Shown one piece after another: positions 1 through 64,000 of a stretch of DNA of 64,000 nucleotides. The stretch lies in assembly GCA_013299115.1 (NCBI GenBank), contig JAAFKA010000009.1, positions 62,001 to 126,000 on the forward strand. The letters are read 5' to 3'. A model generated the notes under the pieces. The model was not told the origin of the DNA, did not search any database, and worked only from the letters and a program-made list of their open reading frames with translations. Positions within the stretch are counted from its first letter, which is position 1. Every line of letters begins with the position of its first letter. The DNA is from Cytophagales bacterium (GTDB lineage: Bacteria > Bacteroidota > Bacteroidia > Cytophagales > Thermoflexibacteraceae). Made by a program: the position numbers and the translations under genes.

Positions 1-833
1 ACTACAAAATGATAATGAAAAGGTTGGTCGTGTCCTGCAACGGGTTGGGTAAACAAATCTATTTGGTATTTGACAAACTCGACCAAAAACCACAAACCAT
101 TTTCCAAAATATCTAAGCCAAACCACGCCAACGAAACCACCAAAATACAGGCACTAAACACCAATACGGCTCGCCATTCGAAAATAGCCCTGAATTTTTG
201 GCTGATAGCATAGACCACATAACACAACAAAGGCACTAAAAAACCTACAGGTCCCTTGGTCAAAATAGCTAATCCAATACAAAATCCCGACAAAGCAGCT
301 TTGCTTAATAAGGCAACAGATGAAAGTGCATAAGTTATATCAGCATTTTGCTTTTTCAATAAAGCTAAGGTTTGGCTCAGAAAATAGACCCCATTGAAAA
401 TAAAGAAATTGAAAACAGGGTCGATGATTCCAGATTTGAAGTAAAAATGAGGCAAAATAGCCCCTGCATAGCACATAGCCCACAAAACTCCAAAAGTTTG
501 CGATTGGTATTTTTTGCCAACGTGATACAGCGTAAGCAAAGTGAAAACACCAAACAAAGCATTTGGAAAACGTGCAGCATATTCATTGACTCCAAAAAGG
601 TGCATACTCAAAGTTTGCAGCCAAAAAAACAAAGGTGGTTTCTCCGAAAACGGCTGAAAATCTATCTGCACTTTGCGATAATTGCCAGTGAGCAGCATTT
701 CACGTGCCGACTCTGCAAAGTTGATTTCGTCCCAATCAAACAAGTGGACATTGCCCAAAAAAGGGAAAAACAAGCAAGCCCCCAACAACGCCAAAACAAG
801 GTGAAAGTAGGGAAAATATTGTCGAAAAATCAT
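1..833 (-). CDS. ArnT/PMT-like membrane glycosyltransferase (GT39 family), C-terminus beyond window
   Basis: The frame opens at ATG 833 and runs off the left edge with 277 codons visible. A first membrane helix (about residues 8-27) is followed by DWDEINFAESAREM, the acidic loop typical of GT-C transferases that use polyprenyl-phosphate sugars, and then by QPFSEKPPLFFW, also typical of ArnT-like proteins. Further hydrophobic helices follow (around VLWAMCYAGAILPHF and ALSSVALLSKAAL). Family members move a sugar from a lipid carrier to an acceptor on the outer face of the inner membrane. The donor and acceptor cannot be read here. The family call is firm; substrate unknown. Confidence 0.85.
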   Translation of the reverse strand, partial: MIFRQYFPYFHLVLALLGACLFFPFLGNVHLFDWDEINFAESAREMLLTGNYRKVQIDFQPFSEKPPLFFWLQTLSMHLFGVNEYAARFPNALFGVFTLLTLYHVGKKYQSQTFGVLWAMCYAGAILPHFYFKSGIIDPVFNFFIFNGVYFLSQTLALLKKQNADITYALSSVALLSKAALSGFCIGLAILTKGPVGFLVPLLCYVVYAISQKFRAIFEWRAVLVFSACILVVSLAWFGLDILENGLWFLVEFVKYQIDLFTQPVAGHDQPFHYHFV

Positions 834-843
834 TTCCTGTATA

Positions 844-861
844 ATTCGCCTAAAGGCGAAT
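844..861. repeat. 18-bp palindrome, ATTYGCC-TRAA-GGCRAAT family
   Basis: The sequence ATTCGCC TAAA GGCGAAT is a perfect 7-bp stem with a 4-base loop. It lies 10 bases upstream of the start codon of the GT39-like gene. Two relatives are found at 33481-33528 upstream of the amylase gene. Confidence 0.6.
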
Positions 862-1243
862 GATTTGCAAGCTAAAAAAAGAGTGTTTGAAAAGTCAAAA
901 ATTTAAAATTTTTAAAAATATAACTTATTGAAAATCAATAGAGTTTATAAATAATCTTCGAAAGATGTCATTTTTCAAAAAAATGACATCTTTTTTCAAA
1001 CCTCATAGCAAAAATTTATCCATAAACTCTAATTAATTATACTTATTTTTTCATTTTTGTGACTTTTTGGACAGCCTCTACGGACAAAATTACAATTATT
1101 TTTTATCAAACCAAATTCGCAATAAATGTGGCTAAGTTTTTCGCCTTTTTAGCTTTTAGCTTATGCAAACAGACCTTGTTGTAATCAAAAATAATTTCCG
1201 CCAGTTGATAGACAATAGAGGTTATTACAATTTGTAATAACCT
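862..1243. other. Intergenic stretch without a gene; contains a hairpin
   Basis: AT-rich with stops in all frames and no convincing coding signal. It holds one strong hairpin (961-993) and leads into the palindrome that overlaps the stop codon of the aldehyde dehydrogenase gene. Confidence 0.6.
961..996. terminator. Hairpin followed by T-run
   Basis: AAAGATGTCATTTTT pairs perfectly with AAAAATGACATCTTT over 15 bp with a 3-base loop, and a T-run follows on the plus strand. It lies between the two minus-strand genes, so it may end the aldehyde dehydrogenase transcript; on that strand the T-run is only three long. Confidence 0.45.
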
Positions 1244-1246
1244 CTA
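1216..1246 (-). terminator. Perfect 15-bp palindrome overlapping the ALDH stop codon
   Basis: TAGAGGTTATTACAA and TTGTAATAACCTCTA are perfect complements separated by one base. The TAG stop of the aldehyde dehydrogenase gene is inside the right arm. It probably protects or ends the transcript, although no T-run follows. Confidence 0.4.
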
Positions 1247-2686
1247 ATAGGCAATACAAATATTTTTGGTTTCCGTAAAAAACTCCAAAGCCTCCATGCC
1301 ACCTTCTCTGCCTACGCCAGATTGTTTCATACCGCCAAAAGGAGTTCGCAAATCTCGCAAGAGCCAACAGTTTACCCACACAATGCCACTATCTAAATGG
1401 GCTGCTACGCGATGTGCTTGTGTCAAGTGCGTAGTCCATACGCTGGCTGCTAATCCGTAAGGCGTGGCGTTGGCTGCTTGCACTGCTTCGTTTTCGGTGT
1501 CAAAAGGCTGCAAAGTGGCAACTGCCCCAAAAATTTCCTCTTGATTAGTTCGACAATTTTGGGTCAAACCCTCGATGACTGTGGGGGCTATGAAATAACC
1601 TTTTTCGCAACGACCTTGCAACTGTACGGCACGACCTCCACAAAGGATTTTGCCCCCTTCTTGTTGAGCTAAGTCTATGTAAGACAACACTTTGCGGTAA
1701 TGCGATGCAGAAACTACAGCCCCCAAATCAGCCTCTGCCAATAAAGGGTCTTGCACTTTCAGTTGTTGCACTTTCTCGACAAATAGCTTTTTAAACTGCT
1801 CGTAAATAGACCTTTGTACCAAGATTCTCGACCCACAAAGGCAAATTTGCCCCTGATTGGTAAAGGCTGCTTTTACAGCCATTGTTGCACTTTGCTCTAT
1901 GTCTGCACTCTCAAAAACAAGGGTTGCGTTTTTGCCACCCAACTCCAAAGATAATTTTTTGAATTGTGGGGCTACTAAGGCTGCAATTTGCTTGCCTGTT
2001 TGCGTGCCACCTGTAAACGAAACCGCCTTAATAGTTGGGTGTTTCACCAACTCCTCTCCTACTCTACTGCCCAAACCATGCAAAATATTCAATACGCCTG
2101 CGGGCAAACCTGCTTGCTGGCAGAGTTCACTGAAATAGTAGGCGGTGCAAGGCGTAATTTCAGAAGGTTTGGCGACCACGCAGTTGCCTGCTGCTAAGGC
2201 GGGGGCTATTTTCCAAGTAAAAAGATACAAAGGCAAATTCCAAGGCGAAATGCAAGCCACCACGCCCAAAGGTTGACGAAGTACATAGTTAAGTGCTTGA
2301 TTGTCTGTTAGATAAGTTTCTGTATGCGTATGCAAAATAGCCGTAGCAAAGAAACGTAAATTGGCTGCTGCACGTGGAATATCCATTCTTTTCGACAGGC
2401 TCAAAGGTTTGCCGTTGTCTGTGGTTTCGGCTAAGGCAAGTTTTTCGCTATTTTGGTCTATGAGGTCAGCCAAATTGAGTAACAACTTCGACCTTTCTGC
2501 CGTAGGCAAAGCTACCCATGCAGGAAAGGCTTGTTCGGCTGCAATTACAGCTTGCTGTACGTCTTCTGCCCCACTATCAGGCACTTGTGCAAAAATTTCA
2601 CCTGTAGCAGGATTAATACAGTCTATATATTGCCCTGAAATAGGTGGACAAAGTGAGCCATTGATATAATTTTGGAGAAATAACAT
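1244..2686 (-). CDS. NAD(P)-dependent aldehyde dehydrogenase
   Basis: 480 residues, the usual ALDH length. Seen in order: PWNLPLYLFTWK (149-159), the cofactor loop SFTGGTQTGK (223-232), the general-base Glu in LELGGK (Glu248), the nucleophile in NQGQICLCG (Cys282), EEIFGAV, and the C-terminal GGMKQSGVGREGG. The CLCG context and overall length recall the 2-aminomuconate/2-hydroxymuconate semialdehyde dehydrogenase branch (ALDH8-like). No kynurenine or meta-cleavage genes are nearby, so the substrate is left open. It oxidises an aldehyde to the acid in the cytoplasm. Single gene, divergent from the GT61 gene. Confidence 0.9.
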   Translation of the reverse strand: MLFLQNYINGSLCPPISGQYIDCINPATGEIFAQVPDSGAEDVQQAVIAAEQAFPAWVALPTAERSKLLLNLADLIDQNSEKLALAETTDNGKPLSLSKRMDIPRAAANLRFFATAILHTHTETYLTDNQALNYVLRQPLGVVACISPWNLPLYLFTWKIAPALAAGNCVVAKPSEITPCTAYYFSELCQQAGLPAGVLNILHGLGSRVGEELVKHPTIKAVSFTGGTQTGKQIAALVAPQFKKLSLELGGKNATLVFESADIEQSATMAVKAAFTNQGQICLCGSRILVQRSIYEQFKKLFVEKVQQLKVQDPLLAEADLGAVVSASHYRKVLSYIDLAQQEGGKILCGGRAVQLQGRCEKGYFIAPTVIEGLTQNCRTNQEEIFGAVATLQPFDTENEAVQAANATPYGLAASVWTTHLTQAHRVAAHLDSGIVWVNCWLLRDLRTPFGGMKQSGVGREGGMEALEFFTETKNICIAY

Positions 2687-2713
2687 CTTGTTGGTGTAAA
2701 ATTATGAAAATAG

Positions 2714-2745
2714 TTGTGAATAGTCCGAAAGGTATTATATTTTTG
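2714..2745 (+). promoter_or_regulatory. Bacteroidota-type promoter of the GT61 gene
   Basis: TTG at 2714-2716, 21 bases, then TATTTTTG (TAnnTTTG) at 2738-2745. The start codon follows 21 bases later, so the leader would be short. Confidence 0.5.
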
Positions 2746-2766
2746 TGAAAAAGCCTATTTTTTGAA

Positions 2767-3837
2767 ATGAAAGAACTTAACGGAAAGATATTAGCCCCTG
2801 CTTCTACGGTTATTCGCAAGTTGCCTTGCAACCTTAGAGCCGAAGAGGAATTTTATTTTAGGCACGAATATACCAAAAATTTGCCTTCTTGTGAAGTGCA
2901 GATTTTGGAAAATGCTTATTTTACCGAAGATGGCGTAATCTATACTAAAGGTTTGCAATTAGTAGAAAAATCTGTGGTCGATGCCGAATGGATAGGTAGA
3001 TTTGGCTTGCGTTATGTGTTGGCAACGTATTTGAAAAAAAAGCAAATTAATTTAAACGACTCCAATTATTACCTCAGTGTGGTGGATTTGTGGTCTTCGG
3101 GCTATGCCCATTGGATTCTCGATGCCTTACCTCGCCTGTATGCGAGTCGGGAATTGCATAGCCAATGTTATTTGTTATTGCCCGCCAGCCACGACAAAAA
3201 ATATATTCACGAAACACTAAAATTTTTTGACTTCAAAGGTATTTATTTTTTGCCTGCAGACCACTACGCCAAAGTAAAAAATTTGGTGTTAATTACTCAT
3301 GCAGCTCCACAAGGGCAACTAAACGAAAGCATCAGTAGAGGACTTCGGCAGCATGTTTGGGATTGGTGTGATGCCAAGCAACTCAATACGCCTAATTTGG
3401 GCGAAAAAATCTACATCAGTCGCCAAAAAGCACCCAAACGCCACATTCTTAACGAGGCAGAAGTGCAGCACGTCGTTCGACAACATGGATTTACTGTTAT
3501 TCACTTTGAGGATTACACCATGTATGAGCAAATAGCTATCATGCGTCATGCCAACTATGTTGTAACCTTGCATGGTGCTGGCGTTTCAAATATGTTATTT
3601 ATGCCTTCGGATACACATTATTTGGAAATTAGGCGAAAAGATGATACGAACAACAACCACTTTTTTTCGTTGGCTTCTGCTATGCAAATCAATTATTGGT
3701 ATCAAATTGTAAACTACAAACCGTCGCCCAAAGCCGATGGCAAAAATTTTGACCTGTCCATTGGCAATTATTATGATGTGGAAGTAGACATTCCCCTCTT
3801 GCAACAAAATATAGAAGCTATGCTAAGGCACATTTAA
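2767..3837 (+). CDS. Glycosyltransferase family 61 (DUF563) protein
   Basis: 356 residues with no signal peptide. The C-terminal half carries the GT61 pattern: YISRQKAPKRHILNE, then FEDYTMYEQIAIMRHANYVV, the loop LHGAGVSNMLFM and the acidic LEIRR. SGYAHWILDALPRLY in the N-terminal half is also typical. Members transfer sugars to cell-surface glycans in the cytoplasm or at the membrane face. It stands alone between a divergent and a convergent gene, so neither substrate nor pathway can be given. Confidence 0.8.
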   Translation: MKELNGKILAPASTVIRKLPCNLRAEEEFYFRHEYTKNLPSCEVQILENAYFTEDGVIYTKGLQLVEKSVVDAEWIGRFGLRYVLATYLKKKQINLNDSNYYLSVVDLWSSGYAHWILDALPRLYASRELHSQCYLLLPASHDKKYIHETLKFFDFKGIYFLPADHYAKVKNLVLITHAAPQGQLNESISRGLRQHVWDWCDAKQLNTPNLGEKIYISRQKAPKRHILNEAEVQHVVRQHGFTVIHFEDYTMYEQIAIMRHANYVVTLHGAGVSNMLFMPSDTHYLEIRRKDDTNNNHFFSLASAMQINYWYQIVNYKPSPKADGKNFDLSIGNYYDVEVDIPLLQQNIEAMLRHI

Positions 3838-3916
3838 CAGGAAAGCTAAAAGAGTATTTGATAAATCGAAGACCTACGTTTCCACAAACATTTCTACAAA
3901 AATTGTCGGACAAGCA

Positions 3917-4966
3917 TTAAAGTTTATCAGGTACTCCTTTGTCTATTTTGAAACTAAATGTAGAGCCTTGCTCTATTACACTCTGTACGGAGATTTTGGC
4001 GTTGTGTTTTTCCAAAATATGTTTTACGATTGCCAATCCCAGCCCTGTACCTCCTTGTTTTTTTGACCTGCTTTTCTCTACTCTGTAAAATCTGTCGAAT
4101 ATTCGTTTGATATGCTCTTTGGGTATGCCTATGCCGTTGTCCTCTACAGCTACCGCCATTCGCTGGTCGTCTTCTTTGAAATAAACAGCCACATAGCCTC
4201 CCTCGTTGCCGTATTTTATGCCGTTGAGTATCAAGTTGGTCATTACTTGGGTCATTCGCACAGGGTCTGCCGTAATATATACGCCCTCTGGTTTTGGATT
4301 TTTCAATAGCAATTCTATTGATTTTTTGCCTGCTTTTTCCTCCAACTGCTCAAACACATCTTTGGTAAGGTCTTGAATATCAATAATATCCAACTGCATA
4401 GTCAAATCTCCTGATTCGAGTTGAGAAAGCACCAACAGGTCTTGCACCAACAAATTGAGACCTTCGAGGCTTTTGGCTGCTTTTTTCAGGAATTTATACC
4501 GCACATTTTCGTCATCGACTGCCCCATCGAGCAAGGTCAAGACAAAACCTTGGGCAGCAAAAATGGGAGTTTTCAATTCGTGTGAAACATCTGCAATAAA
4601 TTCACGCCTAAAAGTTTCCAATTTGCGAAGTTCCTCTATTTCTTGTTGTTTGCGAACTGCATAAGCTGCAATTTCTTGGTTGAGCCTTTTTAGTGGATTT
4701 TTCGAACTCTGAATAGATTGTTCGGTATAACTTTTAAATTCTTTGCGGTTGATTTTGTCTATGCCTATATAAATATTTTGAATTTCTTTGAATATCAAAA
4801 ATTCGAGGCTTACGTAGATTAATAAAAACGAAGCTGCAAACGAAATGCAAAAAGCTACGACCAACACCGTAAACTGAATGTGGTCTAATAAAAACAAAAA
4901 AGCTGCCGTTATCAAGGCAATGGAAGTAGCCAACAAGAGGGCAAAACCTTTGGAATTTAATAACAT
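3917..4966 (-). CDS. Sensor histidine kinase, PhoR-like
   Basis: 349 residues. Two adjacent membrane helices (about 8-27 and 31-54) leave almost no periplasmic sensor. After a linker comes the dimerisation helix with the phospho-acceptor in FIADVSHELKTP (His129), then the ATPase boxes: N box LILNGIKYG, G1 VEDNGIGIP, F box IFDRFYRVE and G2 GGTGLGLAIVKHI. No response regulator is adjacent in the window, so the partner is unknown. The very short sensor suggests that it senses the membrane or a partner protein. Confidence 0.9.
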   Translation of the reverse strand: MLLNSKGFALLLATSIALITAAFLFLLDHIQFTVLVVAFCISFAASFLLIYVSLEFLIFKEIQNIYIGIDKINRKEFKSYTEQSIQSSKNPLKRLNQEIAAYAVRKQQEIEELRKLETFRREFIADVSHELKTPIFAAQGFVLTLLDGAVDDENVRYKFLKKAAKSLEGLNLLVQDLLVLSQLESGDLTMQLDIIDIQDLTKDVFEQLEEKAGKKSIELLLKNPKPEGVYITADPVRMTQVMTNLILNGIKYGNEGGYVAVYFKEDDQRMAVAVEDNGIGIPKEHIKRIFDRFYRVEKSRSKKQGGTGLGLAIVKHILEKHNAKISVQSVIEQGSTFSFKIDKGVPDKL

Positions 4967-5113
4967 TGGAAACTATCTTTAAATTTCGAAAATCTTTCCC
5001 TACGTGCTACGTGCTACGCATTATAGCTATACGATATTTTGCCATTCGCCCCAAAATCCACCACTTCGGGCAAATTTAAGTCATTGTACTCGATGTTTAC
5101 TATTTTTTTGTAT

Positions 5114-5494
5114 TCATCGAGTAGCAATACAAGAAATTTCTACATTCACATCTTTGGGCAAACGACTGACCTCCACAGTTTCTCTTGCGGGGTGGTTTTT
5201 CTCAAAATATTGCCCATAAATGCCGTTAATTACCTGAAAATCATTCATATTGCGAATAAAAATGGTGCATTTGACTACATTGTCAAAATCCATGTCGGCT
5301 GCATTCAAAATATATTGCAAATTTTTCATAACTTGGTGGGTTTCGGCAGCAATGTCTTCTGTTATCAACTTGCCACTTGCGGGGTCTATGGCTATTTGCC
5401 CTGATACGTATAACGTGCCATTTGCCACAACTGCTTGACTGTAAGGACCAATAGGGGCAGGTGCATAATGACTTTTAATGATAGTTTTTGACAT
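5114..5494 (-). CDS. ridA: RidA family deaminase (YjgF/UK114)
   Basis: 126 residues from ATG 5494; this start gives the normal family N-terminus (MSKTIIKSHYAPAPIGPYSQ). An upstream in-frame ATG would add 20 unlikely residues. Family signatures are GPYSQAV, LYVSGQIAIDP and the C-terminal ARETVEVSRLPKDVNVEI, which holds the active-site arginine. RidA proteins hydrolyse reactive enamine/imine intermediates from PLP enzymes in the cytoplasm. Confidence 0.9.
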   Translation of the reverse strand: MSKTIIKSHYAPAPIGPYSQAVVANGTLYVSGQIAIDPASGKLITEDIAAETHQVMKNLQYILNAADMDFDNVVKCTIFIRNMNDFQVINGIYGQYFEKNHPARETVEVSRLPKDVNVEISCIATR

Positions 5495-5577
5495 AAAACA
5501 GTTGGGTTTAATTGTTCTGTGTTGCAAGCTACTCGTAAAAATATAAAACTGCAAGGGGGTTTAGTAAAATTTTAAAA

Positions 5578-5609
5578 CTAACATTATTTTCTCAAACAAT
5601 GTTAGCTTT
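5578..5609 (+). promoter_or_regulatory. Hairpin in the porin upstream region
   Basis: CTAACATT (5578-5585) pairs with AATGTTAG (5598-5605) and CTTTTT follows. It looks terminator-like but lies between divergent genes. A TATCTTTG box (TAnnTTTG) follows at 5625-5632, 20 bases before the porin start. Confidence 0.35.
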
Positions 5610-5652
5610 TTATTTTGGTATTAATATCTTTGAAGGAAAACAATAAACTAAA

Positions 5653-6918
5653 ATGAAACTAATAAATCTAATTTTAACCTGCCTTGTCAGCCTTTTGCTT
5701 GCAACGCAGGCACAGGCACAGATGACCGAAAATCCATTTCGTCATTTTCCCTCTTCTGATTGGAAACTACCAAAGATTGAGGTCAAAAACACAAAGGACT
5801 CCACTGCCTTCAAACCTACAATTCAAGTAGGAGCTTTGTTGCAAACGGTTGCTGTTTTACGGCAAAGAGAAGTTTCTGCCCGCGAAGCCAATGTGGGGGC
5901 TGATGCTTGGTCGAGGCAACTCAATATTTATAGGGCAAGGATTTTAGTAGGTGGCAATGTTACCAAAAAAACAAGTTTTTTTATGGAAACAGATATTGCC
6001 ACGCCCATAGGTTTGACAGATGCTCAAGGCAACAAAGTGATGCAAGTCAATCCAATAATCCTCGATGCCCAAGTAGAACATACGTTTAACAAGCAAATTG
6101 GTATTATTGCAGGTTTGCAGTTGGTAGGCACAAACCGCAATGCTATGCAAGGAGCAGCTTCGCTGATGGCATTGGATTTTGGCTACTACCAATACCCTTA
6201 TAGTTTATTTGATACTTTGGGGTTGCAAAACAATTTTGGTCGTGATATAGGTTTAAATTTCAGAGGTTTTATATTCAATGAAAGATTAGAGTACCGCACA
6301 GGTATTTTTTCAGGCAGAAATATAGACACAGGAGGCACTTTTCGTTACATTACCAGACTGAATTACAGCTTTTTAGACAAAGAGCAAGACCTCTACTACA
6401 CAGGTACTACGCTGGGCAAAGGTCGAATTTTCTCCGTTGGTGGCGGCATGGACTTGCAAGACCGTTATCAAAATTTTAGTGTAGATGCTTTTCTGGATAT
6501 TCCTGTAGGCAATGCAGGTTCTTTGACTGCCAATGCAGCCTTTAATTACATCAACGGGGGCAATAATCCCTCACGCAAAGCACTTTCTATTTATATTCCC
6601 TCGCAAACCATTCAGTTTTTAGAATTGGGTTATTATTTCAAAGCAGCCAAATTGCAGCCCTATATCAAGTTTGAAAACCAAGCCATAGACGCAGCCAATA
6701 CAGTACAAACACAAGGAACAGATTTAGGTACTTTCAATACTTTAAAATCTCAAAGCAGAGTAGGTGCGGGCATCAATTATTTCTTTGCAGGTTATAATGC
6801 CAACGTGAAACTCCTCTATGAATCAGTGAGTTATGGCAGAACAAACCTATCGGGCAGGGCAGCAGAAACAGCCACAAGAAGTGAATTTTGGTTGCAGTTG
6901 CAGTTTTTTGTATTTTGA
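5653..6918 (+). CDS. Outer-membrane porin, phosphate-selective porin O/P-like
   Basis: 421 residues with a clear signal peptide (MKLINLILTCLVSLLLATQA, cleavage near QAQ). The mature protein alternates aromatic and polar residues in amphipathic strands (for example RQLNIYRARILVGG and KTSFFMETDIATP) and ends in a C-terminal Phe (FWLQLQFFVF), as beta-barrels do. The strand pattern resembles Bacteroidota porins of the OprO/OprP type. Substrate is unknown. Single gene; an inverted repeat lies directly downstream. Confidence 0.7.
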   Translation: MKLINLILTCLVSLLLATQAQAQMTENPFRHFPSSDWKLPKIEVKNTKDSTAFKPTIQVGALLQTVAVLRQREVSAREANVGADAWSRQLNIYRARILVGGNVTKKTSFFMETDIATPIGLTDAQGNKVMQVNPIILDAQVEHTFNKQIGIIAGLQLVGTNRNAMQGAASLMALDFGYYQYPYSLFDTLGLQNNFGRDIGLNFRGFIFNERLEYRTGIFSGRNIDTGGTFRYITRLNYSFLDKEQDLYYTGTTLGKGRIFSVGGGMDLQDRYQNFSVDAFLDIPVGNAGSLTANAAFNYINGGNNPSRKALSIYIPSQTIQFLELGYYFKAAKLQPYIKFENQAIDAANTVQTQGTDLGTFNTLKSQSRVGAGINYFFAGYNANVKLLYESVSYGRTNLSGRAAETATRSEFWLQLQFFVF

Positions 6919-7000
6919 GGATTAGATATGAAATAGGAGAGATGAAATATGAAATTAAATAATTGATAACCAAACAATTAATTTCATATTTCATATTTCA
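6918..7000. repeat. Inverted repeat with ATATGAAATTAA arms
   Basis: GAAATATGAAATTAA (6944-6958) pairs with TTAATTTCATATTTC (6978-6992). The sequence from AGGATTAGATAT onward is closely similar to 62092-62162, so it is a dispersed repeat. It sits between the convergent porin and symporter genes and may end both transcripts. Confidence 0.5.
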
Positions 7001-7004
7001 TATT

Positions 7005-8270
7005 TCACATTTCCCTTTCCACCCATTCATTTTCACTTTTGGCTATGACCAACGTAGCCACGCCGTTGCCTATGAGGTTGGTAATTGCCCTTGCCTCCGA
7101 CATAAAACGGTCAGTACCCAACAGCAAAGCCACGCCTTCTACGGGTATGATTTGTAGGGCAGCTAAGGTGGAGGTCAGCACCAACAACGCACTACCTGTA
7201 ACGGCAGCAGCCCCTTTGGAAGTTATCATCAAAATACCCAAAATGGTAAGTTCTTGGGCAAAAGTAAGGGGAATTTGATAGACTTGTGCCAAAAAAACAA
7301 CAGCCATAGACAAATACAACGTAGAACCGTCTAAGTTAAAAGAGTAGCCCGTTGGCAAAACCAAACTCACAATAGCAGGAGAGCAGCCGTAATTAGTCAG
7401 TTTGTCCATCATGCGAGGCAGTACAGTTTCTGAACTTGCCGTACCTAATACGATTAAAATTTCTTCTTTGATATAGACCAAAAACCGCCAAAGGTTAATT
7501 TTATTGTACCAACAAATGGCGTTGAGTACCACAAAAACAAACAAAAAAAGTGTGCCATACATGGTAGCCATGAGTTTGAGCAAGGGCAGCAAGGAGGCAA
7601 TACCAAACTTGCCTATGGTGTATGCCATGCCTCCAAAAGCCCCCAAAGGTGCTAACTTCATAACCATTGCCAACAAACGAAAGAAGATTTTTGCTAATTT
7701 GTCAAAGAATTTTAACACACTTTGCCCATTTTCGCCTGTTTTGTTGAGAGCAAGCCCAAATAAAACGGCAAAAAATAAGATTTGCAATAAATCTCCTTCA
7801 GCAAAAGATTTAAAAATATTGGTGGGAATGATGTGTATAAAAAACTCCAACCAATCCAAATTTTTTATTCCTTGGGTGTATTGGCTACTGTCATGTTTGG
7901 GTATGTGTTGCAAATTTAGTCCTGCCCCTGGCTGCACCCAATTACCCACCAATAAGCCAATAAACAACGCCAGCGTCGTAACAACTTCAAAATACAACAA
8001 GGTTTTTCCGCCCACTCTGCCCAATTTTTTGAGGTCTTGCATACTGCCAATGCCCGCAACCACTGTGAGAAAAACAATGGGAGGAATAACCATTTTGATA
8101 AGGTTGATAAAAACATCACCAACAAATTTGAGGGAGGCTGCCTGTTGAGGAAACAGCACGCCACCGACTATGCCCAGCACAATGGCAAGCAAAACCTGAA
8201 AAGTAAGAGAAGTGATAAATTTTTGCATAAAAAATAAAAAATTGTTGGATAACCATTTTTTAGTCATCAT
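7005..8270 (-). CDS. Dicarboxylate/amino acid:cation symporter (DAACS, GltP/DctA family)
   Basis: 421 residues from the first ATG. A second ATG 14 codons in (position 8228, MQKFITSLTFQVLLAI) matches the usual family N-terminus better and may be the real start. About eight membrane helices are visible, with the serine-rich re-entrant loop as GTASSETVLPRM and the substrate/cation motif LPTGYSFNLDGSTLYL. Family members import glutamate, aspartate or C4-dicarboxylates with Na+ or H+ across the inner membrane. No two-component regulator is adjacent. Confidence 0.9.
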   Translation of the reverse strand: MMTKKWLSNNFLFFMQKFITSLTFQVLLAIVLGIVGGVLFPQQAASLKFVGDVFINLIKMVIPPIVFLTVVAGIGSMQDLKKLGRVGGKTLLYFEVVTTLALFIGLLVGNWVQPGAGLNLQHIPKHDSSQYTQGIKNLDWLEFFIHIIPTNIFKSFAEGDLLQILFFAVLFGLALNKTGENGQSVLKFFDKLAKIFFRLLAMVMKLAPLGAFGGMAYTIGKFGIASLLPLLKLMATMYGTLFLFVFVVLNAICWYNKINLWRFLVYIKEEILIVLGTASSETVLPRMMDKLTNYGCSPAIVSLVLPTGYSFNLDGSTLYLSMAVVFLAQVYQIPLTFAQELTILGILMITSKGAAAVTGSALLVLTSTLAALQIIPVEGVALLLGTDRFMSEARAITNLIGNGVATLVIAKSENEWVEREM

Positions 8271-8285
8271 ATTGACTACCTTTTT

Positions 8286-11225
8286 TTACTCCACCACTTT
8301 AAACTCTACTCGTCTGTTTTTTTCTTTGCCACCTTCGGTTTTATTGTCGGCAATGGGCAGAGTTTCGCCAAAACCCTTGGCGGTGAGTTGGTTGGCAGTA
8401 GCCCCGTTTTTGGTAAGAAAAAGCAAAACAGCATTTGCCCGCCGTTGCGACAGGTCTATGTTAAAATCATGAGTACCTGCATCATCTGTATGCCCTTCTA
8501 TGCTGAGTTTCAGGGTTTTATTTGCTTGCAAAACCGCAGCCAATCGCAGCAAGTCGAGAATTGATTCGGGTCTTATGCCTTCGCTGTTGTGGTCGAAGTT
8601 GAGGGTACGCAACACAAAAGGTTTGCGGTTTTTGTTGGTCTTGTCCAAACTCGACAAGTTAATGGTAGTCAAATTTTCGGTTGGCGTAGCTGAATTTGGG
8701 TTGCTGCTTGGATTATTATTTGGATTGTTATTTTGATTACTGTTTTGATTACTGTTTTGATTACTGTTTTGATTGTTATTTTGCGTAGTCGGATTATTTG
8801 GCAACGAGTTGGTTATCAAGTTATTAGGTGTCAAATTGATGTGTACGCCACTACCAAAATAGCCTTCTTTTTCGGCAAAATAGGTATAAGGTTTATTGCG
8901 AGGCACAACAAAATAAAACCTGCCATTTTCGTCTGTGTCTATTCCTCCGCCACCTTTCATTAGTTTGGTGGTGTTTGCATTGGGGTTGTTGCCTGTGCTA
9001 TTGCTATTTGAATTGGTTGAATTGTTTAGACTATTTGGGTTATTAGGATTATTGGGCAAATTGTTGGTGTTTTTGTTATTTTGATTGCTAACACCTTGAT
9101 TGCCAAGAGGTTGCCAATAAATTTTTGCCGTTGTGGGGTTGCCGTTATCATCTGTTACTACACCCGAAATGGTCGTAACAGGTTCTGGTCTAAATCGTTG
9201 GGGGACAGTCATTTGGTAAATATCCAACTTGCCGTTGCCTTGCGTTTTGTCTGCCACCACAAAAGCCACTTCGCCATTGGTGCTAATATAAAAACTATCG
9301 TCAGCAGGGCTGTTGATAATTTTTCCCAAATTGACAGGGGCAGACCAGCTTGTCCACAAATTTTCGTCTAATCTTTTGGACATAAAAATATCGTAACCGC
9401 CAAAGCCCGAATGACCTTCTGAACAAAAATACAAGGTCTTGCCGTCGGGGTGCAAAAATGGTTTTTTCTCCGCAAAAGGCGTATTGATGGTGCTGCCCAA
9501 ATTGATAGCCTCCTGAAAACCACCTTTTTCATTGCGAACAGCCACCCAAATATCTGTGTTAAATTCGCCGCTGCCATGATAGTACAAACCGTTTTCGGGA
9601 TAGTTGGGCAAATAACCTCCTACGTTGCCCTTGCGGTCTGAGCAAAACAGAACTGCCTGATTATCAGGCGTAATACTCAAATCTGCCTCGTAGTCTTCGC
9701 TATTGACAGGGTAAGGAAAAACCTCTACTTTGTCAAACGAATTACCTTTTTTGTTTACATAGTAAATGTCGCCTTTGCCCAATCTTTTTTCGGTTTTCAA
9801 GACATAAAAAAACTCTGCCAAGCCACTGTAATTGCCAAATAAAACCAAAGTTTTGCCGTCTATGCTCACACTTAGCGGTATTTCGTGGCTTTTGGTGTTT
9901 ACTTTGCCCAAAGGTTGGGCAGGCTCAAATTGCAAAATATTATTTGAAATATTGCCCGAAACATTACTTGAACCATTAGGCGTAAGGTTTGGTTTGGGAT
10001 TGGCAACATAGACCTCCTCGCCTGTATTTTCTGTTCGGCGTGCAAAATACAGCGTATTGTTGTAAGCCAAAACAGGACTGTAATCTTGCAAATTGGAATT
10101 GACAGTTTTACCCAAATTAGAGAGAGCAATGTTGTCTTCGGGCATACCCAAAAGCAAAATCAAATTGCTGATTTGGTCGGCAATTTTGTTGCCTGTGGGG
10201 GCAGCACCAGCCTTTGCAAAAAGAGGTTGATAAATTTTGAGGTTGTTAATAGCCTCATTCCAATTTTTTTGCTGCAAAGCAGGGGCAATTAGGCGTTGCA
10301 GGGCAAGGTAGGCAGCATCGGCAGGGGCAAGTTTGCGAATGAACTTGTCGTACAAAGCCTTGTTGTTTGTGCCACAACCTTTGGCGTGGAGGTTTAGTTG
10401 GCAGAGCAAATTGAGGACAGTTATTTTTTCGGAGTCTGCCAATTCCTTTACCTTTTGCAAATCCTCCACACTATATTCGAAGCCGTAAAAAACGGGCAAA
10501 ATATTTTTCAGTTCTTCGGCAGTATAATAATTGAGAATGAGGTCGCAATGTTGCTCGTAAATTTTGCCTCCTTTGTCCCCATAACGGCGAACTGTGGTGG
10601 GGTTTAGCATTTCGGCAAATAAATCTTTGCGAATTTGCTGAATGACTTTGGCATTGGTAGAATTTTTATAGGTTGCCAAAAATTGGTTGCATTGGTCGTG
10701 CAGGGCATCTCGCAAGGCAAGCAAAGTATCTGCATCGGCTTCTTTGTTATAGACCTGCGAAACATAAATTTGCTCAAACGGATTGCGGTAAGGCAGGGTA
10801 GAAATAATGCTAAATGCCTCATTTTCAATGGCAATGGACAAGCCTGTTTGCAGTTGGCTTTCGCTAACCGAAAAAGATTTAAAAGTTTCTTTTTGAGCAG
10901 AGGTAAGATTAGTTGCCCATTTGCTGGCTTGTTGGGCGTGGCTGTATGCTTGTGCCAACCAATCAAAATGAGTTTGGAAATTGCGGTATTTAAAACTTTG
11001 GAGGGGCTGCGACTTTTTGAGGTTTTGCTGTTGCTCATAGTAAGTTTTGGCAAGTCCAAAATAAGCAATAGCATTTTTGGTGTCTTTTTTTGCAAGAGCC
11101 GAAAATTGCTGAATGGCTTGCTCATATTGCTTGTTGTGCAGCAAAGTGATAGCCTCTTTTTCGGTCTGTGCCAATGCCCAATGGCTGCACAAAGTAAAAA
11201 ACAAAATAAAACGGAGAAATAGCAT
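8286..11225 (-). CDS. PorE-like TPR / beta-propeller / CRD / OmpA-domain envelope protein
   Basis: 979 residues with a signal peptide (MLFLRFILFFTLCSHWALAQ). Order of parts: TPR helices (about 22-130), a long helical stretch, PD40-type propeller blades (about 385-680: TPDNQAVLFCSDR, HPDGKTLYFCSEGH, STNGEVAFVV), a carboxypeptidase-regulatory-like fold (ISGVVTDDNG to PYTYFAEKEGYFG, about 685-800), and a C-terminal OmpA domain binding peptidoglycan (IEGHTDDAG, LSQRRANAV, GFGETLP, NRRVEFKV). This four-part order is that of PorE, which anchors the type IX machinery, but Bacteroidota carry several paralogues. Two Asn-rich tracts (about 710-740 and 812-845) are unusual and partly coded by 15-bp DNA repeats. 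Confidence 0.8.
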   Translation of the reverse strand: MLFLRFILFFTLCSHWALAQTEKEAITLLHNKQYEQAIQQFSALAKKDTKNAIAYFGLAKTYYEQQQNLKKSQPLQSFKYRNFQTHFDWLAQAYSHAQQASKWATNLTSAQKETFKSFSVSESQLQTGLSIAIENEAFSIISTLPYRNPFEQIYVSQVYNKEADADTLLALRDALHDQCNQFLATYKNSTNAKVIQQIRKDLFAEMLNPTTVRRYGDKGGKIYEQHCDLILNYYTAEELKNILPVFYGFEYSVEDLQKVKELADSEKITVLNLLCQLNLHAKGCGTNNKALYDKFIRKLAPADAAYLALQRLIAPALQQKNWNEAINNLKIYQPLFAKAGAAPTGNKIADQISNLILLLGMPEDNIALSNLGKTVNSNLQDYSPVLAYNNTLYFARRTENTGEEVYVANPKPNLTPNGSSNVSGNISNNILQFEPAQPLGKVNTKSHEIPLSVSIDGKTLVLFGNYSGLAEFFYVLKTEKRLGKGDIYYVNKKGNSFDKVEVFPYPVNSEDYEADLSITPDNQAVLFCSDRKGNVGGYLPNYPENGLYYHGSGEFNTDIWVAVRNEKGGFQEAINLGSTINTPFAEKKPFLHPDGKTLYFCSEGHSGFGGYDIFMSKRLDENLWTSWSAPVNLGKIINSPADDSFYISTNGEVAFVVADKTQGNGKLDIYQMTVPQRFRPEPVTTISGVVTDDNGNPTTAKIYWQPLGNQGVSNQNNKNTNNLPNNPNNPNSLNNSTNSNSNSTGNNPNANTTKLMKGGGGIDTDENGRFYFVVPRNKPYTYFAEKEGYFGSGVHINLTPNNLITNSLPNNPTTQNNNQNSNQNSNQNSNQNNNPNNNPSSNPNSATPTENLTTINLSSLDKTNKNRKPFVLRTLNFDHNSEGIRPESILDLLRLAAVLQANKTLKLSIEGHTDDAGTHDFNIDLSQRRANAVLLFLTKNGATANQLTAKGFGETLPIADNKTEGGKEKNRRVEFKVVE
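8731..8785. repeat. 15-bp in-frame tandem repeat coding Asn/Gln/Ser
   Basis: TTTTGATTACTG recurs at 15-bp spacing three times and then degenerates. On the minus strand it codes NQNSNQNSNQN. The unit is a multiple of three, so gain or loss of units would keep the frame. Confidence 0.7.
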
Positions 11226-11538
11226 GAGGGTAGTTGTAAATTGTTAGTTCTAAATTTTGTAAATTATGTTGCAATTTTTACGTCTTCACGTTGCAATCTT
11301 CACGTCCCCACGTTGCACGTGGGGCTATTGATGTTCAACCTCTTCGAGGTTGTCAATACCATAACAACCTCGAAGAGGTTGAACTCTGAATAGCCCCACG
11401 TGCAACATGGGGACATACAACGTGGGGACATAAATTGCTACGTATGCACCTATAACAAAACTAATTTTTTCTAAAACCAAAACAAGAAATTCTTACAAAA
11501 AGTTTGTAGCTTTATAAAACCTTAAATTTTTAGGAACT
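11226..11538. other. Intergenic stretch with a long inverted repeat
   Basis: No gene seen. It contains the 111-bp inverted repeat at 11304-11414 and, near 11500-11530, the presumed leader of the next plus-strand gene. Confidence 0.6.
11304..11414. repeat. Long imperfect inverted repeat with about 50-base arms
   Basis: The left arm (11304-11353) begins GTCCCCACGTTGCACGTGGG and ends in TTCAACCTCTTCGAGGTTGT. The right arm (11364-11414) is its near-complete reverse complement, with small bulges. Each arm also contains a smaller palindrome. Partial copies of GTCCCCACGTTG continue on both sides (11281-11310 and 11411-11430). It could be a MITE-like element or a strong RNA hairpin. Confidence 0.6.
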
Positions 11539-12012
11539 ATGGCAACACCAACAGTAAAACTAATTCATGCTTTGCGAATAACAGCAAGCAAGATGAAAAA
11601 AGGTGCAAAATATCAGTGGGGACACATGGGGCAGTGCAACTGTGGTAATTTGGCACAAGAAATTACCAAAATGACCGAAGCCGAAATTCACCAACACGCC
11701 TTGCAAACCAGAGAAGGGGATTGGTCTGAACAAACAGCCGAATATTGCCCTATCAGCAATTTGCCGATGGACGTGATGGTTACAAAACTATTGGAAGTAG
11801 GCTTGACTGTGGCAGACTTGCAAAATTTGGAAAAATTGGGAGATAGAAATATTCTCAAACACATTCCACACCGCCACCTTTCGCACAATGTACGCAATGA
11901 TGTGGTGCTGTATATGGAAACTTGGGCAAATCTCTTGGAAGAACAACTATTGGCTACCATAGATTTCTCCGAATTGGAGGCTATGAAAGAGCAGTTGGTG
12001 GAGATTTTTTAG
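11539..12012 (+). CDS. Conserved-looking protein of unknown function
   Basis: 157 residues, not recognised. It starts MATPTVKLIHALRITASKMK, has no signal peptide or membrane helix, and is mostly helical and acidic. Three cysteines (33, 35, 70) and several histidines around GHMGQCNCG and AEYCPISN could form a metal site. The protein looks intact and well coded. Its downstream side is the repeat-rich edge of the gasdermin island. Confidence 0.6.
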   Translation: MATPTVKLIHALRITASKMKKGAKYQWGHMGQCNCGNLAQEITKMTEAEIHQHALQTREGDWSEQTAEYCPISNLPMDVMVTKLLEVGLTVADLQNLEKLGDRNILKHIPHRHLSHNVRNDVVLYMETWANLLEEQLLATIDFSELEAMKEQLVEIF

Positions 12013-12038
12013 TGCTTGGGTGAGATAAAAAGAATATC

Positions 12039-12072
12039 AAAACTTATAAGGTCTTAAAGCCCTTATAAGGTA
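12039..12072. repeat. Decayed copy of the CTTATAAGGTCTT palindrome
   Basis: ACTTATAAGGTCTTAAAG followed by CCCTTATAAGGT is a mutated relative of the 35-bp palindrome found at 17254 and in the array at 17997-18220. It lies 26 bp past the end of the preceding gene. Confidence 0.7.
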
Positions 12073-12099
12073 GGCTGTTCAGAATCAGCCCTGTTTTCC

Positions 12100-12330
12100 C
12101 CCAGTTTTTAGCACTATTCTGGGGGATATTTTCTGTAGTTTTTAAGGTCTTTTTCCCTCACCGTTTCTAAGGCTTTTTTGACCTCTTGCTCCAAATAGGC
12201 ACTGCCAATACTTGCTTTGGATTTGGTAAAATTCCTCTAAAAATATTTTGTTTTCTTGTAAAAAACAAAGTTCTACTTTTACTTCATTAGGCAACTTTCC
12301 CAACTAGCTAACTGTTTTTTTGCCCACAAA
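12100..12330 (-). pseudogene. Possible decayed coding remnant
   Basis: On the minus strand one frame reads LGKLPNEVKVELCFLQENK (about 12235-12305) and, after a frame change, another reads GSAYLEQEVKKALETVREKD (about 12130-12190) up to a stop near 12110. The split of plausible coding across frames suggests an old gene end. The family is not recognised. Confidence 0.3.
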
Positions 12331-12360
12331 ATAAGACCAAAAACATTAGCAAAACGTACT

Positions 12361-12429
12361 TTATAAGGTTTACAAATAATTATTTCCCCACCGAAATCAA
12401 ATTTGCCCACAACCTATATGCACCCAGCA
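12361..12429. repeat. 69-bp direct repeat, left copy
   Basis: Matches 18210-18278 with three mismatches in 69 positions. The right copy holds the last codons and stop of the PIG-L gene, so the left copy is a displaced fragment of that gene's 3' end. Together they bracket a block of about 5.8 kb with the gasdermin operon and the transposase gene. Confidence 0.85.
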
Positions 12430-12445
12430 TAGGGCAAATGAAATT

Positions 12446-13210
12446 TTAGGAAAGTATAATTTCATTGTCCTCATTAAAAAGAGTGAGGTGTGCTTTGCTA
12501 TTATCTCCAAAGCTATTTCGCACAATAATATCATCTCTGACGATACTATATTTATTCTTTTTGTACGAAACTTGGGCAGTTTGAATAGCAAAAGTCATGT
12601 ACTCATCTCCTTCTTGCTTGATAGTATGCGTAGCCTGACTTTTGTGTGAAGCACTTGCTTTTAGCTCTGCTATGTACTTAGCTAACTCTGCGGTACTCAA
12701 TTCGCCACTTATTTCAAAATTGGAAGAGGGTTGAATACTAAATTTTTTACTTGCCAAAACTCCCAAAATCAGATACAAGTTGCCTTTTTTGATTAGGTCT
12801 TCATTAGCAGAGTTTGGTAAGTTGCTTTGTAAATAACTATTTAATTCTAATTCACTAACGACGGAAGAAATAGCATTTTCAAATGAAAAAATGACAGTTT
12901 TACTATTTTCTAAGCTGACTTTGGCGGAGTTATTTTGTAAAAAATTAGTAACAAAGCTACTCTTGGTTTCCAAAATATCACTGCCCGACAAAACAGAGGG
13001 CAAAGTTGCTTTCTTTATGGTGGGATATTTAGCTCCCTGCCCAGAAGGAAACAAATCTTTAAGAGAGGAACCATCTATACTGCCTTCATCAGCTTTAAAA
13101 AAACTAAAAAAGTTTTTCTCTTGGCGAATTATCAAATCCAAAGGCTTAATACCTGTACGGGGGAGCAACAAAGTATAGGCTAATTGACTAATTAAATTGT
13201 TAAATTTCAT
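12446..13210 (-). CDS. Gasdermin-like pore-forming protein (bacterial gasdermin)
   Basis: 254 residues, the size of bacterial gasdermins. No signal peptide. Features that fit: N-terminal LAYTLLLPRTGIKPLDLI, then KYPTIKKATLPSVLSG, the strand region SKTVIFSFENAISSVV with NSYLQS after it, GNLYLILGVLASKKFSI, and late strands YMTFAIQTAQVSYKKNKYSI ahead of a short tail that would be the inhibitory peptide. It is the last gene of an operon, 4 bp after a CHAT protease, which is the known context: the protease clips the tail and the N-terminal part assembles membrane pores. It has no cysteine at all, so the N-terminal palmitoylation described for some bacterial gasdermins cannot occur. The assignment is by motif order and context, without a search. 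Confidence 0.7.
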   Translation of the reverse strand: MKFNNLISQLAYTLLLPRTGIKPLDLIIRQEKNFFSFFKADEGSIDGSSLKDLFPSGQGAKYPTIKKATLPSVLSGSDILETKSSFVTNFLQNNSAKVSLENSKTVIFSFENAISSVVSELELNSYLQSNLPNSANEDLIKKGNLYLILGVLASKKFSIQPSSNFEISGELSTAELAKYIAELKASASHKSQATHTIKQEGDEYMTFAIQTAQVSYKKNKYSIVRDDIIVRNSFGDNSKAHLTLFNEDNEIILS

Positions 13211-13214
13211 AAGT

Positions 13215-14486
13215 TTAAATGTCTAATTTCTGACCATTTTTGAATAATACAAAATCTGCTTTATTTGCTTTTTCTAAAACTGCTGCTGTACGCCCAGATT
13301 TAAAAGCCTGTTCAATTTCAACCTCCGTAGATAACTTAAAATACAAACCTGTGCTAAAAGCAATGGCACAAGTATCGGCAATAGCTTTTGTAGTACCAAT
13401 AACATACGGAACATATTTAGCAATTACTTGGGCTTGCGTTTCTGAATAACAAGCATTGAGTACCACTAATTGCAAATTGATTTTTTCGTCTTTAAAATAC
13501 TCAAACAAGACATCTATCATCTCCGAAGAAAGAGAATCATAACCATTTTTATCTTCGTTTTGCAAAATAATTCCTTCTTCGGTTTCTGCGATACCTAAAT
13601 CTCGCAAATCCTCTGTAACTTTTTCGCCATGCCCCGAAAAATGTAAAATGGTCGGCTTTACTTCTTCTGTATACTCTTTAAACTCATTTTTATTGATAGC
13701 TTTTTTAACAATAAGAGAAAACTTATTGTGGTGGCTTTGCAACTTCTCTGCAATTTTGCTATGCTCTTTATCCAAATTTAATTTAGTTGTTCCTGCAGGA
13801 TTGGCGGTGAGCATCAGAATAGTGGTTTTGGAAGTATGAGAAATGTCTTGTTTAGGTTGTGATAAGCCTGGATTAACAGTAATTGTAACATTGCTGTTAT
13901 TATCTACTCCTTGCACATTGATATTTCCATTACCATTGTTGTTGATAACATTGCTTGTGGGTTGGTTCAATGCCTTATCCACCTCTCTTGCAAAAACCTC
14001 TAACTGCTGATAAAAATTATAGGGATAGTTTCCTGCCATAAACTTCCCTTTGTGTTCTTGATAGGGAGTTTGCAAAGCAGCAGGCACAACTTTGTCCATT
14101 TCCTCAAAATAACCCGAATAATCTGCATTTTGCAAAGCTATTAGGGCTGTTTCTATATATATATTTGACATTTCAGGATTAATATATTCTTTTGTGGTAA
14201 ATAAGTGTTCTTTTAAATTTTTAGTTTGCTTTTGTATTGAAATGAGAAGTTCTAAGTCTGCTATATTATAAAGTTTATTTTTAATGTTATTAGTGAATAT
14301 TGTATGCAACAAAATTTCTATATGCACACTAATATGAATAGCTTTTACTATTTCAGTTTGTGCATCAGCATATTCTTTGTCGTTTATATGGCAACTAATA
14401 AGACTTTCCAAAGCAACAACCTTATTTTTGTTGTTTAGTATATATTCTCTTGCCCCCGTCTCATCTGTATGTTTTGTAATATTCAT
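13215..14486 (-). CDS. CHAT-domain cysteine protease with an effector-associated-like N-terminal domain
   Basis: 423 residues, cytoplasmic. Residues 1-110 are helical and unassigned. Residues 113-175 (ALQNADYSGYFEEMDKVV to QLEVFAREVDKAL) closely match a segment of the neighbouring NTPase. A low-complexity Asn/Gly linker follows (178-205), then the CHAT peptidase (about 220-420) with the catalytic pair His286 in LHFSGHGE and Cys346 in VVLNACYSE. CHAT is a caspase-like clan CD protease. It starts 14 bp after the NTPase gene and ends 4 bp before the gasdermin-like gene, so it probably cleaves that protein once activated. Confidence 0.85.
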   Translation of the reverse strand: MNITKHTDETGAREYILNNKNKVVALESLISCHINDKEYADAQTEIVKAIHISVHIEILLHTIFTNNIKNKLYNIADLELLISIQKQTKNLKEHLFTTKEYINPEMSNIYIETALIALQNADYSGYFEEMDKVVPAALQTPYQEHKGKFMAGNYPYNFYQQLEVFAREVDKALNQPTSNVINNNGNGNINVQGVDNNSNVTITVNPGLSQPKQDISHTSKTTILMLTANPAGTTKLNLDKEHSKIAEKLQSHHNKFSLIVKKAINKNEFKEYTEEVKPTILHFSGHGEKVTEDLRDLGIAETEEGIILQNEDKNGYDSLSSEMIDVLFEYFKDEKINLQLVVLNACYSETQAQVIAKYVPYVIGTTKAIADTCAIAFSTGLYFKLSTEVEIEQAFKSGRTAAVLEKANKADFVLFKNGQKLDI

Positions 14487-14500
14487 AAATAAGCCGAGGT

Positions 14501-17176
14501 TTAGTCTATTTGATTTTTTAAAGCTGTTTCAAGTAATTCTCGATATTTTTGAGAATTTCCTTGTGTTTTATAAATAGTTGCCAATTCATTTAAAAATTTA
14601 AAATTATTTGGCTCTATTTTTAACAGGTATTCTAATGTATCTTTTTTCTCTTCTATATCTATATTTTGTTCATAGAGTCTAGATATAAGTTGCAATTTTT
14701 TTGCATCAGTATCTAACATTATTGCATTTTTAGGTAAAGAGTTATTTAACAAAGTAGCAAATCTTTCGAGCTGTCGATAAAAATTATTTGGATAAGTGCC
14801 TGTAATAAAATTATTCTTTAACTCAAAATACTCAGACTTTAAATCATTCATAATGATTTTATCCATTTCCTCAAAGTACCCTGAATAATTTTCATTTTGT
14901 AAGGCAGCTAAGGCTTGTTGAATAGTTGGGTGGAAAGTTTGATACTCTTTGTGTGCTTTTAAAATATTCATTTTAGTTATAGATAGATAACGGTCATTTG
15001 GTGCTATTCTTTGCCCTTTTTCTACTATTTCAATAGCTTTTGCAAAATTACCTTGTTCTTTGTAAACTATTGCTAATTCATTCAAAACCCTCACATTATT
15101 TGGCTCAATAGCCAAGGCTTTTAGCAACACTTTTTTTGCCTCCTCAAAATTTCCTTCTTCTTTGTAAACTATTCCTAATTCATTCAAAACTTTTACATTA
15201 TTTGGCTCAATAGCTAAGGCTTTTAGCAACACTTTTTTTGCCTCCTCAAAATTACCTTGTGCTTTGTAAACCATTGCTAATTCATTGAAAGACTGAATAT
15301 TACCTAACTCACAGGCTTTTAGCAACACTTTTTTTGCCACCTCAAAATTTCCTTCTTGTTTATAAACTATTGCTAATTCATTCAAAACCCTCACATTATT
15401 TGGCTCAATAGCTAAGGCTTTTAGCAACACTTTTTTTGCCTCCTCAAAATTTCCTTCTTCTTTGTAAACTATTCCTAATTCATTCAAAACTTTTACATTA
15501 TTCGGCTCAATAGCTAAGGCTTTTAGCAACACTTTTTTTGCCTCCTCAAAATTTCCTTCTTGTTTGTAAATTATTCCTAATTCATTGAAAGACTGAATAT
15601 TACCCAAAGCAATAGCCTTTTGCAAAACTTTTTCTGCCTCCTCAAAATTTCCTTGTCCTTTATAAACTATTCCTAATTCATTCAAAGTCTTAACGTCTTT
15701 GTCGTTAATAGCTAAGGCTTTTAGCAATACTTTTTTTGCCTCCTCAAAATTGCCTTGTTCTTTGTAAACTATTCCTAATTCATTTAAAACCCTCACATTT
15801 TTAGGCTCAATAGCTAAGGCTTTTTCCAACACTTTTTTTGCCACCTCAAAATTTCCTTCTGCTTTGTAAACTATTGCTAATTCATTGAAAGATTGAATAT
15901 TACCCAAATCACAGGCTTTTTGCAAGACTTCTTTTGCTTCTTTGTATTTTTTCTGCCATTTGTAGGTTACACCAATTTCGTTTAAAATCACTTCGGGTTT
16001 TGGGGCTTGCCAATACACACTTTGCAGCATAGTTATCACTTCCTCATATTTCCCTGCTTTGCGTTTGTCTTTTACCCAACCAAAAAATGTTTTGTAATCT
16101 CCTTTTGTGTATGACAATTCTATTTCATTAGAATCTGATCGTCTTACTCGTTGGAAAGCTGTCATATTTCTGATTTCTGCCATTTCTGCTGAGTTTTCCA
16201 TAAAAGCAAAAAAGACTTCTGCCAAATAAGGATTGAGGGCATAAGCCAAATCTTGGTCTTTGATAGAGGAAAAAACAAGCAATTTTTTCTTTAAAGACTC
16301 TAAGGTTTTGTCAAAATTGCCAATAAAATGACCTTGCAAAACCTCTTTTAGCTTGTCTTTTTCTATGGCGTTTTGCCACAAAGTAAGGGCAGCCAAAATT
16401 TGCTTTTCTGCTGTATCCAATTTTTTGATAATCACCTCCAACAATTTCCACAAACTTTTAGAGGTAGATGTAGGCTCATAAATAGCTTTCAACAGTTCGT
16501 TTTCATACAACCATTCGGCATCATTATAGGCAAGTGCCAGCAAACCCGTATGGTTGTTAAATTTTTGGCACAAATTAGCAAATTGTTTGTCTGTAAAATT
16601 TTTGTTTGCATAATACTCCCAAAACAAAGTTGTATCAATCCCTTTGAGTGGCAAAGTCTGCACAAAATATTTTTGAAAATCTTTGTCAAAACGAATTTGA
16701 AAACGGGTTTCTATCAACAACTTACATTCTTTTTCTACCAATCTATTCAAAAACTCTGTAATTCCTTTGCCTGTAATTTGGTGTAGGTTGTCGTCTTGTG
16801 CAGTCCAATGCAAAGCCTGTTCAAAGTTTTCTATAATCAACAAAGTACCGTTTTCTATACCTGAAAAATCATTGAACTTACCTTTTCCAAATAGCTGTTC
16901 TTCCAAATCATCAAAAGGCGTATAAGGATTTTGCCTAAACACAATGCGTATGTGCTTGATTTTGTTCAGTTTACAATATTCTTTGGTCAGTGCAGTTTTG
17001 CCAATCATAGGCACACCCACAATTTCCAAAATCCTTTTAGAAGATTTTAGAAACTTGTCAATCTCTTGCATTTCCTCTGCTCTGCCCAAAAAACCAATGC
17101 CTTCGGGTGAGGGTTCATAGTTGTTTTGTATTCTTAGTTCCTCTATGCTTAAACCTTTTTTCTGTTGTTTTGCCAT
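14501..17176 (-). CDS. STAND NTPase with TPR repeats, presumed sensor of the gasdermin operon
   Basis: 891 residues. After a short linker (GIGFLGRAEEMQEIDKFL) comes a P-loop with Walker A GVPMIGKT (54-61) and Walker B TLLIIENFE (111-119), then a helical arm. From about 385 to 735 there are roughly ten TPRs with consensus LNELGIVYKEEGNFEEAKKV. Residues about 740-805 (ALQNENYSGYFEEMDK to FYRQLERFATLL) match the N-terminal domain of the CHAT protein. A last TPR follows (LNELATIYKTQGN). STAND NTPases switch on ligand binding and oligomerise. First gene of the operon. The TPR DNA repeats are nearly identical, a sign of recent expansion. Confidence 0.85.
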   Translation of the reverse strand: MAKQQKKGLSIEELRIQNNYEPSPEGIGFLGRAEEMQEIDKFLKSSKRILEIVGVPMIGKTALTKEYCKLNKIKHIRIVFRQNPYTPFDDLEEQLFGKGKFNDFSGIENGTLLIIENFEQALHWTAQDDNLHQITGKGITEFLNRLVEKECKLLIETRFQIRFDKDFQKYFVQTLPLKGIDTTLFWEYYANKNFTDKQFANLCQKFNNHTGLLALAYNDAEWLYENELLKAIYEPTSTSKSLWKLLEVIIKKLDTAEKQILAALTLWQNAIEKDKLKEVLQGHFIGNFDKTLESLKKKLLVFSSIKDQDLAYALNPYLAEVFFAFMENSAEMAEIRNMTAFQRVRRSDSNEIELSYTKGDYKTFFGWVKDKRKAGKYEEVITMLQSVYWQAPKPEVILNEIGVTYKWQKKYKEAKEVLQKACDLGNIQSFNELAIVYKAEGNFEVAKKVLEKALAIEPKNVRVLNELGIVYKEQGNFEEAKKVLLKALAINDKDVKTLNELGIVYKGQGNFEEAEKVLQKAIALGNIQSFNELGIIYKQEGNFEEAKKVLLKALAIEPNNVKVLNELGIVYKEEGNFEEAKKVLLKALAIEPNNVRVLNELAIVYKQEGNFEVAKKVLLKACELGNIQSFNELAMVYKAQGNFEEAKKVLLKALAIEPNNVKVLNELGIVYKEEGNFEEAKKVLLKALAIEPNNVRVLNELAIVYKEQGNFAKAIEIVEKGQRIAPNDRYLSITKMNILKAHKEYQTFHPTIQQALAALQNENYSGYFEEMDKIIMNDLKSEYFELKNNFITGTYPNNFYRQLERFATLLNNSLPKNAIMLDTDAKKLQLISRLYEQNIDIEEKKDTLEYLLKIEPNNFKFLNELATIYKTQGNSQKYRELLETALKNQID
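15060..15960. repeat. Near-identical 102-bp coding repeats (TPR units)
   Basis: About nine units of 102 bp (34 codons) sharing long identical stretches such as CCTCAAAATTTCCTTCTT and GCTAAGGCTTTTAGCAACAC. Two blocks of three units are duplicated almost exactly (about 15061-15330 and 15367-15600). Copy number could change by recombination without breaking the frame. Confidence 0.85.
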
Positions 17177-17253
17177 TTTTTATGGAAAATGAAATTTTTT
17201 CGAAAAATAAGCAATAAAAAACAAAATTGCAAAAAAATTAAACCTCATACAAT

Positions 17254-17288
17254 AAACCTTATAAGGTCTTTAAGACCTTATAAGGTTT
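17254..17288. repeat. 35-bp palindrome, downstream of the RAYT gene
   Basis: AAACCTTATAAGGTCTT, T, AAGACCTTATAAGGTTT: a perfect palindrome of the same family as the array at 17997-18220. With that array it flanks the transposase gene on both sides, as REP elements flank RAYT genes. TTTTAGGTTTTAGG repeats follow at once (17286-17309). Confidence 0.85.
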
Positions 17289-17315
17289 TAGGTTTTAGGT
17301 TTTAGGTTCTAGAAG

Positions 17316-17963
17316 TCAGTTTTTAAAACTCCAATTCTTTTCTAAATACATATCAGGTTTTTGTTGGTGAAACTCCCAAAATGAGTGTTTATCACCAAAC
17401 CATTGCAAGACTTCTTGTCTGGCAATTTTTGTGTTCTTGTCAGTCAAAAATACGTGGATAGAGGAATAATTCCAGTCCAAAATATCTTTACAAAATCCGT
17501 GGTGAATAGGATTGTAGTGGATATAATGAATGATTTTTGACAAATAAGCATCAGTATTTACTTCTTTTTTCTCCAAATGCCGCAACCATAAGCTTCCTTT
17601 TCGTTCATACATTTTATTATAGGCTTTTGCATAGCCATTCAAAAAATTTCCAAACTCTTGCATTACGCAACTATGAATAGAAAAATTTTGGGGGTTAAAT
17701 TCCACTAACTTTCGTTTTTCTTTTTGCTGTGCTAATTTTTCTTTGTAGAAGTTTATCAAAGTTGTTTCATCGCTAATTTTGATTAGCAAATGAAAATGGT
17801 TTGGCATTAAGCAATATGATAATGTTTTGGCAACAGGATAAATATATTCGCCATATTTTTTCAGAAAATAGAGATAGTTCTCCTTATTTCTAAAAAGGTT
17901 TTCTGTTCCAATAGCGTGGTTATAAACGTGGTAGTATTTTTCGGCTTCAAAAAAAGTTTCCAT
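17316..17963 (-). CDS. REP-associated tyrosine transposase (RAYT, Y1/HUH family)
   Basis: 215 residues. The HUH motif is in CLMPNHFHLLIK (His56 and His58). The helix with the catalytic tyrosine is FLNGYAKAYNKMYERKGSLW (Tyr111 or Tyr115), with the family's GSLW. YHVYNHAIG at the N-terminus and IHYIHYNPIHHGF are also typical. RAYTs nick and join single strands at REP palindromes and are usually domesticated single-copy genes. Palindromes occur on both sides (17254 and 17997-18220). It appears intact. Confidence 0.85.
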   Translation of the reverse strand: METFFEAEKYYHVYNHAIGTENLFRNKENYLYFLKKYGEYIYPVAKTLSYCLMPNHFHLLIKISDETTLINFYKEKLAQQKEKRKLVEFNPQNFSIHSCVMQEFGNFLNGYAKAYNKMYERKGSLWLRHLEKKEVNTDAYLSKIIHYIHYNPIHHGFCKDILDWNYSSIHVFLTDKNTKIARQEVLQWFGDKHSFWEFHQQKPDMYLEKNWSFKN

Positions 17964-17996
17964 ATTTTATATAAATCTTATAAGGTCTTATTTTAT

Positions 17997-18220
17997 AAAC
18001 CTTATAAGGTCTTAAAGACCTTATAAGGTTTGCAGCAAAGGTATTAAATGATGTCCAATAAACCTTATAAGGTCTTAAAGACCTTATAAGGTTTGCAGCA
18101 AAGGTATTAAATGATGTCCAATAAACCTTATAAGGTCTTTAAGACCTTATAAGGTTTGCAGTAAAGGTATTAAATGATGTCCAATAAACCTTATAAGGTC
18201 TTAAAGACCTTATAAGGTTT
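17997..18220. repeat. Four 35-bp palindromes in a 63-bp tandem array (REP/BIME-like)
   Basis: Palindromes at 17997-18031, 18060-18094, 18123-18157 and 18186-18220, each AAACCTTATAAGGTCTT, A or T, AAGACCTTATAAGGTTT, at an exact 63-bp period. The three 28-bp spacers are the same sequence (GCAGCAAAGGTATTAAATGA then TGTCCAAT; one has a T for C). The spacers are identical, so this is not a CRISPR array. It lies between the RAYT gene and the 3' end of the PIG-L gene. Confidence 0.9.
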
Positions 18221-18278
18221 TCAAAGGATTATTTCCCCACCGAAATCAAATTTGCCCACAACCTATATGCACCCAGCA
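18210..18278. repeat. 69-bp direct repeat, right copy
   Basis: Partner of 12361-12429 (66 of 69 identical). It starts within the last palindrome of the array and covers the stop and the last codons of the PIG-L gene. Confidence 0.85.
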
Positions 18279-20922
18279 CCCCTGCGGGGAGTTCTCTGAA
18301 AAACGACAAGCCTGTGTAAACATAGTAGCCTTTGCCATATTTAGCCACCAACAAACTGCCCTCTTTGGCTGGTTCTCCTTTGTCGTTGCAACTCAATAGA
18401 GCCTCAAAATTGCTGTCCCATTTGTTGGGAAAATACAAACCTCTTTCTTGTACCCAGCCCTTAAAATCTTCCTCCGTAATTTTGTTTGGCGAGTTAAAAA
18501 TTTGGTGGTTAGGTTTCAATATCCGCATTTCGGCATCTTCCTCCGTAACCCTATCTCTGGACAAGGTAAGTGGATAAGGGGCAAGGTTTGGCGTTACCAA
18601 TTCGGTTAGTTGGTTGGCGGTGTTGTATTGCACCACCACAGTACCGCCAGCATTGACATATTTCAGGATTTGGTCTTGATATTTTCGCAACAGTTCATTC
18701 GTATTATAGGCACGAATACCAAAAACTATGGTCTCAAAACCTGCCAACTTTGTGCTGTCTTGCAATAGGGCTTCGTTTATCACCGTAACCTCGCAGCCCA
18801 ATTCTTTCAAAGCATCGGGAATGGCATCGCCTGCACCCTCCACATAGCCCACTTTTTTTACCTTCGTCTGCACAGTCGTAACCATCAGCTTGGCGGTTGC
18901 CTTCGGGAATAAGGTTTGGATAGGAATGTGTTTGTAGTCAATCCGCACCAAATTATAATCATATTCTACGCTGTCCACAGTCAAAATTGCCCGAAGTTCT
19001 ACTACTTTGTCCGAATTTCCATCTCCGTAGTTGTGAATACCAAACTCAAAAGTTTGCAAACTGCCTTTGGTAGCCAAATTAAAGTCAAGCACCTGACTAC
19101 TTTTTATCACGTCAAGCGAAGGGACTAACCGAATAGTGCCTTTTACGTTGGCTTTTTGGGCTTGCACCGTAACAGGAATTTTGCGGTAGCCATTGTTTTT
19201 TAGCGTATAAACAGCCTGCCTAAAACCAACTGTTGCAGGTGGTGTAATTTCTACGCTGCGGTATTTTTCGCCATCAATTTCGTCTGTCCATTTGTGCAGC
19301 ACAGGTCTTGTGATGGTAAAAGGCACGTCATTGATAGTGATAGAAAACACCACTTTTAGCCTTGCTTCGTTTTCGGGCAAGCCTATAACTTGCTGATTAT
19401 CAACGGTAAACATTCCTTTCTTTTCGGGCTGCACCAACCAATAAGGCTGCGAGAGTGGCACTAATTTGGAAATCAAAAACTTGCGTTTGTGTTCTTGCAG
19501 CACATTGTCTTTCAAATCTACTGCAATGGGCTGCTCAGACAAAACCAAAGGCGTGGACAACATCACATCATCTTGATAACGACCTTCGCCTATCAACTGA
19601 ATTTGCGTTACAACTACCTTGCAAGCATTGCGTTTGAGTGCCGCAGTGGTGAGTTCTATGCTGTCGCCCGCCACTACCGAAAACTCCTTAGCCGAACTTT
19701 CTAACCACAAACCCGCACAGTTGATAATAATGGTTTGCAATTCTTTCAACTTTTGCGTTTTCCAATGCGAAACAGGCAATTTTTGCATTGCTGTTTGCAA
19801 ATCTAACAACAAAGGCAAGGAGTTTTGAGGGTTTTCAAAGTCAAAATTATTGAGAATTTTGCTAAGTAATTTTTCTATTTTGGCATTCTCCCAGTCCATT
19901 CCTAAATTTAGTCCTTTTACCTCACCCCCCAGCCCCCTCTCTTGCTGAGAGGGGGAGTTTTTTACTCCCTCCCCTTTGGGGAGGGTTGGGGTGGGGTTTT
20001 TTACTCCCTCCCCTTTGGGGAGGTCGGGGTTTGTTCCCCTCCCAGAAGGGGAGGGGTTAGGGGTGGGGTTGTTTGGGGTTAGATCTTCCAAATACTCAAT
20101 CCGTTGCCCCCTTACCGCAGGCACACCAAAACCTTGACTTTTGTGTTGGCTGCGACTTTCGGCTGCAATTTCGCCATAATCTTTGCCCAACAGCACATTA
20201 AACTTACCTAAATCTATTGGTATTAACCCTTTTGTGAGTTCCTCCATTGATTTTTGGGGCTGGTTGGGGGCAAAATTTGGGCGTAGAGGTCGCCAATTAT
20301 TCCAAAAAATACGTTTCGGTTGCCACACGTCCACATAAGCCAACTGTTCAGGAAATACGTTTTTGTCGCCTGCAATGCCAAAGGCAACCTCCGCCAAAAT
20401 AGCCGAAGACGAATGATGCCCATGCCCTGCTTCCGAAGTTTTTGGAAATCTTGTGATGATAATATCGGGGCGAAACTTGCGAATTGCCCACACCACGTCT
20501 GCCAAGACCTGCACACTGTCCCAAACTTGCAGAGTTTCTGCGGAGGTTTTGGAGAAACCAAAGTCGTTTGCTCGTGTAAAAAACTGCTCTGCCCCGTCTG
20601 TTCTGCGGGCAGCCAACAGTTCCTGTGTGCGAATGATGCCCAACTGCTCACGCACTTCTTTGCCTATGAGGTTTTGCCCGCCGTCACCTCTTGTGATAGA
20701 AAGATAGCCTGTTCGGTAGCCCTCGTTGGCAAAATAGCCCAATAGCCTTGTGTTTTCGTCATCGGGGTGGGCTGCCACATAGAGAACAGACCCCAGCACT
20801 TGCAACTTCTTGATAGCCAATTTGATTTCGGCAGGGTTGAGTTGTTTGGGTGGTTGCGACTGGGCAAAGCTGTTGGTGATTGGCAGCAAAAAGAGTAAAA
20901 ATAATAGCAAATGCTTTTTCAT
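18229..20922 (-). CDS. PIG-L family deacetylase, secreted
   Basis: 897 residues with a signal peptide (MKKHLLLFLLFLLPITNSFA). The PIG-L/LmbE domain (about 43-270) shows the zinc motif AAHPDDE (51-57) and the second site GHGHHSSS (166-173). The family hydrolyses N-acetyl groups of amino sugars or related substrates. A long C-terminal part (about 340-897) contains beta-sandwich-like segments and ends in a possible glutamine-amidotransferase-like fold (TIVFGIRAYNTN, GGTVVVQYNT). Residues about 282-336 are a Pro/Gly/Lys-rich insert (NPTPNPSPSGRG, LPKGEGVKN repeats) coded by palindromic DNA. Substrate unknown. Confidence 0.8.
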   Translation of the reverse strand: MKKHLLLFLLFLLPITNSFAQSQPPKQLNPAEIKLAIKKLQVLGSVLYVAAHPDDENTRLLGYFANEGYRTGYLSITRGDGGQNLIGKEVREQLGIIRTQELLAARRTDGAEQFFTRANDFGFSKTSAETLQVWDSVQVLADVVWAIRKFRPDIIITRFPKTSEAGHGHHSSSAILAEVAFGIAGDKNVFPEQLAYVDVWQPKRIFWNNWRPLRPNFAPNQPQKSMEELTKGLIPIDLGKFNVLLGKDYGEIAAESRSQHKSQGFGVPAVRGQRIEYLEDLTPNNPTPNPSPSGRGTNPDLPKGEGVKNPTPTLPKGEGVKNSPSQQERGLGGEVKGLNLGMDWENAKIEKLLSKILNNFDFENPQNSLPLLLDLQTAMQKLPVSHWKTQKLKELQTIIINCAGLWLESSAKEFSVVAGDSIELTTAALKRNACKVVVTQIQLIGEGRYQDDVMLSTPLVLSEQPIAVDLKDNVLQEHKRKFLISKLVPLSQPYWLVQPEKKGMFTVDNQQVIGLPENEARLKVVFSITINDVPFTITRPVLHKWTDEIDGEKYRSVEITPPATVGFRQAVYTLKNNGYRKIPVTVQAQKANVKGTIRLVPSLDVIKSSQVLDFNLATKGSLQTFEFGIHNYGDGNSDKVVELRAILTVDSVEYDYNLVRIDYKHIPIQTLFPKATAKLMVTTVQTKVKKVGYVEGAGDAIPDALKELGCEVTVINEALLQDSTKLAGFETIVFGIRAYNTNELLRKYQDQILKYVNAGGTVVVQYNTANQLTELVTPNLAPYPLTLSRDRVTEEDAEMRILKPNHQIFNSPNKITEEDFKGWVQERGLYFPNKWDSNFEALLSCNDKGEPAKEGSLLVAKYGKGYYVYTGLSFFRELPAGVLGAYRLWANLISVGK
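19917..20078. repeat. Palindromic G/C-rich repeat cluster inside the PIG-L gene
   Basis: Repeated CTCCCTCCCCTTTGGGGAGG units plus CCCCTCCCAGAAGGGGAGGG, each a short palindrome, in an otherwise AT-rich gene. They stay in frame and code the NPSPSGRG and LPKGEG segments. It looks like a repeat family that has spread into a tolerant linker. Confidence 0.75.
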
Positions 20923-20988
20923 TTGGGTTTTGGTGGTTTTTTTGAGCTGGCAAGATAGGGAAAATTTGGGAGTTTGTAATAAAAACTA

Positions 20989-21021
20989 TTTTGCTTTTCC
21001 TTACTTTTTTTGCTAACTTTG
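20989..21021 (+). promoter_or_regulatory. Promoter of array copy 1
   Basis: TTTTG at 20989-20993, 20 bases, TAACTTTG (TAnnTTTG) at 21014-21021. The same block precedes all seven paralogues. Confidence 0.75.
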
Positions 21022-21054
21022 TGAAAATAAAAACTTCATAATGATTTTACAACT

Positions 21055-21681
21055 ATGAAATTTAGAGATTTTAAAAATAACTCCGAAATGTTGTTATACT
21101 TTGGAGTAAAGGTGATGACAGAAGAATTTTTGAATTTAGATTTAATAGCACCAATAGAAGTTCCATCGTTGCTAAAAGAAGATTTTAAATTTTCTTTGGC
21201 AAATAGAGGTAATACCGATAAGGAATATTATGCTTGTGAAGCATTTATTTTTCCTATTTTGAGAGAGGCTTGGAAACGAAACCCGCAAGCAAAACTTTTT
21301 AGCCACCCACAAATAAAATATGAGGATATAGTTTTAGTGCCAGATTATGTGGTAACAGCAAGAGATAAATCAGGGCTTAATTATTTTCAAAAACCACTTT
21401 TAATAACCGTAGAGGCAAAAAAAGATGACTATGCAAAAGGTTGGGCTGATGCTTATAAACAATTAATGGTGGCAAGATTGCTAAACAAAAATGACGAAAT
21501 TCCTATTTATGTTATCATAAGCATAGGCGAAGGGTGGCAGATTGGCAAATTAGACGGAAACCTGATTTACAAGCACCCAATTACACTGGGTTTGGACAAT
21601 CCCAATAAACTTTTAGGTGTATTAGATTATATCTTTGCCGACTGTGTAAAAACAGCAGAGAAGTTTGGAATGTATGATTAG
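21055..21681 (+). CDS. PD-(D/E)XK nuclease-like protein, array copy 1
   Basis: 208 residues, no signal peptide. A PD-(D/E)XK core is visible: Glu62 in YACEAFI, Pro96-Asp97 in LVPDYVV, Glu120-x-Lys122 in TVEAK, and a following helix AYKQLMVARLL. That is the spacing of this nuclease fold. Residues about 18-45 differ most between copies. Exact role unknown; relatives could be nucleases, restriction-type factors or catalytically silent binding proteins. First of seven tandem paralogues. Copies 1-3 have KYEDIVLVPDY-type and QIKYED variants, unlike copies 4-6. Confidence 0.65.
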   Translation: MKFRDFKNNSEMLLYFGVKVMTEEFLNLDLIAPIEVPSLLKEDFKFSLANRGNTDKEYYACEAFIFPILREAWKRNPQAKLFSHPQIKYEDIVLVPDYVVTARDKSGLNYFQKPLLITVEAKKDDYAKGWADAYKQLMVARLLNKNDEIPIYVIISIGEGWQIGKLDGNLIYKHPITLGLDNPNKLLGVLDYIFADCVKTAEKFGMYD

Positions 21682-21817
21682 AAAATAGGTTTTTTAGCGG
21701 GCAAGATAGGGAGGATTTTGTTATTATTCCATTATCAAAATTTGTAAAGTTGCTATTTTGAGAGTTGTCGCACCATTAAAAAAGCTGTCGATTTTACAAA
21801 TCTTGCCAATATATTTA

Positions 21818-22702
21818 CTATTTGACTATCTCAAACTCTATTTCTAAACAATTCATTATTGCTTGGGGCTGTTCTACACCCCCAAAATTATCTCCCCAAC
21901 CATCATCTAAATTTGAATAGACCGAAATTGGATTTCGCTGTCCTGCATAATTTAAACGCAGTACATTTTGAACTGCAATTTGTAACCTATCACCCTTTTG
22001 CATTTTTTCTATGATAATTTCTAAATCTAACTCAAATTCTTGGTTTGTATAGTGGCGTTGGTATTTAATTGGTGTTACCTTACTTTTCTCATCATATATT
22101 CCATATAGCGTAATGGTGCAAGTATCCATTTTAAAACGCAAATCTTGTGGAAAATAAAGGTCTAACAATTTATGCTCAAAACGCAAGTACAATACTTCTT
22201 TTGAAGTTAGTTTACCTTGATATTGGTGTGTTACTTTATATTCTTTCAGTTTTTCTTTCCAAAAATTACTTGATATTTGTTGCATATTTTCAGATAAAAA
22301 CCGAATAGCTGGTTCACATCTTCTGCTTTCTATCAAGGGTGTGTAACCCATAAAACGCAATGATAATTCATTACAACCAAACTCTCTCGTTTTATATTGT
22401 ATGGTGTCGATAAAAGTATCTTGACAAATTATACCTATCCAAATACTTTCAGTATCTTTATCTGGTACAATTATCCAACTACCATATTCGTCTAACCAAA
22501 CCTTTGCTTTTCCCTTAATACATTCTAATTTGATACTATCGCAAGGCGGATTGACAACCCAAAATGGATTTTTAAATTCCCGATACAGTGTTTTTGGAGA
22601 TTGAGAAACAGCAGGAATTAATCCAAAATAAGGCTTTGGTTCTTGTGCCATACAAACCATTCCACAAAAGTAAAGCAAGAATAAAATTGCTGTTTTTTTC
22701 AT
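21818..22702 (-). CDS. Secreted protein of unknown function
   Basis: 294 residues with a signal peptide (MKKTAILFLLYFCGMVCMAQ). No family recognised. Beta-rich, with six to seven scattered cysteines (for example PPCDSIKLECIKG and CQDTF), ending in a paired-strand segment LQIAVQNVLRLNYAG. It is in reverse orientation inside the nuclease-like array and divergent from copy 2. A TAATTTTG box (reverse complement at 22726-22733) could be its promoter, back to back with that of copy 2. Confidence 0.6.
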   Translation of the reverse strand: MKKTAILFLLYFCGMVCMAQEPKPYFGLIPAVSQSPKTLYREFKNPFWVVNPPCDSIKLECIKGKAKVWLDEYGSWIIVPDKDTESIWIGIICQDTFIDTIQYKTREFGCNELSLRFMGYTPLIESRRCEPAIRFLSENMQQISSNFWKEKLKEYKVTHQYQGKLTSKEVLYLRFEHKLLDLYFPQDLRFKMDTCTITLYGIYDEKSKVTPIKYQRHYTNQEFELDLEIIIEKMQKGDRLQIAVQNVLRLNYAGQRNPISVYSNLDDGWGDNFGGVEQPQAIMNCLEIEFEIVK

Positions 22703-22703
22703 C

Positions 22704-22803
22704 TGATTTTAATTTTTCTTAACCACAAAATTACAAGAATTACCAATCAAGTGCCACAACTATTTTGTTTTTCCTTACTTTTTTTGCTAACTTTGTGAAA
22801 ATA
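22704..22803. repeat. 100-bp upstream segment, duplicated at 25170-25269
   Basis: Identical to 25170-25269 except for two to three bases. It contains the array promoter and also the outward promoter of the minus-strand secreted-protein gene. Confidence 0.8.
22763..22795 (+). promoter_or_regulatory. Promoter of array copy 2
   Basis: TTTTG 22763-22767, 20 bases, TAACTTTG 22788-22795. Confidence 0.75.
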
Positions 22804-22828
22804 AAAACTTCATAATGATTTTACAACT

Positions 22829-23455
22829 ATGAAATTTAAAGATTTTAAAAATAACTCCGAAATGTTGTTATACTTTGGAGTAAAAATAGAAACTTCAAAA
22901 TTTATCAACTTTGAGCAAGTAACACCTATCGAGCTTAGCGAAGCCATGTTAAGTGATATAGAATTTTTAGTGGCAAACAGAGGTAATACAGATATGGAGG
23001 CTTATGCTTGTGAATTTTTTATAGCTCCTCTGCTCAAAGAGGCTTGGAAACGAAACCCCCAGGCAAAACTTTTTAGCCACCCACAAATAAAATATGAGGA
23101 TATAGTTTTAGTGCCAGATTATGTGGTTACTGCCAGAGATATATCTGGACTGAATTACTTTCAAAAACCCTTATTAATTACCGTAGAAGCCAAAAATGAT
23201 GATTATGCACAAGGTTGGGCTGATGTTTATAAACAATTAATGGTGGCAAGGTTATTAAACGAAAATAACGAAATTCCCATTTATGCCGTCGTCAGTATTG
23301 GTAAAGGTTGGGAGATAGGCAAATTAGAGGGAAAGATAATTTATAAACACCCAATTACACTGGGTTTGGACAATCCCAATAAACTGCTCGGTGTATTAGA
23401 TTATATTTTTGCCGACTGTGTAAAAACAGCAGAGAAGTTTGGAATGTATGATTAG
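22829..23455 (+). CDS. PD-(D/E)XK nuclease-like protein, array copy 2
   Basis: 208 residues, same core as copy 1 (PDYVV, TVEAKNDDYAQGW). The N-terminal block reads KIETSKFINFEQVTPIELSE, unlike copy 1, and the helix around Glu62 is ACEFFIAPLLKEAW rather than ACEAFIFPILREAW. The C-terminal 35 residues are identical to copy 1, so the copies look mosaic. It is followed 72 bp later by copy 3. Confidence 0.65.
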   Translation: MKFKDFKNNSEMLLYFGVKIETSKFINFEQVTPIELSEAMLSDIEFLVANRGNTDMEAYACEFFIAPLLKEAWKRNPQAKLFSHPQIKYEDIVLVPDYVVTARDISGLNYFQKPLLITVEAKNDDYAQGWADVYKQLMVARLLNENNEIPIYAVVSIGKGWEIGKLEGKIIYKHPITLGLDNPNKLLGVLDYIFADCVKTAEKFGMYD

Positions 23456-23462
23456 GAAGTTA

Positions 23463-23494
23463 TTTTGCTTTTCCTGACTTTTTTACTAACTTTG
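23463..23494 (+). promoter_or_regulatory. Promoter of array copy 3
   Basis: TTTTG 23463-23467, 19 bases, TAACTTTG 23487-23494. Confidence 0.75.
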
Positions 23495-23527
23495 TGAAAA
23501 TAAAAACTTCATAATGATTTTACAACT

Positions 23528-24154
23528 ATGAAATTTAGAGATTTTAAAAATAACTCTGAAATGTTATTATATTTCGGGTTAAAAATAGAAAGTAAGAAAT
23601 TTATCAATTTTGAAGAGGCAACACCTGTCAAACTTAGCGAAGCCATTTTGAGTGATATAGAATTTTCTTTGGCAAATAGAGGCGATGCAGATATGGAGGC
23701 TTATGCTTGTGAGGCTTTTATTTTCCCTATTTTGCGAGAGGCGTGGAAACGAAACCCAAAGGCAAAATTATTTAGCCACCCACAAATAAAATATGAAGAT
23801 TTAGTTTTAGTTCCAGATTATGTGGTAACTTCAAGAGATATATCGGGGCTTAATGCTTTTCAAAAACCCTTGCTAATTACTGTAGAAGCTAAAAATGACG
23901 ATTACGCACTGGGTTGGTCTGATGCCTGTAAACAGTTAATTGTGGCAAGATTGCTAAATGAAAATAATGAAATTCCAATTTATGCTTTGGTTAGCATAGG
24001 TGAGGGCTGGCAGATAGGCAAGTTAGATGGAAATAGGATTTATAAACACCCAATACCTTTGTCAATCAACGACCCAGACCAACTATTGGGCGTATTAGAT
24101 TATATCTTTGCAGACTGTGTAAAAACAGCCGAGAGGTTTGGAATGTATGATTAG
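23528..24154 (+). CDS. PD-(D/E)XK nuclease-like protein, array copy 3
   Basis: 208 residues with the conserved PDYVV and TVEAKNDDYALGW core. Its N-terminal block is close to copy 2 (KKFINFEEATPVKLSEAIL), while the Glu62 helix is of the copy 1 type (ACEAFIFPILREAW). The C-terminal block differs (HPIPLSINDPDQLLG), a type shared with copy 6. Downstream, AGCGGGTAAGATAGGG matches sequence after copy 1. Confidence 0.65.
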   Translation: MKFRDFKNNSEMLLYFGLKIESKKFINFEEATPVKLSEAILSDIEFSLANRGDADMEAYACEAFIFPILREAWKRNPKAKLFSHPQIKYEDLVLVPDYVVTSRDISGLNAFQKPLLITVEAKNDDYALGWSDACKQLIVARLLNENNEIPIYALVSIGEGWQIGKLDGNRIYKHPIPLSINDPDQLLGVLDYIFADCVKTAERFGMYD

Positions 24155-24222
24155 AAAATAGGTTTTTAGCGGGTAAGATAGGGCAAATTTGGAGGTCTTG
24201 TAATAAAAAATAGGCAAAATCA

Positions 24223-24252
24223 TTGAAATTAAAAATAAATTGACTACCTTTG
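24223..24252 (+). promoter_or_regulatory. Promoter of the lipoprotein gene
   Basis: TTG 24223-24225, 19 bases, TACCTTTG (TAnnTTTG) 24245-24252; start codon at 24294. Confidence 0.65.
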
Positions 24253-24293
24253 CAGCCAAATTTTAAAAACCTCAATCTTTTAATACTAACAAA

Positions 24294-25082
24294 ATGAAAC
24301 TATCTTTTAAATCTTTTGCGTTGCTTTTTGCCGTTGCTTGCATAGCAATCTCTTGTGGTGGCAATGACCCAAGTCCTGCAAACACCACTTGCCAACTAAC
24401 AAAACAAACAACAACCTCGCCTACAAGTATTCGTATAAGCACATATAAATACGGAGGAGATGGAAAAGTGGTAGAAATTAATAATCAAACAACTTCAACA
24501 AGTTCTGGTTCAGGTTCATACGCTGAAACAGTAATCTTTACTTATGATGGAAGTGGCAAATTAAGTAAACGTAAAACTACATACAGTAGCACTAATGGTT
24601 CGTTAGAGGAAGTTATGACTTATAAGTCAAACGGACAGTTGGAGAAAATGCAGCAAACCAGCATAGGTAATAGCACAATAGTAAACACGGTGCTTTTTGA
24701 GTATAATACGAATAATCAGATATCTAAAATGACAAATTCTTCAAGTGCTTCTCTTACTAATCAGGTAAATTATACTTACAACGGTAATAATTTAGCTTCA
24801 TATAGTTTTGTTCTTTCTCGCGAAACAAGTCTTTTGGAGTATAAAGGATATGACGACAAGAAAAATCCTTTGAATGCTTTGGCTTATGCTTTTCCTGACC
24901 AACCAAATTATGCTTCTGCAAATAATTATACCGAAATAGTGCAGACTGTAAATGGACAACCTACAATTAACAAGCCTTTTTTTACGCATACTTACAATTC
25001 AAAAAATCTGCCAATCAAAACAGAGTTTAAGAATGTTACCCAAACAGCAACCACTGTTTATGAGTATGCGAATTGCCAATAA
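24294..25082 (+). CDS. Lipoprotein with RHS/YD-like repeats
   Basis: 262 residues. A type II signal ends in the lipobox AISCGG (lipidated Cys21). The mature part carries several 20-25 residue repeats with a Y-x-x-x-G-K/N/Q pattern: YKYGGDGKVVEI, FTYDGSGKLSKR, MTYKSNGQLEKM, FEYNTNNQISKM, YTYNGNNLASY. These resemble short RHS/YD repeats of Bacteroidota DUF4595-like lipoproteins. Probably on the outer membrane or periplasmic. It interrupts the nuclease-like array; no functional link is evident. Confidence 0.7.
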   Translation: MKLSFKSFALLFAVACIAISCGGNDPSPANTTCQLTKQTTTSPTSIRISTYKYGGDGKVVEINNQTTSTSSGSGSYAETVIFTYDGSGKLSKRKTTYSSTNGSLEEVMTYKSNGQLEKMQQTSIGNSTIVNTVLFEYNTNNQISKMTNSSSASLTNQVNYTYNGNNLASYSFVLSRETSLLEYKGYDDKKNPLNALAYAFPDQPNYASANNYTEIVQTVNGQPTINKPFFTHTYNSKNLPIKTEFKNVTQTATTVYEYANCQ

Positions 25083-25169
25083 GCAGACTTTGTAAAATAC
25101 TTTTTTGCTCCCTATTTTTTGTTAAACATAAAGTAGGGGGCATTTTTATTTTGGTATAGAAACAGCTAT

Positions 25170-25269
25170 TGATTTTAATTTTTCTTAACCACAAAATTAC
25201 AAGACTTACCAATCAAGTGCCACAACTATTTTGCTTTTCCTTACTTTTTTTGCTAACTTTGTGAAAATA
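25170..25269. repeat. 100-bp upstream segment, second copy
   Basis: Copy of 22704-22803. Here the outward promoter box (25192-25199) points at the 3' end of the lipoprotein gene and serves no gene, so the segment was probably carried along when copy 4 was duplicated. Confidence 0.8.
25229..25261 (+). promoter_or_regulatory. Promoter of array copy 4
   Basis: TTTTG 25229-25233, 20 bases, TAACTTTG 25254-25261. Confidence 0.75.
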
Positions 25270-25277
25270 AGAAATCT

Positions 25278-25910
25278 ATGGCACTCAAAATTACCGATTT
25301 CAAAACCAATGCCGAATTGCTCACGCATTTTGGGATAAAAGTAAGTTCAGATGAATTTATAAACTTCAAATCAATTCCATCGATGAAAATTACAGCTTCG
25401 TTGAGAGATGACCTAAAATTTCTTTTATCAAACAGAGGAGATACAGATATGGAGGCGTATGCTTGTGAGTTTTTAATTGCCCCGCTGCTCAAAGAGGCGT
25501 GGAAACGAAACCCCAAAGCAAAATTGTTTAGCCACCCCCGCATGGCGTATGAAGATACGGTTTTAATCCCCGATTATGTTGTAACCTCAAAAGACAAATT
25601 GGGCTTAAATAGTTTTCAAAAACCCCTGCTAATAACCGTAGAAGCCAAAAATGACGACTATGCACAAGGTTGGGCAGATGCGTACAGACAGCTTATGGTG
25701 GCAAGATTAATCAACGAAAATAACGATATTCCTATTTATGCTATCATCAGCATAGGCGAGGGTTGGCAGATAGGCAAATTAGACGGAAATACGATTTATA
25801 AGCACCCAATAACCTTGGGTTTAGACAATCCAAACAAATTACTCGGCGTATTAGATTATATTTTTGCCGACTGTGTAAAAACAGCAGAGAAGTTTGGCAT
25901 GTATGATTAG
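25278..25910 (+). CDS. PD-(D/E)XK nuclease-like protein, array copy 4
   Basis: 210 residues, opening MALKITDFKTNAELLTHFG, the start type of copies 4-6 (copies 1-3 and 7 start MKF). The core is PDYVVTSKDKLG and TVEAKNDDYAQGW. Residues from about 48 to the end are almost identical to copy 5, with differences concentrated in the N-terminal variable block (SSDEFINFKSIPSMKITASL). Confidence 0.65.
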   Translation: MALKITDFKTNAELLTHFGIKVSSDEFINFKSIPSMKITASLRDDLKFLLSNRGDTDMEAYACEFLIAPLLKEAWKRNPKAKLFSHPRMAYEDTVLIPDYVVTSKDKLGLNSFQKPLLITVEAKNDDYAQGWADAYRQLMVARLINENNDIPIYAIISIGEGWQIGKLDGNTIYKHPITLGLDNPNKLLGVLDYIFADCVKTAEKFGMYD

Positions 25911-25917
25911 AAAGTTA

Positions 25918-25950
25918 TTTTGCTTTTCGCTGTACTTTTTGCTAACTTTG
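25918..25950 (+). promoter_or_regulatory. Promoter of array copy 5
   Basis: TTTTG 25918-25922, 20 bases, TAACTTTG 25943-25950. It begins 8 bp after the stop of copy 4. Confidence 0.75.
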
Positions 25951-25966
25951 TGAAAATAAAAAATCT

Positions 25967-26599
25967 ATGGCACTCAAAATTACTGATTTTAAAACCAATG
26001 CCGAATTGCTTACGCATTTTGGAATAAGAGTAAGCACAGAAGAATTTATCAATTTTGACCTTATTATGCCCATAGAAATTTCTGCTTCTTTGAAAGAGGA
26101 TTTGAAATTTCTTTTATCAAACAGAGGAGATACAGATATGGAGGCTTATGCTTGTGAGTTTTTAATTGCCCCGCTGCTCAAAGAGGCATGGAAACGAAAC
26201 CCGAAGGCAAAATTATTTAGCCACCCCCGCGTTGTGTATGAAGATACGGTTTTAATCCCCGATTATGTTGTAACCTCAAAAGACAAATTGGGCTTAAATA
26301 GTTTCCAAAAACCCCTGCTAATAACCGTAGAAGCCAAAAATGACGACTATGCACAAGGTTGGGCAGATGCGTACAGGCAGCTTATGGTGGCAAGATTAAT
26401 CAACGAAAATAACGATATTCCTATTTATGCTATCATCAGCATAGGCGAGGGTTGGCAGATAGGCAAATTAGACGGAAATACGATTTATAAGCACCCAATA
26501 ACCTTGGGTTTAGACAATCCAAACAAATTACTCGGCGTATTAGATTATATTTTTGCCGACTGTGTAAAAACAGCAGAGAAGTTTGGCATGTATGATTAG
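25967..26599 (+). CDS. PD-(D/E)XK nuclease-like protein, array copy 5
   Basis: 210 residues. The last 450 bp are nearly the same as in copy 4, including silent positions, so duplication or gene conversion is recent. The N-terminal variable block (STEEFINFDLIMPIEISASL) is different. The catalytic-type residues (PDYVV, EAK) are kept. Confidence 0.65.
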   Translation: MALKITDFKTNAELLTHFGIRVSTEEFINFDLIMPIEISASLKEDLKFLLSNRGDTDMEAYACEFLIAPLLKEAWKRNPKAKLFSHPRVVYEDTVLIPDYVVTSKDKLGLNSFQKPLLITVEAKNDDYAQGWADAYRQLMVARLINENNDIPIYAIISIGEGWQIGKLDGNTIYKHPITLGLDNPNKLLGVLDYIFADCVKTAEKFGMYD

Positions 26600-26606
26600 A
26601 AAGTTA

Positions 26607-26639
26607 TTTTGCTTTTCGCTGTATTTTTTGCTAACTTTG
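26607..26639 (+). promoter_or_regulatory. Promoter of array copy 6
   Basis: TTTTG 26607-26611, 20 bases, TAACTTTG 26632-26639. Confidence 0.75.
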
Positions 26640-26655
26640 TGAAAATAAAAAATCT

Positions 26656-27288
26656 ATGGCACTCAAAATTACCGATTTTAAAACCAATGCCGAATTGCTT
26701 ACGCATTTTGGAATAAGAGTAAGCACCGAAAAATTTATAAATTTTGACGAGATTGCAACCATCGAAATTCCACAACTTTTAAGGGAAGACTTGACTTTTC
26801 TCTTGTCAAACAGAGGAGATACGGATATGGAGGCTTATGCTTGTGAGGCACTCATTTTTCCTTTGTTAAAAGAGGCGTGGAAACGAAACCCAAAGGCAAA
26901 ATTGTTTAGTCACCCCCGCATGGCGTATGAAGATACGGTTTTAATCCCCGATTATGTTGTTACTTCAAAAGACAAATTGGGCTTAAATAGTTTCCAAAAA
27001 CCTTTGCTAATAACCGTAGAAGCCAAAAATGAAGACTATGCACAAGGCTGGGCAGATGCGTACAGACAGCTTATGGTGGCAAGATTGATAAACGAAAATA
27101 ACGCAATTTCTATTTATGCGTTGGTTAGCATAGGCGAAGGTTGGCAGATTGGCAAATTAGAAGGCAACATGATTTACAAACACCCTTTGCCTTTGTCTAT
27201 TTTGTACCCTAATCAGCTACTTAGTGTATTAGATTATATCTTTGCAGACTGTGTGCGGACTGCCGAAAGGTTTGGTATGTATGATTAG
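26656..27288 (+). CDS. PD-(D/E)XK nuclease-like protein, array copy 6
   Basis: 210 residues. The N-terminus is like copies 4 and 5, but the variable block is STEKFINFDEIATIEIPQLL, the Glu helix is ACEALIFPLLKEAW, and the C-terminus is HPLPLSILYPNQLLS, related to copy 3. Core PDYVV and TVEAKNEDYAQGW are conserved. This combination supports reshuffling between copies. Confidence 0.65.
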   Translation: MALKITDFKTNAELLTHFGIRVSTEKFINFDEIATIEIPQLLREDLTFLLSNRGDTDMEAYACEALIFPLLKEAWKRNPKAKLFSHPRMAYEDTVLIPDYVVTSKDKLGLNSFQKPLLITVEAKNEDYAQGWADAYRQLMVARLINENNAISIYALVSIGEGWQIGKLEGNMIYKHPLPLSILYPNQLLSVLDYIFADCVRTAERFGMYD

Positions 27289-27347
27289 AAAGGCTTTTTT
27301 ACAAACCAAGAAGGTAGGAGAATTTGCTAGCAAGTTTCCAAAAAAGA

Positions 27348-27378
27348 TTGCCTTTTTGCTATATTTTCACTAACTTTG
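27348..27378 (+). promoter_or_regulatory. Promoter of array copy 7
   Basis: TTG 27348-27350, 20 bases, TAACTTTG 27371-27378. The spacer differs from the other six, but the boxes and GTGAAAAT after them are kept. Confidence 0.7.
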
Positions 27379-27399
27379 TGAAAATGAAAACTTAAACGT

Positions 27400-28026
27400 A
27401 TGAAATTTAGTGATTTTATAGACAGTTCTCAAATGCTATTGCATTTTGGGCTAAGAGCAACAACAGAGGAATTTATAGACTTAGATGCTATCACACCGAT
27501 AGAAATTCCTACTTATTTAAAAGAGGATTTGAAGTTTGTTATGGCAAACAGAGGAGCATCTGATTTGGAATTTTATGCTTGCGAGTTTCTTATTGCACCT
27601 TTTCTCAAAGAGGCGTGGAAACGAAACCCCAAAGCAAAACTGTTTAGCCACCCGCAAATAAAATATGAAGATTTAGTTTTAGTACCAGATTATGTAATAA
27701 CGTCAAAAGATAAATCTGGGCTTAATTCTTTTCAAAAACCCTTGTTGATAACCGTAGAAGCAAAAAAAGATGATTATGATTTAGGCTGGGCAGATGCTTA
27801 CAAACAGTTGATAGTTGCAAGATTAATAAACGAAAATAATGAAATTCCAATTTATGCCCTTATTAGCAGTGGTAAAGGGTGGGAATTTGGCAAATTAGAC
27901 GGAAATATGATTTACAAACACCCAATTACATTAGGTTTAGATAATTCAAATAAACTTTTAGGAATTCTTGATTACATTTTTGCAGACTGTGTGCGGACTG
28001 CCGAAAAGTTTGGAATGTATGATTAG
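27400..28026 (+). CDS. PD-(D/E)XK nuclease-like protein, array copy 7
   Basis: 208 residues and the most divergent copy: it starts MKFSDFIDSSQMLLHFGLRA, has ANRGASDLEFYACEFLIAPF, PDYVITSKDKSG and TVEAKKDDYDLGWADAYKQL. Glu, Asp and the ExK pair of the nuclease core are still present. It is the last of the array; the next gene is convergent. Confidence 0.65.
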   Translation: MKFSDFIDSSQMLLHFGLRATTEEFIDLDAITPIEIPTYLKEDLKFVMANRGASDLEFYACEFLIAPFLKEAWKRNPKAKLFSHPQIKYEDLVLVPDYVITSKDKSGLNSFQKPLLITVEAKKDDYDLGWADAYKQLIVARLINENNEIPIYALISSGKGWEFGKLDGNMIYKHPITLGLDNSNKLLGILDYIFADCVRTAEKFGMYD

Positions 28027-28116
28027 AAAAAATCTTTTGAAGTGGTAAGGTAGGAAATAGTTGACAGTTTCGTAGTAGAAAATATAAGGACAAAACTATT
28101 GAAATAAAGAAGAATT

Positions 28117-29556
28117 CTAAAAGTCTGTTTGGAAGTTAAACACAAAAGTCCTTTCCAAGAAGCCATTCATAGAATACTCGAAACGTAGCGTGTTGCTGTT
28201 GTAAAGCACCACGTCCATGCCTACGCCTGTTCCCCAAAGTAGTTGGTTGTTGAAAACCGAAGAACCATAATCAAAATTGGAATGGACATAGCCCATATCT
28301 GCATAAATTTTTGGGAAAATAGCAATAGGCATTGTACCGAACTGCTCTAAGGGAATTGCTTTTTTCAGATTCCAAATACTCGAAAAGGCTTTGAGTTTGA
28401 GGGTATTTTTCCAAACGCCAAAATGTTGCCCACCTACTACATACACCTCCATTCCACGCGTAAAATTTTGGTTGAAACCATAGCCTCGCATTTCGCTAAA
28501 AGGCTGTTTTTCAGGAAAAGAAACAGACCCTCGCAAACTGGTAGCATAATAAAAAACTTTGTTTAGTGGCACAAATTGGGCATAAGAGCCTGTAAAAGAC
28601 CAAAAACTTACGTCATCAAACGAGGTCAAACCTCGTCGAACAGCCTCGAATTCTATAAATTTACCTTTGAGTGGAAAACTTGCATTATCTCTCAAATCTC
28701 TGGTAAAATAATAGAGAAATTGAAAATAGCGTTGTGTTGTTTTGCCATCACTATAATAATTAGAATTGAGCAATTTCACTGAATCGTGAATATGTCCATA
28801 ATTGTAATCCAAACGAAAACGGTGCGTGTTATAAAAATGACTTCGTTTCGAAAAACCAACAGAACCTAAAAACCTTTCTTCCAATACGGCATCATTTGGG
28901 TTGCGGTAGGTCTGTCGAAGCCCCTCACGCAAGCCATACATGACGTTTTTGGTGTTCGAGTAGCTAATTCGAAACGATAAACCCGACGTTTGGTCTTTGT
29001 TGATATAAGGAATCCGATATTCAAAATCCAACTTGCGAACAAAGCCTAATTGAAAATAAAACTTCAAAAATTCGTTTCTGCCCCTAAAATTTTGTTGCAA
29101 TATGTTAATACCATAAGTTAACCTGTCTAAATCGTACCCTTTAGATGCCCATTCATTAAAATTTCTGTCTGCAAAGTCTATTACTGGAAAAGGATAAGTG
29201 TACCATTTTTCTATCAGGCTCACAATCAACTCCGTTGTATCTGCGTGAATATGGTAAGGTATCACTTCTGCCATTACAAAAAGTTGGGTATTCATCAATT
29301 TGTACGATTCTCTTTGTAGTAAACTATCCAGATTTTGTCGGCAAACTCGCATACCTTGTTTCAGAGCAAGTTCACGATAAATAATTCGGTCTATGGTTTT
29401 GCGGTTACATTCTATCTGAATTTTACTAATATACAAACTGTCGCAAGGCTGCACAACGGCGTTTGTGGGCAAAGTAGCAGGTTGCGACTGCCCTATAAGG
29501 CAAAAAGCCCAGCATTGGAGGCAAATAAAAACGCAAAAAACCAAGACCACTTTCAT
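28117..29556 (-). CDS. Omp85/BamA-TamA-like outer-membrane protein
   Basis: About 479 residues from ATG 29556, where a signal peptide begins (MKVVLVFCVFICLQCWAFC); an upstream ATG at 29613 would place 19 residues ahead of it. After it comes a POTRA-like segment (LYISKIQIECNRKTIDRIIY to ELIVSLIEKW), then a C-terminal barrel rich in aromatic strands (YDLDRLTYGINILQQNFRG, FSEMRGYGF) ending in a Phe (RTFVFNFQTDF). Members insert or transport proteins at the outer membrane. With one POTRA and a 16-strand-sized barrel it resembles the short surface-antigen type. Role unknown. Confidence 0.7.
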   Translation of the reverse strand: MKVVLVFCVFICLQCWAFCLIGQSQPATLPTNAVVQPCDSLYISKIQIECNRKTIDRIIYRELALKQGMRVCRQNLDSLLQRESYKLMNTQLFVMAEVIPYHIHADTTELIVSLIEKWYTYPFPVIDFADRNFNEWASKGYDLDRLTYGINILQQNFRGRNEFLKFYFQLGFVRKLDFEYRIPYINKDQTSGLSFRISYSNTKNVMYGLREGLRQTYRNPNDAVLEERFLGSVGFSKRSHFYNTHRFRLDYNYGHIHDSVKLLNSNYYSDGKTTQRYFQFLYYFTRDLRDNASFPLKGKFIEFEAVRRGLTSFDDVSFWSFTGSYAQFVPLNKVFYYATSLRGSVSFPEKQPFSEMRGYGFNQNFTRGMEVYVVGGQHFGVWKNTLKLKAFSSIWNLKKAIPLEQFGTMPIAIFPKIYADMGYVHSNFDYGSSVFNNQLLWGTGVGMDVVLYNSNTLRFEYSMNGFLERTFVFNFQTDF

Positions 29557-29841
29557 ATTAAAATACTTTGAATGATAAAAGGTTGTAATAATTAGGGTAG
29601 TTGCCTTAGGCAATCCTTACTCCCTATACATATAATTTTCTAAGCTAAGTTTGGCAAAGTTACTTTCTCCGTAGGAGAATTTTTGCATAATTGCTAAATA
29701 AACACAAAATTAAGCTAATTTTGCTGTAATCGCAAACGCAAAGTTCGACAAAAATGTTAATTATTACTAATTAATATAGGTTGTACAAGTATTTATATAG
29801 CTTTGCAAACACCAAAATACAAATGATAAGGTAAGGATTAA

Positions 29842-30585
29842 ATGAAATCAATTACAATGTTAAAACAACTAAGAAATATTTTTCGGTCTTTCGGGTTAGA
29901 TGTCGTGAGATATAGTCCGCCAGTTGTGGACACTATTCAAAAAATTTTGACAGACCAACAAATTAGTTTGGTCATAGATGGTGGGGCAAATGTAGGGCAA
30001 TATGCCAAAAAAACTTTCAAAAATGGCTATACAGGCAAAGTTGTTTCCATAGAGCCACAAATAGAGGCACATCAGCAACTATTGGCACAAGTGGCAAATT
30101 ACCCAACTTGGCAAATCTATAAGCGGTGTGCCTTAGCAGACGTGGCGGGCAAAGCCCAAATCAATGTTACACAAAACTCCGAAAGTAGTTCGTTGTTGGC
30201 TCTTACCGACTCTGCTTCGCAAACAGATGCAGGTATTGCAGTCATTAGGCAAGAGGAAGTTGAGATGACTACGCTGGATATAATTGCCAAAGACCTTAAT
30301 TTTTTGGCTACTCACTCGGCTATTTATCTCAAATTAGATTTACAGGGGCATGAACTCAAAGCCTTGCAAGGGGCAACTTCGCTGTTGCAAGCACCACAAT
30401 TAAAAGTAGTACAGTTAGAAATGGCTTTGCACTCTACTTATCAAAATGAACCAGATTGGTTGGTCTTAATAGATTATATGAAAATCAGTGGATTTGATTT
30501 ATTTTATCTTTTCCCCGGCTTTACACACAGTGAAACTGGGCAGTTGCTCGAAATGGACGGAATTTTTGTGAGGAAAAATAAGTAA
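29842..30585 (+). CDS. FkbM family methyltransferase
   Basis: 247 residues. Class I methyltransferase motifs: VIDGGANVGQYAKK (motif I), VVSIEPQ, then TTLDII, and YLKLDLQGHELKALQGA with VVQLEMAL, the FkbM signature order. Probably an O-methyltransferase acting on a sugar or lipid. The acceptor cannot be told. A TAGCTTTG box at 29798-29805 precedes it. Confidence 0.85.
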   Translation: MKSITMLKQLRNIFRSFGLDVVRYSPPVVDTIQKILTDQQISLVIDGGANVGQYAKKTFKNGYTGKVVSIEPQIEAHQQLLAQVANYPTWQIYKRCALADVAGKAQINVTQNSESSSLLALTDSASQTDAGIAVIRQEEVEMTTLDIIAKDLNFLATHSAIYLKLDLQGHELKALQGATSLLQAPQLKVVQLEMALHSTYQNEPDWLVLIDYMKISGFDLFYLFPGFTHSETGQLLEMDGIFVRKNK

Positions 30586-30603
30586 GAGATATAAAATATG
30601 AAA

Positions 30604-30675
30604 GTTAAACAATATTAGGTACGATTGTCAAGGTGCGAAAAACACCGTTGCCAACGTACCTAATACTTGTTTAAC
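30604..30675. repeat. Hairpin element A, shared core with 41604-41654
   Basis: Arms GTTAAACAATATTAGGTACG and CGTACCTAATACTTGTTTAAC (one bulge) enclose a second stem, ATTGTCAAGGTG CGAAAAA CACCGTTGCCAA. It lies between convergent genes. The inner part is nearly the same as in element B, whereas the outer arms are unrelated yet self-complementary in each. Confidence 0.7.
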
Positions 30676-30688
30676 TACGCACTTTGGT

Positions 30689-32065
30689 TTAATCAAAAAT
30701 AACTTCTTTGTCATTCAAGGCATTAATTATACGGTCTTGCTCTTTTTTCAAGATTTTATTTTTTGCCAAGTTGAGCAACAATAAGTTTTTGAGGTTGCCA
30801 ATTTTTTTAGGCAATAGAGTTAATTGGTTGTTCATTAGGTCTAAGGCTTGCACATTTGGCAAATCGCAGATAGAGTCGGGTAGTTTGGTAAGCAAATTGC
30901 CCCACAATACAACCACTCTTACATTGGTCAAGCTACCAAACTCAATAGGCAAAGCTGTTAGTTTGTTGGTGTTTAAGTCCAATGTAACTAAATTTTTCAA
31001 ATTGCCAATCGTAGCTGGTAAACTTGCTAATTGGTTACCCCACAAAACCAAATCTTTCATATTTGCCAAATTGCCCATTTCTGTAGGCAAACCTGTCAAA
31101 GCATTTACATTAAGGTCTAAGGTTTCCAATTTTTGCATACTACCAATTTCTTTGGGTAGTGTCTTAATTTTATTGTTACTTAAATCCAATTCTTTTAAGT
31201 TCCACAACTTGCCCATTTCAGCAGGTAATTCTTCGAGTTGGTTGTAAGAAGCATCAAATTGTTCCATTTTAGCCATATTCCCAATTTCGGCAGGCAAACG
31301 ACTGATGGTGTTGATACTTACATTGAGTTGTTTCAACCTTACCAAACTTCCAATTTCAGAAGGCAAACCTTTGAGTTGATTGGAATTAATATCAAACTTT
31401 TCTAAACTAACCAAAGTGGCAATCGAAGGCGGAAGTTGTTTGAGTTGGTTGTCCCAAATTTCCAACAAACGGAGGCTACGCAACTCACCAAAATTTTGAG
31501 GTAATGTTACCAATACATTGCTACTCATATCCAACTCCTCTAATTTTTGGAGTTTAGCAAATTCAGTAGGTAATTCTACTAATTGGTTGTGGTCTATATC
31601 CAATTTTTGCAAATTGACTAAATTACCTATTTCATTCGGCAATTTAGTTAGTTGGTTGCCCTCCAAATGCAAAACTTTAAGATTAGTAAGTTGAGTAACT
31701 TCGACAGGTAGATTTTGCAACTGGTTAGAGGACAGGTGCAAGATTTGCAAGTTTTTTAACTTGCCTATTTCGGCAGGCAAAGTTTCTAATTGGTTATCAC
31801 TCAAATAGAGTTCTTGCAAATTGAGTAGCTTGCCTATGTCGGCAGATAACTTGGGGGCAGCCTCCAATCCATCGCCTCCCCACACATCGGCATCAAATTT
31901 TACCAAATCCAGTTTATACACTTTCTCTGGATTTTTTAGAGCTTCTTCTAATGAGCTAAACAATTTTTCTTTGGCTAAGGCAGCAGAGTCTAACAAAGCA
32001 CCCTGTGCAAAACTAAATTGCCCGAAGAGCAACAGTCCGAAAGTGAGTATGGTTTTACGAAACAT
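30689..32065 (-). CDS. Secreted leucine-rich-repeat protein
   Basis: 458 residues with a signal peptide (MFRKTILTFGLLLFGQFSFA). From about residue 70 to 455 there are some 16 repeats of 23 residues with the bacterial LRR consensus LPAEIGKLKNLQILHLSSNQ. The solenoid is complete, with short caps on each side. Such proteins bind other proteins; the partner is unknown. Likely periplasmic or outer-membrane bound. The DNA repeats are less alike than in the TPR gene. Confidence 0.85.
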   Translation of the reverse strand: MFRKTILTFGLLLFGQFSFAQGALLDSAALAKEKLFSSLEEALKNPEKVYKLDLVKFDADVWGGDGLEAAPKLSADIGKLLNLQELYLSDNQLETLPAEIGKLKNLQILHLSSNQLQNLPVEVTQLTNLKVLHLEGNQLTKLPNEIGNLVNLQKLDIDHNQLVELPTEFAKLQKLEELDMSSNVLVTLPQNFGELRSLRLLEIWDNQLKQLPPSIATLVSLEKFDINSNQLKGLPSEIGSLVRLKQLNVSINTISRLPAEIGNMAKMEQFDASYNQLEELPAEMGKLWNLKELDLSNNKIKTLPKEIGSMQKLETLDLNVNALTGLPTEMGNLANMKDLVLWGNQLASLPATIGNLKNLVTLDLNTNKLTALPIEFGSLTNVRVVVLWGNLLTKLPDSICDLPNVQALDLMNNQLTLLPKKIGNLKNLLLLNLAKNKILKKEQDRIINALNDKEVIFD

Positions 32066-32232
32066 AACTGTTGGATAAATAACGGATAGACGGGCTTCAT
32101 TTGCACAAAACCCTGAATAAATGTAAACATATTATTTTTTTAGAAATAATTATACATTTTCTAAAAAAGTTTTTGTTTTTTTTCTAAAATTCCTTTTCAA
32201 ACAAAACACCCCCTATAATCTGGACTTGTTAA

Positions 32233-33249
32233 TTAGTTATATTTTGCATATAACCCCACAGCTTGTGTAAACTCTTTGCGAATAACCTCTACCAAAGTTG
32301 GTGGTTCTAAAACTGTTACTTGCGACCCATAGCTGATAATTTCCCTTTTCAGTTCATTGTTGATAACCAAATTTAGGATAACAGTACAGCCTTGCTCGTC
32401 TTCTTGCACAATTTGCTGCGAATGGTGAATGGGTTGCACCTTGATATAATTAGCTGCCAAAGTTGTAAAACGCAAAATAATTTTTTCAGGATTTTCGTCA
32501 AGCACCGTTACGCCAATGCAGTATTTATAAAAATCTTCGGCATTGAAACTAACTTTTTGCGGGGGCAAAAACGGCAAATTATATTCAAAAACAGTTTCAA
32601 TTCTGTCTATACCAAAAGTGCGAATTTCTTTGTAGTCTTCCACGTAGCCCAACACATACCACATATTGCGATATTCTTTCAACAGATAAGGGTGTACGAT
32701 ATACTGCTTGCAAAGTTCAGAATTAAATTTTTTGTATGTGATTTCAATCACCTTGTTATGACTGACCAAACTTATCAACTTGCTCAACAGCATACTACCT
32801 TTGAAGTAAGGCACTTTGTCTATCTGTACACATTGGTGTACAGTTTTTAGCGGATGGTTTTTCAGTGTGCGGGTAATTTCTACACCGTCCAGCACCTTGT
32901 CCACTGCATCAGAAAACTCTGCAAAGATGGGCAACTCCTTAAAGTCTTTCAAAATAGTTTCGACAAAAGTCAAGGCAACCAAATTGTCTTCTGAAAGATT
33001 GACCGAAAGAAACTTGTAATTTTTGTCTGTATATTCGTAGCCTTTTTGCTTTTTGTTGTAGGCAATGGGGGCATCAAATTCCTCACGCATGGCGTTGAGG
33101 TCTTTTTCTATGGTAGAACCCGAACTCACCCCAAATTTTTCGTTGCAAGAGTCTAATAATTCTTCTTTGGTCGGATATTTCTTAAATTTATTACGCAACA
33201 TCTGGTCGATGAGCATATAACGTAAGAAAGCAAGTTTGCTGCTGGGCAT
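32233..33249 (-). CDS. WYL-domain transcriptional regulator (YafY-like)
   Basis: 338 residues. The N-terminal winged helix (YPTKEELLDSCNEKFGVSSG to AMREEFDAPIAYN) is followed by a WYL domain (about 145-250: IEITYKKFNSE, VHPYLLKEYRNMWYVLGYV, RTFGIDRIETV) and a WCX-like C-terminus. WYL proteins sense nucleic acids or small ligands and control DNA-damage or defence genes. It is single; a TAGCTTTG-type box (33282-33289, reverse strand) is upstream. Confidence 0.85.
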   Translation of the reverse strand: MPSSKLAFLRYMLIDQMLRNKFKKYPTKEELLDSCNEKFGVSSGSTIEKDLNAMREEFDAPIAYNKKQKGYEYTDKNYKFLSVNLSEDNLVALTFVETILKDFKELPIFAEFSDAVDKVLDGVEITRTLKNHPLKTVHQCVQIDKVPYFKGSMLLSKLISLVSHNKVIEITYKKFNSELCKQYIVHPYLLKEYRNMWYVLGYVEDYKEIRTFGIDRIETVFEYNLPFLPPQKVSFNAEDFYKYCIGVTVLDENPEKIILRFTTLAANYIKVQPIHHSQQIVQEDEQGCTVILNLVINNELKREIISYGSQVTVLEPPTLVEVIRKEFTQAVGLYAKYN

Positions 33250-33434
33250 AGTCTTTGAAATCGTATTTTATAAAAGTGATGCAAAGCTAATAAATTTTCT
33301 ATACTACTTATTACTTGGCTTCATAAGGCTAAGATATAAATTTGTTTGATAAAAGTAAAACGATACCTAAATAATTAAAAAAACTTTACAATTTTTGTGG
33401 TTGTTTTGCAACTAATGCCACTAAAAAATATTTA

Positions 33435-33468
33435 AAAGTAACATTTCTTTGAGAAATCTTACTTTTTT
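33435..33468. terminator. Hairpin with T-run
   Basis: AAAAGTAACATTTCT and AGAAATCTTACTTTTTT form an imperfect stem around TTG. It lies in the noncoding region between the divergent WYL and amylase genes, so it may be a leader hairpin rather than a terminator. Confidence 0.35.
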
Positions 33469-33480
33469 GTAAATTACGCC

Positions 33481-33534
33481 ATTCGCCTGAAGACGAATAT
33501 ACAGTAAAACATTTGCCTGAAGGCAAATATACAG
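33481..33534. repeat. Two short palindromes in tandem upstream of the amylase gene
   Basis: ATTCGCCTGAAGACGAAT (33481-33498) and ATTTGCCTGAAGGCAAAT (33511-33528), both followed by ATACAG. The C-G to T-A change at one pair keeps the stem. A third member is at 844-861. Confidence 0.65.
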
Positions 33535-33552
33535 ACCTAACCAAACAGAAAA

Positions 33553-36444
33553 ATGAAAATGAAACTCTATTTCAAAAAATTATTGGTTGCTATTCTTGCC
33601 GTATTCGGCTTTTTGCCTGGTAGCCACGCCCAGCAAATTGTAAGCACCACGCCCGCCAATCCTACTGATAATGAGGAGATTACCTTAGTCTATGATGCAG
33701 CCATAGGCAATGGTGGACTGGTCGGGACTACTTCGGTTTATATGCACTCTGGCGTTATTTTGTCCAGCCAAACAGGTACAGATTGGTCGAATGTCATAGG
33801 CACGTGGGGGCAAGACAACGGCATAGGCAGAATGACCTCTATGGGCAGCAACCGTTGGCAAATCAAAATCAATCCTCGCACCTACTACACAGGTGTACCC
33901 GCCAGCCGCCGAATTTTCCGTTTGGCTATGGTTTTTCGCAATGCTGATGGCACAAAAGAGGGCAAAAACAATGGGGCAGACATCTTTGTCGACCTCCGCC
34001 CTACGGGTTTGGGTTTGACTTTTACAAGTCCTGTGGTGTCCACTAACCCTGTTTTTGTGAATGCCAACCAAGCCATTTCTATTCAGGCTGCGGTTTCGGC
34101 TACTGCCAATGTTGCTATTTTTGACAACGCAACCCAAGTGGCTACGCTAACAGGCGTAACAGCCATAAACCAAAGCATTACGCCCACCACCGAAGGAGCA
34201 GGGCTGATAAGGATTGTTACCACCGCAGGCACGCAGACCGTAAACGACACCATACGCTATGTGCGTAACCCACAACAGGTTACGGAGGCATTGCCCGCAG
34301 GTGTGCAAGACGGTATCAATTATGTAAACAATACAAGTGTAATTTTGGTATTGGCTGCTCCTCTCAAAAGATTTGTCTATGTAATTGGCGAGTTTAATAA
34401 TTGGCAATTTAACGCCAATTCTTTTATGCGGAGAACTCCCGATGGCAATCGTTATTGGCTGCAAATCAACAACTTAGTGGCAGGGCAAGAATATGCTTTT
34501 CAGTATTTTGTCGATGGCGAAATTCGCACTACCGACCCTTATTGCACAAAAATTTTAGATGGTTGGAATGATGGAAGTATCAATTCAGGCAATATCATTC
34601 GTTTTCCTAACCTCAAACCTTTTCCTGCGGGAGTGCCACAGGGCATTGTGGGTATTTTGCAAACTGCCAAACCTGCTTATAATTGGAAAGTTACCAATTT
34701 CAGGAAACCCGAAAAACGTGATATGGTGGTTTATGAACTGCATTTTAGGGATTTTACTCCCGAAAGCACCATCAAAGCTGCTACCGCAAGGCTACAATAT
34801 TTGAAAGATTTGGGTACAAACGTCATAGAACTGATGCCTGTCAATGAATTTTCGGGCAACGATAGTTGGGGCTACAATCCTATCAACTACTTTGCTCCCG
34901 ACAAATATTACGGCACAGAAAACGACTTGAAAGAGTTTATAGACAGGTCGCATGAGTTGGGAATGGCAGTGGTAATTGACATGGTTTTGAATCAGGCTGA
35001 TGGGGCATTTCCAATGGTGCAAATGTACTGGGACGCCGCCAATCGCCGACCCGCCGCCAACAATCCTTGGTTTAACCCCATTGCTACGCACCCTTTCAGT
35101 GTTTTTTATGATTTCAACCACGAGTCGGACTGGACAAAAGCATTTGTAAAAAGAGTAAACGAATATTGGATAAGAGAATTTAAGGTCGACGGCTACCGTT
35201 TCGATTTGTCTAAGGGCTTTACCCAAAAAGTTACGTTGGGAGTTCCCAATGAAGTAAATGTTTGGTCTGCACCCGATGCCTCTCGAATTGCAATCTGGAA
35301 AAGAATAGCCGATGAAATTTGGGCAACGGACAATACAAGCTATGTAATTCTCGAACATTTGGGCGACAATGTGGAGGAAAAAGAGTTGGGCGAATACAAA
35401 AACGGAATGATTTTTTGGGGCAATATCAATGGCGACTTCCAAAGTGCAACCGCAGGACTTGGTGGCAACCTCAACTGGACTTTTCATGGCACAAGAGGCT
35501 GGAACCAGCCTGGCGTGCTTGCTTATATGGAAAGCCACGACGAAGAAAGACTCATGTTCAACGCCTTGCAAAAGGGAGCAAGCGGAGAAAATGGTTACAA
35601 TATCAAAACTCTGAACACAGCCTTAGAAAGAATGAAGTTGGGGGCTGCATTTTTCTTCCCTATTCCTGGTCCAAAATTGATTTGGCAGTTTGGTGAACTG
35701 GGCTATGACGTGAGCATAAACGAAGGCGGAAGAACCAATAGAAAACCTGTTCGGTGGAACTATTTTGACGAACCTACACGCAAAAGTCTATATAAAACCT
35801 ACCAAACTTTGATTAATCTCCGCAAAATGGAGGCTTTTCGCACCCTTGACGTGAGCCAAGTTACGCTAAACCTCAACAATTCGAGCCTGAAACGCATGAC
35901 CATTCGCCACTCGACGATGAATGTGCATATCATTGGCAATTTTTCTGCCTTCGACTCTGAAGAATACGAATTGCGTGTGCCGAACACAGGACTTTGGTAT
36001 GATTATTTTTCGGGAGATACTATCAACGTGAGAGATGTGAACGAAAAACTGACCATGAAGGCTGGCGAATGGCACATTTTGACTACGGTGCAGTTGCAAA
36101 AACCTGAAAGTGGTTTGTCTAATTGGAAAATGCAACGGTTTATACCCAAACCTCCAGACCCTCCATTGTCTTCGGCAGACGAAATTTTTAGCAACAATTT
36201 GACCGTATTCCCAAATCCTTCGGCTCATGGCATTTTCCAAATCAAAGCCGAAAATGCAGTAGCTAACAGCCTCTTAGTCAAGGTTTTTGACATCTTGGGC
36301 AAAGAAGTGGTGGCAAGGCAGACATGGAAACAAGGCTTGCAAGCTACCTTAGTCATTAATTTGCAACACCTCCCCGCAGGCGTATATTTTGTGGAGTTGA
36401 GTGATGGCAAATTGCGGGCAATGAAAAAAGTAATGAGCAAGTAA
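33553..36444 (+). CDS. GH13 alpha-amylase-family protein exported by type IX secretion
   Basis: 963 residues. Signal peptide (MKMKLYFKKLLVAILAVFGF to HAQ). N-terminal beta-sandwich region, a CBM48-like module (about 255-370: RFVYVIGEFNNWQF), then the catalytic barrel with all four GH13 regions: VVIDMVLNQ, VDGYRFDLSKG (nucleophile Asp551), VILEHLGD (acid Glu601) and MESHDEERL (Asp663). The last 80 residues (LTVFPNPSAHGIFQI to MKKVMSK) form a T9SS type A sorting domain. It should be secreted to act on alpha-glucans at the cell surface. Confidence 0.9.
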   Translation: MKMKLYFKKLLVAILAVFGFLPGSHAQQIVSTTPANPTDNEEITLVYDAAIGNGGLVGTTSVYMHSGVILSSQTGTDWSNVIGTWGQDNGIGRMTSMGSNRWQIKINPRTYYTGVPASRRIFRLAMVFRNADGTKEGKNNGADIFVDLRPTGLGLTFTSPVVSTNPVFVNANQAISIQAAVSATANVAIFDNATQVATLTGVTAINQSITPTTEGAGLIRIVTTAGTQTVNDTIRYVRNPQQVTEALPAGVQDGINYVNNTSVILVLAAPLKRFVYVIGEFNNWQFNANSFMRRTPDGNRYWLQINNLVAGQEYAFQYFVDGEIRTTDPYCTKILDGWNDGSINSGNIIRFPNLKPFPAGVPQGIVGILQTAKPAYNWKVTNFRKPEKRDMVVYELHFRDFTPESTIKAATARLQYLKDLGTNVIELMPVNEFSGNDSWGYNPINYFAPDKYYGTENDLKEFIDRSHELGMAVVIDMVLNQADGAFPMVQMYWDAANRRPAANNPWFNPIATHPFSVFYDFNHESDWTKAFVKRVNEYWIREFKVDGYRFDLSKGFTQKVTLGVPNEVNVWSAPDASRIAIWKRIADEIWATDNTSYVILEHLGDNVEEKELGEYKNGMIFWGNINGDFQSATAGLGGNLNWTFHGTRGWNQPGVLAYMESHDEERLMFNALQKGASGENGYNIKTLNTALERMKLGAAFFFPIPGPKLIWQFGELGYDVSINEGGRTNRKPVRWNYFDEPTRKSLYKTYQTLINLRKMEAFRTLDVSQVTLNLNNSSLKRMTIRHSTMNVHIIGNFSAFDSEEYELRVPNTGLWYDYFSGDTINVRDVNEKLTMKAGEWHILTTVQLQKPESGLSNWKMQRFIPKPPDPPLSSADEIFSNNLTVFPNPSAHGIFQIKAENAVANSLLVKVFDILGKEVVARQTWKQGLQATLVINLQHLPAGVYFVELSDGKLRAMKKVMSK

Positions 36445-36518
36445 AGTTGTTTAGTTAATATAAGTAGTTAGACTTAAATAATCGACAGTATTTTAGTGTC
36501 TATGTATCTGATTATCAG

Positions 36519-36551
36519 AATTATCCGACACCTCAAAGGTGTCGGATAATT
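36519..36551 (+). terminator. 15-bp hairpin after the amylase gene
   Basis: AATTATCCGACACCT, CAA, AGGTGTCGGATAATT. Perfect 15-bp stem 75 bp after the stop. Related palindromes occur at 61685-61713 and 61721-61749. Without a T-run it may be a repeat rather than a true terminator. Confidence 0.45.
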
Positions 36552-36582
36552 GGGTTTAACCACTTAAGTTGCTTAGTAGATA

Positions 36583-36620
36583 TAAAACGGACTTTGGCTA
36601 GCAACGGTTAGTCCGTTTTA
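36583..36620. repeat. Inverted repeat upstream of the SpoIIE gene
   Basis: TAAAACGGACT (36583-36593) pairs with AGTCCGTTTTA (36610-36620) around a 16-base loop. Function unknown; it is 62 bp before the start codon. Confidence 0.5.
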
Positions 36621-36681
36621 AGCAACAATGTTAAAGGCATTGAAACACATTATCAAAACATAGTTGACGTAGTCATTACAG

Positions 36682-38196
36682 ATGTTCAGAAAATATACAG
36701 AATTTGGGCTAAACCCAGCAATGACTATCGAGGAAAACAAAAGTATTCGGTTAGTCAATCAAATAGCAGTGGCTATGATACCTGCCTTGTTTTTGATGAC
36801 CGTAGTGGTTACGGTTATTCAAAAAGGCAACAATCCTTTGTTGTATTTGCAGCCCATCAATATTTTGTTGTGCTTTTTTGTGTTGTGGCTCAATTACAAG
36901 CATTTTATCAATCTTTCTCGTTTTGTTTTTTGCGTTTTTCCTGCCCTCAATATTCTGGGTTTTTCTATTATTACCAAACTCAACGGACTGACCAACAATT
37001 TGGCTTTTGCCCTCATGCCGCGTGCAGGGCTGTTGATTTGTATAGTGATGCCTGTTTTATTTTTTGGCTATGCTCGCCGCAGATTATTGCTGTTGGCAAT
37101 GTTGCCCTCTGTTCTGGTCTTTTTAGGTTTTGACACCATTCATAAATTATTTGGCATCGACCTTGCCAATTTGCCTTACCATCCGCAAGATTATTTTCTT
37201 ATTCGGTCAAGTTATTTAATAGCCTTGTTGGTGTTAGTGCCTGCTATTTTGACCTTGCAACGAGCAAATTTGGAATACGAACAAGCCCTTAATAAGTCAA
37301 AAGAGGAAATAGAAGCCCAACGTGATGACCTCAATATCAAAACGCAGTTGCTACACGAAAGTAACCAAGACCTCACCGCCAGCATTACCTACGCCAAGCG
37401 GATACAAAACGCCATGTTGCTTACTGAAAGTCAAATCAAACAAATGCTACCCAATAGTTTTGTGCTGTTTAGTCCGCGCGACATCGTGAGTGGAGATTTT
37501 TATTATTGCACCCAATTTCAAAACCAAACAACGGATAAAATTATTTTGGCAGCCTTAGACTGCACAGGGCATGGCGTGCCAGGGGCTTTTATGAGTATGG
37601 TCGGCAACGAAATTTTAAACGAAGTGATTTTGACCCGACAACTACACACTCCAAATTTGATTTTGGCTGCTCTGCACAAAGGCGTGCAGCAAGCTCTCAA
37701 ACAAAAAGAAACTAACAATCAAGATGGAATGGACGTGGCTTTGGTAGCCTTAACCAAAAATCCGAATGACCCTAATCAATTCACAACCATAGAATATGCA
37801 GGGGCTATGAATCCTTTGTATCTTTTTTGCCAGCAAGCCAAAGAAGATAATTTGCAATTTGAATTTATAGAAATTAAAGCCACCAAACGACCCATAGGAG
37901 GTTTTGCAGGGGAAGACGAAAGAAATTATACCAATCACGTAATAGATTTGGTTGCAAAAAACTACCAAACTTGTCGGATTTATCTCTGTTCTGATGGCTA
38001 CCAAGACCAATTTGGCGGAGAAAAAGGACAAAAGTTTTTGTCTAAAAGATTCAAAGAATTATTGGCAACGATGCAAACCAACTCTTTTGCCAACCATAAA
38101 CAAATTTTGGCTACTACACTCCACCATTGGACTACGCACCCCAAAACAGTGGAACAGATAGACGATATTTTAGTAATGGGTGTAGAACTAATCTAA
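36682..38196 (+). CDS. SpoIIE-type PP2C serine phosphatase with membrane domain
   Basis: 504 residues. Six or so membrane helices (about 30-200), a coiled-coil linker (ANLEYEQALNKSKEEIEAQR), then a SpoIIE/RsbU-type phosphatase (about 235-500) with YAKRIQNAML, FSPRDIVSGDFYY, LAALDCTGHGVPGAFMSM and LYLCSDG-type elements (RIYLCSDGYQDQFGG). The metal-binding Asp residues are present. Such proteins dephosphorylate anti-anti-sigma factors or other phosphoproteins. No partner gene adjoins. Confidence 0.85.
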   Translation: MFRKYTEFGLNPAMTIEENKSIRLVNQIAVAMIPALFLMTVVVTVIQKGNNPLLYLQPINILLCFFVLWLNYKHFINLSRFVFCVFPALNILGFSIITKLNGLTNNLAFALMPRAGLLICIVMPVLFFGYARRRLLLLAMLPSVLVFLGFDTIHKLFGIDLANLPYHPQDYFLIRSSYLIALLVLVPAILTLQRANLEYEQALNKSKEEIEAQRDDLNIKTQLLHESNQDLTASITYAKRIQNAMLLTESQIKQMLPNSFVLFSPRDIVSGDFYYCTQFQNQTTDKIILAALDCTGHGVPGAFMSMVGNEILNEVILTRQLHTPNLILAALHKGVQQALKQKETNNQDGMDVALVALTKNPNDPNQFTTIEYAGAMNPLYLFCQQAKEDNLQFEFIEIKATKRPIGGFAGEDERNYTNHVIDLVAKNYQTCRIYLCSDGYQDQFGGEKGQKFLSKRFKELLATMQTNSFANHKQILATTLHHWTTHPKTVEQIDDILVMGVELI

Positions 38197-38343
38197 CTGG
38201 TTATGCCTTAACAAGTCAAAATTCTTTGTTTTTAGTACGTTTAAGGGTTTGTAAAATAATAAAATTTAAGTTAAAATATTGGAAATCAATAAGTTAAAAA
38301 AATAATTAAATAGAGTAACAACCACTAATTCATAATTCTCATC

Positions 38344-40245
38344 ATGTTTTCTATCACACACAAATTTTATTTGTTTTGCAGCCTTGCCTTTTTGCTTAGT
38401 GGACTAACTAATTGCAATAAACAAGCAGAGCAAAAAAACAACAACACGACAACCAATATGCCAGTCAGCACACAACCACAACAAGATATTCATACGTTTG
38501 CACGCCCACAAGAGGTGGTGATGCAGCACCTCAATTTGGAACTAAGCGTAGATTTTAAACAGCAAATTTTGAAAGGCAAAGCCACTTGTGCCATTAAAAA
38601 CCTTGCAAAAACCAATAAATTTTATGTGGACACCAAAGATTTGCAAATAGAAAAGGTAGAAATAGGGCAACAAAGCACCACTTTCAAATTAGGCGAGGAA
38701 AAAGCCTTTTTGGGCAGACCTTTGGAGATAGATATTTTTGGAAGTACCGACAGCGTAACCATTTACTACCAAACCAGCCCTACGGCAGAGGCTTTGCAGT
38801 GGCTTTCGGCTGCACAAACGGCAGGCAAAAAAGCACCTTATTTGTTTACCCAATCGCAAGCTATTTTGGCAAGGACATGGATTCCTTGCCAAGACAGCCC
38901 TGGTATTCGGTTTACCTATCAGGCAAAAATCAACGTACCTGAAAATTTATTGGCGGTAATGAGTGCCAATAATCCAACAGAAAAAAACACGAAGGGTGAA
39001 TATTTTTTCAAAATGGACAAAGCCATTCCTGCTTACTTGTTGGCGTTGGCAGTCGGAGATTTTAGCTTTAAGCCCACAGGCACACGCACAGGTGTCTATG
39101 CAGAAGCAGCAAGTTTGGACAAAGCCGTTGCTGAATTTGCAGACATGGAAAAAATGCTCGAAGCTGCCGAAAAACTCTACGGACAATACGATTGGGGAAG
39201 GTATGACGTATTGGTGATGCCCCCAAGTTTTCCGTTTGGAGGTATGGAAAACCCAAAATTGACTTTTGTAACGCCAACTATCATTACTGGCGACCAATCC
39301 TTAGTGAGTTTGGTGGCACACGAATTGGCTCATTCGTGGTCGGGCAACTTAGTTACCAACGCAACATGGGCAGATTTTTGGCTGAACGAAGGGTTTACAG
39401 TTTATTTCGAAAGGCGGATAATGGAGGCTGTTTACGGCAAACAATATGCTGCCATGCTCGAACTCATTGGTTTGCAAGACGTGAAAGACGAAATCGTAGC
39501 CATGAACAATGGCGAGGACACCAAATTGAAAATAGACCTTGCCAACAGAAACCCCGATGACGGCGTTACGCACATAGCTTACGAAAAAGGTTTTTTCTTT
39601 CTCCGCACCATAGAAGAAGCCGTAGGTCGTGAAAAATTTGATGCTTTTGTCAAGCAATATTTCAAAACTTTTGCCTACCAAAGCATCACAACCGAACAGT
39701 TTTTGGATTACCTGAACAAAAACTTGCTCGATGCTTTGCCCGCAGCCAAAGAAAAAATAAATGCTCAACAGTGGATTTATGCAACAGGGTTGCCAACGAA
39801 CCACCCCACGCTAAAATCTGAACAATTTGCTTATGTGGACACCTGCATAGCTGCGTGGCTGAATGGCAGCAGCCCTACGCTGTTCAAAACTTCGCAATGG
39901 ACTACCCACGAATGGTTGCGTTTTGTTCGGAGTTTGCCCGAAAACATTACCCTCGAACAAATGACAGTTTTAGACAATACTTTTAAGTTGTCTAACACCA
40001 ATAATGCCGAAATAGCAGCCGTTTGGTTTGTTTTGGCAGCCAAAAAAGACTACAAAACAGCCTATTTGCCAATGGAAAAATTTTTAACCCAAGTAGGACG
40101 CAGAAAATTTATTGTGCCTATTTACCAAGCCTTGTATAAAAATGCAAATCCTCAAACCAAAAATTGGGCAGAACAAACCTACAAAAGAGCAAGGGCAGGT
40201 TATCATGCTGTGGCTGTAGTTACGTTAGATAAATTATTTGGATAA
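38344..40245 (+). CDS. M1 family aminopeptidase (leukotriene A4 hydrolase-like), lipoprotein
   Basis: 633 residues. A lipobox (LSGLTNCNK, lipidated Cys at about 24) follows the signal helix. The N-terminal saddle domain is followed by the substrate motif GGMEN (299-303) and the zinc site HELAH (326-330) with the third ligand Glu349 in FWLNEG. The C-terminal helical domain resembles LTA4 hydrolase. It removes N-terminal residues from peptides in the periplasm or at the surface. Upstream neighbours are unrelated. The metal site is intact. Confidence 0.9.
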   Translation: MFSITHKFYLFCSLAFLLSGLTNCNKQAEQKNNNTTTNMPVSTQPQQDIHTFARPQEVVMQHLNLELSVDFKQQILKGKATCAIKNLAKTNKFYVDTKDLQIEKVEIGQQSTTFKLGEEKAFLGRPLEIDIFGSTDSVTIYYQTSPTAEALQWLSAAQTAGKKAPYLFTQSQAILARTWIPCQDSPGIRFTYQAKINVPENLLAVMSANNPTEKNTKGEYFFKMDKAIPAYLLALAVGDFSFKPTGTRTGVYAEAASLDKAVAEFADMEKMLEAAEKLYGQYDWGRYDVLVMPPSFPFGGMENPKLTFVTPTIITGDQSLVSLVAHELAHSWSGNLVTNATWADFWLNEGFTVYFERRIMEAVYGKQYAAMLELIGLQDVKDEIVAMNNGEDTKLKIDLANRNPDDGVTHIAYEKGFFFLRTIEEAVGREKFDAFVKQYFKTFAYQSITTEQFLDYLNKNLLDALPAAKEKINAQQWIYATGLPTNHPTLKSEQFAYVDTCIAAWLNGSSPTLFKTSQWTTHEWLRFVRSLPENITLEQMTVLDNTFKLSNTNNAEIAAVWFVLAAKKDYKTAYLPMEKFLTQVGRRKFIVPIYQALYKNANPQTKNWAEQTYKRARAGYHAVAVVTLDKLFG

Positions 40246-40312
40246 ATTATTTAGAATATAATCAATATCAAGCTATTACATTCTAATCAGTACTTTTCAA
40301 ATTCTACCCCCC

Positions 40313-41581
40313 ATGAACCGTAATACCATTCGTTTGGTTGTCATTTTGGCTGCTGTTTCCATCATTGGCATCGTGAGTACCCAAATTTTTTGGGTACGGC
40401 GTGCTTTCGATATCAACGAAGACAGGTTTAATGAAACAGTGAGCATAGCTTTGTCTGCGGTGGCACAACGCCTTTTTGACTACAACCGCCAAACCATACC
40501 CTCGCAAAATCCTGTGAAACAACTTACCGACAATTATTTTGTGGTCAGGGTCAATGACGTGATAGATGCCAATTTGTTGGAGTATTTTCTGAAAGATGAG
40601 TTTCGAAAAAGGCACTTGCAAACCGAATTTGAATACAGCATTTACGATTGTAGCAGCGACCAAATGGTTTACGGCAAGTTTGTAGCCTTAGACAGCACTT
40701 TCAAAGACAAAAAATCAACAGTCAATTTGCCCAAATGGGACAAAACTACCTACTATTTTGGCGTGTATTTCCCCGCCAAAAACAACACCATTATAGGCGA
40801 AATGCAAATCTGGCTTTTCTCCTCTTTTGTTTTGGTATTGGTTGCAATATTTTTTTCTTACACTTTGTTTGTTATCTTGAAACAAAAAAGATTGAGTGAA
40901 ATCCAAAAAGATTTTATCAACAACATGACTCACGAGTTCAAAACTCCCATTGCCACCATTGGAATTTCTGCCCAAACTTTGAGAAATCCCAAAATTTTGG
41001 AAAACCCCGATAAGCTGAACAAATACATAGACATTATTTTGGAGGAAACTAACCGACTGAAAAAACAAGTGGAAAGTGTGTTGCAAATAGCCGTTATCAG
41101 TGGCAATGAACTCAAATTGCGTAAAGAACTCATTGATATACAGACTATTATAGAAAAAGCTGTGCAGAATGTAAAACCTATTTTGGAAACCAAAAAAGGC
41201 AGTATTCATTACGAATTTTCGGCTACACAAAGCACCATAGCCGCAGATTCATTGCACCTAACCAATATTTTGTATAATCTTTTGGACAATGCCGTAAAAT
41301 ATTGCGACAAAATTCCTCAACTGCACATTCGCACTTTTAACGAAAACAATGGCATAGTCATAGCCCTCACAGACAACGGCATTGGGATTGACAAAAAAAG
41401 CCAAAAACACATTTTTGAGAAATTTTATCGGGTACATACAGGCAACGTGCATGATGTAAAAGGCTTTGGGCTGGGACTGCACTATGTTTGGCTTATGCTC
41501 AAAGCCCACAAAGGCACTATCAAAGTGCAAAGTGAATTAGGCAAAGGCAGTCAATTTATTATTTGGTTGCCGTTTAAGTGA
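40313..41581 (+). CDS. Sensor histidine kinase
   Basis: 422 residues. Membrane helices at about 7-27 and 168-188 flank a periplasmic sensor of roughly 140 residues. Then comes the dimerisation helix with NNMTHEFKTP (His207), N box LYNLLDNAVKY, G1 LTDNGIGID, F box IFEKFYRV and G2 GFGLGLHYVWLM. Acceptor regulator not adjacent. Bacteroidota often pair it with an OmpR-type regulator encoded elsewhere. Confidence 0.9.
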   Translation: MNRNTIRLVVILAAVSIIGIVSTQIFWVRRAFDINEDRFNETVSIALSAVAQRLFDYNRQTIPSQNPVKQLTDNYFVVRVNDVIDANLLEYFLKDEFRKRHLQTEFEYSIYDCSSDQMVYGKFVALDSTFKDKKSTVNLPKWDKTTYYFGVYFPAKNNTIIGEMQIWLFSSFVLVLVAIFFSYTLFVILKQKRLSEIQKDFINNMTHEFKTPIATIGISAQTLRNPKILENPDKLNKYIDIILEETNRLKKQVESVLQIAVISGNELKLRKELIDIQTIIEKAVQNVKPILETKKGSIHYEFSATQSTIAADSLHLTNILYNLLDNAVKYCDKIPQLHIRTFNENNGIVIALTDNGIGIDKKSQKHIFEKFYRVHTGNVHDVKGFGLGLHYVWLMLKAHKGTIKVQSELGKGSQFIIWLPFK

Positions 41582-41603
41582 AGGTTTGATTTTTAGCTAC
41601 GCA

Positions 41604-41654
41604 CTTTTATACGTTGGCAATGGTGCTTTTCGCACCTTGACAATCGTATAAAAG
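41604..41654. repeat. Hairpin element B, shared core with 30604-30675
   Basis: CTTTTATACG and CGTATAAAAG enclose TTGGCAATGGTG CTTTT CGCACCTTGACAAT. The core is the same as in element A read on the other strand. It also lies between convergent genes. Confidence 0.7.
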
Positions 41655-41680
41655 CTGATTGCCAAATAGTTACAAATATT

Positions 41681-43204
41681 TTAAACCACAACCTCCTCCG
41701 CCATTTCCGCTATAAAATACTGCAAATCCTCTACCTGATAACCTTCGGGCAGTTCATATCCTTGCAAGAAAAACGTAGGCGTATGCGTAATTTGGTTGGC
41801 GTTACACCAATTTTTGTGGCTTTCTTCATTAAACCTTACAAGCAATTCCATTGCGGGTTTAAGACCTTGTAAGGTTTTTTCGTGTGAGGTTTTTTCGTGT
41901 AAGGTTTTTTCATCAAATTTTGTATAAACCACCACCACCTGCAACTCCTCCGAAAACTGCTGCAACAGAGTTTCTATTTTGGGTTTGGCTGCTTGGCAGG
42001 GCTTGCAATCGGGGTTGGTAACAAAAACCAACTGCACAGGCGAATCGACATTGCCCCAGACAATTTGTTGCGGAACTTCGTTAGTATTTATCTGCCTTTG
42101 CTGATGTAATAAATGAGTAAAAATATCAAAATTATATTTGAATTGGGCTACTTGTTTTTGCAAAACGGGAACTTGCAAGGAGGAAGTGAAAAAAGGTTTG
42201 AGAAAAAAATAGAAAAAAGGCAAGACGACAGCCCCCCACCCCCCGAAGGGGGAGTTTGACGAAATAACGTCAATTCCCCCTTCGGGGTGGTTCGGCACTC
42301 CGATTAGGGGGCTTAGGCTTAGAGTTATTTCAATCAACAAAATAGTTGCCACACCCAAACACAAAGGACACCAAACCTTTGCTATTTGCCACTGATACCA
42401 AATAGACCAAGCCACAAAAGGCAAACTGAGGTAAGCTAATAATTTGAAAATCAACAAATTATCTAAACCTAAGAGCAAAGCCAACAAAGCACCCGCAAAA
42501 TAGAAAAAGCCTATTTCTGCCCAACTAATTACACCAAATAAGGTAGCAGCAGGCGAAGTAAGCAAACTATTACAATCTGTTTTTTTATGGAAACTGCACA
42601 ATCTGGCTACCGCACTATTTTTATTCAACGACTGCCACAGCAGCAAAACAGACAACACTGTACCCACTAACTTTGTACCCAACCAAGCCAAACTTTCTAA
42701 ATTCGGCAACTGAAAAGCTGCATAACCTACCACCAACAAACAAGCCAACAGCAATAAAGGTAGGCGTAAGTTTTCTATTGTTTCTTGTTTTTTATTTGCT
42801 TTGTAGTTGGGTTCGGAGGAGGTGTCGGTTTTTTCTATGAGGAGGGTGATGCCAGACCAAAGTTGATGAAAAGAGGCAACAGACGACGAAAAAGACTTTC
42901 TTTGTGGGTCAAATAAAGTAACTTGGTCAGCTTCACAAGCCATAAGCACAGCAAAAGCACCATTTTTATACTGCACTAAGGCAGGCAAAGGAATTTCTGT
43001 TAATTGGGGAGCAGCCAACTCTACAGGTAAAACGGCTATCTGATATTGTCGCAATAAATGACGAATACTATTGACCGTAATACTTGTTTTGGCTATACTT
43101 TTTTGCAAAAAGTGTTTTGTATGCTGAACAGCTAAATTGGAAAGCAAAGAACTAATGACAGAGCAGAGATTTTGCTCGTTGGGTTGGGGTAGATAATCCA
43201 TCAT
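41681..43204 (-). CDS. C39-like / VKOR / thioredoxin fusion protein
   Basis: 507 residues. Residues 1-125 resemble the C39 peptidase of bacteriocin exporters (IPLPALVQYKNGAFAVLM, LFDP at 97-100, HQLWSGITLLIEK), but the site of the catalytic His (usually HFVVL) reads AFAVL, so it probably binds rather than cuts. Then about five membrane helices with the VKOR cysteines (CSFHKKTDCNSLLTSPAA and WCPLCLG), and a C-terminal thioredoxin domain with NPDCKPCQ. VKOR-thioredoxin fusions oxidise thiols and make disulfides in the periplasm. Last gene of the precursor operon. In-frame palindromic DNA disrupts the middle (42230-42313). Confidence 0.8.
   Translation of the reverse strand: MMDYLPQPNEQNLCSVISSLLSNLAVQHTKHFLQKSIAKTSITVNSIRHLLRQYQIAVLPVELAAPQLTEIPLPALVQYKNGAFAVLMACEADQVTLFDPQRKSFSSSVASFHQLWSGITLLIEKTDTSSEPNYKANKKQETIENLRLPLLLLACLLVVGYAAFQLPNLESLAWLGTKLVGTVLSVLLLWQSLNKNSAVARLCSFHKKTDCNSLLTSPAATLFGVISWAEIGFFYFAGALLALLLGLDNLLIFKLLAYLSLPFVAWSIWYQWQIAKVWCPLCLGVATILLIEITLSLSPLIGVPNHPEGGIDVISSNSPFGGWGAVVLPFFYFFLKPFFTSSLQVPVLQKQVAQFKYNFDIFTHLLHQQRQINTNEVPQQIVWGNVDSPVQLVFVTNPDCKPCQAAKPKIETLLQQFSEELQVVVVYTKFDEKTLHEKTSHEKTLQGLKPAMELLVRFNEESHKNWCNANQITHTPTFFLQGYELPEGYQVEDLQYFIAEMAEEVVV
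41850..41915. repeat. Short in-frame tandem repeat within the fusion gene
   Basis: GTAAGGTTTTTTCGTGT-type units of 15-18 bp repeat three times, coding EKTLHEKTSHEKTLQG. The piece GACCTTGTAAGGT resembles the arm of the 17254 palindrome family. Confidence 0.5.
42230..42313. repeat. Palindromic G/C-rich repeat inside the fusion gene
   Basis: AGCCCCCCACCCCCCGAAGG with GGGAGTTTGACG on the left and the reverse-complement arm to AGGGGGCT on the right. It keeps the frame (coded segment NHPEGGIDVISSNSPFGGWG) and lies between membrane helices. It is the same sort of insertion as at 19917-20078. Confidence 0.7.
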
Positions 43205-43210
43205 AACTAT

Positions 43211-44491
43211 TTATTTGGCTTGTTTAATTTTTGCAAGAGTTTCTTCATACAAAGAGGTATCCTCGTTGGCAGCTTTTACTAACCTTATAACTTTTTCCAT
43301 TATTACAACAGCCCTTTCTTTCTGTTTTAGCTTAGCCAACAAGTGTGCTAAGGTAAAGTAATAAGCCACATTATTTTTCTTAGCCACTACTTGTTCCATC
43401 CACGTTACTGCTTTTTGGAGGTGTGCAACATTGTTTGTATTTTGATAAAATGTCCACGCCACCTCATTGTATTGTTCCTCGTTTTCTATAAATTTCTCCC
43501 TTTCCCCTATGTATAAGTTGGCGTATTGTTCCCATTCTTTCGTTACTTTGTAATACTGCTGGTCTGCCAAATACAAATTAAAGCCTAATCTATTGGTACG
43601 TATAGGGTCATTCGATAATTTATTATTCAACAATTTGTATGAGATTACATCAGCCTCATCAGCAAAAGTAGTTAGGTTAATTTCTCTTCGCATCACATTT
43701 GTAATCATAGCATTTAGGCTGTCTTGCGTAAAAGTAGCTGGAAGTAACTTAGGATTTTTAGTATAGCAGGCAAGCAAATAGCTATTGGACTTACTTAAAT
43801 TTTTTGAAATAAAGCTAATTGTAGGGTGTAAAAATAAATGTTCTATCGGATAATTCATATAATACTGCTCCAAAAGCATCGTTGTTTCTTTCGGATAATC
43901 ATAAAAATTATAATTACTGCTAATAATTTCTTTTAAATCTGTTTCACTTAATCTATCCAGATTCAACAATAAGGAAGGGTAAGCACTTAAAAAATTTTTG
44001 GCAGCTATAGATTTTATTTGCGTAAGGTCTGACAAAAAAGGTTGAAATTGTTTAACAGGAAGTACCTGCTTTGGTTGTGGTTCAATAACTTTTTTGCCTA
44101 TTTGGATAAACTCCTGTGGTTTTTGATAACCTTCTGCTCTATAATGTATGCTGTCGTTTACATCTATAAACAGAAAAGTAGGATAAGCAACCACTTCAAA
44201 TTGGCGATTGAGGAGAGTACCAATATTGCTTTCCATGTCTAATTTTATACAAATAAAATTTTGATTATAGAAAGTAGCTACACTATCATTGGTAAACACT
44301 TCTTTCTCCATTACTTTGCAAGGTTTGCACCAAGAAGTATAGCAATCTAAAAAGATAAATTTCTTTTCTTTTTTGGCTTTTTGTTTGATTTCTGCCCAAG
44401 TACCTTTTTCAAAATTTATGCTATTTTGGGCAGATAAATTTGTACAAAATAGCACTAAAAATATACTGCTAATTGATTTAATGAAGTTCAT
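43211..44491 (-). CDS. Thioredoxin-fold protein with C-terminal helical repeats, secreted
   Basis: 426 residues with a signal peptide (MNFIKSISSIFLVLFCTNLS to AQ). Residues 25-140 are a thioredoxin domain with DCYTSWCKPCKVME and the cis-Pro segment VVAYPTFLFID. The rest is helical, TPR-like. It acts in the periplasm, probably on the cysteines of secreted proteins. It ends 6 bp before the VKOR fusion gene, so the two redox proteins are co-transcribed, which fits a shared role in making disulfides in the precursor peptide. Confidence 0.8.
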   Translation of the reverse strand: MNFIKSISSIFLVLFCTNLSAQNSINFEKGTWAEIKQKAKKEKKFIFLDCYTSWCKPCKVMEKEVFTNDSVATFYNQNFICIKLDMESNIGTLLNRQFEVVAYPTFLFIDVNDSIHYRAEGYQKPQEFIQIGKKVIEPQPKQVLPVKQFQPFLSDLTQIKSIAAKNFLSAYPSLLLNLDRLSETDLKEIISSNYNFYDYPKETTMLLEQYYMNYPIEHLFLHPTISFISKNLSKSNSYLLACYTKNPKLLPATFTQDSLNAMITNVMRREINLTTFADEADVISYKLLNNKLSNDPIRTNRLGFNLYLADQQYYKVTKEWEQYANLYIGEREKFIENEEQYNEVAWTFYQNTNNVAHLQKAVTWMEQVVAKKNNVAYYFTLAHLLAKLKQKERAVVIMEKVIRLVKAANEDTSLYEETLAKIKQAK

Positions 44492-44503
44492 AATTGAAAA
44501 AAG

Positions 44504-45565
44504 TTACTGTAAAACAAATTCTATACGCCGATTGATTGCCCTATTTTTTTCGTTGGTATTGGGAACTTTGGGCTGTGTTTCTCCTAAACCTTTGGCTGTG
44601 ATATTATTTTTATTTATTCCTTTGGTTATCAAATAGTTAGCTATCCAAGTTGCTCGTTGTTCAGCTAATTTTTTGTTATACAAAGTTGTATTCGTATTAT
44701 CTGTATGGGCTGTGATTTGTAGTTTCATTGTAGGTTGCTTAACCATAAAATTGTATAAACTATCTAAACTTTGGTAGCTATTTTTAGTAGGCATAACTTC
44801 ATTTTTATCATATTGCAAGTTGTCAAAAATATAAATTTTAGAACTAATAAAAGTATTTTTTTGCTTATAACTATTGGTTTCCTCGTCTGTTGCCTCTCGC
44901 AACAATACATCATCTATGAAAGTGTAATCAATCCTATTTTCAAAATGTTTGATAGGTTGAAAAAGAAAACAACCAAAGTAAATATATTTTTCGTCTCCTG
45001 TGGCTTCAAAATAACCCTTGACCTCATACCACTTGCTTTGCTCTACCAAACTATCAGGGGCAAACGATATTTGTGGAGTTTGTCTAATAATATGCAAGTT
45101 TTTTTGTTTTGCAAATAGATTTTCTTTTGTCAATAAACAACCCAAAGGAATATTGAATACGCCATTTTGTTTAGTCGCAAACCAATAAGAAGTATGGTAA
45201 ACTGTACCTTTTTTCAGTGGTTTGGACAATTGAGTATATAAATATTCTGCAATCGTATCTTTGTGAACAGTTCCAATCATTGATGAAGACTGTCCAAGCA
45301 TTGTATTACCTGTGTGTGGCAAAAAAGCAGCCTCATTAACTTCTTTTTTATACAATTTACATTTTTCTATTATTTTGGTATCATACAATTCGGCAGCCCA
45401 GCTATGCTGCCAATTTTCGCAAGGTGAAAATTGTTTGGTCATGCTTGCCAAATTATCACAAGGCACAGAGCCGTGCAACTCAAAACTTGGATTTTTTAGC
45501 AAGTTTTGGGCAAATGATAAAGTTGATAACATCACTAAAAATAGAGTGAATGGACAGGTAAACAT
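44504..45565 (-). CDS. OmpA-domain outer-membrane/cell-wall protein
   Basis: 353 residues with a signal peptide (MFTCPFTLFLVMLSTLSFAQ). The N-terminal part (about 20-220, NLLKNPSFELHG) looks like a beta-sandwich as in carbohydrate-binding folds. The C-terminus has an OmpA peptidoglycan-binding domain: ITAHTDNTN, LAEQRATWIANYLI, GLGETQP, NRRIEFVL. It comes 46 bp after the precursor gene, across a hairpin, and 12 bp before the thioredoxin-like gene. Its part in the locus is unknown. Confidence 0.8.
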   Translation of the reverse strand: MFTCPFTLFLVMLSTLSFAQNLLKNPSFELHGSVPCDNLASMTKQFSPCENWQHSWAAELYDTKIIEKCKLYKKEVNEAAFLPHTGNTMLGQSSSMIGTVHKDTIAEYLYTQLSKPLKKGTVYHTSYWFATKQNGVFNIPLGCLLTKENLFAKQKNLHIIRQTPQISFAPDSLVEQSKWYEVKGYFEATGDEKYIYFGCFLFQPIKHFENRIDYTFIDDVLLREATDEETNSYKQKNTFISSKIYIFDNLQYDKNEVMPTKNSYQSLDSLYNFMVKQPTMKLQITAHTDNTNTTLYNKKLAEQRATWIANYLITKGINKNNITAKGLGETQPKVPNTNEKNRAINRRIEFVLQ

Positions 45566-45579
45566 AAATTTTAGTAAAA

Positions 45580-45605
45580 TAGCCCTTAGTCTTCACTAAG
45601 GGCTA
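45580..45605 (-). terminator. Attenuator-like hairpin after the precursor gene
   Basis: TAGCCCTTAGT pairs with ACTAAGGGCTA (11 bp, GAAG loop) and is followed on the minus strand by TTTT. It lies directly after the precursor stop. It would let the small gene be transcribed more than the genes behind it. Confidence 0.65.
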
Positions 45606-45611
45606 AATAAA

Positions 45612-45818
45612 TTAACAACCACAGGTAATACTACATCTTTTAGCTCCTTCACCATCACTACCCCACATAGCTTCGCAACCACCAGTGCTACAAATTTTAG
45701 CACAAGCACGAGGTCTATCTACTTCAAAATCACTGCCCCCAGTAATTTTCTTCACTTGCTCTTTACTCATTTCAAAAGCACCAAATTTACTTTTCAAACT
45801 TTCTAACGACTTTTTCAT
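45612..45818 (-). CDS. Double-glycine-leader peptide precursor with six-cysteine core
   Basis: 68 residues. The leader MKKSLESLKSKFGAFEMSKE then QVKKITGG (28 residues) is of the Bacteroidota natural-product-precursor type with a Gly-Gly cleavage site. The core (29-68) has cysteines at 39, 43, 48, 62, 66 and 68, including the ending RCSITCGC. First gene of the operon. A C39-like domain with VKOR and thioredoxins follows, suggesting a disulfide-bonded secreted peptide. No ABC exporter or modification enzyme such as a lanthipeptide synthase is in the window. Confidence 0.8.
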   Translation of the reverse strand: MKKSLESLKSKFGAFEMSKEQVKKITGGSDFEVDRPRACAKICSTGGCEAMWGSDGEGAKRCSITCGC

Positions 45819-45871
45819 CTTTTTACTTTGTTTTTTAGGTTTATGTTAAACTCCAAAACAAAACCTATTGA

Positions 45872-45902
45872 CAAAAATAGTGATTTGTTTTGTTGGTGCA
45901 AA
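45872..45902 (-). promoter_or_regulatory. Promoter of the precursor operon
   Basis: Read on the minus strand: TTTTG ending at 45899, 19 bases, TATTTTTG (TAnnTTTG; plus-strand CAAAAATA at 45872-45879). It lies 54 bp before the precursor start and divergent from the XRE gene. Confidence 0.65.
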
Positions 45903-46020
45903 ATTAAACAAGAGTTTTGATTTTGTTGGTATCAAAAAGTTCATTAAAATAAACGAAAAGTTATTTGTTTATGCTAAAAAGTTTAGCTACTTTTAAGAGT
46001 AACTTAAACTATGCTATTTT

Positions 46021-46437
46021 ATGTCAGTCAATTCACGTATTCGCCAAGTCAGAGAAAAGAAAAACTTATTAAGGAGAGAAGTAGCCAGTCAGTTGGGCAT
46101 TTCTGAAGTTGCTTATGGCAAGATAGAAAATGAAAAAACAAAAGTAAAGGCAGAAACCCTAAAAAAGATAGCAGAAATTTTAGATGAACCCGTAGAAAAG
46201 TTTTTTCAAGAAAGCAAAATCTGCAATATTATCCAAAACAACGAAAATACAGAACAAATCAATCAAAATGTAGAAACAGTTACCAATGAAACTGATATAA
46301 AAAAGATAGAAGAATTGTATATCAATTTGTTGCAAAGCAAAGACAATGAAATCAATCTACTCAAAGCATTATTGACAAGTAAAGATGACAAAATAGCTTG
46401 GTTAGAAAAAGAATTGGTTGCGTTGAAAGGAAAGTAA
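46021..46437 (+). CDS. XRE-family DNA-binding regulator with coiled coil
   Basis: 138 residues. Residues 5-60 are a Cro/C1 helix-turn-helix (RREVASQLGISEVAYGKIEN with KVKAETLKKIAEIL). A Gln/Asn-rich linker and a C-terminal coiled coil (IEELYINLLQSKDNEINLLK) follow for dimerisation. It is divergent from the precursor gene across 202 bp, so it probably controls that operon. No toxin partner is next to it. Confidence 0.85.
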   Translation: MSVNSRIRQVREKKNLLRREVASQLGISEVAYGKIENEKTKVKAETLKKIAEILDEPVEKFFQESKICNIIQNNENTEQINQNVETVTNETDIKKIEELYINLLQSKDNEINLLKALLTSKDDKIAWLEKELVALKGK

Positions 46438-46773
46438 GTTTTCTATGGCTTCTTGCTTTTTATTTTCTTTGTAGTTAGGTTCGGAGGTGGCGGTTTTTTC
46501 TATTAGGAGAGTAATGCCAGACCATGATTTGGCAAAGTCGGCTATATTTTCGGTGGTTTCTCCTTTTTGAGTGTCAAAAATGCTAATTTTGTCTGTTGCT
46601 ACTTTCTTTATTACAGCAAACTTACCACTCTCCTAACGAATGAGTGCTGGAAGTGGAATTTCTATAAGTTCAGAAGGTGTAAGTTGCACAGGAAGAGCTA
46701 CAAAAACATCACTTTGTGCCAGTACAAAAAAGCTATTGAGCAACAAAAATGTTGCAAGGAGTATTTTTTTCAT
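46438..46773 (-). pseudogene. Decayed C39-like-domain gene, paralogue of the fusion protein's N-terminus
   Basis: Minus-strand frame from ATG 46773: MKKILLATFLLLNSFFVLAQ (a signal peptide), then VALPVQLTPSELIEIPLPAL, an in-frame TAG at 46633-46635, then SGKFAVIKKVATDKISIFDT, SWSGITLLIEKTATSEPNY and KENKKQEAIEN. This parallels the 43204 protein (VLPVELAAPQLTEIPLPAL, SGITLLIEKTDTSSEPNY, KANKKQETIEN). It lacks the VKOR and thioredoxin parts and ends in the regulator gene. It is a remnant of a second, secreted version. Confidence 0.8.
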
Positions 46774-46788
46774 AAGAGTTTTTTAATG

Positions 46789-47328
46789 TTACTTTTTAAA
46801 CTGCTTCTCCAACTGTTCATATTCCTCTAATTGGTTTTTGATTTGTATTTCCAATGGCGAATCCAGTAACAAATTGTAGCTTTTCCAAAACTCCGCATCA
46901 TAGCAGAGCAAAGCAATCTGTTTTTGAGAAGTTGATTGCGTAATAGGTGTTACTGGATTTGTTATAATTTTACTTATTAGTTGTTCGGTGTAAGTTTGCG
47001 AAGTCATCTTTTTGAAAGTGCGAGGATTAGGGTAATAAGAATAGGTCAGTAATTTATTTTGGTAATTGGTAAAATACTGCTTAGTAAACTTTTTATAGTT
47101 TATGGTTTCTATTGCCGAATATTTTATAGTATAAACATTGTCTTTGTTGCCTGTTTTTACTGCATTAACCGACTGAAAAGCAATTTGATAAGAAAATTCT
47201 ATTTTCAAGACTGCAAAATCTTCATCATTAACATACAAAGTGCCTTGCAAATTTTCGTATTGCCCTAATAACTTGGTTTGAAAGGCTATTTTATGAACTA
47301 ACTGCTCGTTTTGGGTGGTATAACCCAA
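46789..47328 (-). pseudogene. C-terminal fragment of a carboxypeptidase-regulatory-domain protein
   Basis: 179 codons with no ATG at the front; the open frame starts at a TTG. In-frame upstream sequence (QFEHLGYTTQNEQ) overlaps the end of the next feature in another frame. The content, NDEDFAVLKIEFSY to YSYYPNPRTFKKM and EEYEQLEKQFKK, is that of the C-terminal part of Bacteroidota CarboxypepD_reg-like proteins. With the 47333-47734 piece it looks like one gene broken by a frameshift, with the middle lost. Confidence 0.65.
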
Positions 47329-47332
47329 ATGT

Positions 47333-47734
47333 TCAAACTGTATAGTTGATTGGTATATTTTCTATCACTTTTTTTAGTAGTTTTTCCACTTTTGGAATTT
47401 TCTTTTTGCTAAACACAAAAACCTCTAACTCTTTTGCCTGACTTTTTAGTAAAACCAAATAATAGCTTGTCGTATCATTTTTGGTAACACATCTTTTTCC
47501 TGTTTTGTAAGCTATTGACGAAAAAAATATGCAAATACTTTTTTGCGGAATTGACAATTCAAACTGCCCATCTGCATTGGTTAAAGTCCCGATGCTCATA
47601 TTTTCTACACCAATGGACACAAAAGGCAGCGGCAAATTGGTTTCTGCATCTACAACTTTCCCACGAATGGTGGTTTGACAAAAGGCTTTTGAGTTGATTA
47701 TCAACAAACTAAGTAAGAATAATATTTTTTTCAT
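47333..47734 (-). CDS. Carboxypeptidase-regulatory-like domain protein, N-terminal piece
   Basis: 133 residues with a signal peptide (MKKILFLLSLLIINSKAFCQ). TTIRGKVVDAETNLPLPFVS to LTNADGQFELSI is a carboxypeptidase D regulatory-like (beta-sandwich) domain. The helical stretch KVEKLLKKVIENIPINYTV is cut by a TGA. Normal relatives continue for 200-300 residues. It is probably a truncated gene together with 46789-47328. It directly follows the S41-like gene. Confidence 0.6.
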   Translation of the reverse strand: MKKILFLLSLLIINSKAFCQTTIRGKVVDAETNLPLPFVSIGVENMSIGTLTNADGQFELSIPQKSICIFFSSIAYKTGKRCVTKNDTTSYYLVLLKSQAKELEVFVFSKKKIPKVEKLLKKVIENIPINYTV

Positions 47735-47736
47735 TT

Positions 47737-49350
47737 TTACAACTTTTCAAATTCGCCTATTGTACTGCCAAAATAAATAAGAAACAAGGCTGGTTTTCCT
47801 GCCTCATTGGTATCAAAACGGACATAAACAGGTTCTAATTTTGTGCTGGCATAGTGTGACACCACCGAAAACCAATTAATTTCTTTGGTATTTTCATAAA
47901 AACTATCTACTACAAACAAATTACTATCTATGGCAGTCAATTTTTTCCTTTCTCCAAATTCCTCTAAATACAAAATGTTATTTGTTGTAACTATTTTTTT
48001 TGAAAATTTATACTCTCCAATCAAGTTTTGTTGCTGATTATCAGCTAATTGGAAGTTGGTTTTCTGTGCTTTTTTATAGGCAAGCAATCCATCTAAATAA
48101 CTTTGTGTATAACTTAATTCTGTACTATCTGCAAGTTGCTGCACTAATTTTGTCCATGTGGTTTCCAAAGGTTCGGTTGTCTGCCAATCTGCTACCAAAC
48201 CTTTTTGGTGAATAGTATCCAAAACCGAAATCTTAGTTTCTGGCACATGAACCTGCAAACTGCCCGACCATAATTGGTGGTGGTGTGTAATGTAGCCATA
48301 ACCTCCTGTATTTTCGCCAACTATTGTTGCTTTTCTGTGTTTGCGGAGCAACAAAGCAAAATATTCACTGATGGAGATTGTTTTTTGGTCTGTTAAAATG
48401 TAAAGATTTTGTTTGAGTAGGCGTAAATTCTTGCCTTTTAGTTGCGAAAAATCTACCAAAGGTCTGTTTACATAGTCCTCAAAATTTCGCCTATTTCGTT
48501 TGCTAATCTTGTGTGGTTTTAGTTTATGTTTTTTGGTATTGAAAAAATCTTGCGTGGTCTTTGTTGGTTTGTGATAAATACTCCCCAAATAGTTTTGCGA
48601 AGGAGGCAAAAAATAACGCAAAAAATCTATCATGGCTATCACATCTCCCTCTCCAGAATCACGAATATCAAGCACAATAGCCTGTGTGTTGTATAAATAA
48701 TGGGCTGCAACAGCCCAAATAGGAATATTGAGTTGCTTATTGTTTATCCAATGCTTTATTTTGATATAGCCAATATTGCCTTCCAATATTTTTAGTTCAG
48801 GAACACCCATTGCGTTGTAGCCTATTTTATGCGTAATGGCTTCGTCTATATGCTCATAAAACCAAACTTTGCCAAACCAACCCCAATTTTTCCAGCCTTT
48901 CAGGTGCTTTTGCAAGGGCAATTCTGATGTACTTCTTGTTTTTTGTAGGGATTGATAGCTGTTTAAAGATTTTTTTCGCCAATTATTTACAATATATTTC
49001 TTTTTAAGTTGGTTGTTATTCTTTTCTACGGGTGAAGCAAAAAAAACTTCAAAATGTTTATCCTGTAAAACACTCTGAATATCATGAGAAATTTGTAACA
49101 AATAGTTGATAGCATTATCAGCATACTTGTCATAATAACCCTCATTGGTATGAGTAGTAACCAAGTTATAGGCTTTTTTTGCAGTCACACTGTCTATGTA
49201 ATGATGCAACAATAGAGAATCAAGAAAATTTTTGATAAGTATTCTATCGTCTTGTTCTATGTTTTGCACAGGACTTTGGGCATGGGCTAACGAGCCAATA
49301 AAGCAGGAAAAAATAATGAAATAAAAGAGAAATATTTTTTTCATTTGCAA
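47737..49350 (-). CDS. S41-family peptidase (C-terminal-processing-like), secreted
   Basis: 537 residues, signal peptide (MKKIFLFYFIIFSCFIGSLA, after an M-Q). An N-terminal helical part is followed by the S41 protease domain (about 185-410): NIGYIKIKHW, AIVLDIRDSGEGD, ILTDQKTISISEYFALLL with the likely nucleophile Ser, and ATIVGENTGGYG. There is no obvious PDZ domain, as in the IRBP-like branch. Processing peptidase in the periplasm or at the surface; a link to the nearby peptide locus is possible but unproved. Confidence 0.75.
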   Translation of the reverse strand: MQMKKIFLFYFIIFSCFIGSLAHAQSPVQNIEQDDRILIKNFLDSLLLHHYIDSVTAKKAYNLVTTHTNEGYYDKYADNAINYLLQISHDIQSVLQDKHFEVFFASPVEKNNNQLKKKYIVNNWRKKSLNSYQSLQKTRSTSELPLQKHLKGWKNWGWFGKVWFYEHIDEAITHKIGYNAMGVPELKILEGNIGYIKIKHWINNKQLNIPIWAVAAHYLYNTQAIVLDIRDSGEGDVIAMIDFLRYFLPPSQNYLGSIYHKPTKTTQDFFNTKKHKLKPHKISKRNRRNFEDYVNRPLVDFSQLKGKNLRLLKQNLYILTDQKTISISEYFALLLRKHRKATIVGENTGGYGYITHHHQLWSGSLQVHVPETKISVLDTIHQKGLVADWQTTEPLETTWTKLVQQLADSTELSYTQSYLDGLLAYKKAQKTNFQLADNQQQNLIGEYKFSKKIVTTNNILYLEEFGERKKLTAIDSNLFVVDSFYENTKEINWFSVVSHYASTKLEPVYVRFDTNEAGKPALFLIYFGSTIGEFEKL

Positions 49351-49467
49351 AAAGATAAGACTCTTACCCCAAATAGACTAACACTCAAATTACGATATTT
49401 TCAAGATGAAATTTCTAAAATAAGGTCTTTAAAGTTCAATCCAAAGTTAGGTAAGAGCCAAGTAAAA

Positions 49468-49536
49468 TTAGAAACAACCAATACAAGCAGGGCTACCTTC
49501 ACATATACGTAAGGCTCTTTCAGTACCTCCTACTGA
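49468..49536 (-). pseudogene. Possible peptide-precursor remnant at the end of recN
   Basis: Beyond the recN stop (TAG at 49530-49532), another minus-strand frame reads SVGGTERALRICEGSPACIG then CF and a TAA. It resembles a Gly-Gly leader end and a core with three cysteines, like the precursor at 45612-45818. No leader precedes it because that part lies in recN. It could be coincidence. Confidence 0.35.
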
Positions 49537-51188
49537 TAAATAGCCAACAATTCCTTCGCACTTTCGTAAGCCGTTTGGCTTGGTTTTGCTCCGCCAATCA
49601 TTTGGGCTATTTCGTGTATTTTTTCATCGGCAGAAAGTTGGCGAATTTTACTTACAGTTTTGTCCGTAGAGTTGTCTTTATACACATAATAATGTGCCTC
49701 TCCATTCGATGCCATTTGGGGCAAGTGCGTAATCACAATTAACTGGTGGCGTGCAGCCATTCGGTTCATCATTTTCGATACCTTAATTGCTACTTCGCCC
49801 GAAATACCTGTGTCTATTTCGTCAAAAATAATAGTAGGCAAAGCTGTTTTGCCCGCCAAAATATATTTTACGCAAAGCATTAAACGTGAAAATTCGCCAC
49901 CCGAAGCCACATTTTTAAGGTTTTCGGGCTTTTTGCCTTTGTTGGCACTGAATAAAAGTTCTATCTGGTCGTTGCCTGTGGGTTCGTAGGCTGTGGTTTG
50001 GTGTTGCAACACCACTTTTGCATTGGGCATACCCAAATCTGCCAATAAATTGTTGATTTCGGTTTCTATCAAAGGCAGGGCAGCCAAACGAGAGGCACTC
50101 AACAGGTCTGCACTTTGTTTCACTTGGGCTAAGGCTTGGGCTGTGGTTTGTTTGGCAGCAGCTATTTCGCCATCGAGATTTAGCACTAAACTCACTTTCC
50201 TATCTAATTCGTTTCGCAAAGCCACCAACTCCGCCACCGAGAGTTTTGCGTGTTTCTTTTGCAAATTATACAACAAACTTAGTTGCTCTTGCAACTGACC
50301 CATTTTCTCCTCATCTGTAAACAATTTTTCTTCCTCTACCTCTATTTCTTTTACAATATCTGCCAACTCTATGCTTACACTTTGCAGACGGTCTGCCATA
50401 TTTTGGTATTTTTCGGCATAATTTCCAATTTGGTTTAGCTGCACCAAAGTAGCTTTGATATTTTTTACTGCCCCATATTCGCCATCGGTGAGGTATTGCA
50501 AGGAAACAGCCAATTTAGATTTTATATCCTCTACATTTTCCAAAACCTCCAATTCCTGTTCTAAGTTTTGTTGGTTGAGGTTGTCCAACTTGGCTTTTAG
50601 CAATTCGTCTAACAAAAACTTGTTGTAATCCAATTCTTTTGATAAGCCTTCGGCTTCGGCTACCAATTTTTTGTAGGCTTGTTCTGCTTTTTTGTACTCT
50701 TTGTAGTGGTTTTGGTAGGTGTGCAACAAAGGCAGATGTTGGGCAAAAGCATCGACAATGCCTAATTGATATTCGTTAGAACCCAACTGTTGCGTGTCGT
50801 GTTGCGAGTGAATATCCATCAGTTTCACCCCAATTTGTTTGAGCAAATCCAAATTGGCGGGGGTGTCGTTGATAAAAGCACGAGATTTGCCCGCAGGCGT
50901 AATTTCGCGTCTTATGCAGCATTGGTTGTCATAATCTATGTCGTTTTCCTCCAAAAGTGCTTGCAAACCATAGCCTTCTACATTGAAAACTCCTTCTATC
51001 ACACACTTTTCGTTTTCGTCAAACAGCACTCTGGTTTCGGCTCTGTTGCCCAGCAACAGCCCCAAAGCACCTAAGACAATGGACTTACCAGCTCCTGTTT
51101 CACCTGTGATGATGTTGAGAGTCTTGGCAGGCGTGATTTCAAGCTGCTGTATCAACGCATAGTTCTTGATAGACAACTGTTTTAGCAT
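49530..51188 (-). CDS. recN: DNA repair protein RecN
   Basis: 552 residues, normal length. N-terminal Walker A GETGAGKS (29-36), coiled-coil arms in the middle (about 150-350), then the ABC signature SGGEFSRLML, Walker B PTIIFDEIDTGISG, and HLPQMASNGEAHYYV. SMC-like protein for double-strand-break repair. It is a single gene with no stop-site anomaly except the remnant at its end. Confidence 0.95.
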   Translation of the reverse strand: MLKQLSIKNYALIQQLEITPAKTLNIITGETGAGKSIVLGALGLLLGNRAETRVLFDENEKCVIEGVFNVEGYGLQALLEENDIDYDNQCCIRREITPAGKSRAFINDTPANLDLLKQIGVKLMDIHSQHDTQQLGSNEYQLGIVDAFAQHLPLLHTYQNHYKEYKKAEQAYKKLVAEAEGLSKELDYNKFLLDELLKAKLDNLNQQNLEQELEVLENVEDIKSKLAVSLQYLTDGEYGAVKNIKATLVQLNQIGNYAEKYQNMADRLQSVSIELADIVKEIEVEEEKLFTDEEKMGQLQEQLSLLYNLQKKHAKLSVAELVALRNELDRKVSLVLNLDGEIAAAKQTTAQALAQVKQSADLLSASRLAALPLIETEINNLLADLGMPNAKVVLQHQTTAYEPTGNDQIELLFSANKGKKPENLKNVASGGEFSRLMLCVKYILAGKTALPTIIFDEIDTGISGEVAIKVSKMMNRMAARHQLIVITHLPQMASNGEAHYYVYKDNSTDKTVSKIRQLSADEKIHEIAQMIGGAKPSQTAYESAKELLAIYQ

Positions 51189-51278
51189 AGTTTTTGGTCG
51201 TAGTTGCGGTTACTGTGTTTGGTTGCAAAATTATTAGGTTTTATTTAAAAAATGAAATTTTTTAAATAAAATCTATTA

Positions 51279-52538
51279 CTAATTTATTTTTCTGCGCACA
51301 AACCACTGGTCGTTGATAGTTAAGCCTAAGTTGAATCTAAAAAAATTTTCTTGCACCAAGTTTTTTTCTGTTGTGCCTCTTTGCCCTAAGATTAATGCAA
51401 TGTTAGCACTCGAAATTCCTCGCATAAAGGGCATGGAGAACCCCAAAGATACACTTTTTTCGTCAAGCTGTATTCCACTAACTAACGATGGAAGTTGCGA
51501 ATAGTTGATACCTGCCCGATAAGTAATCCTTGCCAAATAATTGTCTATCGAATTGGTGTTGGGTGTCCATTCGCCACCTGCCGAAATTTGGAAGGTGTTT
51601 GCTAAACTTACTGCTCTTACACCTTTGTAATCTCGCCAATCTTGCGTAGTGAAATCTATGCCAATGAGGTAATGAAAAGGTCTTTCGAAACTCAAACCAA
51701 AGCCGTATTTGGGAGGAACATACAAGGTGCCTATTCTATCTTGTGGTCTGGACAAAGTATCAGTGGAAATCAAGACATCGAAACGACTTAGGCGTTGGCG
51801 TGCCTGGAAATTACGGGTGCTAAGGGTTGCCCCTACATCATAAGTTACACCAAAATTCAAAGATTTGTCTTTGCCAACGGGCATACGGTAAACCGAGCCT
51901 AACTTGAAAGAAAAGTCGTTGATATTGGTTTGGTCTAAAAGTTGGGTTTTATAACTACTCAAGCCATCATTGACAAAAGATTGGGATTGATTTTTAAGAA
52001 AACCAAAATTGTAATTGACCCTTGCTCCTACATACAAATCTTTTACCAAATTCCAACCTGCCGACAAATAGGCTTGATTCATGCCCCCAGAGCCAATATA
52101 GGTGTATTCTATAAATGCAGGAGAATTTGGTAGTAATTCCTCACTTCGGTTGTTGTAATTGACAATGGAGTAAGGTGTAAGCCCTCCTCCTATGGTAACT
52201 TTGCGGGCTATTGGAAAGCCAAAAGTTAGCCCACCTAAATTGCCTGTTTGGGTGGCTTGCAAATCTGTATTAGTAATTAGGTTTTTACTCTCTGCCCAAA
52301 AAGCAGCTTCAAAAAAAGTAAGTTTGTTGCGTGCCATCAAAGCAGGATTGACAATATTGGCGTAGGCTTGGCTGGATGATGCAATGCCAATGCCACCCAT
52401 GCCTATATTGTAAAGCCCACCCCTGTCGGTCAATTCGCCTAACACAAAACGTGAATAAGGTGAATTGCCATTTTGGGCTATGCTGGGCAAGGTAACACAG
52501 CACAGGGCAAGGGCAGCAAATAAGTTGATTAACTTCAT
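51279..52538 (-). CDS. Outer-membrane barrel protein, FadL-like
   Basis: About 419 residues from ATG 52538, which starts the signal peptide MKLINLFAALALCCVTLPSI; an upstream ATG at 52556 adds six unlikely residues. Mature part: SPYSRFVLGELTDRGGLYNI and GMGGIGIASSSQAYANIVNP, typical of Bacteroidota outer-membrane proteins of the FadL/PorV-like group, then regular barrel strands. Cargo or role unknown. Confidence 0.75.
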   Translation of the reverse strand: MKLINLFAALALCCVTLPSIAQNGNSPYSRFVLGELTDRGGLYNIGMGGIGIASSSQAYANIVNPALMARNKLTFFEAAFWAESKNLITNTDLQATQTGNLGGLTFGFPIARKVTIGGGLTPYSIVNYNNRSEELLPNSPAFIEYTYIGSGGMNQAYLSAGWNLVKDLYVGARVNYNFGFLKNQSQSFVNDGLSSYKTQLLDQTNINDFSFKLGSVYRMPVGKDKSLNFGVTYDVGATLSTRNFQARQRLSRFDVLISTDTLSRPQDRIGTLYVPPKYGFGLSFERPFHYLIGIDFTTQDWRDYKGVRAVSLANTFQISAGGEWTPNTNSIDNYLARITYRAGINYSQLPSLVSGIQLDEKSVSLGFSMPFMRGISSANIALILGQRGTTEKNLVQENFFRFNLGLTINDQWFVRRKIN

Positions 52539-52777
52539 GAGGTCTTGAATTTTCAAAAAACGGTAGCAAAGCTATGAAAAAAAATCAAGGCTGCAAAAAA
52601 GTATTGACTTTGCACAAGGATTTATAAAAATTTAACTTTTGAATAGCATTTTATATAAAATACTTCGTGTATATTTTCAACGTTTTTTTTCAACATTTTT
52701 TGCCTTACCTCTCTATCGAGGTCTGAGTTAGCTCCACGTTAATGCCCAAATGCTCTTTATGTATTGCAATAAAACAA

Positions 52778-53695
52778 TTACAAAGATTTTATGAAGGTTG
52801 CTACAGCTTTCTGAGTAACTTTTGCTGCACTGACAAACCTCTGAAAATTACCTGATAGTATAGACCTTACCATTCTTCTTAGTAATGTTTTAAAAACTAC
52901 TTGGTGAATGTAAATGACATACTTATCCTGAAAAGACAAGACATGGCTATAATTTTGGTCTATATTTAGGGTTTCTATAATATCTGTGTGGTTCAAAAAG
53001 TTTTTAGATGACACACTACCCTCATGTTGTCTATATAACATGAGTGACTTAGGCAAATACTCTATGTTCCAACCCTCTGCTAATACACGTAATAATAAAT
53101 CATAGTCTCCTTTTTGAACCATTCCTTTGGGCAGACCACCTAATTCTCTGAAAGTTTTTACCCTGAAAGCACAGCAGGAGTTATGCCACCAGCATCCCAT
53201 AAACATAGTGTTTTTTATAGACTGATGATTGCCTTCTATCATTATTGAGCCTGTCTTATCATAAGTATTATCTCCTGTTTCAAATATCTGATGCCCATCA
53301 TAACTGTGATAACTGCCTGCTATGATACCTGTTCTATCATCGGCTTTATCTATGTGTTTAATAAAAGTTTCCAAAAAGTCGGGTGTAGGCACATTGTCCC
53401 CATGCATATTAAAATACCATTCGATAGAGGAATCTAAGCCAAATACGGCTGTTGTAACATTCATCATCTCCCCTAAATTTTTTTCCCTTTGTTCGAATTT
53501 TAGAGGTGGTTCTGTTAGTTGCCAGCTCTGACGAACCAGATCCAGCGTATTATCAGGTGTGCAATCATCAGCTATGACCACACAAGCCACTCGGCTAAGG
53601 GCTTCCTTTGATTGTTTTTGAAATGCTTCTAAAGTTTCTACTATGGTAGGAGCAGCTTTATAACAAGGTATTAAAATAGCTAAATTTTTTTTCAT
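52778..53695 (-). CDS. Glycosyltransferase family 2
   Basis: About 305 residues from ATG 53695, just before KKNLAILIPCYKAAPTIVET; the longer frame from 53719 adds MSDNFLWN and is less likely. GT-A motifs: VVIADDCTPDNTLDLV, EWYFNMHGDNVPTPDFLE (DXD-type, with HGDN), and WWHNSCCAFRVKTFRELGG with GDYDLLLRVLAEG. Transfers a sugar to a surface glycan. No partner genes adjacent. Confidence 0.85.
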   Translation of the reverse strand: MKKNLAILIPCYKAAPTIVETLEAFQKQSKEALSRVACVVIADDCTPDNTLDLVRQSWQLTEPPLKFEQREKNLGEMMNVTTAVFGLDSSIEWYFNMHGDNVPTPDFLETFIKHIDKADDRTGIIAGSYHSYDGHQIFETGDNTYDKTGSIMIEGNHQSIKNTMFMGCWWHNSCCAFRVKTFRELGGLPKGMVQKGDYDLLLRVLAEGWNIEYLPKSLMLYRQHEGSVSSKNFLNHTDIIETLNIDQNYSHVLSFQDKYVIYIHQVVFKTLLRRMVRSILSGNFQRFVSAAKVTQKAVATFIKSL

Positions 53696-53806
53696 ATTCC
53701 ACAAGAAATTGTCGGACAATCATTCATATCAATTAACATGGTCGCAAAATTAATACATTTTGTTAGTTTCACAATTTTTATGTTTCAATTTTATTTACCT
53801 ATAAAA

Positions 53807-55149
<1,343 letters not shown>

Positions 55150-55174
55150 GGATAAAAATAGATACAAAGAGTTT

Positions 55175-55206
55175 AAGAGGCTACTACAAAATTGTGTAGC
55201 CTCTTT
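55175..55206 (+). terminator. Terminator of enolase
   Basis: AAGAGGCTAC pairs with GTAGCCTCTT (10 bp) around TACAAAATTGT, followed by TGTTAATAAAA. It lies 26 bp after the enolase stop. Confidence 0.75.
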
Positions 55207-55265
55207 GTTAATAAAAAGTCAATAGCCTAATTTGGTGCCTTTGTAATAAAAATTATTAGTATTTT

Positions 55266-55295
55266 TTGCAAAATCTATACAAAGCACTATATTTG
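55266..55295 (+). promoter_or_regulatory. Promoter of the small protein gene
   Basis: TTG 55266-55268, 19 bases, TATATTTG 55288-55295; start codon at 55329. Confidence 0.6.
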
Positions 55296-55328
55296 CAATC
55301 CAATTTTAAATCGTACAAAAAAAATATC

Positions 55329-55478
55329 ATGGGTATCACAAGACTGAAAAGAAAAGACCGCAAAAATGCTGCAAGAGCCAACCAAAGAGTGGCAGATATT
55401 AAACGCCTAACTGCAAAACCTGTTATCAAAAACATAGATGTAGAGGCTATCAAAAAATCTTTTGCAGAAAAAGCCTAA
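55329..55478 (+). CDS. Small basic protein of unknown function
   Basis: 49 residues from ATG 55329 (MGITRLKRKDRKNAARANQR). Very basic at the N-terminus, with an acidic end (VEAIKKSFAEKA). It has its own promoter and a strong terminator, so it is a real gene. A widespread small Bacteroidota protein of this kind is likely, but the family is not named here. The position of the start is set by the promoter, 34 bp upstream. Confidence 0.7.
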   Translation: MGITRLKRKDRKNAARANQRVADIKRLTAKPVIKNIDVEAIKKSFAEKA

Positions 55479-55497
55479 CTAATTGCTTTTGCTTTTG

Positions 55498-55540
55498 CAA
55501 AACCTTACAGAATTTTAATAATTTTGTAAGGTTTTGTTTG
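55498..55540 (+). terminator. Terminator of the small protein gene
   Basis: CAAAACCTTACA pairs perfectly with TGTAAGGTTTTG (12 bp) with TTTGTTG after it. Confidence 0.8.
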
Positions 55541-55627
55541 TTGTAAACAATTTAGAAAATTAAGCAACATCATTTGAAATATAAACTTTATCTTGTCTGT
55601 CTTATTTACAATTTACAACCAACTATT

Positions 55628-56005
55628 TTGGACACTCTACTTGTTTTTATTCGACACCGTTTGCAAAGTTTTTTATATGCCTTTAAAGGACTTGCCTTAT
55701 TCTTTAACTCCCAGTTACACGCAAAAATTCATAGTCTGGCAGCAGCTTTTGTGATACTATTGGGCTGGCTTTTCCAACTATTTTGGTATGAATGGGCTTT
55801 ATTGGTGGTGGCAATTGGGCTGGTTTTTTTGGCTGAAACTTTTAATACAGCTATCGAGTTTTTGGTCAATTTTGTTTCTCCTGATGATAACGAGCAGGCA
55901 GGAAAAGTGAAAGATTTGGCTGCGGGAGCTGTTTTATTGGCTGCCCTAACAGCTTTCATTATTGGGTTATTGATTTTTGTTCCTAAATTTATGCGAATAA
56001 TCTAA
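55628..56005 (+). CDS. Diacylglycerol/undecaprenol kinase (DgkA family)
   Basis: About 125 residues if the TTG at 55628 is used (IRHRLQSFLYAFKGLALFF); a TTG at 55574 would give 143 residues and no ATG is available. Three membrane helices and the family motif ETFNTAIEFLVNFVSPDDNE, followed by KVKDLAAGAVLLAALT, are present. Phosphorylates diacylglycerol or undecaprenol in the inner membrane. It ends 6 bp before the glycosyltransferase gene. Confidence 0.8.
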   Translation: MDTLLVFIRHRLQSFLYAFKGLALFFNSQLHAKIHSLAAAFVILLGWLFQLFWYEWALLVVAIGLVFLAETFNTAIEFLVNFVSPDDNEQAGKVKDLAAGAVLLAALTAFIIGLLIFVPKFMRII

Positions 56006-56011
56006 AAAAAT

Positions 56012-57106
56012 ATGCCTTCCATTCTTTTTGTATCCTTGCATCGTCCTGACCGCAGCCCTTCGCAGAGGTTTCGTTATGAGCAGTATCTCGACTATTTGGC
56101 AGCTAATGGCTTTGACTACGATTTTTCTTACTTGATAACAGCCGAAGACGACCAACCTTTTTATAGCAAGGGCAACTACCTGAAAAAATTGCAAATCCTA
56201 TTAAAAAGTATAGAAATCAGGTTATTTGATGTGGCAATGGCAGGTCGTTATGACATTATTTTTGTGCAAAGAGAGGCTTTTATGTTGGGTACGGCTATTT
56301 TCGAAAAATTATATGCTCGCAGCAAAGCCAAATTAGTTTTTGATTTTGACGATTCTATTTGGTTGCACAACGTATCGGAGGCAAATAAAGTGTTAGGTTT
56401 TTTGAAAAGTGGCAACAAAACCAAAGAAATTATTAAAGTAGCTGCTATGGTGTTTGCGGGCAACCAATATTTGGCTGATTATGCTTTGCAATATAACCCA
56501 AATGTGAAAATAGTGCCTACAACGGTGGATACAGATAAGTTTTGCCCTGCCAATAATTTATCTGTTGGTGAGGATAAAAAACCTATCGAAATTGGCTGGA
56601 CAGGTAGTTTCAGTACCATCGAGCATTTGCGTTTTGGTTTGCCAGTACTGTATCAAATCAAAGAGAAATATGGCGAAAAGGTGAGTTTCAAAGTCATTGG
56701 AGATAGCAATTTTGCCGACCCTATTTTGGGCATACAGGGCATAGCTTGGAACAGTGCCACCGAAGTAATAGACCTTCAAAGCATAGCCATAGGCATCATG
56801 CCCCTGCCCGATAACGAATGGACAAAAGGCAAATGTGGGTTTAAAGGCTTGACTTACATGAGTTTAGCTATTCCGACTGTCATGGCTGCTGTTGGGGTAA
56901 ACAACCAAATTATTAGTGAGGGGCAGAATGGTTTTTTGGCAACAACAGAACAAGAATGGATAGAAAAATTGTCTTTGCTCATAGAAAATCCTGCACGCTG
57001 CCAGCAGATAGGCACAGCAGGAAGACAAACTGTTATAGAGAGCTATTCTATTTTTTCGCAGAGAGATAAGTACGTAAAATATTTTAGAGAAGTATTAGCT
57101 CAATAA
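56012..57106 (+). CDS. Glycosyltransferase family 4 (GT-B)
   Basis: 364 residues. The N-terminus opens with FVSLHRPDRSPSQRFRYEQY, then DIIFVQREAFML, LVFDFDDSIW, and the C-terminal Rossmann half has IGWTGSFSTIEHL, IGIMPLPDNEWTKGKCGFKG with LTYMSLAIPTVMAAVGVN and GQNGFLATTEQEW. Nucleotide-sugar-dependent transfer to a surface glycan. Short gap to the DgkA gene suggests co-transcription. Not paired with a polymerase. Confidence 0.85.
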   Translation: MPSILFVSLHRPDRSPSQRFRYEQYLDYLAANGFDYDFSYLITAEDDQPFYSKGNYLKKLQILLKSIEIRLFDVAMAGRYDIIFVQREAFMLGTAIFEKLYARSKAKLVFDFDDSIWLHNVSEANKVLGFLKSGNKTKEIIKVAAMVFAGNQYLADYALQYNPNVKIVPTTVDTDKFCPANNLSVGEDKKPIEIGWTGSFSTIEHLRFGLPVLYQIKEKYGEKVSFKVIGDSNFADPILGIQGIAWNSATEVIDLQSIAIGIMPLPDNEWTKGKCGFKGLTYMSLAIPTVMAAVGVNNQIISEGQNGFLATTEQEWIEKLSLLIENPARCQQIGTAGRQTVIESYSIFSQRDKYVKYFREVLAQ

Positions 57107-57137
57107 CCTCTTGTTGCATTTCAAAGCTAAATTTACC

Positions 57138-58250
57138 TCAAATTAAACATAGTTGAACTTTATCACAAATTTCGGTTATTTGTGTTGCTGTTAAGTACGG
57201 ATACATTGGCAAACTCAAACAAGTAGCTGCAATTTCTTCTGCAATAGGAAAATCTCCTTTTTGGTAGCCCAAATGCTGGTAAGCCTCCTGCAAATGTGGT
57301 GGAATAGGGTAGTGAATCAGACTACCAATGCCGTTATCTGTTAAAAACTGTTGTAGTTCATTGCGTTTTTCAGTTCTGACCACAAACAAATGATAGACAT
57401 GGCTTGCGTTTTCAACTGTTTTCGGCAACACTAACTTTCCTGCCTCTGCTAAGGGTTGCAATTCTTGCAGATATTGTTGGGCTATTCGCAGCCTATCAGT
57501 TGTCCAATCTTGCAAATAGTTTAGTTTCATAGAGAGCAGCCCAGCTTGCAGTTCGTCTAAACGTGAATTTAGCCCAATCACTTCGTTGTAATATCTTTTT
57601 TGTGAGCCATAATTACGGTAGGTCATGCAATCTGTTGCCCATTTTTCGTTGTCTGTTGTCATTGCCCCTGCATCGCCCAAAGCCCCTAAATTTTTTGTAG
57701 GATAAAAACTCGTGGCATTGATATGCCCAAAACTGCCTGTTAGTTTGCCTTTGTAGGTTGCCAAATGTCCTTGTGCGTTGTCTTCCACCACAAAAAGGTT
57801 ATGTTTGTTAGCAATTTCCATGATTTTTTCCATTTCGCAAGCCTGTCCATACAAATGCACAGGCATAATAGCTTTGGTATTTTTTGTTATGGCTGCCTCT
57901 AATACATCAGGATTGAGGTTATAGGAATTGATTCTTGGCTCAACAAAAATAGGAGTTGCCCCAACAAAAGAAATTGCCAATACCGTAGCAATATACGTAT
58001 TGGAAGGGACAATTACCTCATCTCCTTCGCCAATACCCAGCACTTTGAGGGCAATATGCAAAGCATCTAACCCATTGGCAACGCCAATACAGTGTTTGGT
58101 TTGGTTGAGTGCTGCATACTGTTTTTCAAAGTTCTTGACCATATTTCCCAACATATAATATTGAGAGTCATAAAAATTTTCAAAAGTCTTTATAGCTTCC
58201 TCACGTAGTTGTGGGTGCGTGGTGGCAAAGGAATTGAATGGAATTTTCAC
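57138..58250 (-). CDS. DegT/DnrJ/EryC1 sugar aminotransferase (FdtB/QdtB-like)
   Basis: 370 residues of a PLP-dependent aminotransferase. Motifs: GVANGLDALHIALK, VPSNTYIATVLAI, FVVEDNAQGHLATY (Asp and Gln contacts) and the Schiff-base lysine in ATSFYPTKNLGALGDAG (Lys186), then YRNYGSQKRY and LNSRLDELQAGLL. It fits the transaminases making dTDP-3-amino-3,6-dideoxyhexoses. A FdtA/QdtA-like ketoisomerase gene two genes upstream supports this. It is the last gene of the set. Confidence 0.85.
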   Translation of the reverse strand: MKIPFNSFATTHPQLREEAIKTFENFYDSQYYMLGNMVKNFEKQYAALNQTKHCIGVANGLDALHIALKVLGIGEGDEVIVPSNTYIATVLAISFVGATPIFVEPRINSYNLNPDVLEAAITKNTKAIMPVHLYGQACEMEKIMEIANKHNLFVVEDNAQGHLATYKGKLTGSFGHINATSFYPTKNLGALGDAGAMTTDNEKWATDCMTYRNYGSQKRYYNEVIGLNSRLDELQAGLLSMKLNYLQDWTTDRLRIAQQYLQELQPLAEAGKLVLPKTVENASHVYHLFVVRTEKRNELQQFLTDNGIGSLIHYPIPPHLQEAYQHLGYQKGDFPIAEEIAATCLSLPMYPYLTATQITEICDKVQLCLI

Positions 58251-58283
58251 AAAATATTTGGAGTTAAAGATGAAATTGTTTGT

Positions 58284-59216
58284 TTATAAATTCTGAAATA
58301 CCAAGATGTGGTTTGTACTACCAAGCTCATAACCAAGTCTTTGCCAAACTTTAAAAACTGCTCTGTTGGTACTTTGCGTGTTCATAAAAATATATTCTGC
58401 ACCTTGTTCTCGCAAGTGATGGGTCATTTCTGAAATAAGTTTTTGATACCAACCTTTGCAAGAAGGAGCAACCGCAGACAAGACCATCTTAGAAATATTG
58501 GTATTTAGCAAATCCCATTCTTCTTTGAGATAGTTGGCTGTGAGAAATGCCTCACAAGGATAGGCTTTGTCATCAGGCACTAACACAACATCGGCAAAAC
58601 CTTTGATAGCATTTTCCACATAAGTAGCCAAATATTCGTCTGCTGTTGCAAGGTCAAAATTTGTATCTGCGTGCAGACGGTCATAGCCGTTGCGAGTGGT
58701 ACGAGCCACTTCCTTGAGCAACAAGGCATCATTTTCGGTAGCTTGACGCACTGCATAGCGTTGTGGTGTGTCAAATTTATCTAAATTTCCTCTAAAATAG
58801 GTTAGTCGTGTTTCTACAAACCGAAAACCATTGGCAGTCAATGCTTGCAGTAGTATAGTATCTTCACTGGGAATTTCGATAAAATAATAGCCCTTATGTT
58901 GTGATAAATTGAGGTCAATAAAATGACCAATAGCTTGTTGCAAATCCTTATAATTTGTACCTTCAAATAAAACGGAGGCAAGTTTATAAGTAGGAATTTT
59001 AAAATATGCGGTATCCCAAGCCAAAAATTGGGTGCAAAAGAAATAATGTTGTCCTCCAATATGTGTAGATACAATTTGAGTCTTATTCCCAAATAATAGG
59101 GATTGAAAAATGTTTAATTGTTTCTCTATTGCTACTTTTTGAACAAAATTATACGGAGAATAGAAAAAAAGTTTATCTTTTCGTGCCTCAAAAGCTGCTA
59201 ATAAATTGGTGTTCAT
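58284..59216 (-). CDS. GNAT-like acetyltransferase of the amino-sugar set
   Basis: 310 residues. The second half holds GNAT-like blocks: NISKMVLSAVAPSCKGWYQK then LISEMTHHLREQGAEYIFMN and a late strand NRAVFKVWQRLGYELG, as in dTDP-fucosamine acetyltransferase WecD-type proteins. The first half is of unknown fold. It overlaps the ketoisomerase stop by 4 bp and comes before the aminotransferase, so it probably N-acetylates the 3-amino sugar. Fdt/Qdt loci more often use a hexapeptide-repeat enzyme here, so this is a variant. Confidence 0.65.
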   Translation of the reverse strand: MNTNLLAAFEARKDKLFFYSPYNFVQKVAIEKQLNIFQSLLFGNKTQIVSTHIGGQHYFFCTQFLAWDTAYFKIPTYKLASVLFEGTNYKDLQQAIGHFIDLNLSQHKGYYFIEIPSEDTILLQALTANGFRFVETRLTYFRGNLDKFDTPQRYAVRQATENDALLLKEVARTTRNGYDRLHADTNFDLATADEYLATYVENAIKGFADVVLVPDDKAYPCEAFLTANYLKEEWDLLNTNISKMVLSAVAPSCKGWYQKLISEMTHHLREQGAEYIFMNTQSTNRAVFKVWQRLGYELGSTNHILVFQNL

Positions 59217-59623
59217 TGCTGTTTAAAATCATTGAAATTGCGAATATAATCTTGTTCATCATACGTTTTGGAAGCCAAAACCAACTGCACAGAATTATGC
59301 GAATATTGCATGGTATGCCACGCATTTGGGGGCAGATACAAACCTATGGAGGGACTGTCTAAAACAAAAGTCAAAACTTCGGGAGAATTGGACATTTCTA
59401 AATTGACAACAATACGCCCTGCTACTGCAATCAAAATTTGCTCGGTTTCTTTGTGTGCGTGTCTGCCACGTACTATACTTTCAGGAGTGTAGTAAGTCCA
59501 ATAAATCCGTTGTGGAACAAAAGGCAGATGCTGTTGTTGAAATTCGCAAACAGAAATATAACCAATGGTAGCTTCGCCAATAGGTTTAAAAGTAATCAAA
59601 TGTGGGGTTAAATATGTCGGCAT
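59213..59623 (-). CDS. dTDP-4-keto-6-deoxyhexose 3,4-ketoisomerase (FdtA/QdtA-like cupin)
   Basis: 136 residues from ATG 59623 (MPTYLTPHLITFKPIGEATI); the frame reaches back 23 residues more without support. Cupin motifs: RGRHAHKETEQILIAVAGRI with the conserved His-x-His, and LYLPPNAWHTMQYS. Such enzymes shift the keto group from C4 to C3 before transamination. Pathway with the aminotransferase: dTDP-Fuc3N or dTDP-Qui3N. The stop overlaps the following ATG. Confidence 0.85.
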   Translation of the reverse strand: MPTYLTPHLITFKPIGEATIGYISVCEFQQQHLPFVPQRIYWTYYTPESIVRGRHAHKETEQILIAVAGRIVVNLEMSNSPEVLTFVLDSPSIGLYLPPNAWHTMQYSHNSVQLVLASKTYDEQDYIRNFNDFKQQ

Positions 59624-59764
59624 ATCATTATTAATATGATGTTGTAACAAAATGTAAATATAGAGAAGCTCTGATGATTTTTTTATAGACAAAAAATTTT
59701 TTACGTTGTCAAGGACTTGCGACCACCGACAACGTAAAAAGACTCAACTTCAACATTCAAAATT

Positions 59765-61606
59765 TTACTCCACCGTTACCGACTTCGCCAAATTTCTTGG
59801 TTGGTCTACATTGCAACCTCGCAACACTGCCACATGATAAGCCAACAACTGCAACGGCACAACCGAAAGTAAAGGCATCAAAATTTCGTGAGTTGCAGGA
59901 ATTTCTATCACGTGGTCGACCATTTTAGGAATCAAGGTATCTCCTTTGGTAACAATGGCAATCACCTGACCTTTGCGGGCTTTTACTTCCTGAATATTCG
60001 ATACTACTTTGTCGTAAGAACTATCTCTGGTTGCAATCACCACCACAGGCATATCCTTGTCTATCAGGGCAATAGGTCCGTGTTTCATTTCGGCTGCGGG
60101 GTAGCCCTCGGCATGAATGTAGGAAATTTCTTTGAGTTTCAAAGCACCTTCCAAAGCAACAGGGAAGTTGTTGCCTCTGCCCAAATACAAGAAATTGGTA
60201 GCATCTTTGTAAATAGCAGCCAATTTTTTAATCTTGTTGTTTAGTTTCAACGACTCGGCTATGCGGTTTGGAATTTGGTCTAAATGTGTTACCAAATCCG
60301 AATACATTTCCATTGTAATTGTCCCTCTTTTTTTGGCTATGAGCAACGCCATTAATGACAAGACTGTAACTTGTGCAGTAAAGGCTTTGGTACTTGCCAC
60401 GCCTATTTCGGGTCCTGCGTGTGTGTATGCCCCCTCGTGTGTTGCCCTCGCAATAGATGACCCTACTACGTTGCAAATTCCAAAAATGATTGCCCCTTTG
60501 CTCTTTGCCAACTCTATGGCTGCTAAGGTATCTGCGGTTTCGCCTGATTGCGAAATGGCAATGACCACCTCATTTTTATTGATAATTGGGTTTCTGTACC
60601 TAAATTCGGAGGCGTACTCTACTTCTACGGGTATTCTTGCCAACTCCTCTATGATGTACTCTGCCACCAACCCTGCGTGCCAAGAAGTGCCACAAGCCAC
60701 AATGATTATTCGTTTGGCGTTGAGCAAATGGTCTAAATATTTTTGTATGCCGCCCAACATCACGTGATTTTGAGAAGCCACCAACCTGCCTCGCATACTA
60801 TCACGAACAGAATTGGGTTGCTCAAAAATTTCTTTCAACATAAAATGCTCGTACCCATTTTTTTCTATCGACTCCAATTCCAAATCCAACTGCTGGATAT
60901 AAGGAGTCATGGGCATAGCCTCCATGTTTTGAATTTTCAACTCTCCTTTGCGAATGGTTGCAATTTCGTGGTCGTTTAGATAGACCACTTGGTTGGTGTA
61001 TTCTATGATAGGCGTAGCATCAGAGGCAAGCAAATATTCTTGTCCGTTTTTGGCAATGCCAATTACCAACGGACTGCCCTTGCGAGCCGCAATCAATTGG
61101 TCGGGTTTGTCTTGACTCATCACCACAATAGCATAAGCCCCCACCACTTGCGTAAGAGCCAATCGAACAGCCTCTGCCAAGTCGCATTGGTTGTCTTTTT
61201 GAATATGCTCTATAAAATGCACCAGCACCTCCGAGTCTGTTTCACTCTGAAATTTGTGTCCTTTGTTTATCAGCTCTTGTTTCAGGGCTGCATAATTTTC
61301 TATAATTCCGTTGTGAATCAAGGCAATGCGTTGATTTTCAGAAAAATGCGGGTGAGCATTTACATCATTCGGCTCTCCATGCGTAGCCCAACGCGTATGT
61401 CCCATGCCTATATTGGCGTGAACATTTTTGTCGACCAATAAATTTTCCAATTCTTGTACTTTGCCCTTCTTTTTATAGACATTCAAACTGCCGTTGAGCA
61501 AAGCTACCCCAGCACTGTCGTATCCTCTGTACTCCAAGCGGCGAAGCCCTTTGATAATAACGGGACAAGCCTCAGCATCTCCCAAATATGCTACGATTCC
61601 ACACAT
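59765..61606 (-). CDS. glmS: Glucosamine--fructose-6-phosphate aminotransferase (isomerizing)
   Basis: 613 residues. N-terminal glutaminase with nucleophile Cys2 (MCGIVAYLGD), GHTRWATHG and HNGIIENY; C-terminal isomerase with two SIS domains: IVACGTSWHAGLVAEYI, AISQSGETADT, GVASTKAFT and FLYLGRGNNFPVALEGALKL with KEISYIHAEGY. Makes glucosamine-6-phosphate for cell-wall synthesis. No glmS ribozyme seen upstream. Confidence 0.97.
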   Translation of the reverse strand: MCGIVAYLGDAEACPVIIKGLRRLEYRGYDSAGVALLNGSLNVYKKKGKVQELENLLVDKNVHANIGMGHTRWATHGEPNDVNAHPHFSENQRIALIHNGIIENYAALKQELINKGHKFQSETDSEVLVHFIEHIQKDNQCDLAEAVRLALTQVVGAYAIVVMSQDKPDQLIAARKGSPLVIGIAKNGQEYLLASDATPIIEYTNQVVYLNDHEIATIRKGELKIQNMEAMPMTPYIQQLDLELESIEKNGYEHFMLKEIFEQPNSVRDSMRGRLVASQNHVMLGGIQKYLDHLLNAKRIIIVACGTSWHAGLVAEYIIEELARIPVEVEYASEFRYRNPIINKNEVVIAISQSGETADTLAAIELAKSKGAIIFGICNVVGSSIARATHEGAYTHAGPEIGVASTKAFTAQVTVLSLMALLIAKKRGTITMEMYSDLVTHLDQIPNRIAESLKLNNKIKKLAAIYKDATNFLYLGRGNNFPVALEGALKLKEISYIHAEGYPAAEMKHGPIALIDKDMPVVVIATRDSSYDKVVSNIQEVKARKGQVIAIVTKGDTLIPKMVDHVIEIPATHEILMPLLSVVPLQLLAYHVAVLRGCNVDQPRNLAKSVTVE

Positions 61607-61684
61607 AAAAATTTCGAGTTAATTTTGTTTGTTTTATTCTTTGCTTACTAAGATTTTCCTTCTTGAAGAAGTTTGCAAAATGAC

Positions 61685-61749
61685 TTATCTGACACCTTGC
61701 AAGTATCCGATAAAAATGACTTATCTGACACCTTGCAGGTGTCTGATAA
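61685..61749. repeat. Two tandem palindromes TTATCTGACACCT / AGGTGTCTGATAA
   Basis: First unit 61685-61713 is imperfect; second unit 61721-61749 is a near-perfect hairpin (TTATCTGACACCT, TGC, AGGTGTCTGATAA). They share AAAATGACTTATCTGACACC as a direct repeat. Same family as 36519-36551. Confidence 0.65.
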
Positions 61750-62091
61750 ATAGGTTTAAAAATACTTTTGCAAGAAAATTTTTACACACCTCAATTAAAT
61801 ATTTGCCAAAGGTAAAAATATTTTTATCTTTTTTCAAAAAATATGATTGACCTTTTTAGTTAAATGCAATTAAGCATTTTTTAGTTGCAAATAGAAAAGA
61901 TAAAAATAGCAAACAATGCTGCTGTGGTAAATGTGTTGCAATAGCTGCGAGTTATGGTGGAGTATTTGGTTAGGTTGTGATGCAAAATACAAATCTTATT
62001 CCAAAATACGCAAAAAAAGAGGATAAGATACAGTAAAAAAATAAGATAACAATTTTTTAACAAAATTATAATCGTTAGGCAGTACGAACTA

Positions 62092-62162
62092 AGGATTAGA
62101 TATAAAATATTATATAGGAGATATGAAATTAAATTTTGCTTATCAGTTAGTTAATTTCATAT
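62092..62162. repeat. Inverted repeat, second copy of the 6918-7000 family
   Basis: AGGATTAGATATAAAATATT leads to ATATGAAATTAA (62121-62132) paired with TTAATTTCATAT (62151-62162). Confidence 0.55.
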
Positions 62163-62206
62163 TTTTGTATATCATATTTGTTCCTAAGCAACTTACACTA
62201 CTTACA

Positions 62207-62488
62207 TTACTTACATAGCTTAATAACTTTGCCATCATCTTCGGCTTTGAGGGTATAAACAGCACTTTTGTTTACTTTAATGGCTGTTTCTTTTCTGAGC
62301 CGAAATTTGCTTTTGATACCATTTTCCATACTTGTATGCAAGGAATTGTTGATAAGTTCGACAGACAATTCTATTTTTTTGCCACAATTATTGTGAATTT
62401 CTACTACTACACTTTCCTCTAATTGTCGGGAAAAGGCAGGCGAAACAAGCAAAACAGAAACGGATAAGAGAAGTAATAAATTTTTCAT
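62207..62488 (-). CDS. Small secreted protein of unknown function
   Basis: 93 residues with a signal peptide (MKNLLLLLSVSVLLVSPAFS). The mature 70 residues are beta-rich and basic with two cysteines (NNCGKK and KLCK), which could bond. No family recognised. It has a clear TAnnTTTG promoter. Confidence 0.6.
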   Translation of the reverse strand: MKNLLLLLSVSVLLVSPAFSRQLEESVVVEIHNNCGKKIELSVELINNSLHTSMENGIKSKFRLRKETAIKVNKSAVYTLKAEDDGKVIKLCK

Positions 62489-62505
62489 TTTGGTTTGGTT
62501 TTAAT

Positions 62506-62535
62506 CAAAAATATACAAAAAATAAACCAAAACAA
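62506..62535 (-). promoter_or_regulatory. Promoter of the small secreted protein
   Basis: Minus strand: TTG (62533-62535), 19 bases, TATTTTTG (62506-62513). Confidence 0.6.
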
Positions 62536-62561
62536 AATTAAAACCAAACTAAAAATTTCCT

Positions 62562-63215
62562 TTACTCCAACCCCTCAAATAATTCTGCCAAAATAATTTC
62601 AAATCCAACTAAAATATCTTCGCCAGAAAGAGGTTGGTCGAAAGGAATAATGGTAGTGGGTTGTTGCGGTTTATAGACATGAGTGGTTTGCTGGGCAGGA
62701 ATTATCAACCAGCCTAATTGTACGCCTTGTGTGAGGTAATATTGCATTTTGTTTTGGGCATCTTTCAAACTATCATAAGTAGATACCAACTCTACGGCTA
62801 ATTTGGGAACTACCAAAATAAAACTTTTCATCGGCTGTCCCTTCAATTCCTCTTTGAGTAAATAGGAAATATCGGGCATTTTTACACTGTCGTCTTCAAA
62901 ACGGTAAGTACCGCCACTGTCAAGAATCTCACCTTTTGATTGGTTTTGTGTTTTATTCCAAAAAAATATTTCGCCTAATAAACGGCTTAGTTTAGTTTGA
63001 TTGTCAAAATGATTTCCCATTGTAATAGTTAGTTGTTGAGTGCCAATTCTTTCAAAACGCAAAGTAGGGTGTTTTTTTGCTAATTTTATCAGTTGGTCGT
63101 CTGTGATGCCACCCCACGCCGAACAGTCTAAGGTCAGTGTACCATAGAGCAAAGGCAAGTCGTCTGTTGGCTTGGCTTGAATAGTAGGCACAAAAGCTGT
63201 TTCTGTGTTTAGCAT
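62562..63215 (-). CDS. Uma2-family PD-(D/E)XK protein
   Basis: 217 residues. The Uma2/DUF820 pattern is visible in KMPDISYLLKEEL, LVVPKLAVELVSTYDSL with KMQYYLTQGVQLGWLIIPAQ. The Asp of PD and Glu of VEL give the nuclease-like core, although the lysine usually near it is not obvious. Proteins of this family are of unknown role and often present in many copies. Only one is seen here. Confidence 0.75.
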   Translation of the reverse strand: MLNTETAFVPTIQAKPTDDLPLLYGTLTLDCSAWGGITDDQLIKLAKKHPTLRFERIGTQQLTITMGNHFDNQTKLSRLLGEIFFWNKTQNQSKGEILDSGGTYRFEDDSVKMPDISYLLKEELKGQPMKSFILVVPKLAVELVSTYDSLKDAQNKMQYYLTQGVQLGWLIIPAQQTTHVYKPQQPTTIIPFDQPLSGEDILVGFEIILAELFEGLE

Positions 63216-63363
63216 TTTAGTTAGTGATTAGTTATTAATCTTGGAATCATTAATTTTTGGCGTGTATAGCAACGCAAGTCATTTGCAATGGTGTTAGCAC
63301 TAACATTTTTTTGAGTAATGTTAGTGCTGAACATTAATCACACGCTAAAGCGTATGCTACATT

Positions 63364-64000
63364 TTACACACTCAAAATATGCACCAACCGCATTAAGTCT
63401 TCGTTGATATGTTTCTTTTTGCGGATAGTATCGCCAAAAGGTGTATAAGTGAGTTGGTTGTTTACCATACCTGCCATCACGTTGGTTAGGTTATTGAGCA
63501 AACCCTCTACTGCACCCAGCCCCAAACGACTGCCCAATGTACGGTCATAACCCGAAGGAGAACCGCCACGTTGAATATGCCCCAACGTAGTAACTCGAAT
63601 ATCTAAGTGTTTGAGTTTGTTTTTTACCAAACGTGCAATGCTGTTGGCGTTGCCTATCTCCTCGCCTTCGGCTACTACAATGATAGACGAAGTTTTAGAC
63701 CTGTTGAAACCCTCGCGCAAGGTGTGAATCACGTTGTCTATGCTGTCGTCCCTTTCTGGAATCAGCACCAATTCTGCCCCGCCGCCAATGCCACATTCCA
63801 TTGCAATATAGCCCGAATCTCGTCCCATTACCTCCACAAAAAATACCCTGTCGTGTGAGTCTGCCGTATCTCTGATTTTGTCTAAGGCTTCCAAAGCTGT
63901 GTTTACGGCTGTGTCGAAACCCAGCGTATAGTCTGTGCCGTACAAATCATTGTCAATGGTACCAGGTACACCCACAATGGGAATACCAAACTCGGCATGA
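63364..64000 (-). CDS. pfkA: 6-phosphofructokinase, N-terminus beyond window
   Basis: The open frame runs in from the right edge, with about 211 codons visible. Upstream of the window-internal GTG is AEFGIPIVGVPGTIDNDLYG. Substrate motifs follow: GFDTAVNTALEALDKI, EVMGRDSGYIA, ELVLIPE, IVVAEGEE, TTLGHIQRGGSPSGYDR. ATP-dependent phosphorylation of fructose 6-phosphate. The C-terminus is complete (LMRLVHILSV). Confidence 0.92.
   Translation of the reverse strand, partial: HAEFGIPIVGVPGTIDNDLYGTDYTLGFDTAVNTALEALDKIRDTADSHDRVFFVEVMGRDSGYIAMECGIGGGAELVLIPERDDSIDNVIHTLREGFNRSKTSSIIVVAEGEEIGNANSIARLVKNKLKHLDIRVTTLGHIQRGGSPSGYDRTLGSRLGLGAVEGLLNNLTNVMAGMVNNQLTYTPFGDTIRKKKHINEDLMRLVHILSV

Follow-up and report, generated by a model that had tools for sequence, protein, structure and literature searches.

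In the window, by which the whole analysed stretch of 64,000 nucleotides is meant, open reading frame calls place four closely spaced genes on the minus strand, which encode a precursor peptide, an OmpA-type protein, a thioredoxin-like protein and a protein in which C39-like, VKOR and thioredoxin domains are fused. The features of the locus are:

45612..45818, minus strand: precursor peptide, 68 aa, with a leader that ends in KKITGG
45735-45818, minus strand: leader of the precursor, 28 aa, ending in GG
45615-45734, minus strand: core of the precursor, 40 aa, 6 Cys, net charge -1
45580..45605, minus strand: terminator-like hairpin between the precursor and OmpA-type genes
44504..45565, minus strand: OmpA-type protein, 353 aa (Pfam OmpA, 60.7 bits; signal peptide by eye)
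43211..44491, minus strand: thioredoxin-like protein, 426 aa, active site CKPC (Pfam Thioredoxin_7, 51.5 bits; signal peptide by eye)
41681..43204, minus strand: C39-like/VKOR/thioredoxin fusion, 507 aa, six predicted transmembrane helices
42815..43204, minus strand: C39-like domain of the fusion, residues 1-130, a proposed leader-binding domain whose catalytic positions align to N12 and A83
42710..42766, minus strand: extra transmembrane helix, residues 147-165, ahead of VKOR helix 1
42305..42682, minus strand: VKOR core, residues 175-300 (Pfam stretch 175-296), with C203-x7-C211 and C279PLC282
42230..42287, plus strand: one copy of a palindromic repeat that is dispersed in the genome, read in frame within the loop joining fusion helices 5 and 6
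41684..42088, minus strand: thioredoxin domain, residues 373-507, with C400KPC403 and a TP (cis-Pro) motif
46021..46437, plus strand: divergent HTH_3 regulator, 138 aa (Pfam HTH_3, 48.6 bits)
46435..46773, minus strand: what remains of a second C39-like/VKOR gene after decay, with stops (46% identity to fusion residues 23-146)

An earlier note on this DNA had described this operon order together with the hairpin, and the reading frames, the Pfam matches and a shuffle test of the hairpin bear the description out, with all parts present on the minus strand. Gaps of 12 and 6 bp separate the genes for the OmpA-type protein, the thioredoxin-like protein and the fusion. The hairpin has a folding energy of -18.2 kcal/mol, with a z of -5.9 over a 38-nt stretch (0/200 shuffles as good) and of -3.4 over a 65-nt stretch (1/200 as good). 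It is the sole terminator-like site detected within 45400-46100 and is a probable attenuator that would give more precursor than enzyme. The OmpA-type protein shares 29% identity (blastp) with a protein located between precursor and PCAT genes at another fusion locus (L072). The thioredoxin-like protein, whose C-terminal part has a weak TPR match (TPR_8, 19.5 bits, below the cut-off), is probably periplasmic. The HTH_3 protein is a possible regulator of the operon; HTH_3 proteins are 7 of the 78 neighbour proteins scored at other fusion loci (78 of the 114 listed were used), and thioredoxin-like proteins, which are common there, are 18 of the 78. A defence system was considered and rejected: PADLOC reported only a ZorB/MotB-like match for the OmpA-type protein and an HTH-type match for the regulator, with no match for the precursor, the thioredoxin-like protein or the fusion.

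The fusion recurs in Bacteroidota, occurs in 66 of the 390 genomes sampled from the host's order, and usually adjoins double-glycine, cysteine-rich peptides. Two sets of loci were compared, which overlap in a few genomes (Runella, Fibrella and Emticicia), and combined counts refer to unique peptides; among the loci from named genomes 2/45 are without a full fusion. A candidate precursor with at least four cysteines lies near the fusion at 32/40 and 29/43 loci in the two sets, a PCAT at 27/40 and 19/43, and an HlyD protein at 30/40 and 13/43. Of the PCAT-bearing loci, 27 and 18, respectively, also have the C39 motif.

The precursor in the window scores below every family cut-off (TIGR04149, 12.9 bits against a cut-off of 25). 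The five proteins scanned at the locus include no radical SAM enzyme, the companion of TIGR04149, and the class I lanthipeptide L1a leader model NF038153 gave no match to the precursor at E <= 1. Assignment as a lanthipeptide or a radical SAM peptide was rejected, as the peptide fits neither leader model. The leader, SLKSKFGAF..S....K.ITGG, resembles SLKEKFGKF..S....K.ITGG at a locus from another family of the order (L049). Because of this resemblance, and because homologous fusion loci have like peptides, the precursor is, on sequence grounds, unlikely to be a chance reading frame. The leader consensus described for PCAT1 is L(-12)xxxE(-8)L(-7)xxxxGG (PMC6959990). With M-12, Q-8, V-7 and I-4 before GG, the leader in the window is a conservative variant of that consensus and does not have its exact letters. 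Leaders at fusion loci have a hydrophobic residue at -12 in 92/92 cases and Q or E at -8 in 86/92, neither of which was demanded by the search pattern. Positions -4 and -7 are not usable as evidence since the pattern demands a hydrophobic residue at the former and a limited residue set at the latter. The pattern also admits false small reading frames (0-1 Cys) and overlooks some real precursors, and a DNA pattern for further leaders in the genome was not usable (80 sites versus 36 with the reversed pattern).

Of 92 unique fusion-locus precursors with at least three cysteines, 83 have an even cysteine number, as do 77/86 once similar cores are removed. The corresponding number for decoy peptides is 8/18. 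Control peptides with lanthipeptide leaders have an even number in 15/22 cases (one-sided Fisher p 0.014 versus the precursors), or in 15/21 (p 0.033) if one control (L237, with 3 Cys and a VKOR match some 2 kb away) is left out; these controls come from 29 of 30 loci (L252 omitted), of which 1/29 was unparsed, and include several near-identical paralogues. The lanthipeptide-leader controls themselves tend towards even cysteine counts.

Pfam assigns VKOR (55.7 bits, cut-off 27.5) and Peptidase_C39 (45.2 bits, cut-off 22) to the fusion, and Thioredoxin_8 falls just under its cut-off (26.7 bits versus 27). The structure of the C39-like domain matches the C39 domains of PCAT1, LahT and ComA (Z up to 15.5) and the C39-like domain of HlyB (3zua, Z 13.7), and its profile relation to PCAT C39 domains is 99.3%. 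The VKOR core matches the Synechococcus VKOR in structure (Z 12.7-14.2). PDB searches with alignments as the query listed bacterial VKORs; a single family member gave none among the matches listed. The palindromic repeat matched 77 times across the genome, a total that counts palindromes once per strand and comes from a scan that scored 40 of its 120 candidates; the loop it occupies has a pLDDT of 51-56 (residues 301-320). The six redox cysteines are invariant in 42/42 readable rows (43 rows, with L013 excluded) and in 41/41 fusions from named genomes. These invariant cysteines, the even cysteine counts and the conserved neighbourhood support the earlier proposal that the disulfide machinery is dedicated to a double-glycine peptide.

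The catalytic residues of the C39 protease fold are another matter. Cysteine occupies the catalytic position in 0/38 fusions (6 gaps) and the catalytic histidine is retained in 2/38, the numbers for the named set being 0/41 (4 gaps) and 1/41. This loss hinges on the alignment because C14 of the fusion in the window is two residues from the aligned catalytic Cys position, and a Cys or His lies within three residues of the respective positions in 2/38 and 8/38 fusions. A role as the processing protease was rejected given the loss of the aligned catalytic residues, and the same loss suggests that the domain probably binds leaders and does not cut them. The earlier note had the leader either bound or removed; binding is retained as a proposal, and removal by this domain is very improbable.

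The membrane topology of the fusion bears on where the cysteines would be oxidized. VKOR helix 1 begins at model residue 166-168, beyond the extra helix, which was detected automatically in 29/32 fusions and which puts the thioredoxin domain on the side of the membrane where the C39-like domain lies. Lysine plus arginine is higher on the active-site side than on the other side in 38/38 and 41/41 fusions of the two sets. With one automated procedure the lysine-plus-arginine excess lay on the active-site side in 32/32 fusions versus 0/14 VKOR-thioredoxin proteins without a C39-like domain, 6/38 fusions and 2/16 controls not being segmentable. The 16 controls, some of which are closely related (a few residues separate L178 from L179), were chosen by eye for VKOR-then-thioredoxin order, without a domain scan, from 29 proteins; of the remaining 13, six are small VKORs, L176 and L194 are C39 fusions, and five are truncated or differently built. 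An earlier batch of control VKORs was dropped, being mostly another VKOR type or parts of differently built larger proteins. From the positive-inside rule and helix counting, the redox sites of the fusion probably face the cytoplasm, which would put oxidation before export. The earlier note had the cysteines oxidized in the periplasm, and this predicted topology speaks against that step.

Ordinary VKOR-thioredoxin proteins have their active sites on the extracytoplasmic side, and the same system could work with the VKOR and thioredoxin sites in the periplasm and the peptide oxidized after export. The signal peptides seen by eye on the OmpA-type and thioredoxin-like proteins and the thioredoxin-type neighbours at other loci fit such periplasmic thiol chemistry. 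Against it are the charge pattern, which mirrors that of the proteins without C39, and the C39-like domain, which has no signal peptide by eye, would nevertheless need translocation and would then find no leader left to bind. This arrangement is considered less likely, if still a serious contender. Two general observations touch on sidedness: a leader-binding domain is of use only where the leader persists, which was counted for the cytoplasmic side, and the reductants of the cytoplasm would oppose disulfides formed there.

The reading we favour, by a little more than even chance, is that the operon produces a six-cysteine peptide whose disulfides are made by a leader-guided membrane thiol oxidase, probably on the cytoplasmic side, before export by a PCAT. 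The peptide may, as the earlier note suggested, be antibacterial or serve in signalling. The non-catalytic C39-like domain would bind the double-glycine leader and hand over the core to the thioredoxin domain of the same protein, which would oxidize pairs of core cysteines and be re-oxidized by the VKOR core, with electrons passing to quinone. The C39-like domain and the thioredoxin domain would share one face of the inner membrane, most likely that towards the cytoplasm, and oxidation would precede export. A PCAT encoded elsewhere in the genome would then cut the leader and export the core with an HlyD-type adaptor. The earlier note had proposed a search for an exporter outside the operon, and candidate exporter genes were indeed found elsewhere in the genome and none within the operon; a PCAT encoded there most likely processes and exports the peptide.

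It is improbable that the fusion instead serves the whole cell as a general thiol oxidase, with the precursor a mere neighbour. The genome has one VKOR match only and no DsbB match, and no precursor was detected near 8/40 and 11/43 fusions, as expected of such an enzyme, but cysteine-rich precursors do lie near the fusion at the 32/40 and 29/43 loci noted above, the oxidase is fused to a leader-recognition fold, and presence in 66/390 genomes of the order is ill-suited to a housekeeping role. Similarly improbable is that the cysteines form thioether rings or bind metal, with the fusion merely keeping them reduced or repairing them: a class I lanthipeptide cluster (Lant_dehydr and LANC_like) does occur in the genome on another contig (C4), but the three genome matches of the lanthipeptide leader model are all on that contig, the precursor in the window fails the model, and the VKOR domains known from characterized cases oxidize thiols.

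There is perhaps an even chance that the locus represents a class of peptides, widespread in Bacteroidota, whose maturation depends on a leader-guided, quinone-linked VKOR that is topologically inverted, faces the cytoplasm and acts before a PCAT exports the folded core. If so, bacterial disulfide formation, a step that is usually periplasmic, would take place on the cytoplasmic side with its substrate chosen by a leader, and would count as a RiPP-like, leader-dependent cytoplasmic modification. The finding would then name a testable enzyme family and provide a simple mark for more Bacteroidota peptides, namely a fusion gene adjoining even-cysteine GG peptides. Such a system might also be a tool for producing disulfide peptides in the bacterial cytoplasm. 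Searches for VKOR with bacteriocin, or vitamin K epoxide reductase with C39, found no such system in the portions of the open literature covered.

The fusion shares with the Synechococcus VKOR (3kp9, 4nv2, 4nv5, 4nv6) the VKOR core fold, the four VKOR cysteines and a C-terminal thioredoxin domain, but differs from proteins of this type in its N-terminal C39-like domain and one extra transmembrane helix. Its charges are distributed in mirror image to those of VKOR-thioredoxin proteins without C39. A precedent for a reversed VKOR, by title alone, is that of Aeropyrum pernix, the topology of which Hibender et al. in 2017 reportedly linked to disulfide formation in two compartments; this VKOR is archaeal, and the title has no leader-binding domain or peptide substrate. 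The C39-like domain resembles that of HlyB (3zua), which is described as degenerate, having lost the catalytic Cys and recruiting substrate without cutting it (PMC6363468). Both have the C39 fold and have lost the catalytic Cys, but the HlyB domain is fused to an ABC transporter and that described here to a thiol oxidase.

The closest known system is that of the bacteroidetocins (proposed class IIf). These Bacteroidota peptides have a GG leader and four cysteines that are presumed to pair in disulfides, and they come with an exporter of the PCAT type and a dedicated thiol oxidoreductase; deleting the latter weakens the toxin (PMC6671954). A gene set resembling the bacteroidetocin operon occurs on another contig of the genome (C56, judged by gene content). 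The bacteroidetocin operon has a PCAT, whereas the operon in the window has neither a PCAT nor a 5-TM protein. The bacteroidetocin leader is 15 aa with 4 Cys in the peptide, compared with 28 aa and 6 Cys for the precursor in the window. The systems share the Bacteroidota host, the GG leader, the Cys-rich peptide and dedicated thiol oxidation machinery, as described in that source, but a separate 5-TM protein and a separate thiol oxidoreductase in the bacteroidetocin system have as their counterpart in the window a single C39-like/VKOR/thioredoxin fusion, alongside a thioredoxin-like protein of another kind than that of the bacteroidetocins.

The operon observed in an earlier note is confirmed: it consists of four minus-strand genes in the order described there, with a terminator-like hairpin and a divergent regulatory gene nearby:

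45818..45612, minus strand, gene for the 68-residue double-glycine precursor, first in operon order
45565..44504, minus strand, gene for an OmpA-type protein, second, signal peptide by eye
44491..43211, minus strand, gene for a thioredoxin-like protein, third, signal peptide by eye
43204..41681, minus strand, gene for the C39-like/VKOR/thioredoxin fusion, last in operon order
46021-46437, HTH_3 regulator, divergent from the operon

The OmpA, thioredoxin-like and fusion genes are spaced by 12 bp and then 6 bp. The hairpin (z -5.9 or -3.4, according to the length of the stretch) separates the precursor gene from the OmpA gene and would allow more precursor than enzyme to be made. On the minus strand at 46435-46773, the C39-like part occurs a second time in decayed form, interrupted by stops, and in the sister species, too, two places match the fusion. 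The fusion gene also includes, at 42230-42287 and in frame, a copy of a palindromic repeat (~58 bp) that is dispersed in the genome; the gene for a peptidase-containing ABC exporter (PCAT) on contig C21 has it in frame at three places (L083 about 7968-8474). The repeat has 77 matches in the genome, with palindromes counted on both strands and 40 of 120 candidates scored, and stretches judged similar by eye only occur in an HlyD protein (L135) and a large surface protein (end of L084 10-5625). These in-frame repeats are reminiscent of palindromic elements inside Rickettsia genes.

At E <= 1e-15, the fusion has a match in 66 of the 390 genomes sampled from the order. Matching genomes come from, among others, Runella, Fibrella, Spirosoma, Pedobacter, Mucilaginibacter and Chitinophaga, with a partial match in Emticicia, and among 13 genomes of the Thermoflexibacteraceae the fusion was found in 2, both of the genus of the window. 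Neighborhoods were compared in a first set of 40 loci and in a second, named set of 45 loci, 43 of which had the full fusion and whose flanks were shorter than those of the first set. A candidate peptide with a double-glycine leader and at least four cysteines was found near 32/40 and 29/43 fusions, respectively, leaving 8/40 and 11/43 near which a precursor was undetected. PCATs were nearby in 27/40 and 19/43 cases, the C39 motif likewise being found in 27 and 18 of these PCAT loci, and HlyD in 30/40 and 13/43. The 78 neighboring proteins scanned included Thioredoxin (18), AhpC-TSA (16) and HTH_3 (7) matches. UDP-glycosyltransferase-like (UDPGT) genes adjoin the fusion in the neighborhoods L043-L082 (12 of the 78 proteins), and part of the peptides may carry sugars in addition to disulfides.

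Disulfide formation on the peptide, as inferred in the earlier note, is supported by the invariant redox cysteines of the fusion, the even cysteine counts of the precursors and the conserved neighborhood. Residues C203, C211, C279, C282, C400 and C403 are invariant in all 42 readable rows (43 rows in all) and in 41/41 named-set fusions that are non-identical to the first set. The model of the fusion (mean pLDDT 86.7) matches human VKOR, Synechococcus VKOR and DsbA-like thioredoxin folds. DsbB had no match in the genome of the window, and the one VKOR match there is the fusion itself. Among candidate precursors with at least three cysteines, the number was even in 45/48 (first set) and 40/46 (second set), or 83/92 unique precursors pooled and 77/86 once similar cores were removed; the six-cysteine core of the window lies outside these counts. 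Decoy ORFs carrying the same motif had even numbers in 8/18 cases. The contrast is weaker with lanthipeptide-leader peptides (15/22, one-sided Fisher p 0.014; 15/21, p 0.033, minus one near a VKOR gene). The core cysteines are thus probably paired. The cores of the L043-L134 precursors are acidic on average (mean net charge -2.4; window core -1). Most antimicrobial peptides are unlike such acidic cores, which may point to another role.

By profile comparison (probability 99.3%), the N-terminal domain of the fusion is a relative of the C39 domains of PCATs, and its predicted model matches them structurally. The aligned catalytic cysteine position is occupied by Asn in 26 of 38 fusions and by Cys in none (gaps in 6), and the catalytic His is retained in 2/38; the named set concurs (Cys 0/41 with 4 gaps, His 1/41). 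Leader removal, named in the earlier note as an alternative to leader binding, is therefore very probably not carried out by the fusion, with the caveat that the window fusion has a Cys two residues off the aligned position and that Cys and His occur within three residues of the aligned positions in 2/38 and 8/38 fusions. The precursor leaders have a hydrophobic residue at -12 in 92/92 cases and Q/E at -8 in 86/92, thereby following the PCAT1 leader consensus, in which -7 and -12 are described as making the binding knot (PMC6959990). HlyB has a degenerate domain of the same kind, which is reported to recruit its substrate rather than cut it (PMC6363468). These likenesses suggest that the fusion binds the leader.

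The Synechococcus VKOR alignment begins at VKOR residue 16-17, corresponding to model residue 167-168, and helix 147-165 is therefore extra. A six-helix protein would have its C39-like and thioredoxin domains on the same side of the membrane. Fusions average 3.8 K+R ahead of this extra helix, 4.2 in the loop with C-x7-C, 1.9 at CxxC and 5.7 past helix 6, whereas the three remaining loops average 0.4, 0.2 and 0.5; K+R are more numerous on the active-site side in 38/38 (first set) and 41/41 (named set). VKOR-thioredoxin proteins without C39 from a phylum scan, which were picked by eye and include some close relatives, served as controls: the loops that known VKORs have in the cytoplasm averaged 6.4 K+R and those of the active site 1.9, with more K+R on the active-site side in 0/14. 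For the same loops in fusions the averages were 0.7 versus 5.8 at the active site, which was richer in 32/32. The same procedure found the extra helix in 29/32 fusions and 0/14 controls, and Synechococcus VKOR stretches resemble the control charge pattern by eye. Under the positive-inside rule, this sequence pattern indicates that the fusion is probably reversed relative to ordinary VKOR, with its redox sites in the cytoplasm, and that the periplasmic oxidation envisaged in the earlier note is probably wrong. A paper on the Aeropyrum pernix VKOR reportedly suggests, by its title, a precedent for a reversed VKOR. The PCAT peptidase domain is described as cytosolic (PMC6959990), so the leader is still present only in the cytosol, and redox sites located there would explain why a thiol oxidase carries a leader-binding fold.

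The operon contains no exporter gene. A search elsewhere in the genome, as had been advised, found full PCATs on contigs C21 (783 aa) and C56 (704 aa), each combining the domains Peptidase_C39, ABC_membrane and ABC_tran. An HlyD_3 protein on contig C4, inside a lanthipeptide cluster, has 61% identity to an HlyD that, in the sister species, comes after a cut ORF resembling the fusion. Export machinery is therefore probably shared in trans, the PCATs on C21 and C56 being candidates. The C4 cluster is of class I (Lant_dehydr, LANC_like, HlyD_3; L135 9257-16282), and three L1a-type leaders occur on that contig. About 3 kb past the C21 PCAT, 20 residues resemble the leader of the window precursor (75% identity, E 0.0175) and run into unrelated sequence (L083 13094-13255); they may be a relic of the same precursor leader. 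On C56, the PCAT gene stands in a row with genes for an AhpC-TSA thioredoxin-like protein and for a hydrophobic protein that has no Pfam match (L084 6734-10132).

VKOR domains fused to C39 may already be described in domain databases. Term searches found C39 and peptidase unmentioned in a VKOR phylogeny paper (PMC4555120); in a survey of Bacteroidales RiPPs (PMC10352776) they found C39 transporters, and VKOR, thiol and disulfide were absent. Searches of an open literature collection for VKOR with bacteriocin, or vitamin K epoxide reductase with C39, listed no paper on such a system. The bacteroidetocins, whose gene set is similar to the row on C56, are described as Bacteroidota double-glycine peptides accompanied by thiol oxidoreductases that are required for full activity (PMC6671954). 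The concept is therefore already known; the new parts are the joining of an oxidase and a putative leader-binding domain in one protein, the distribution of that protein and its apparently reversed topology.
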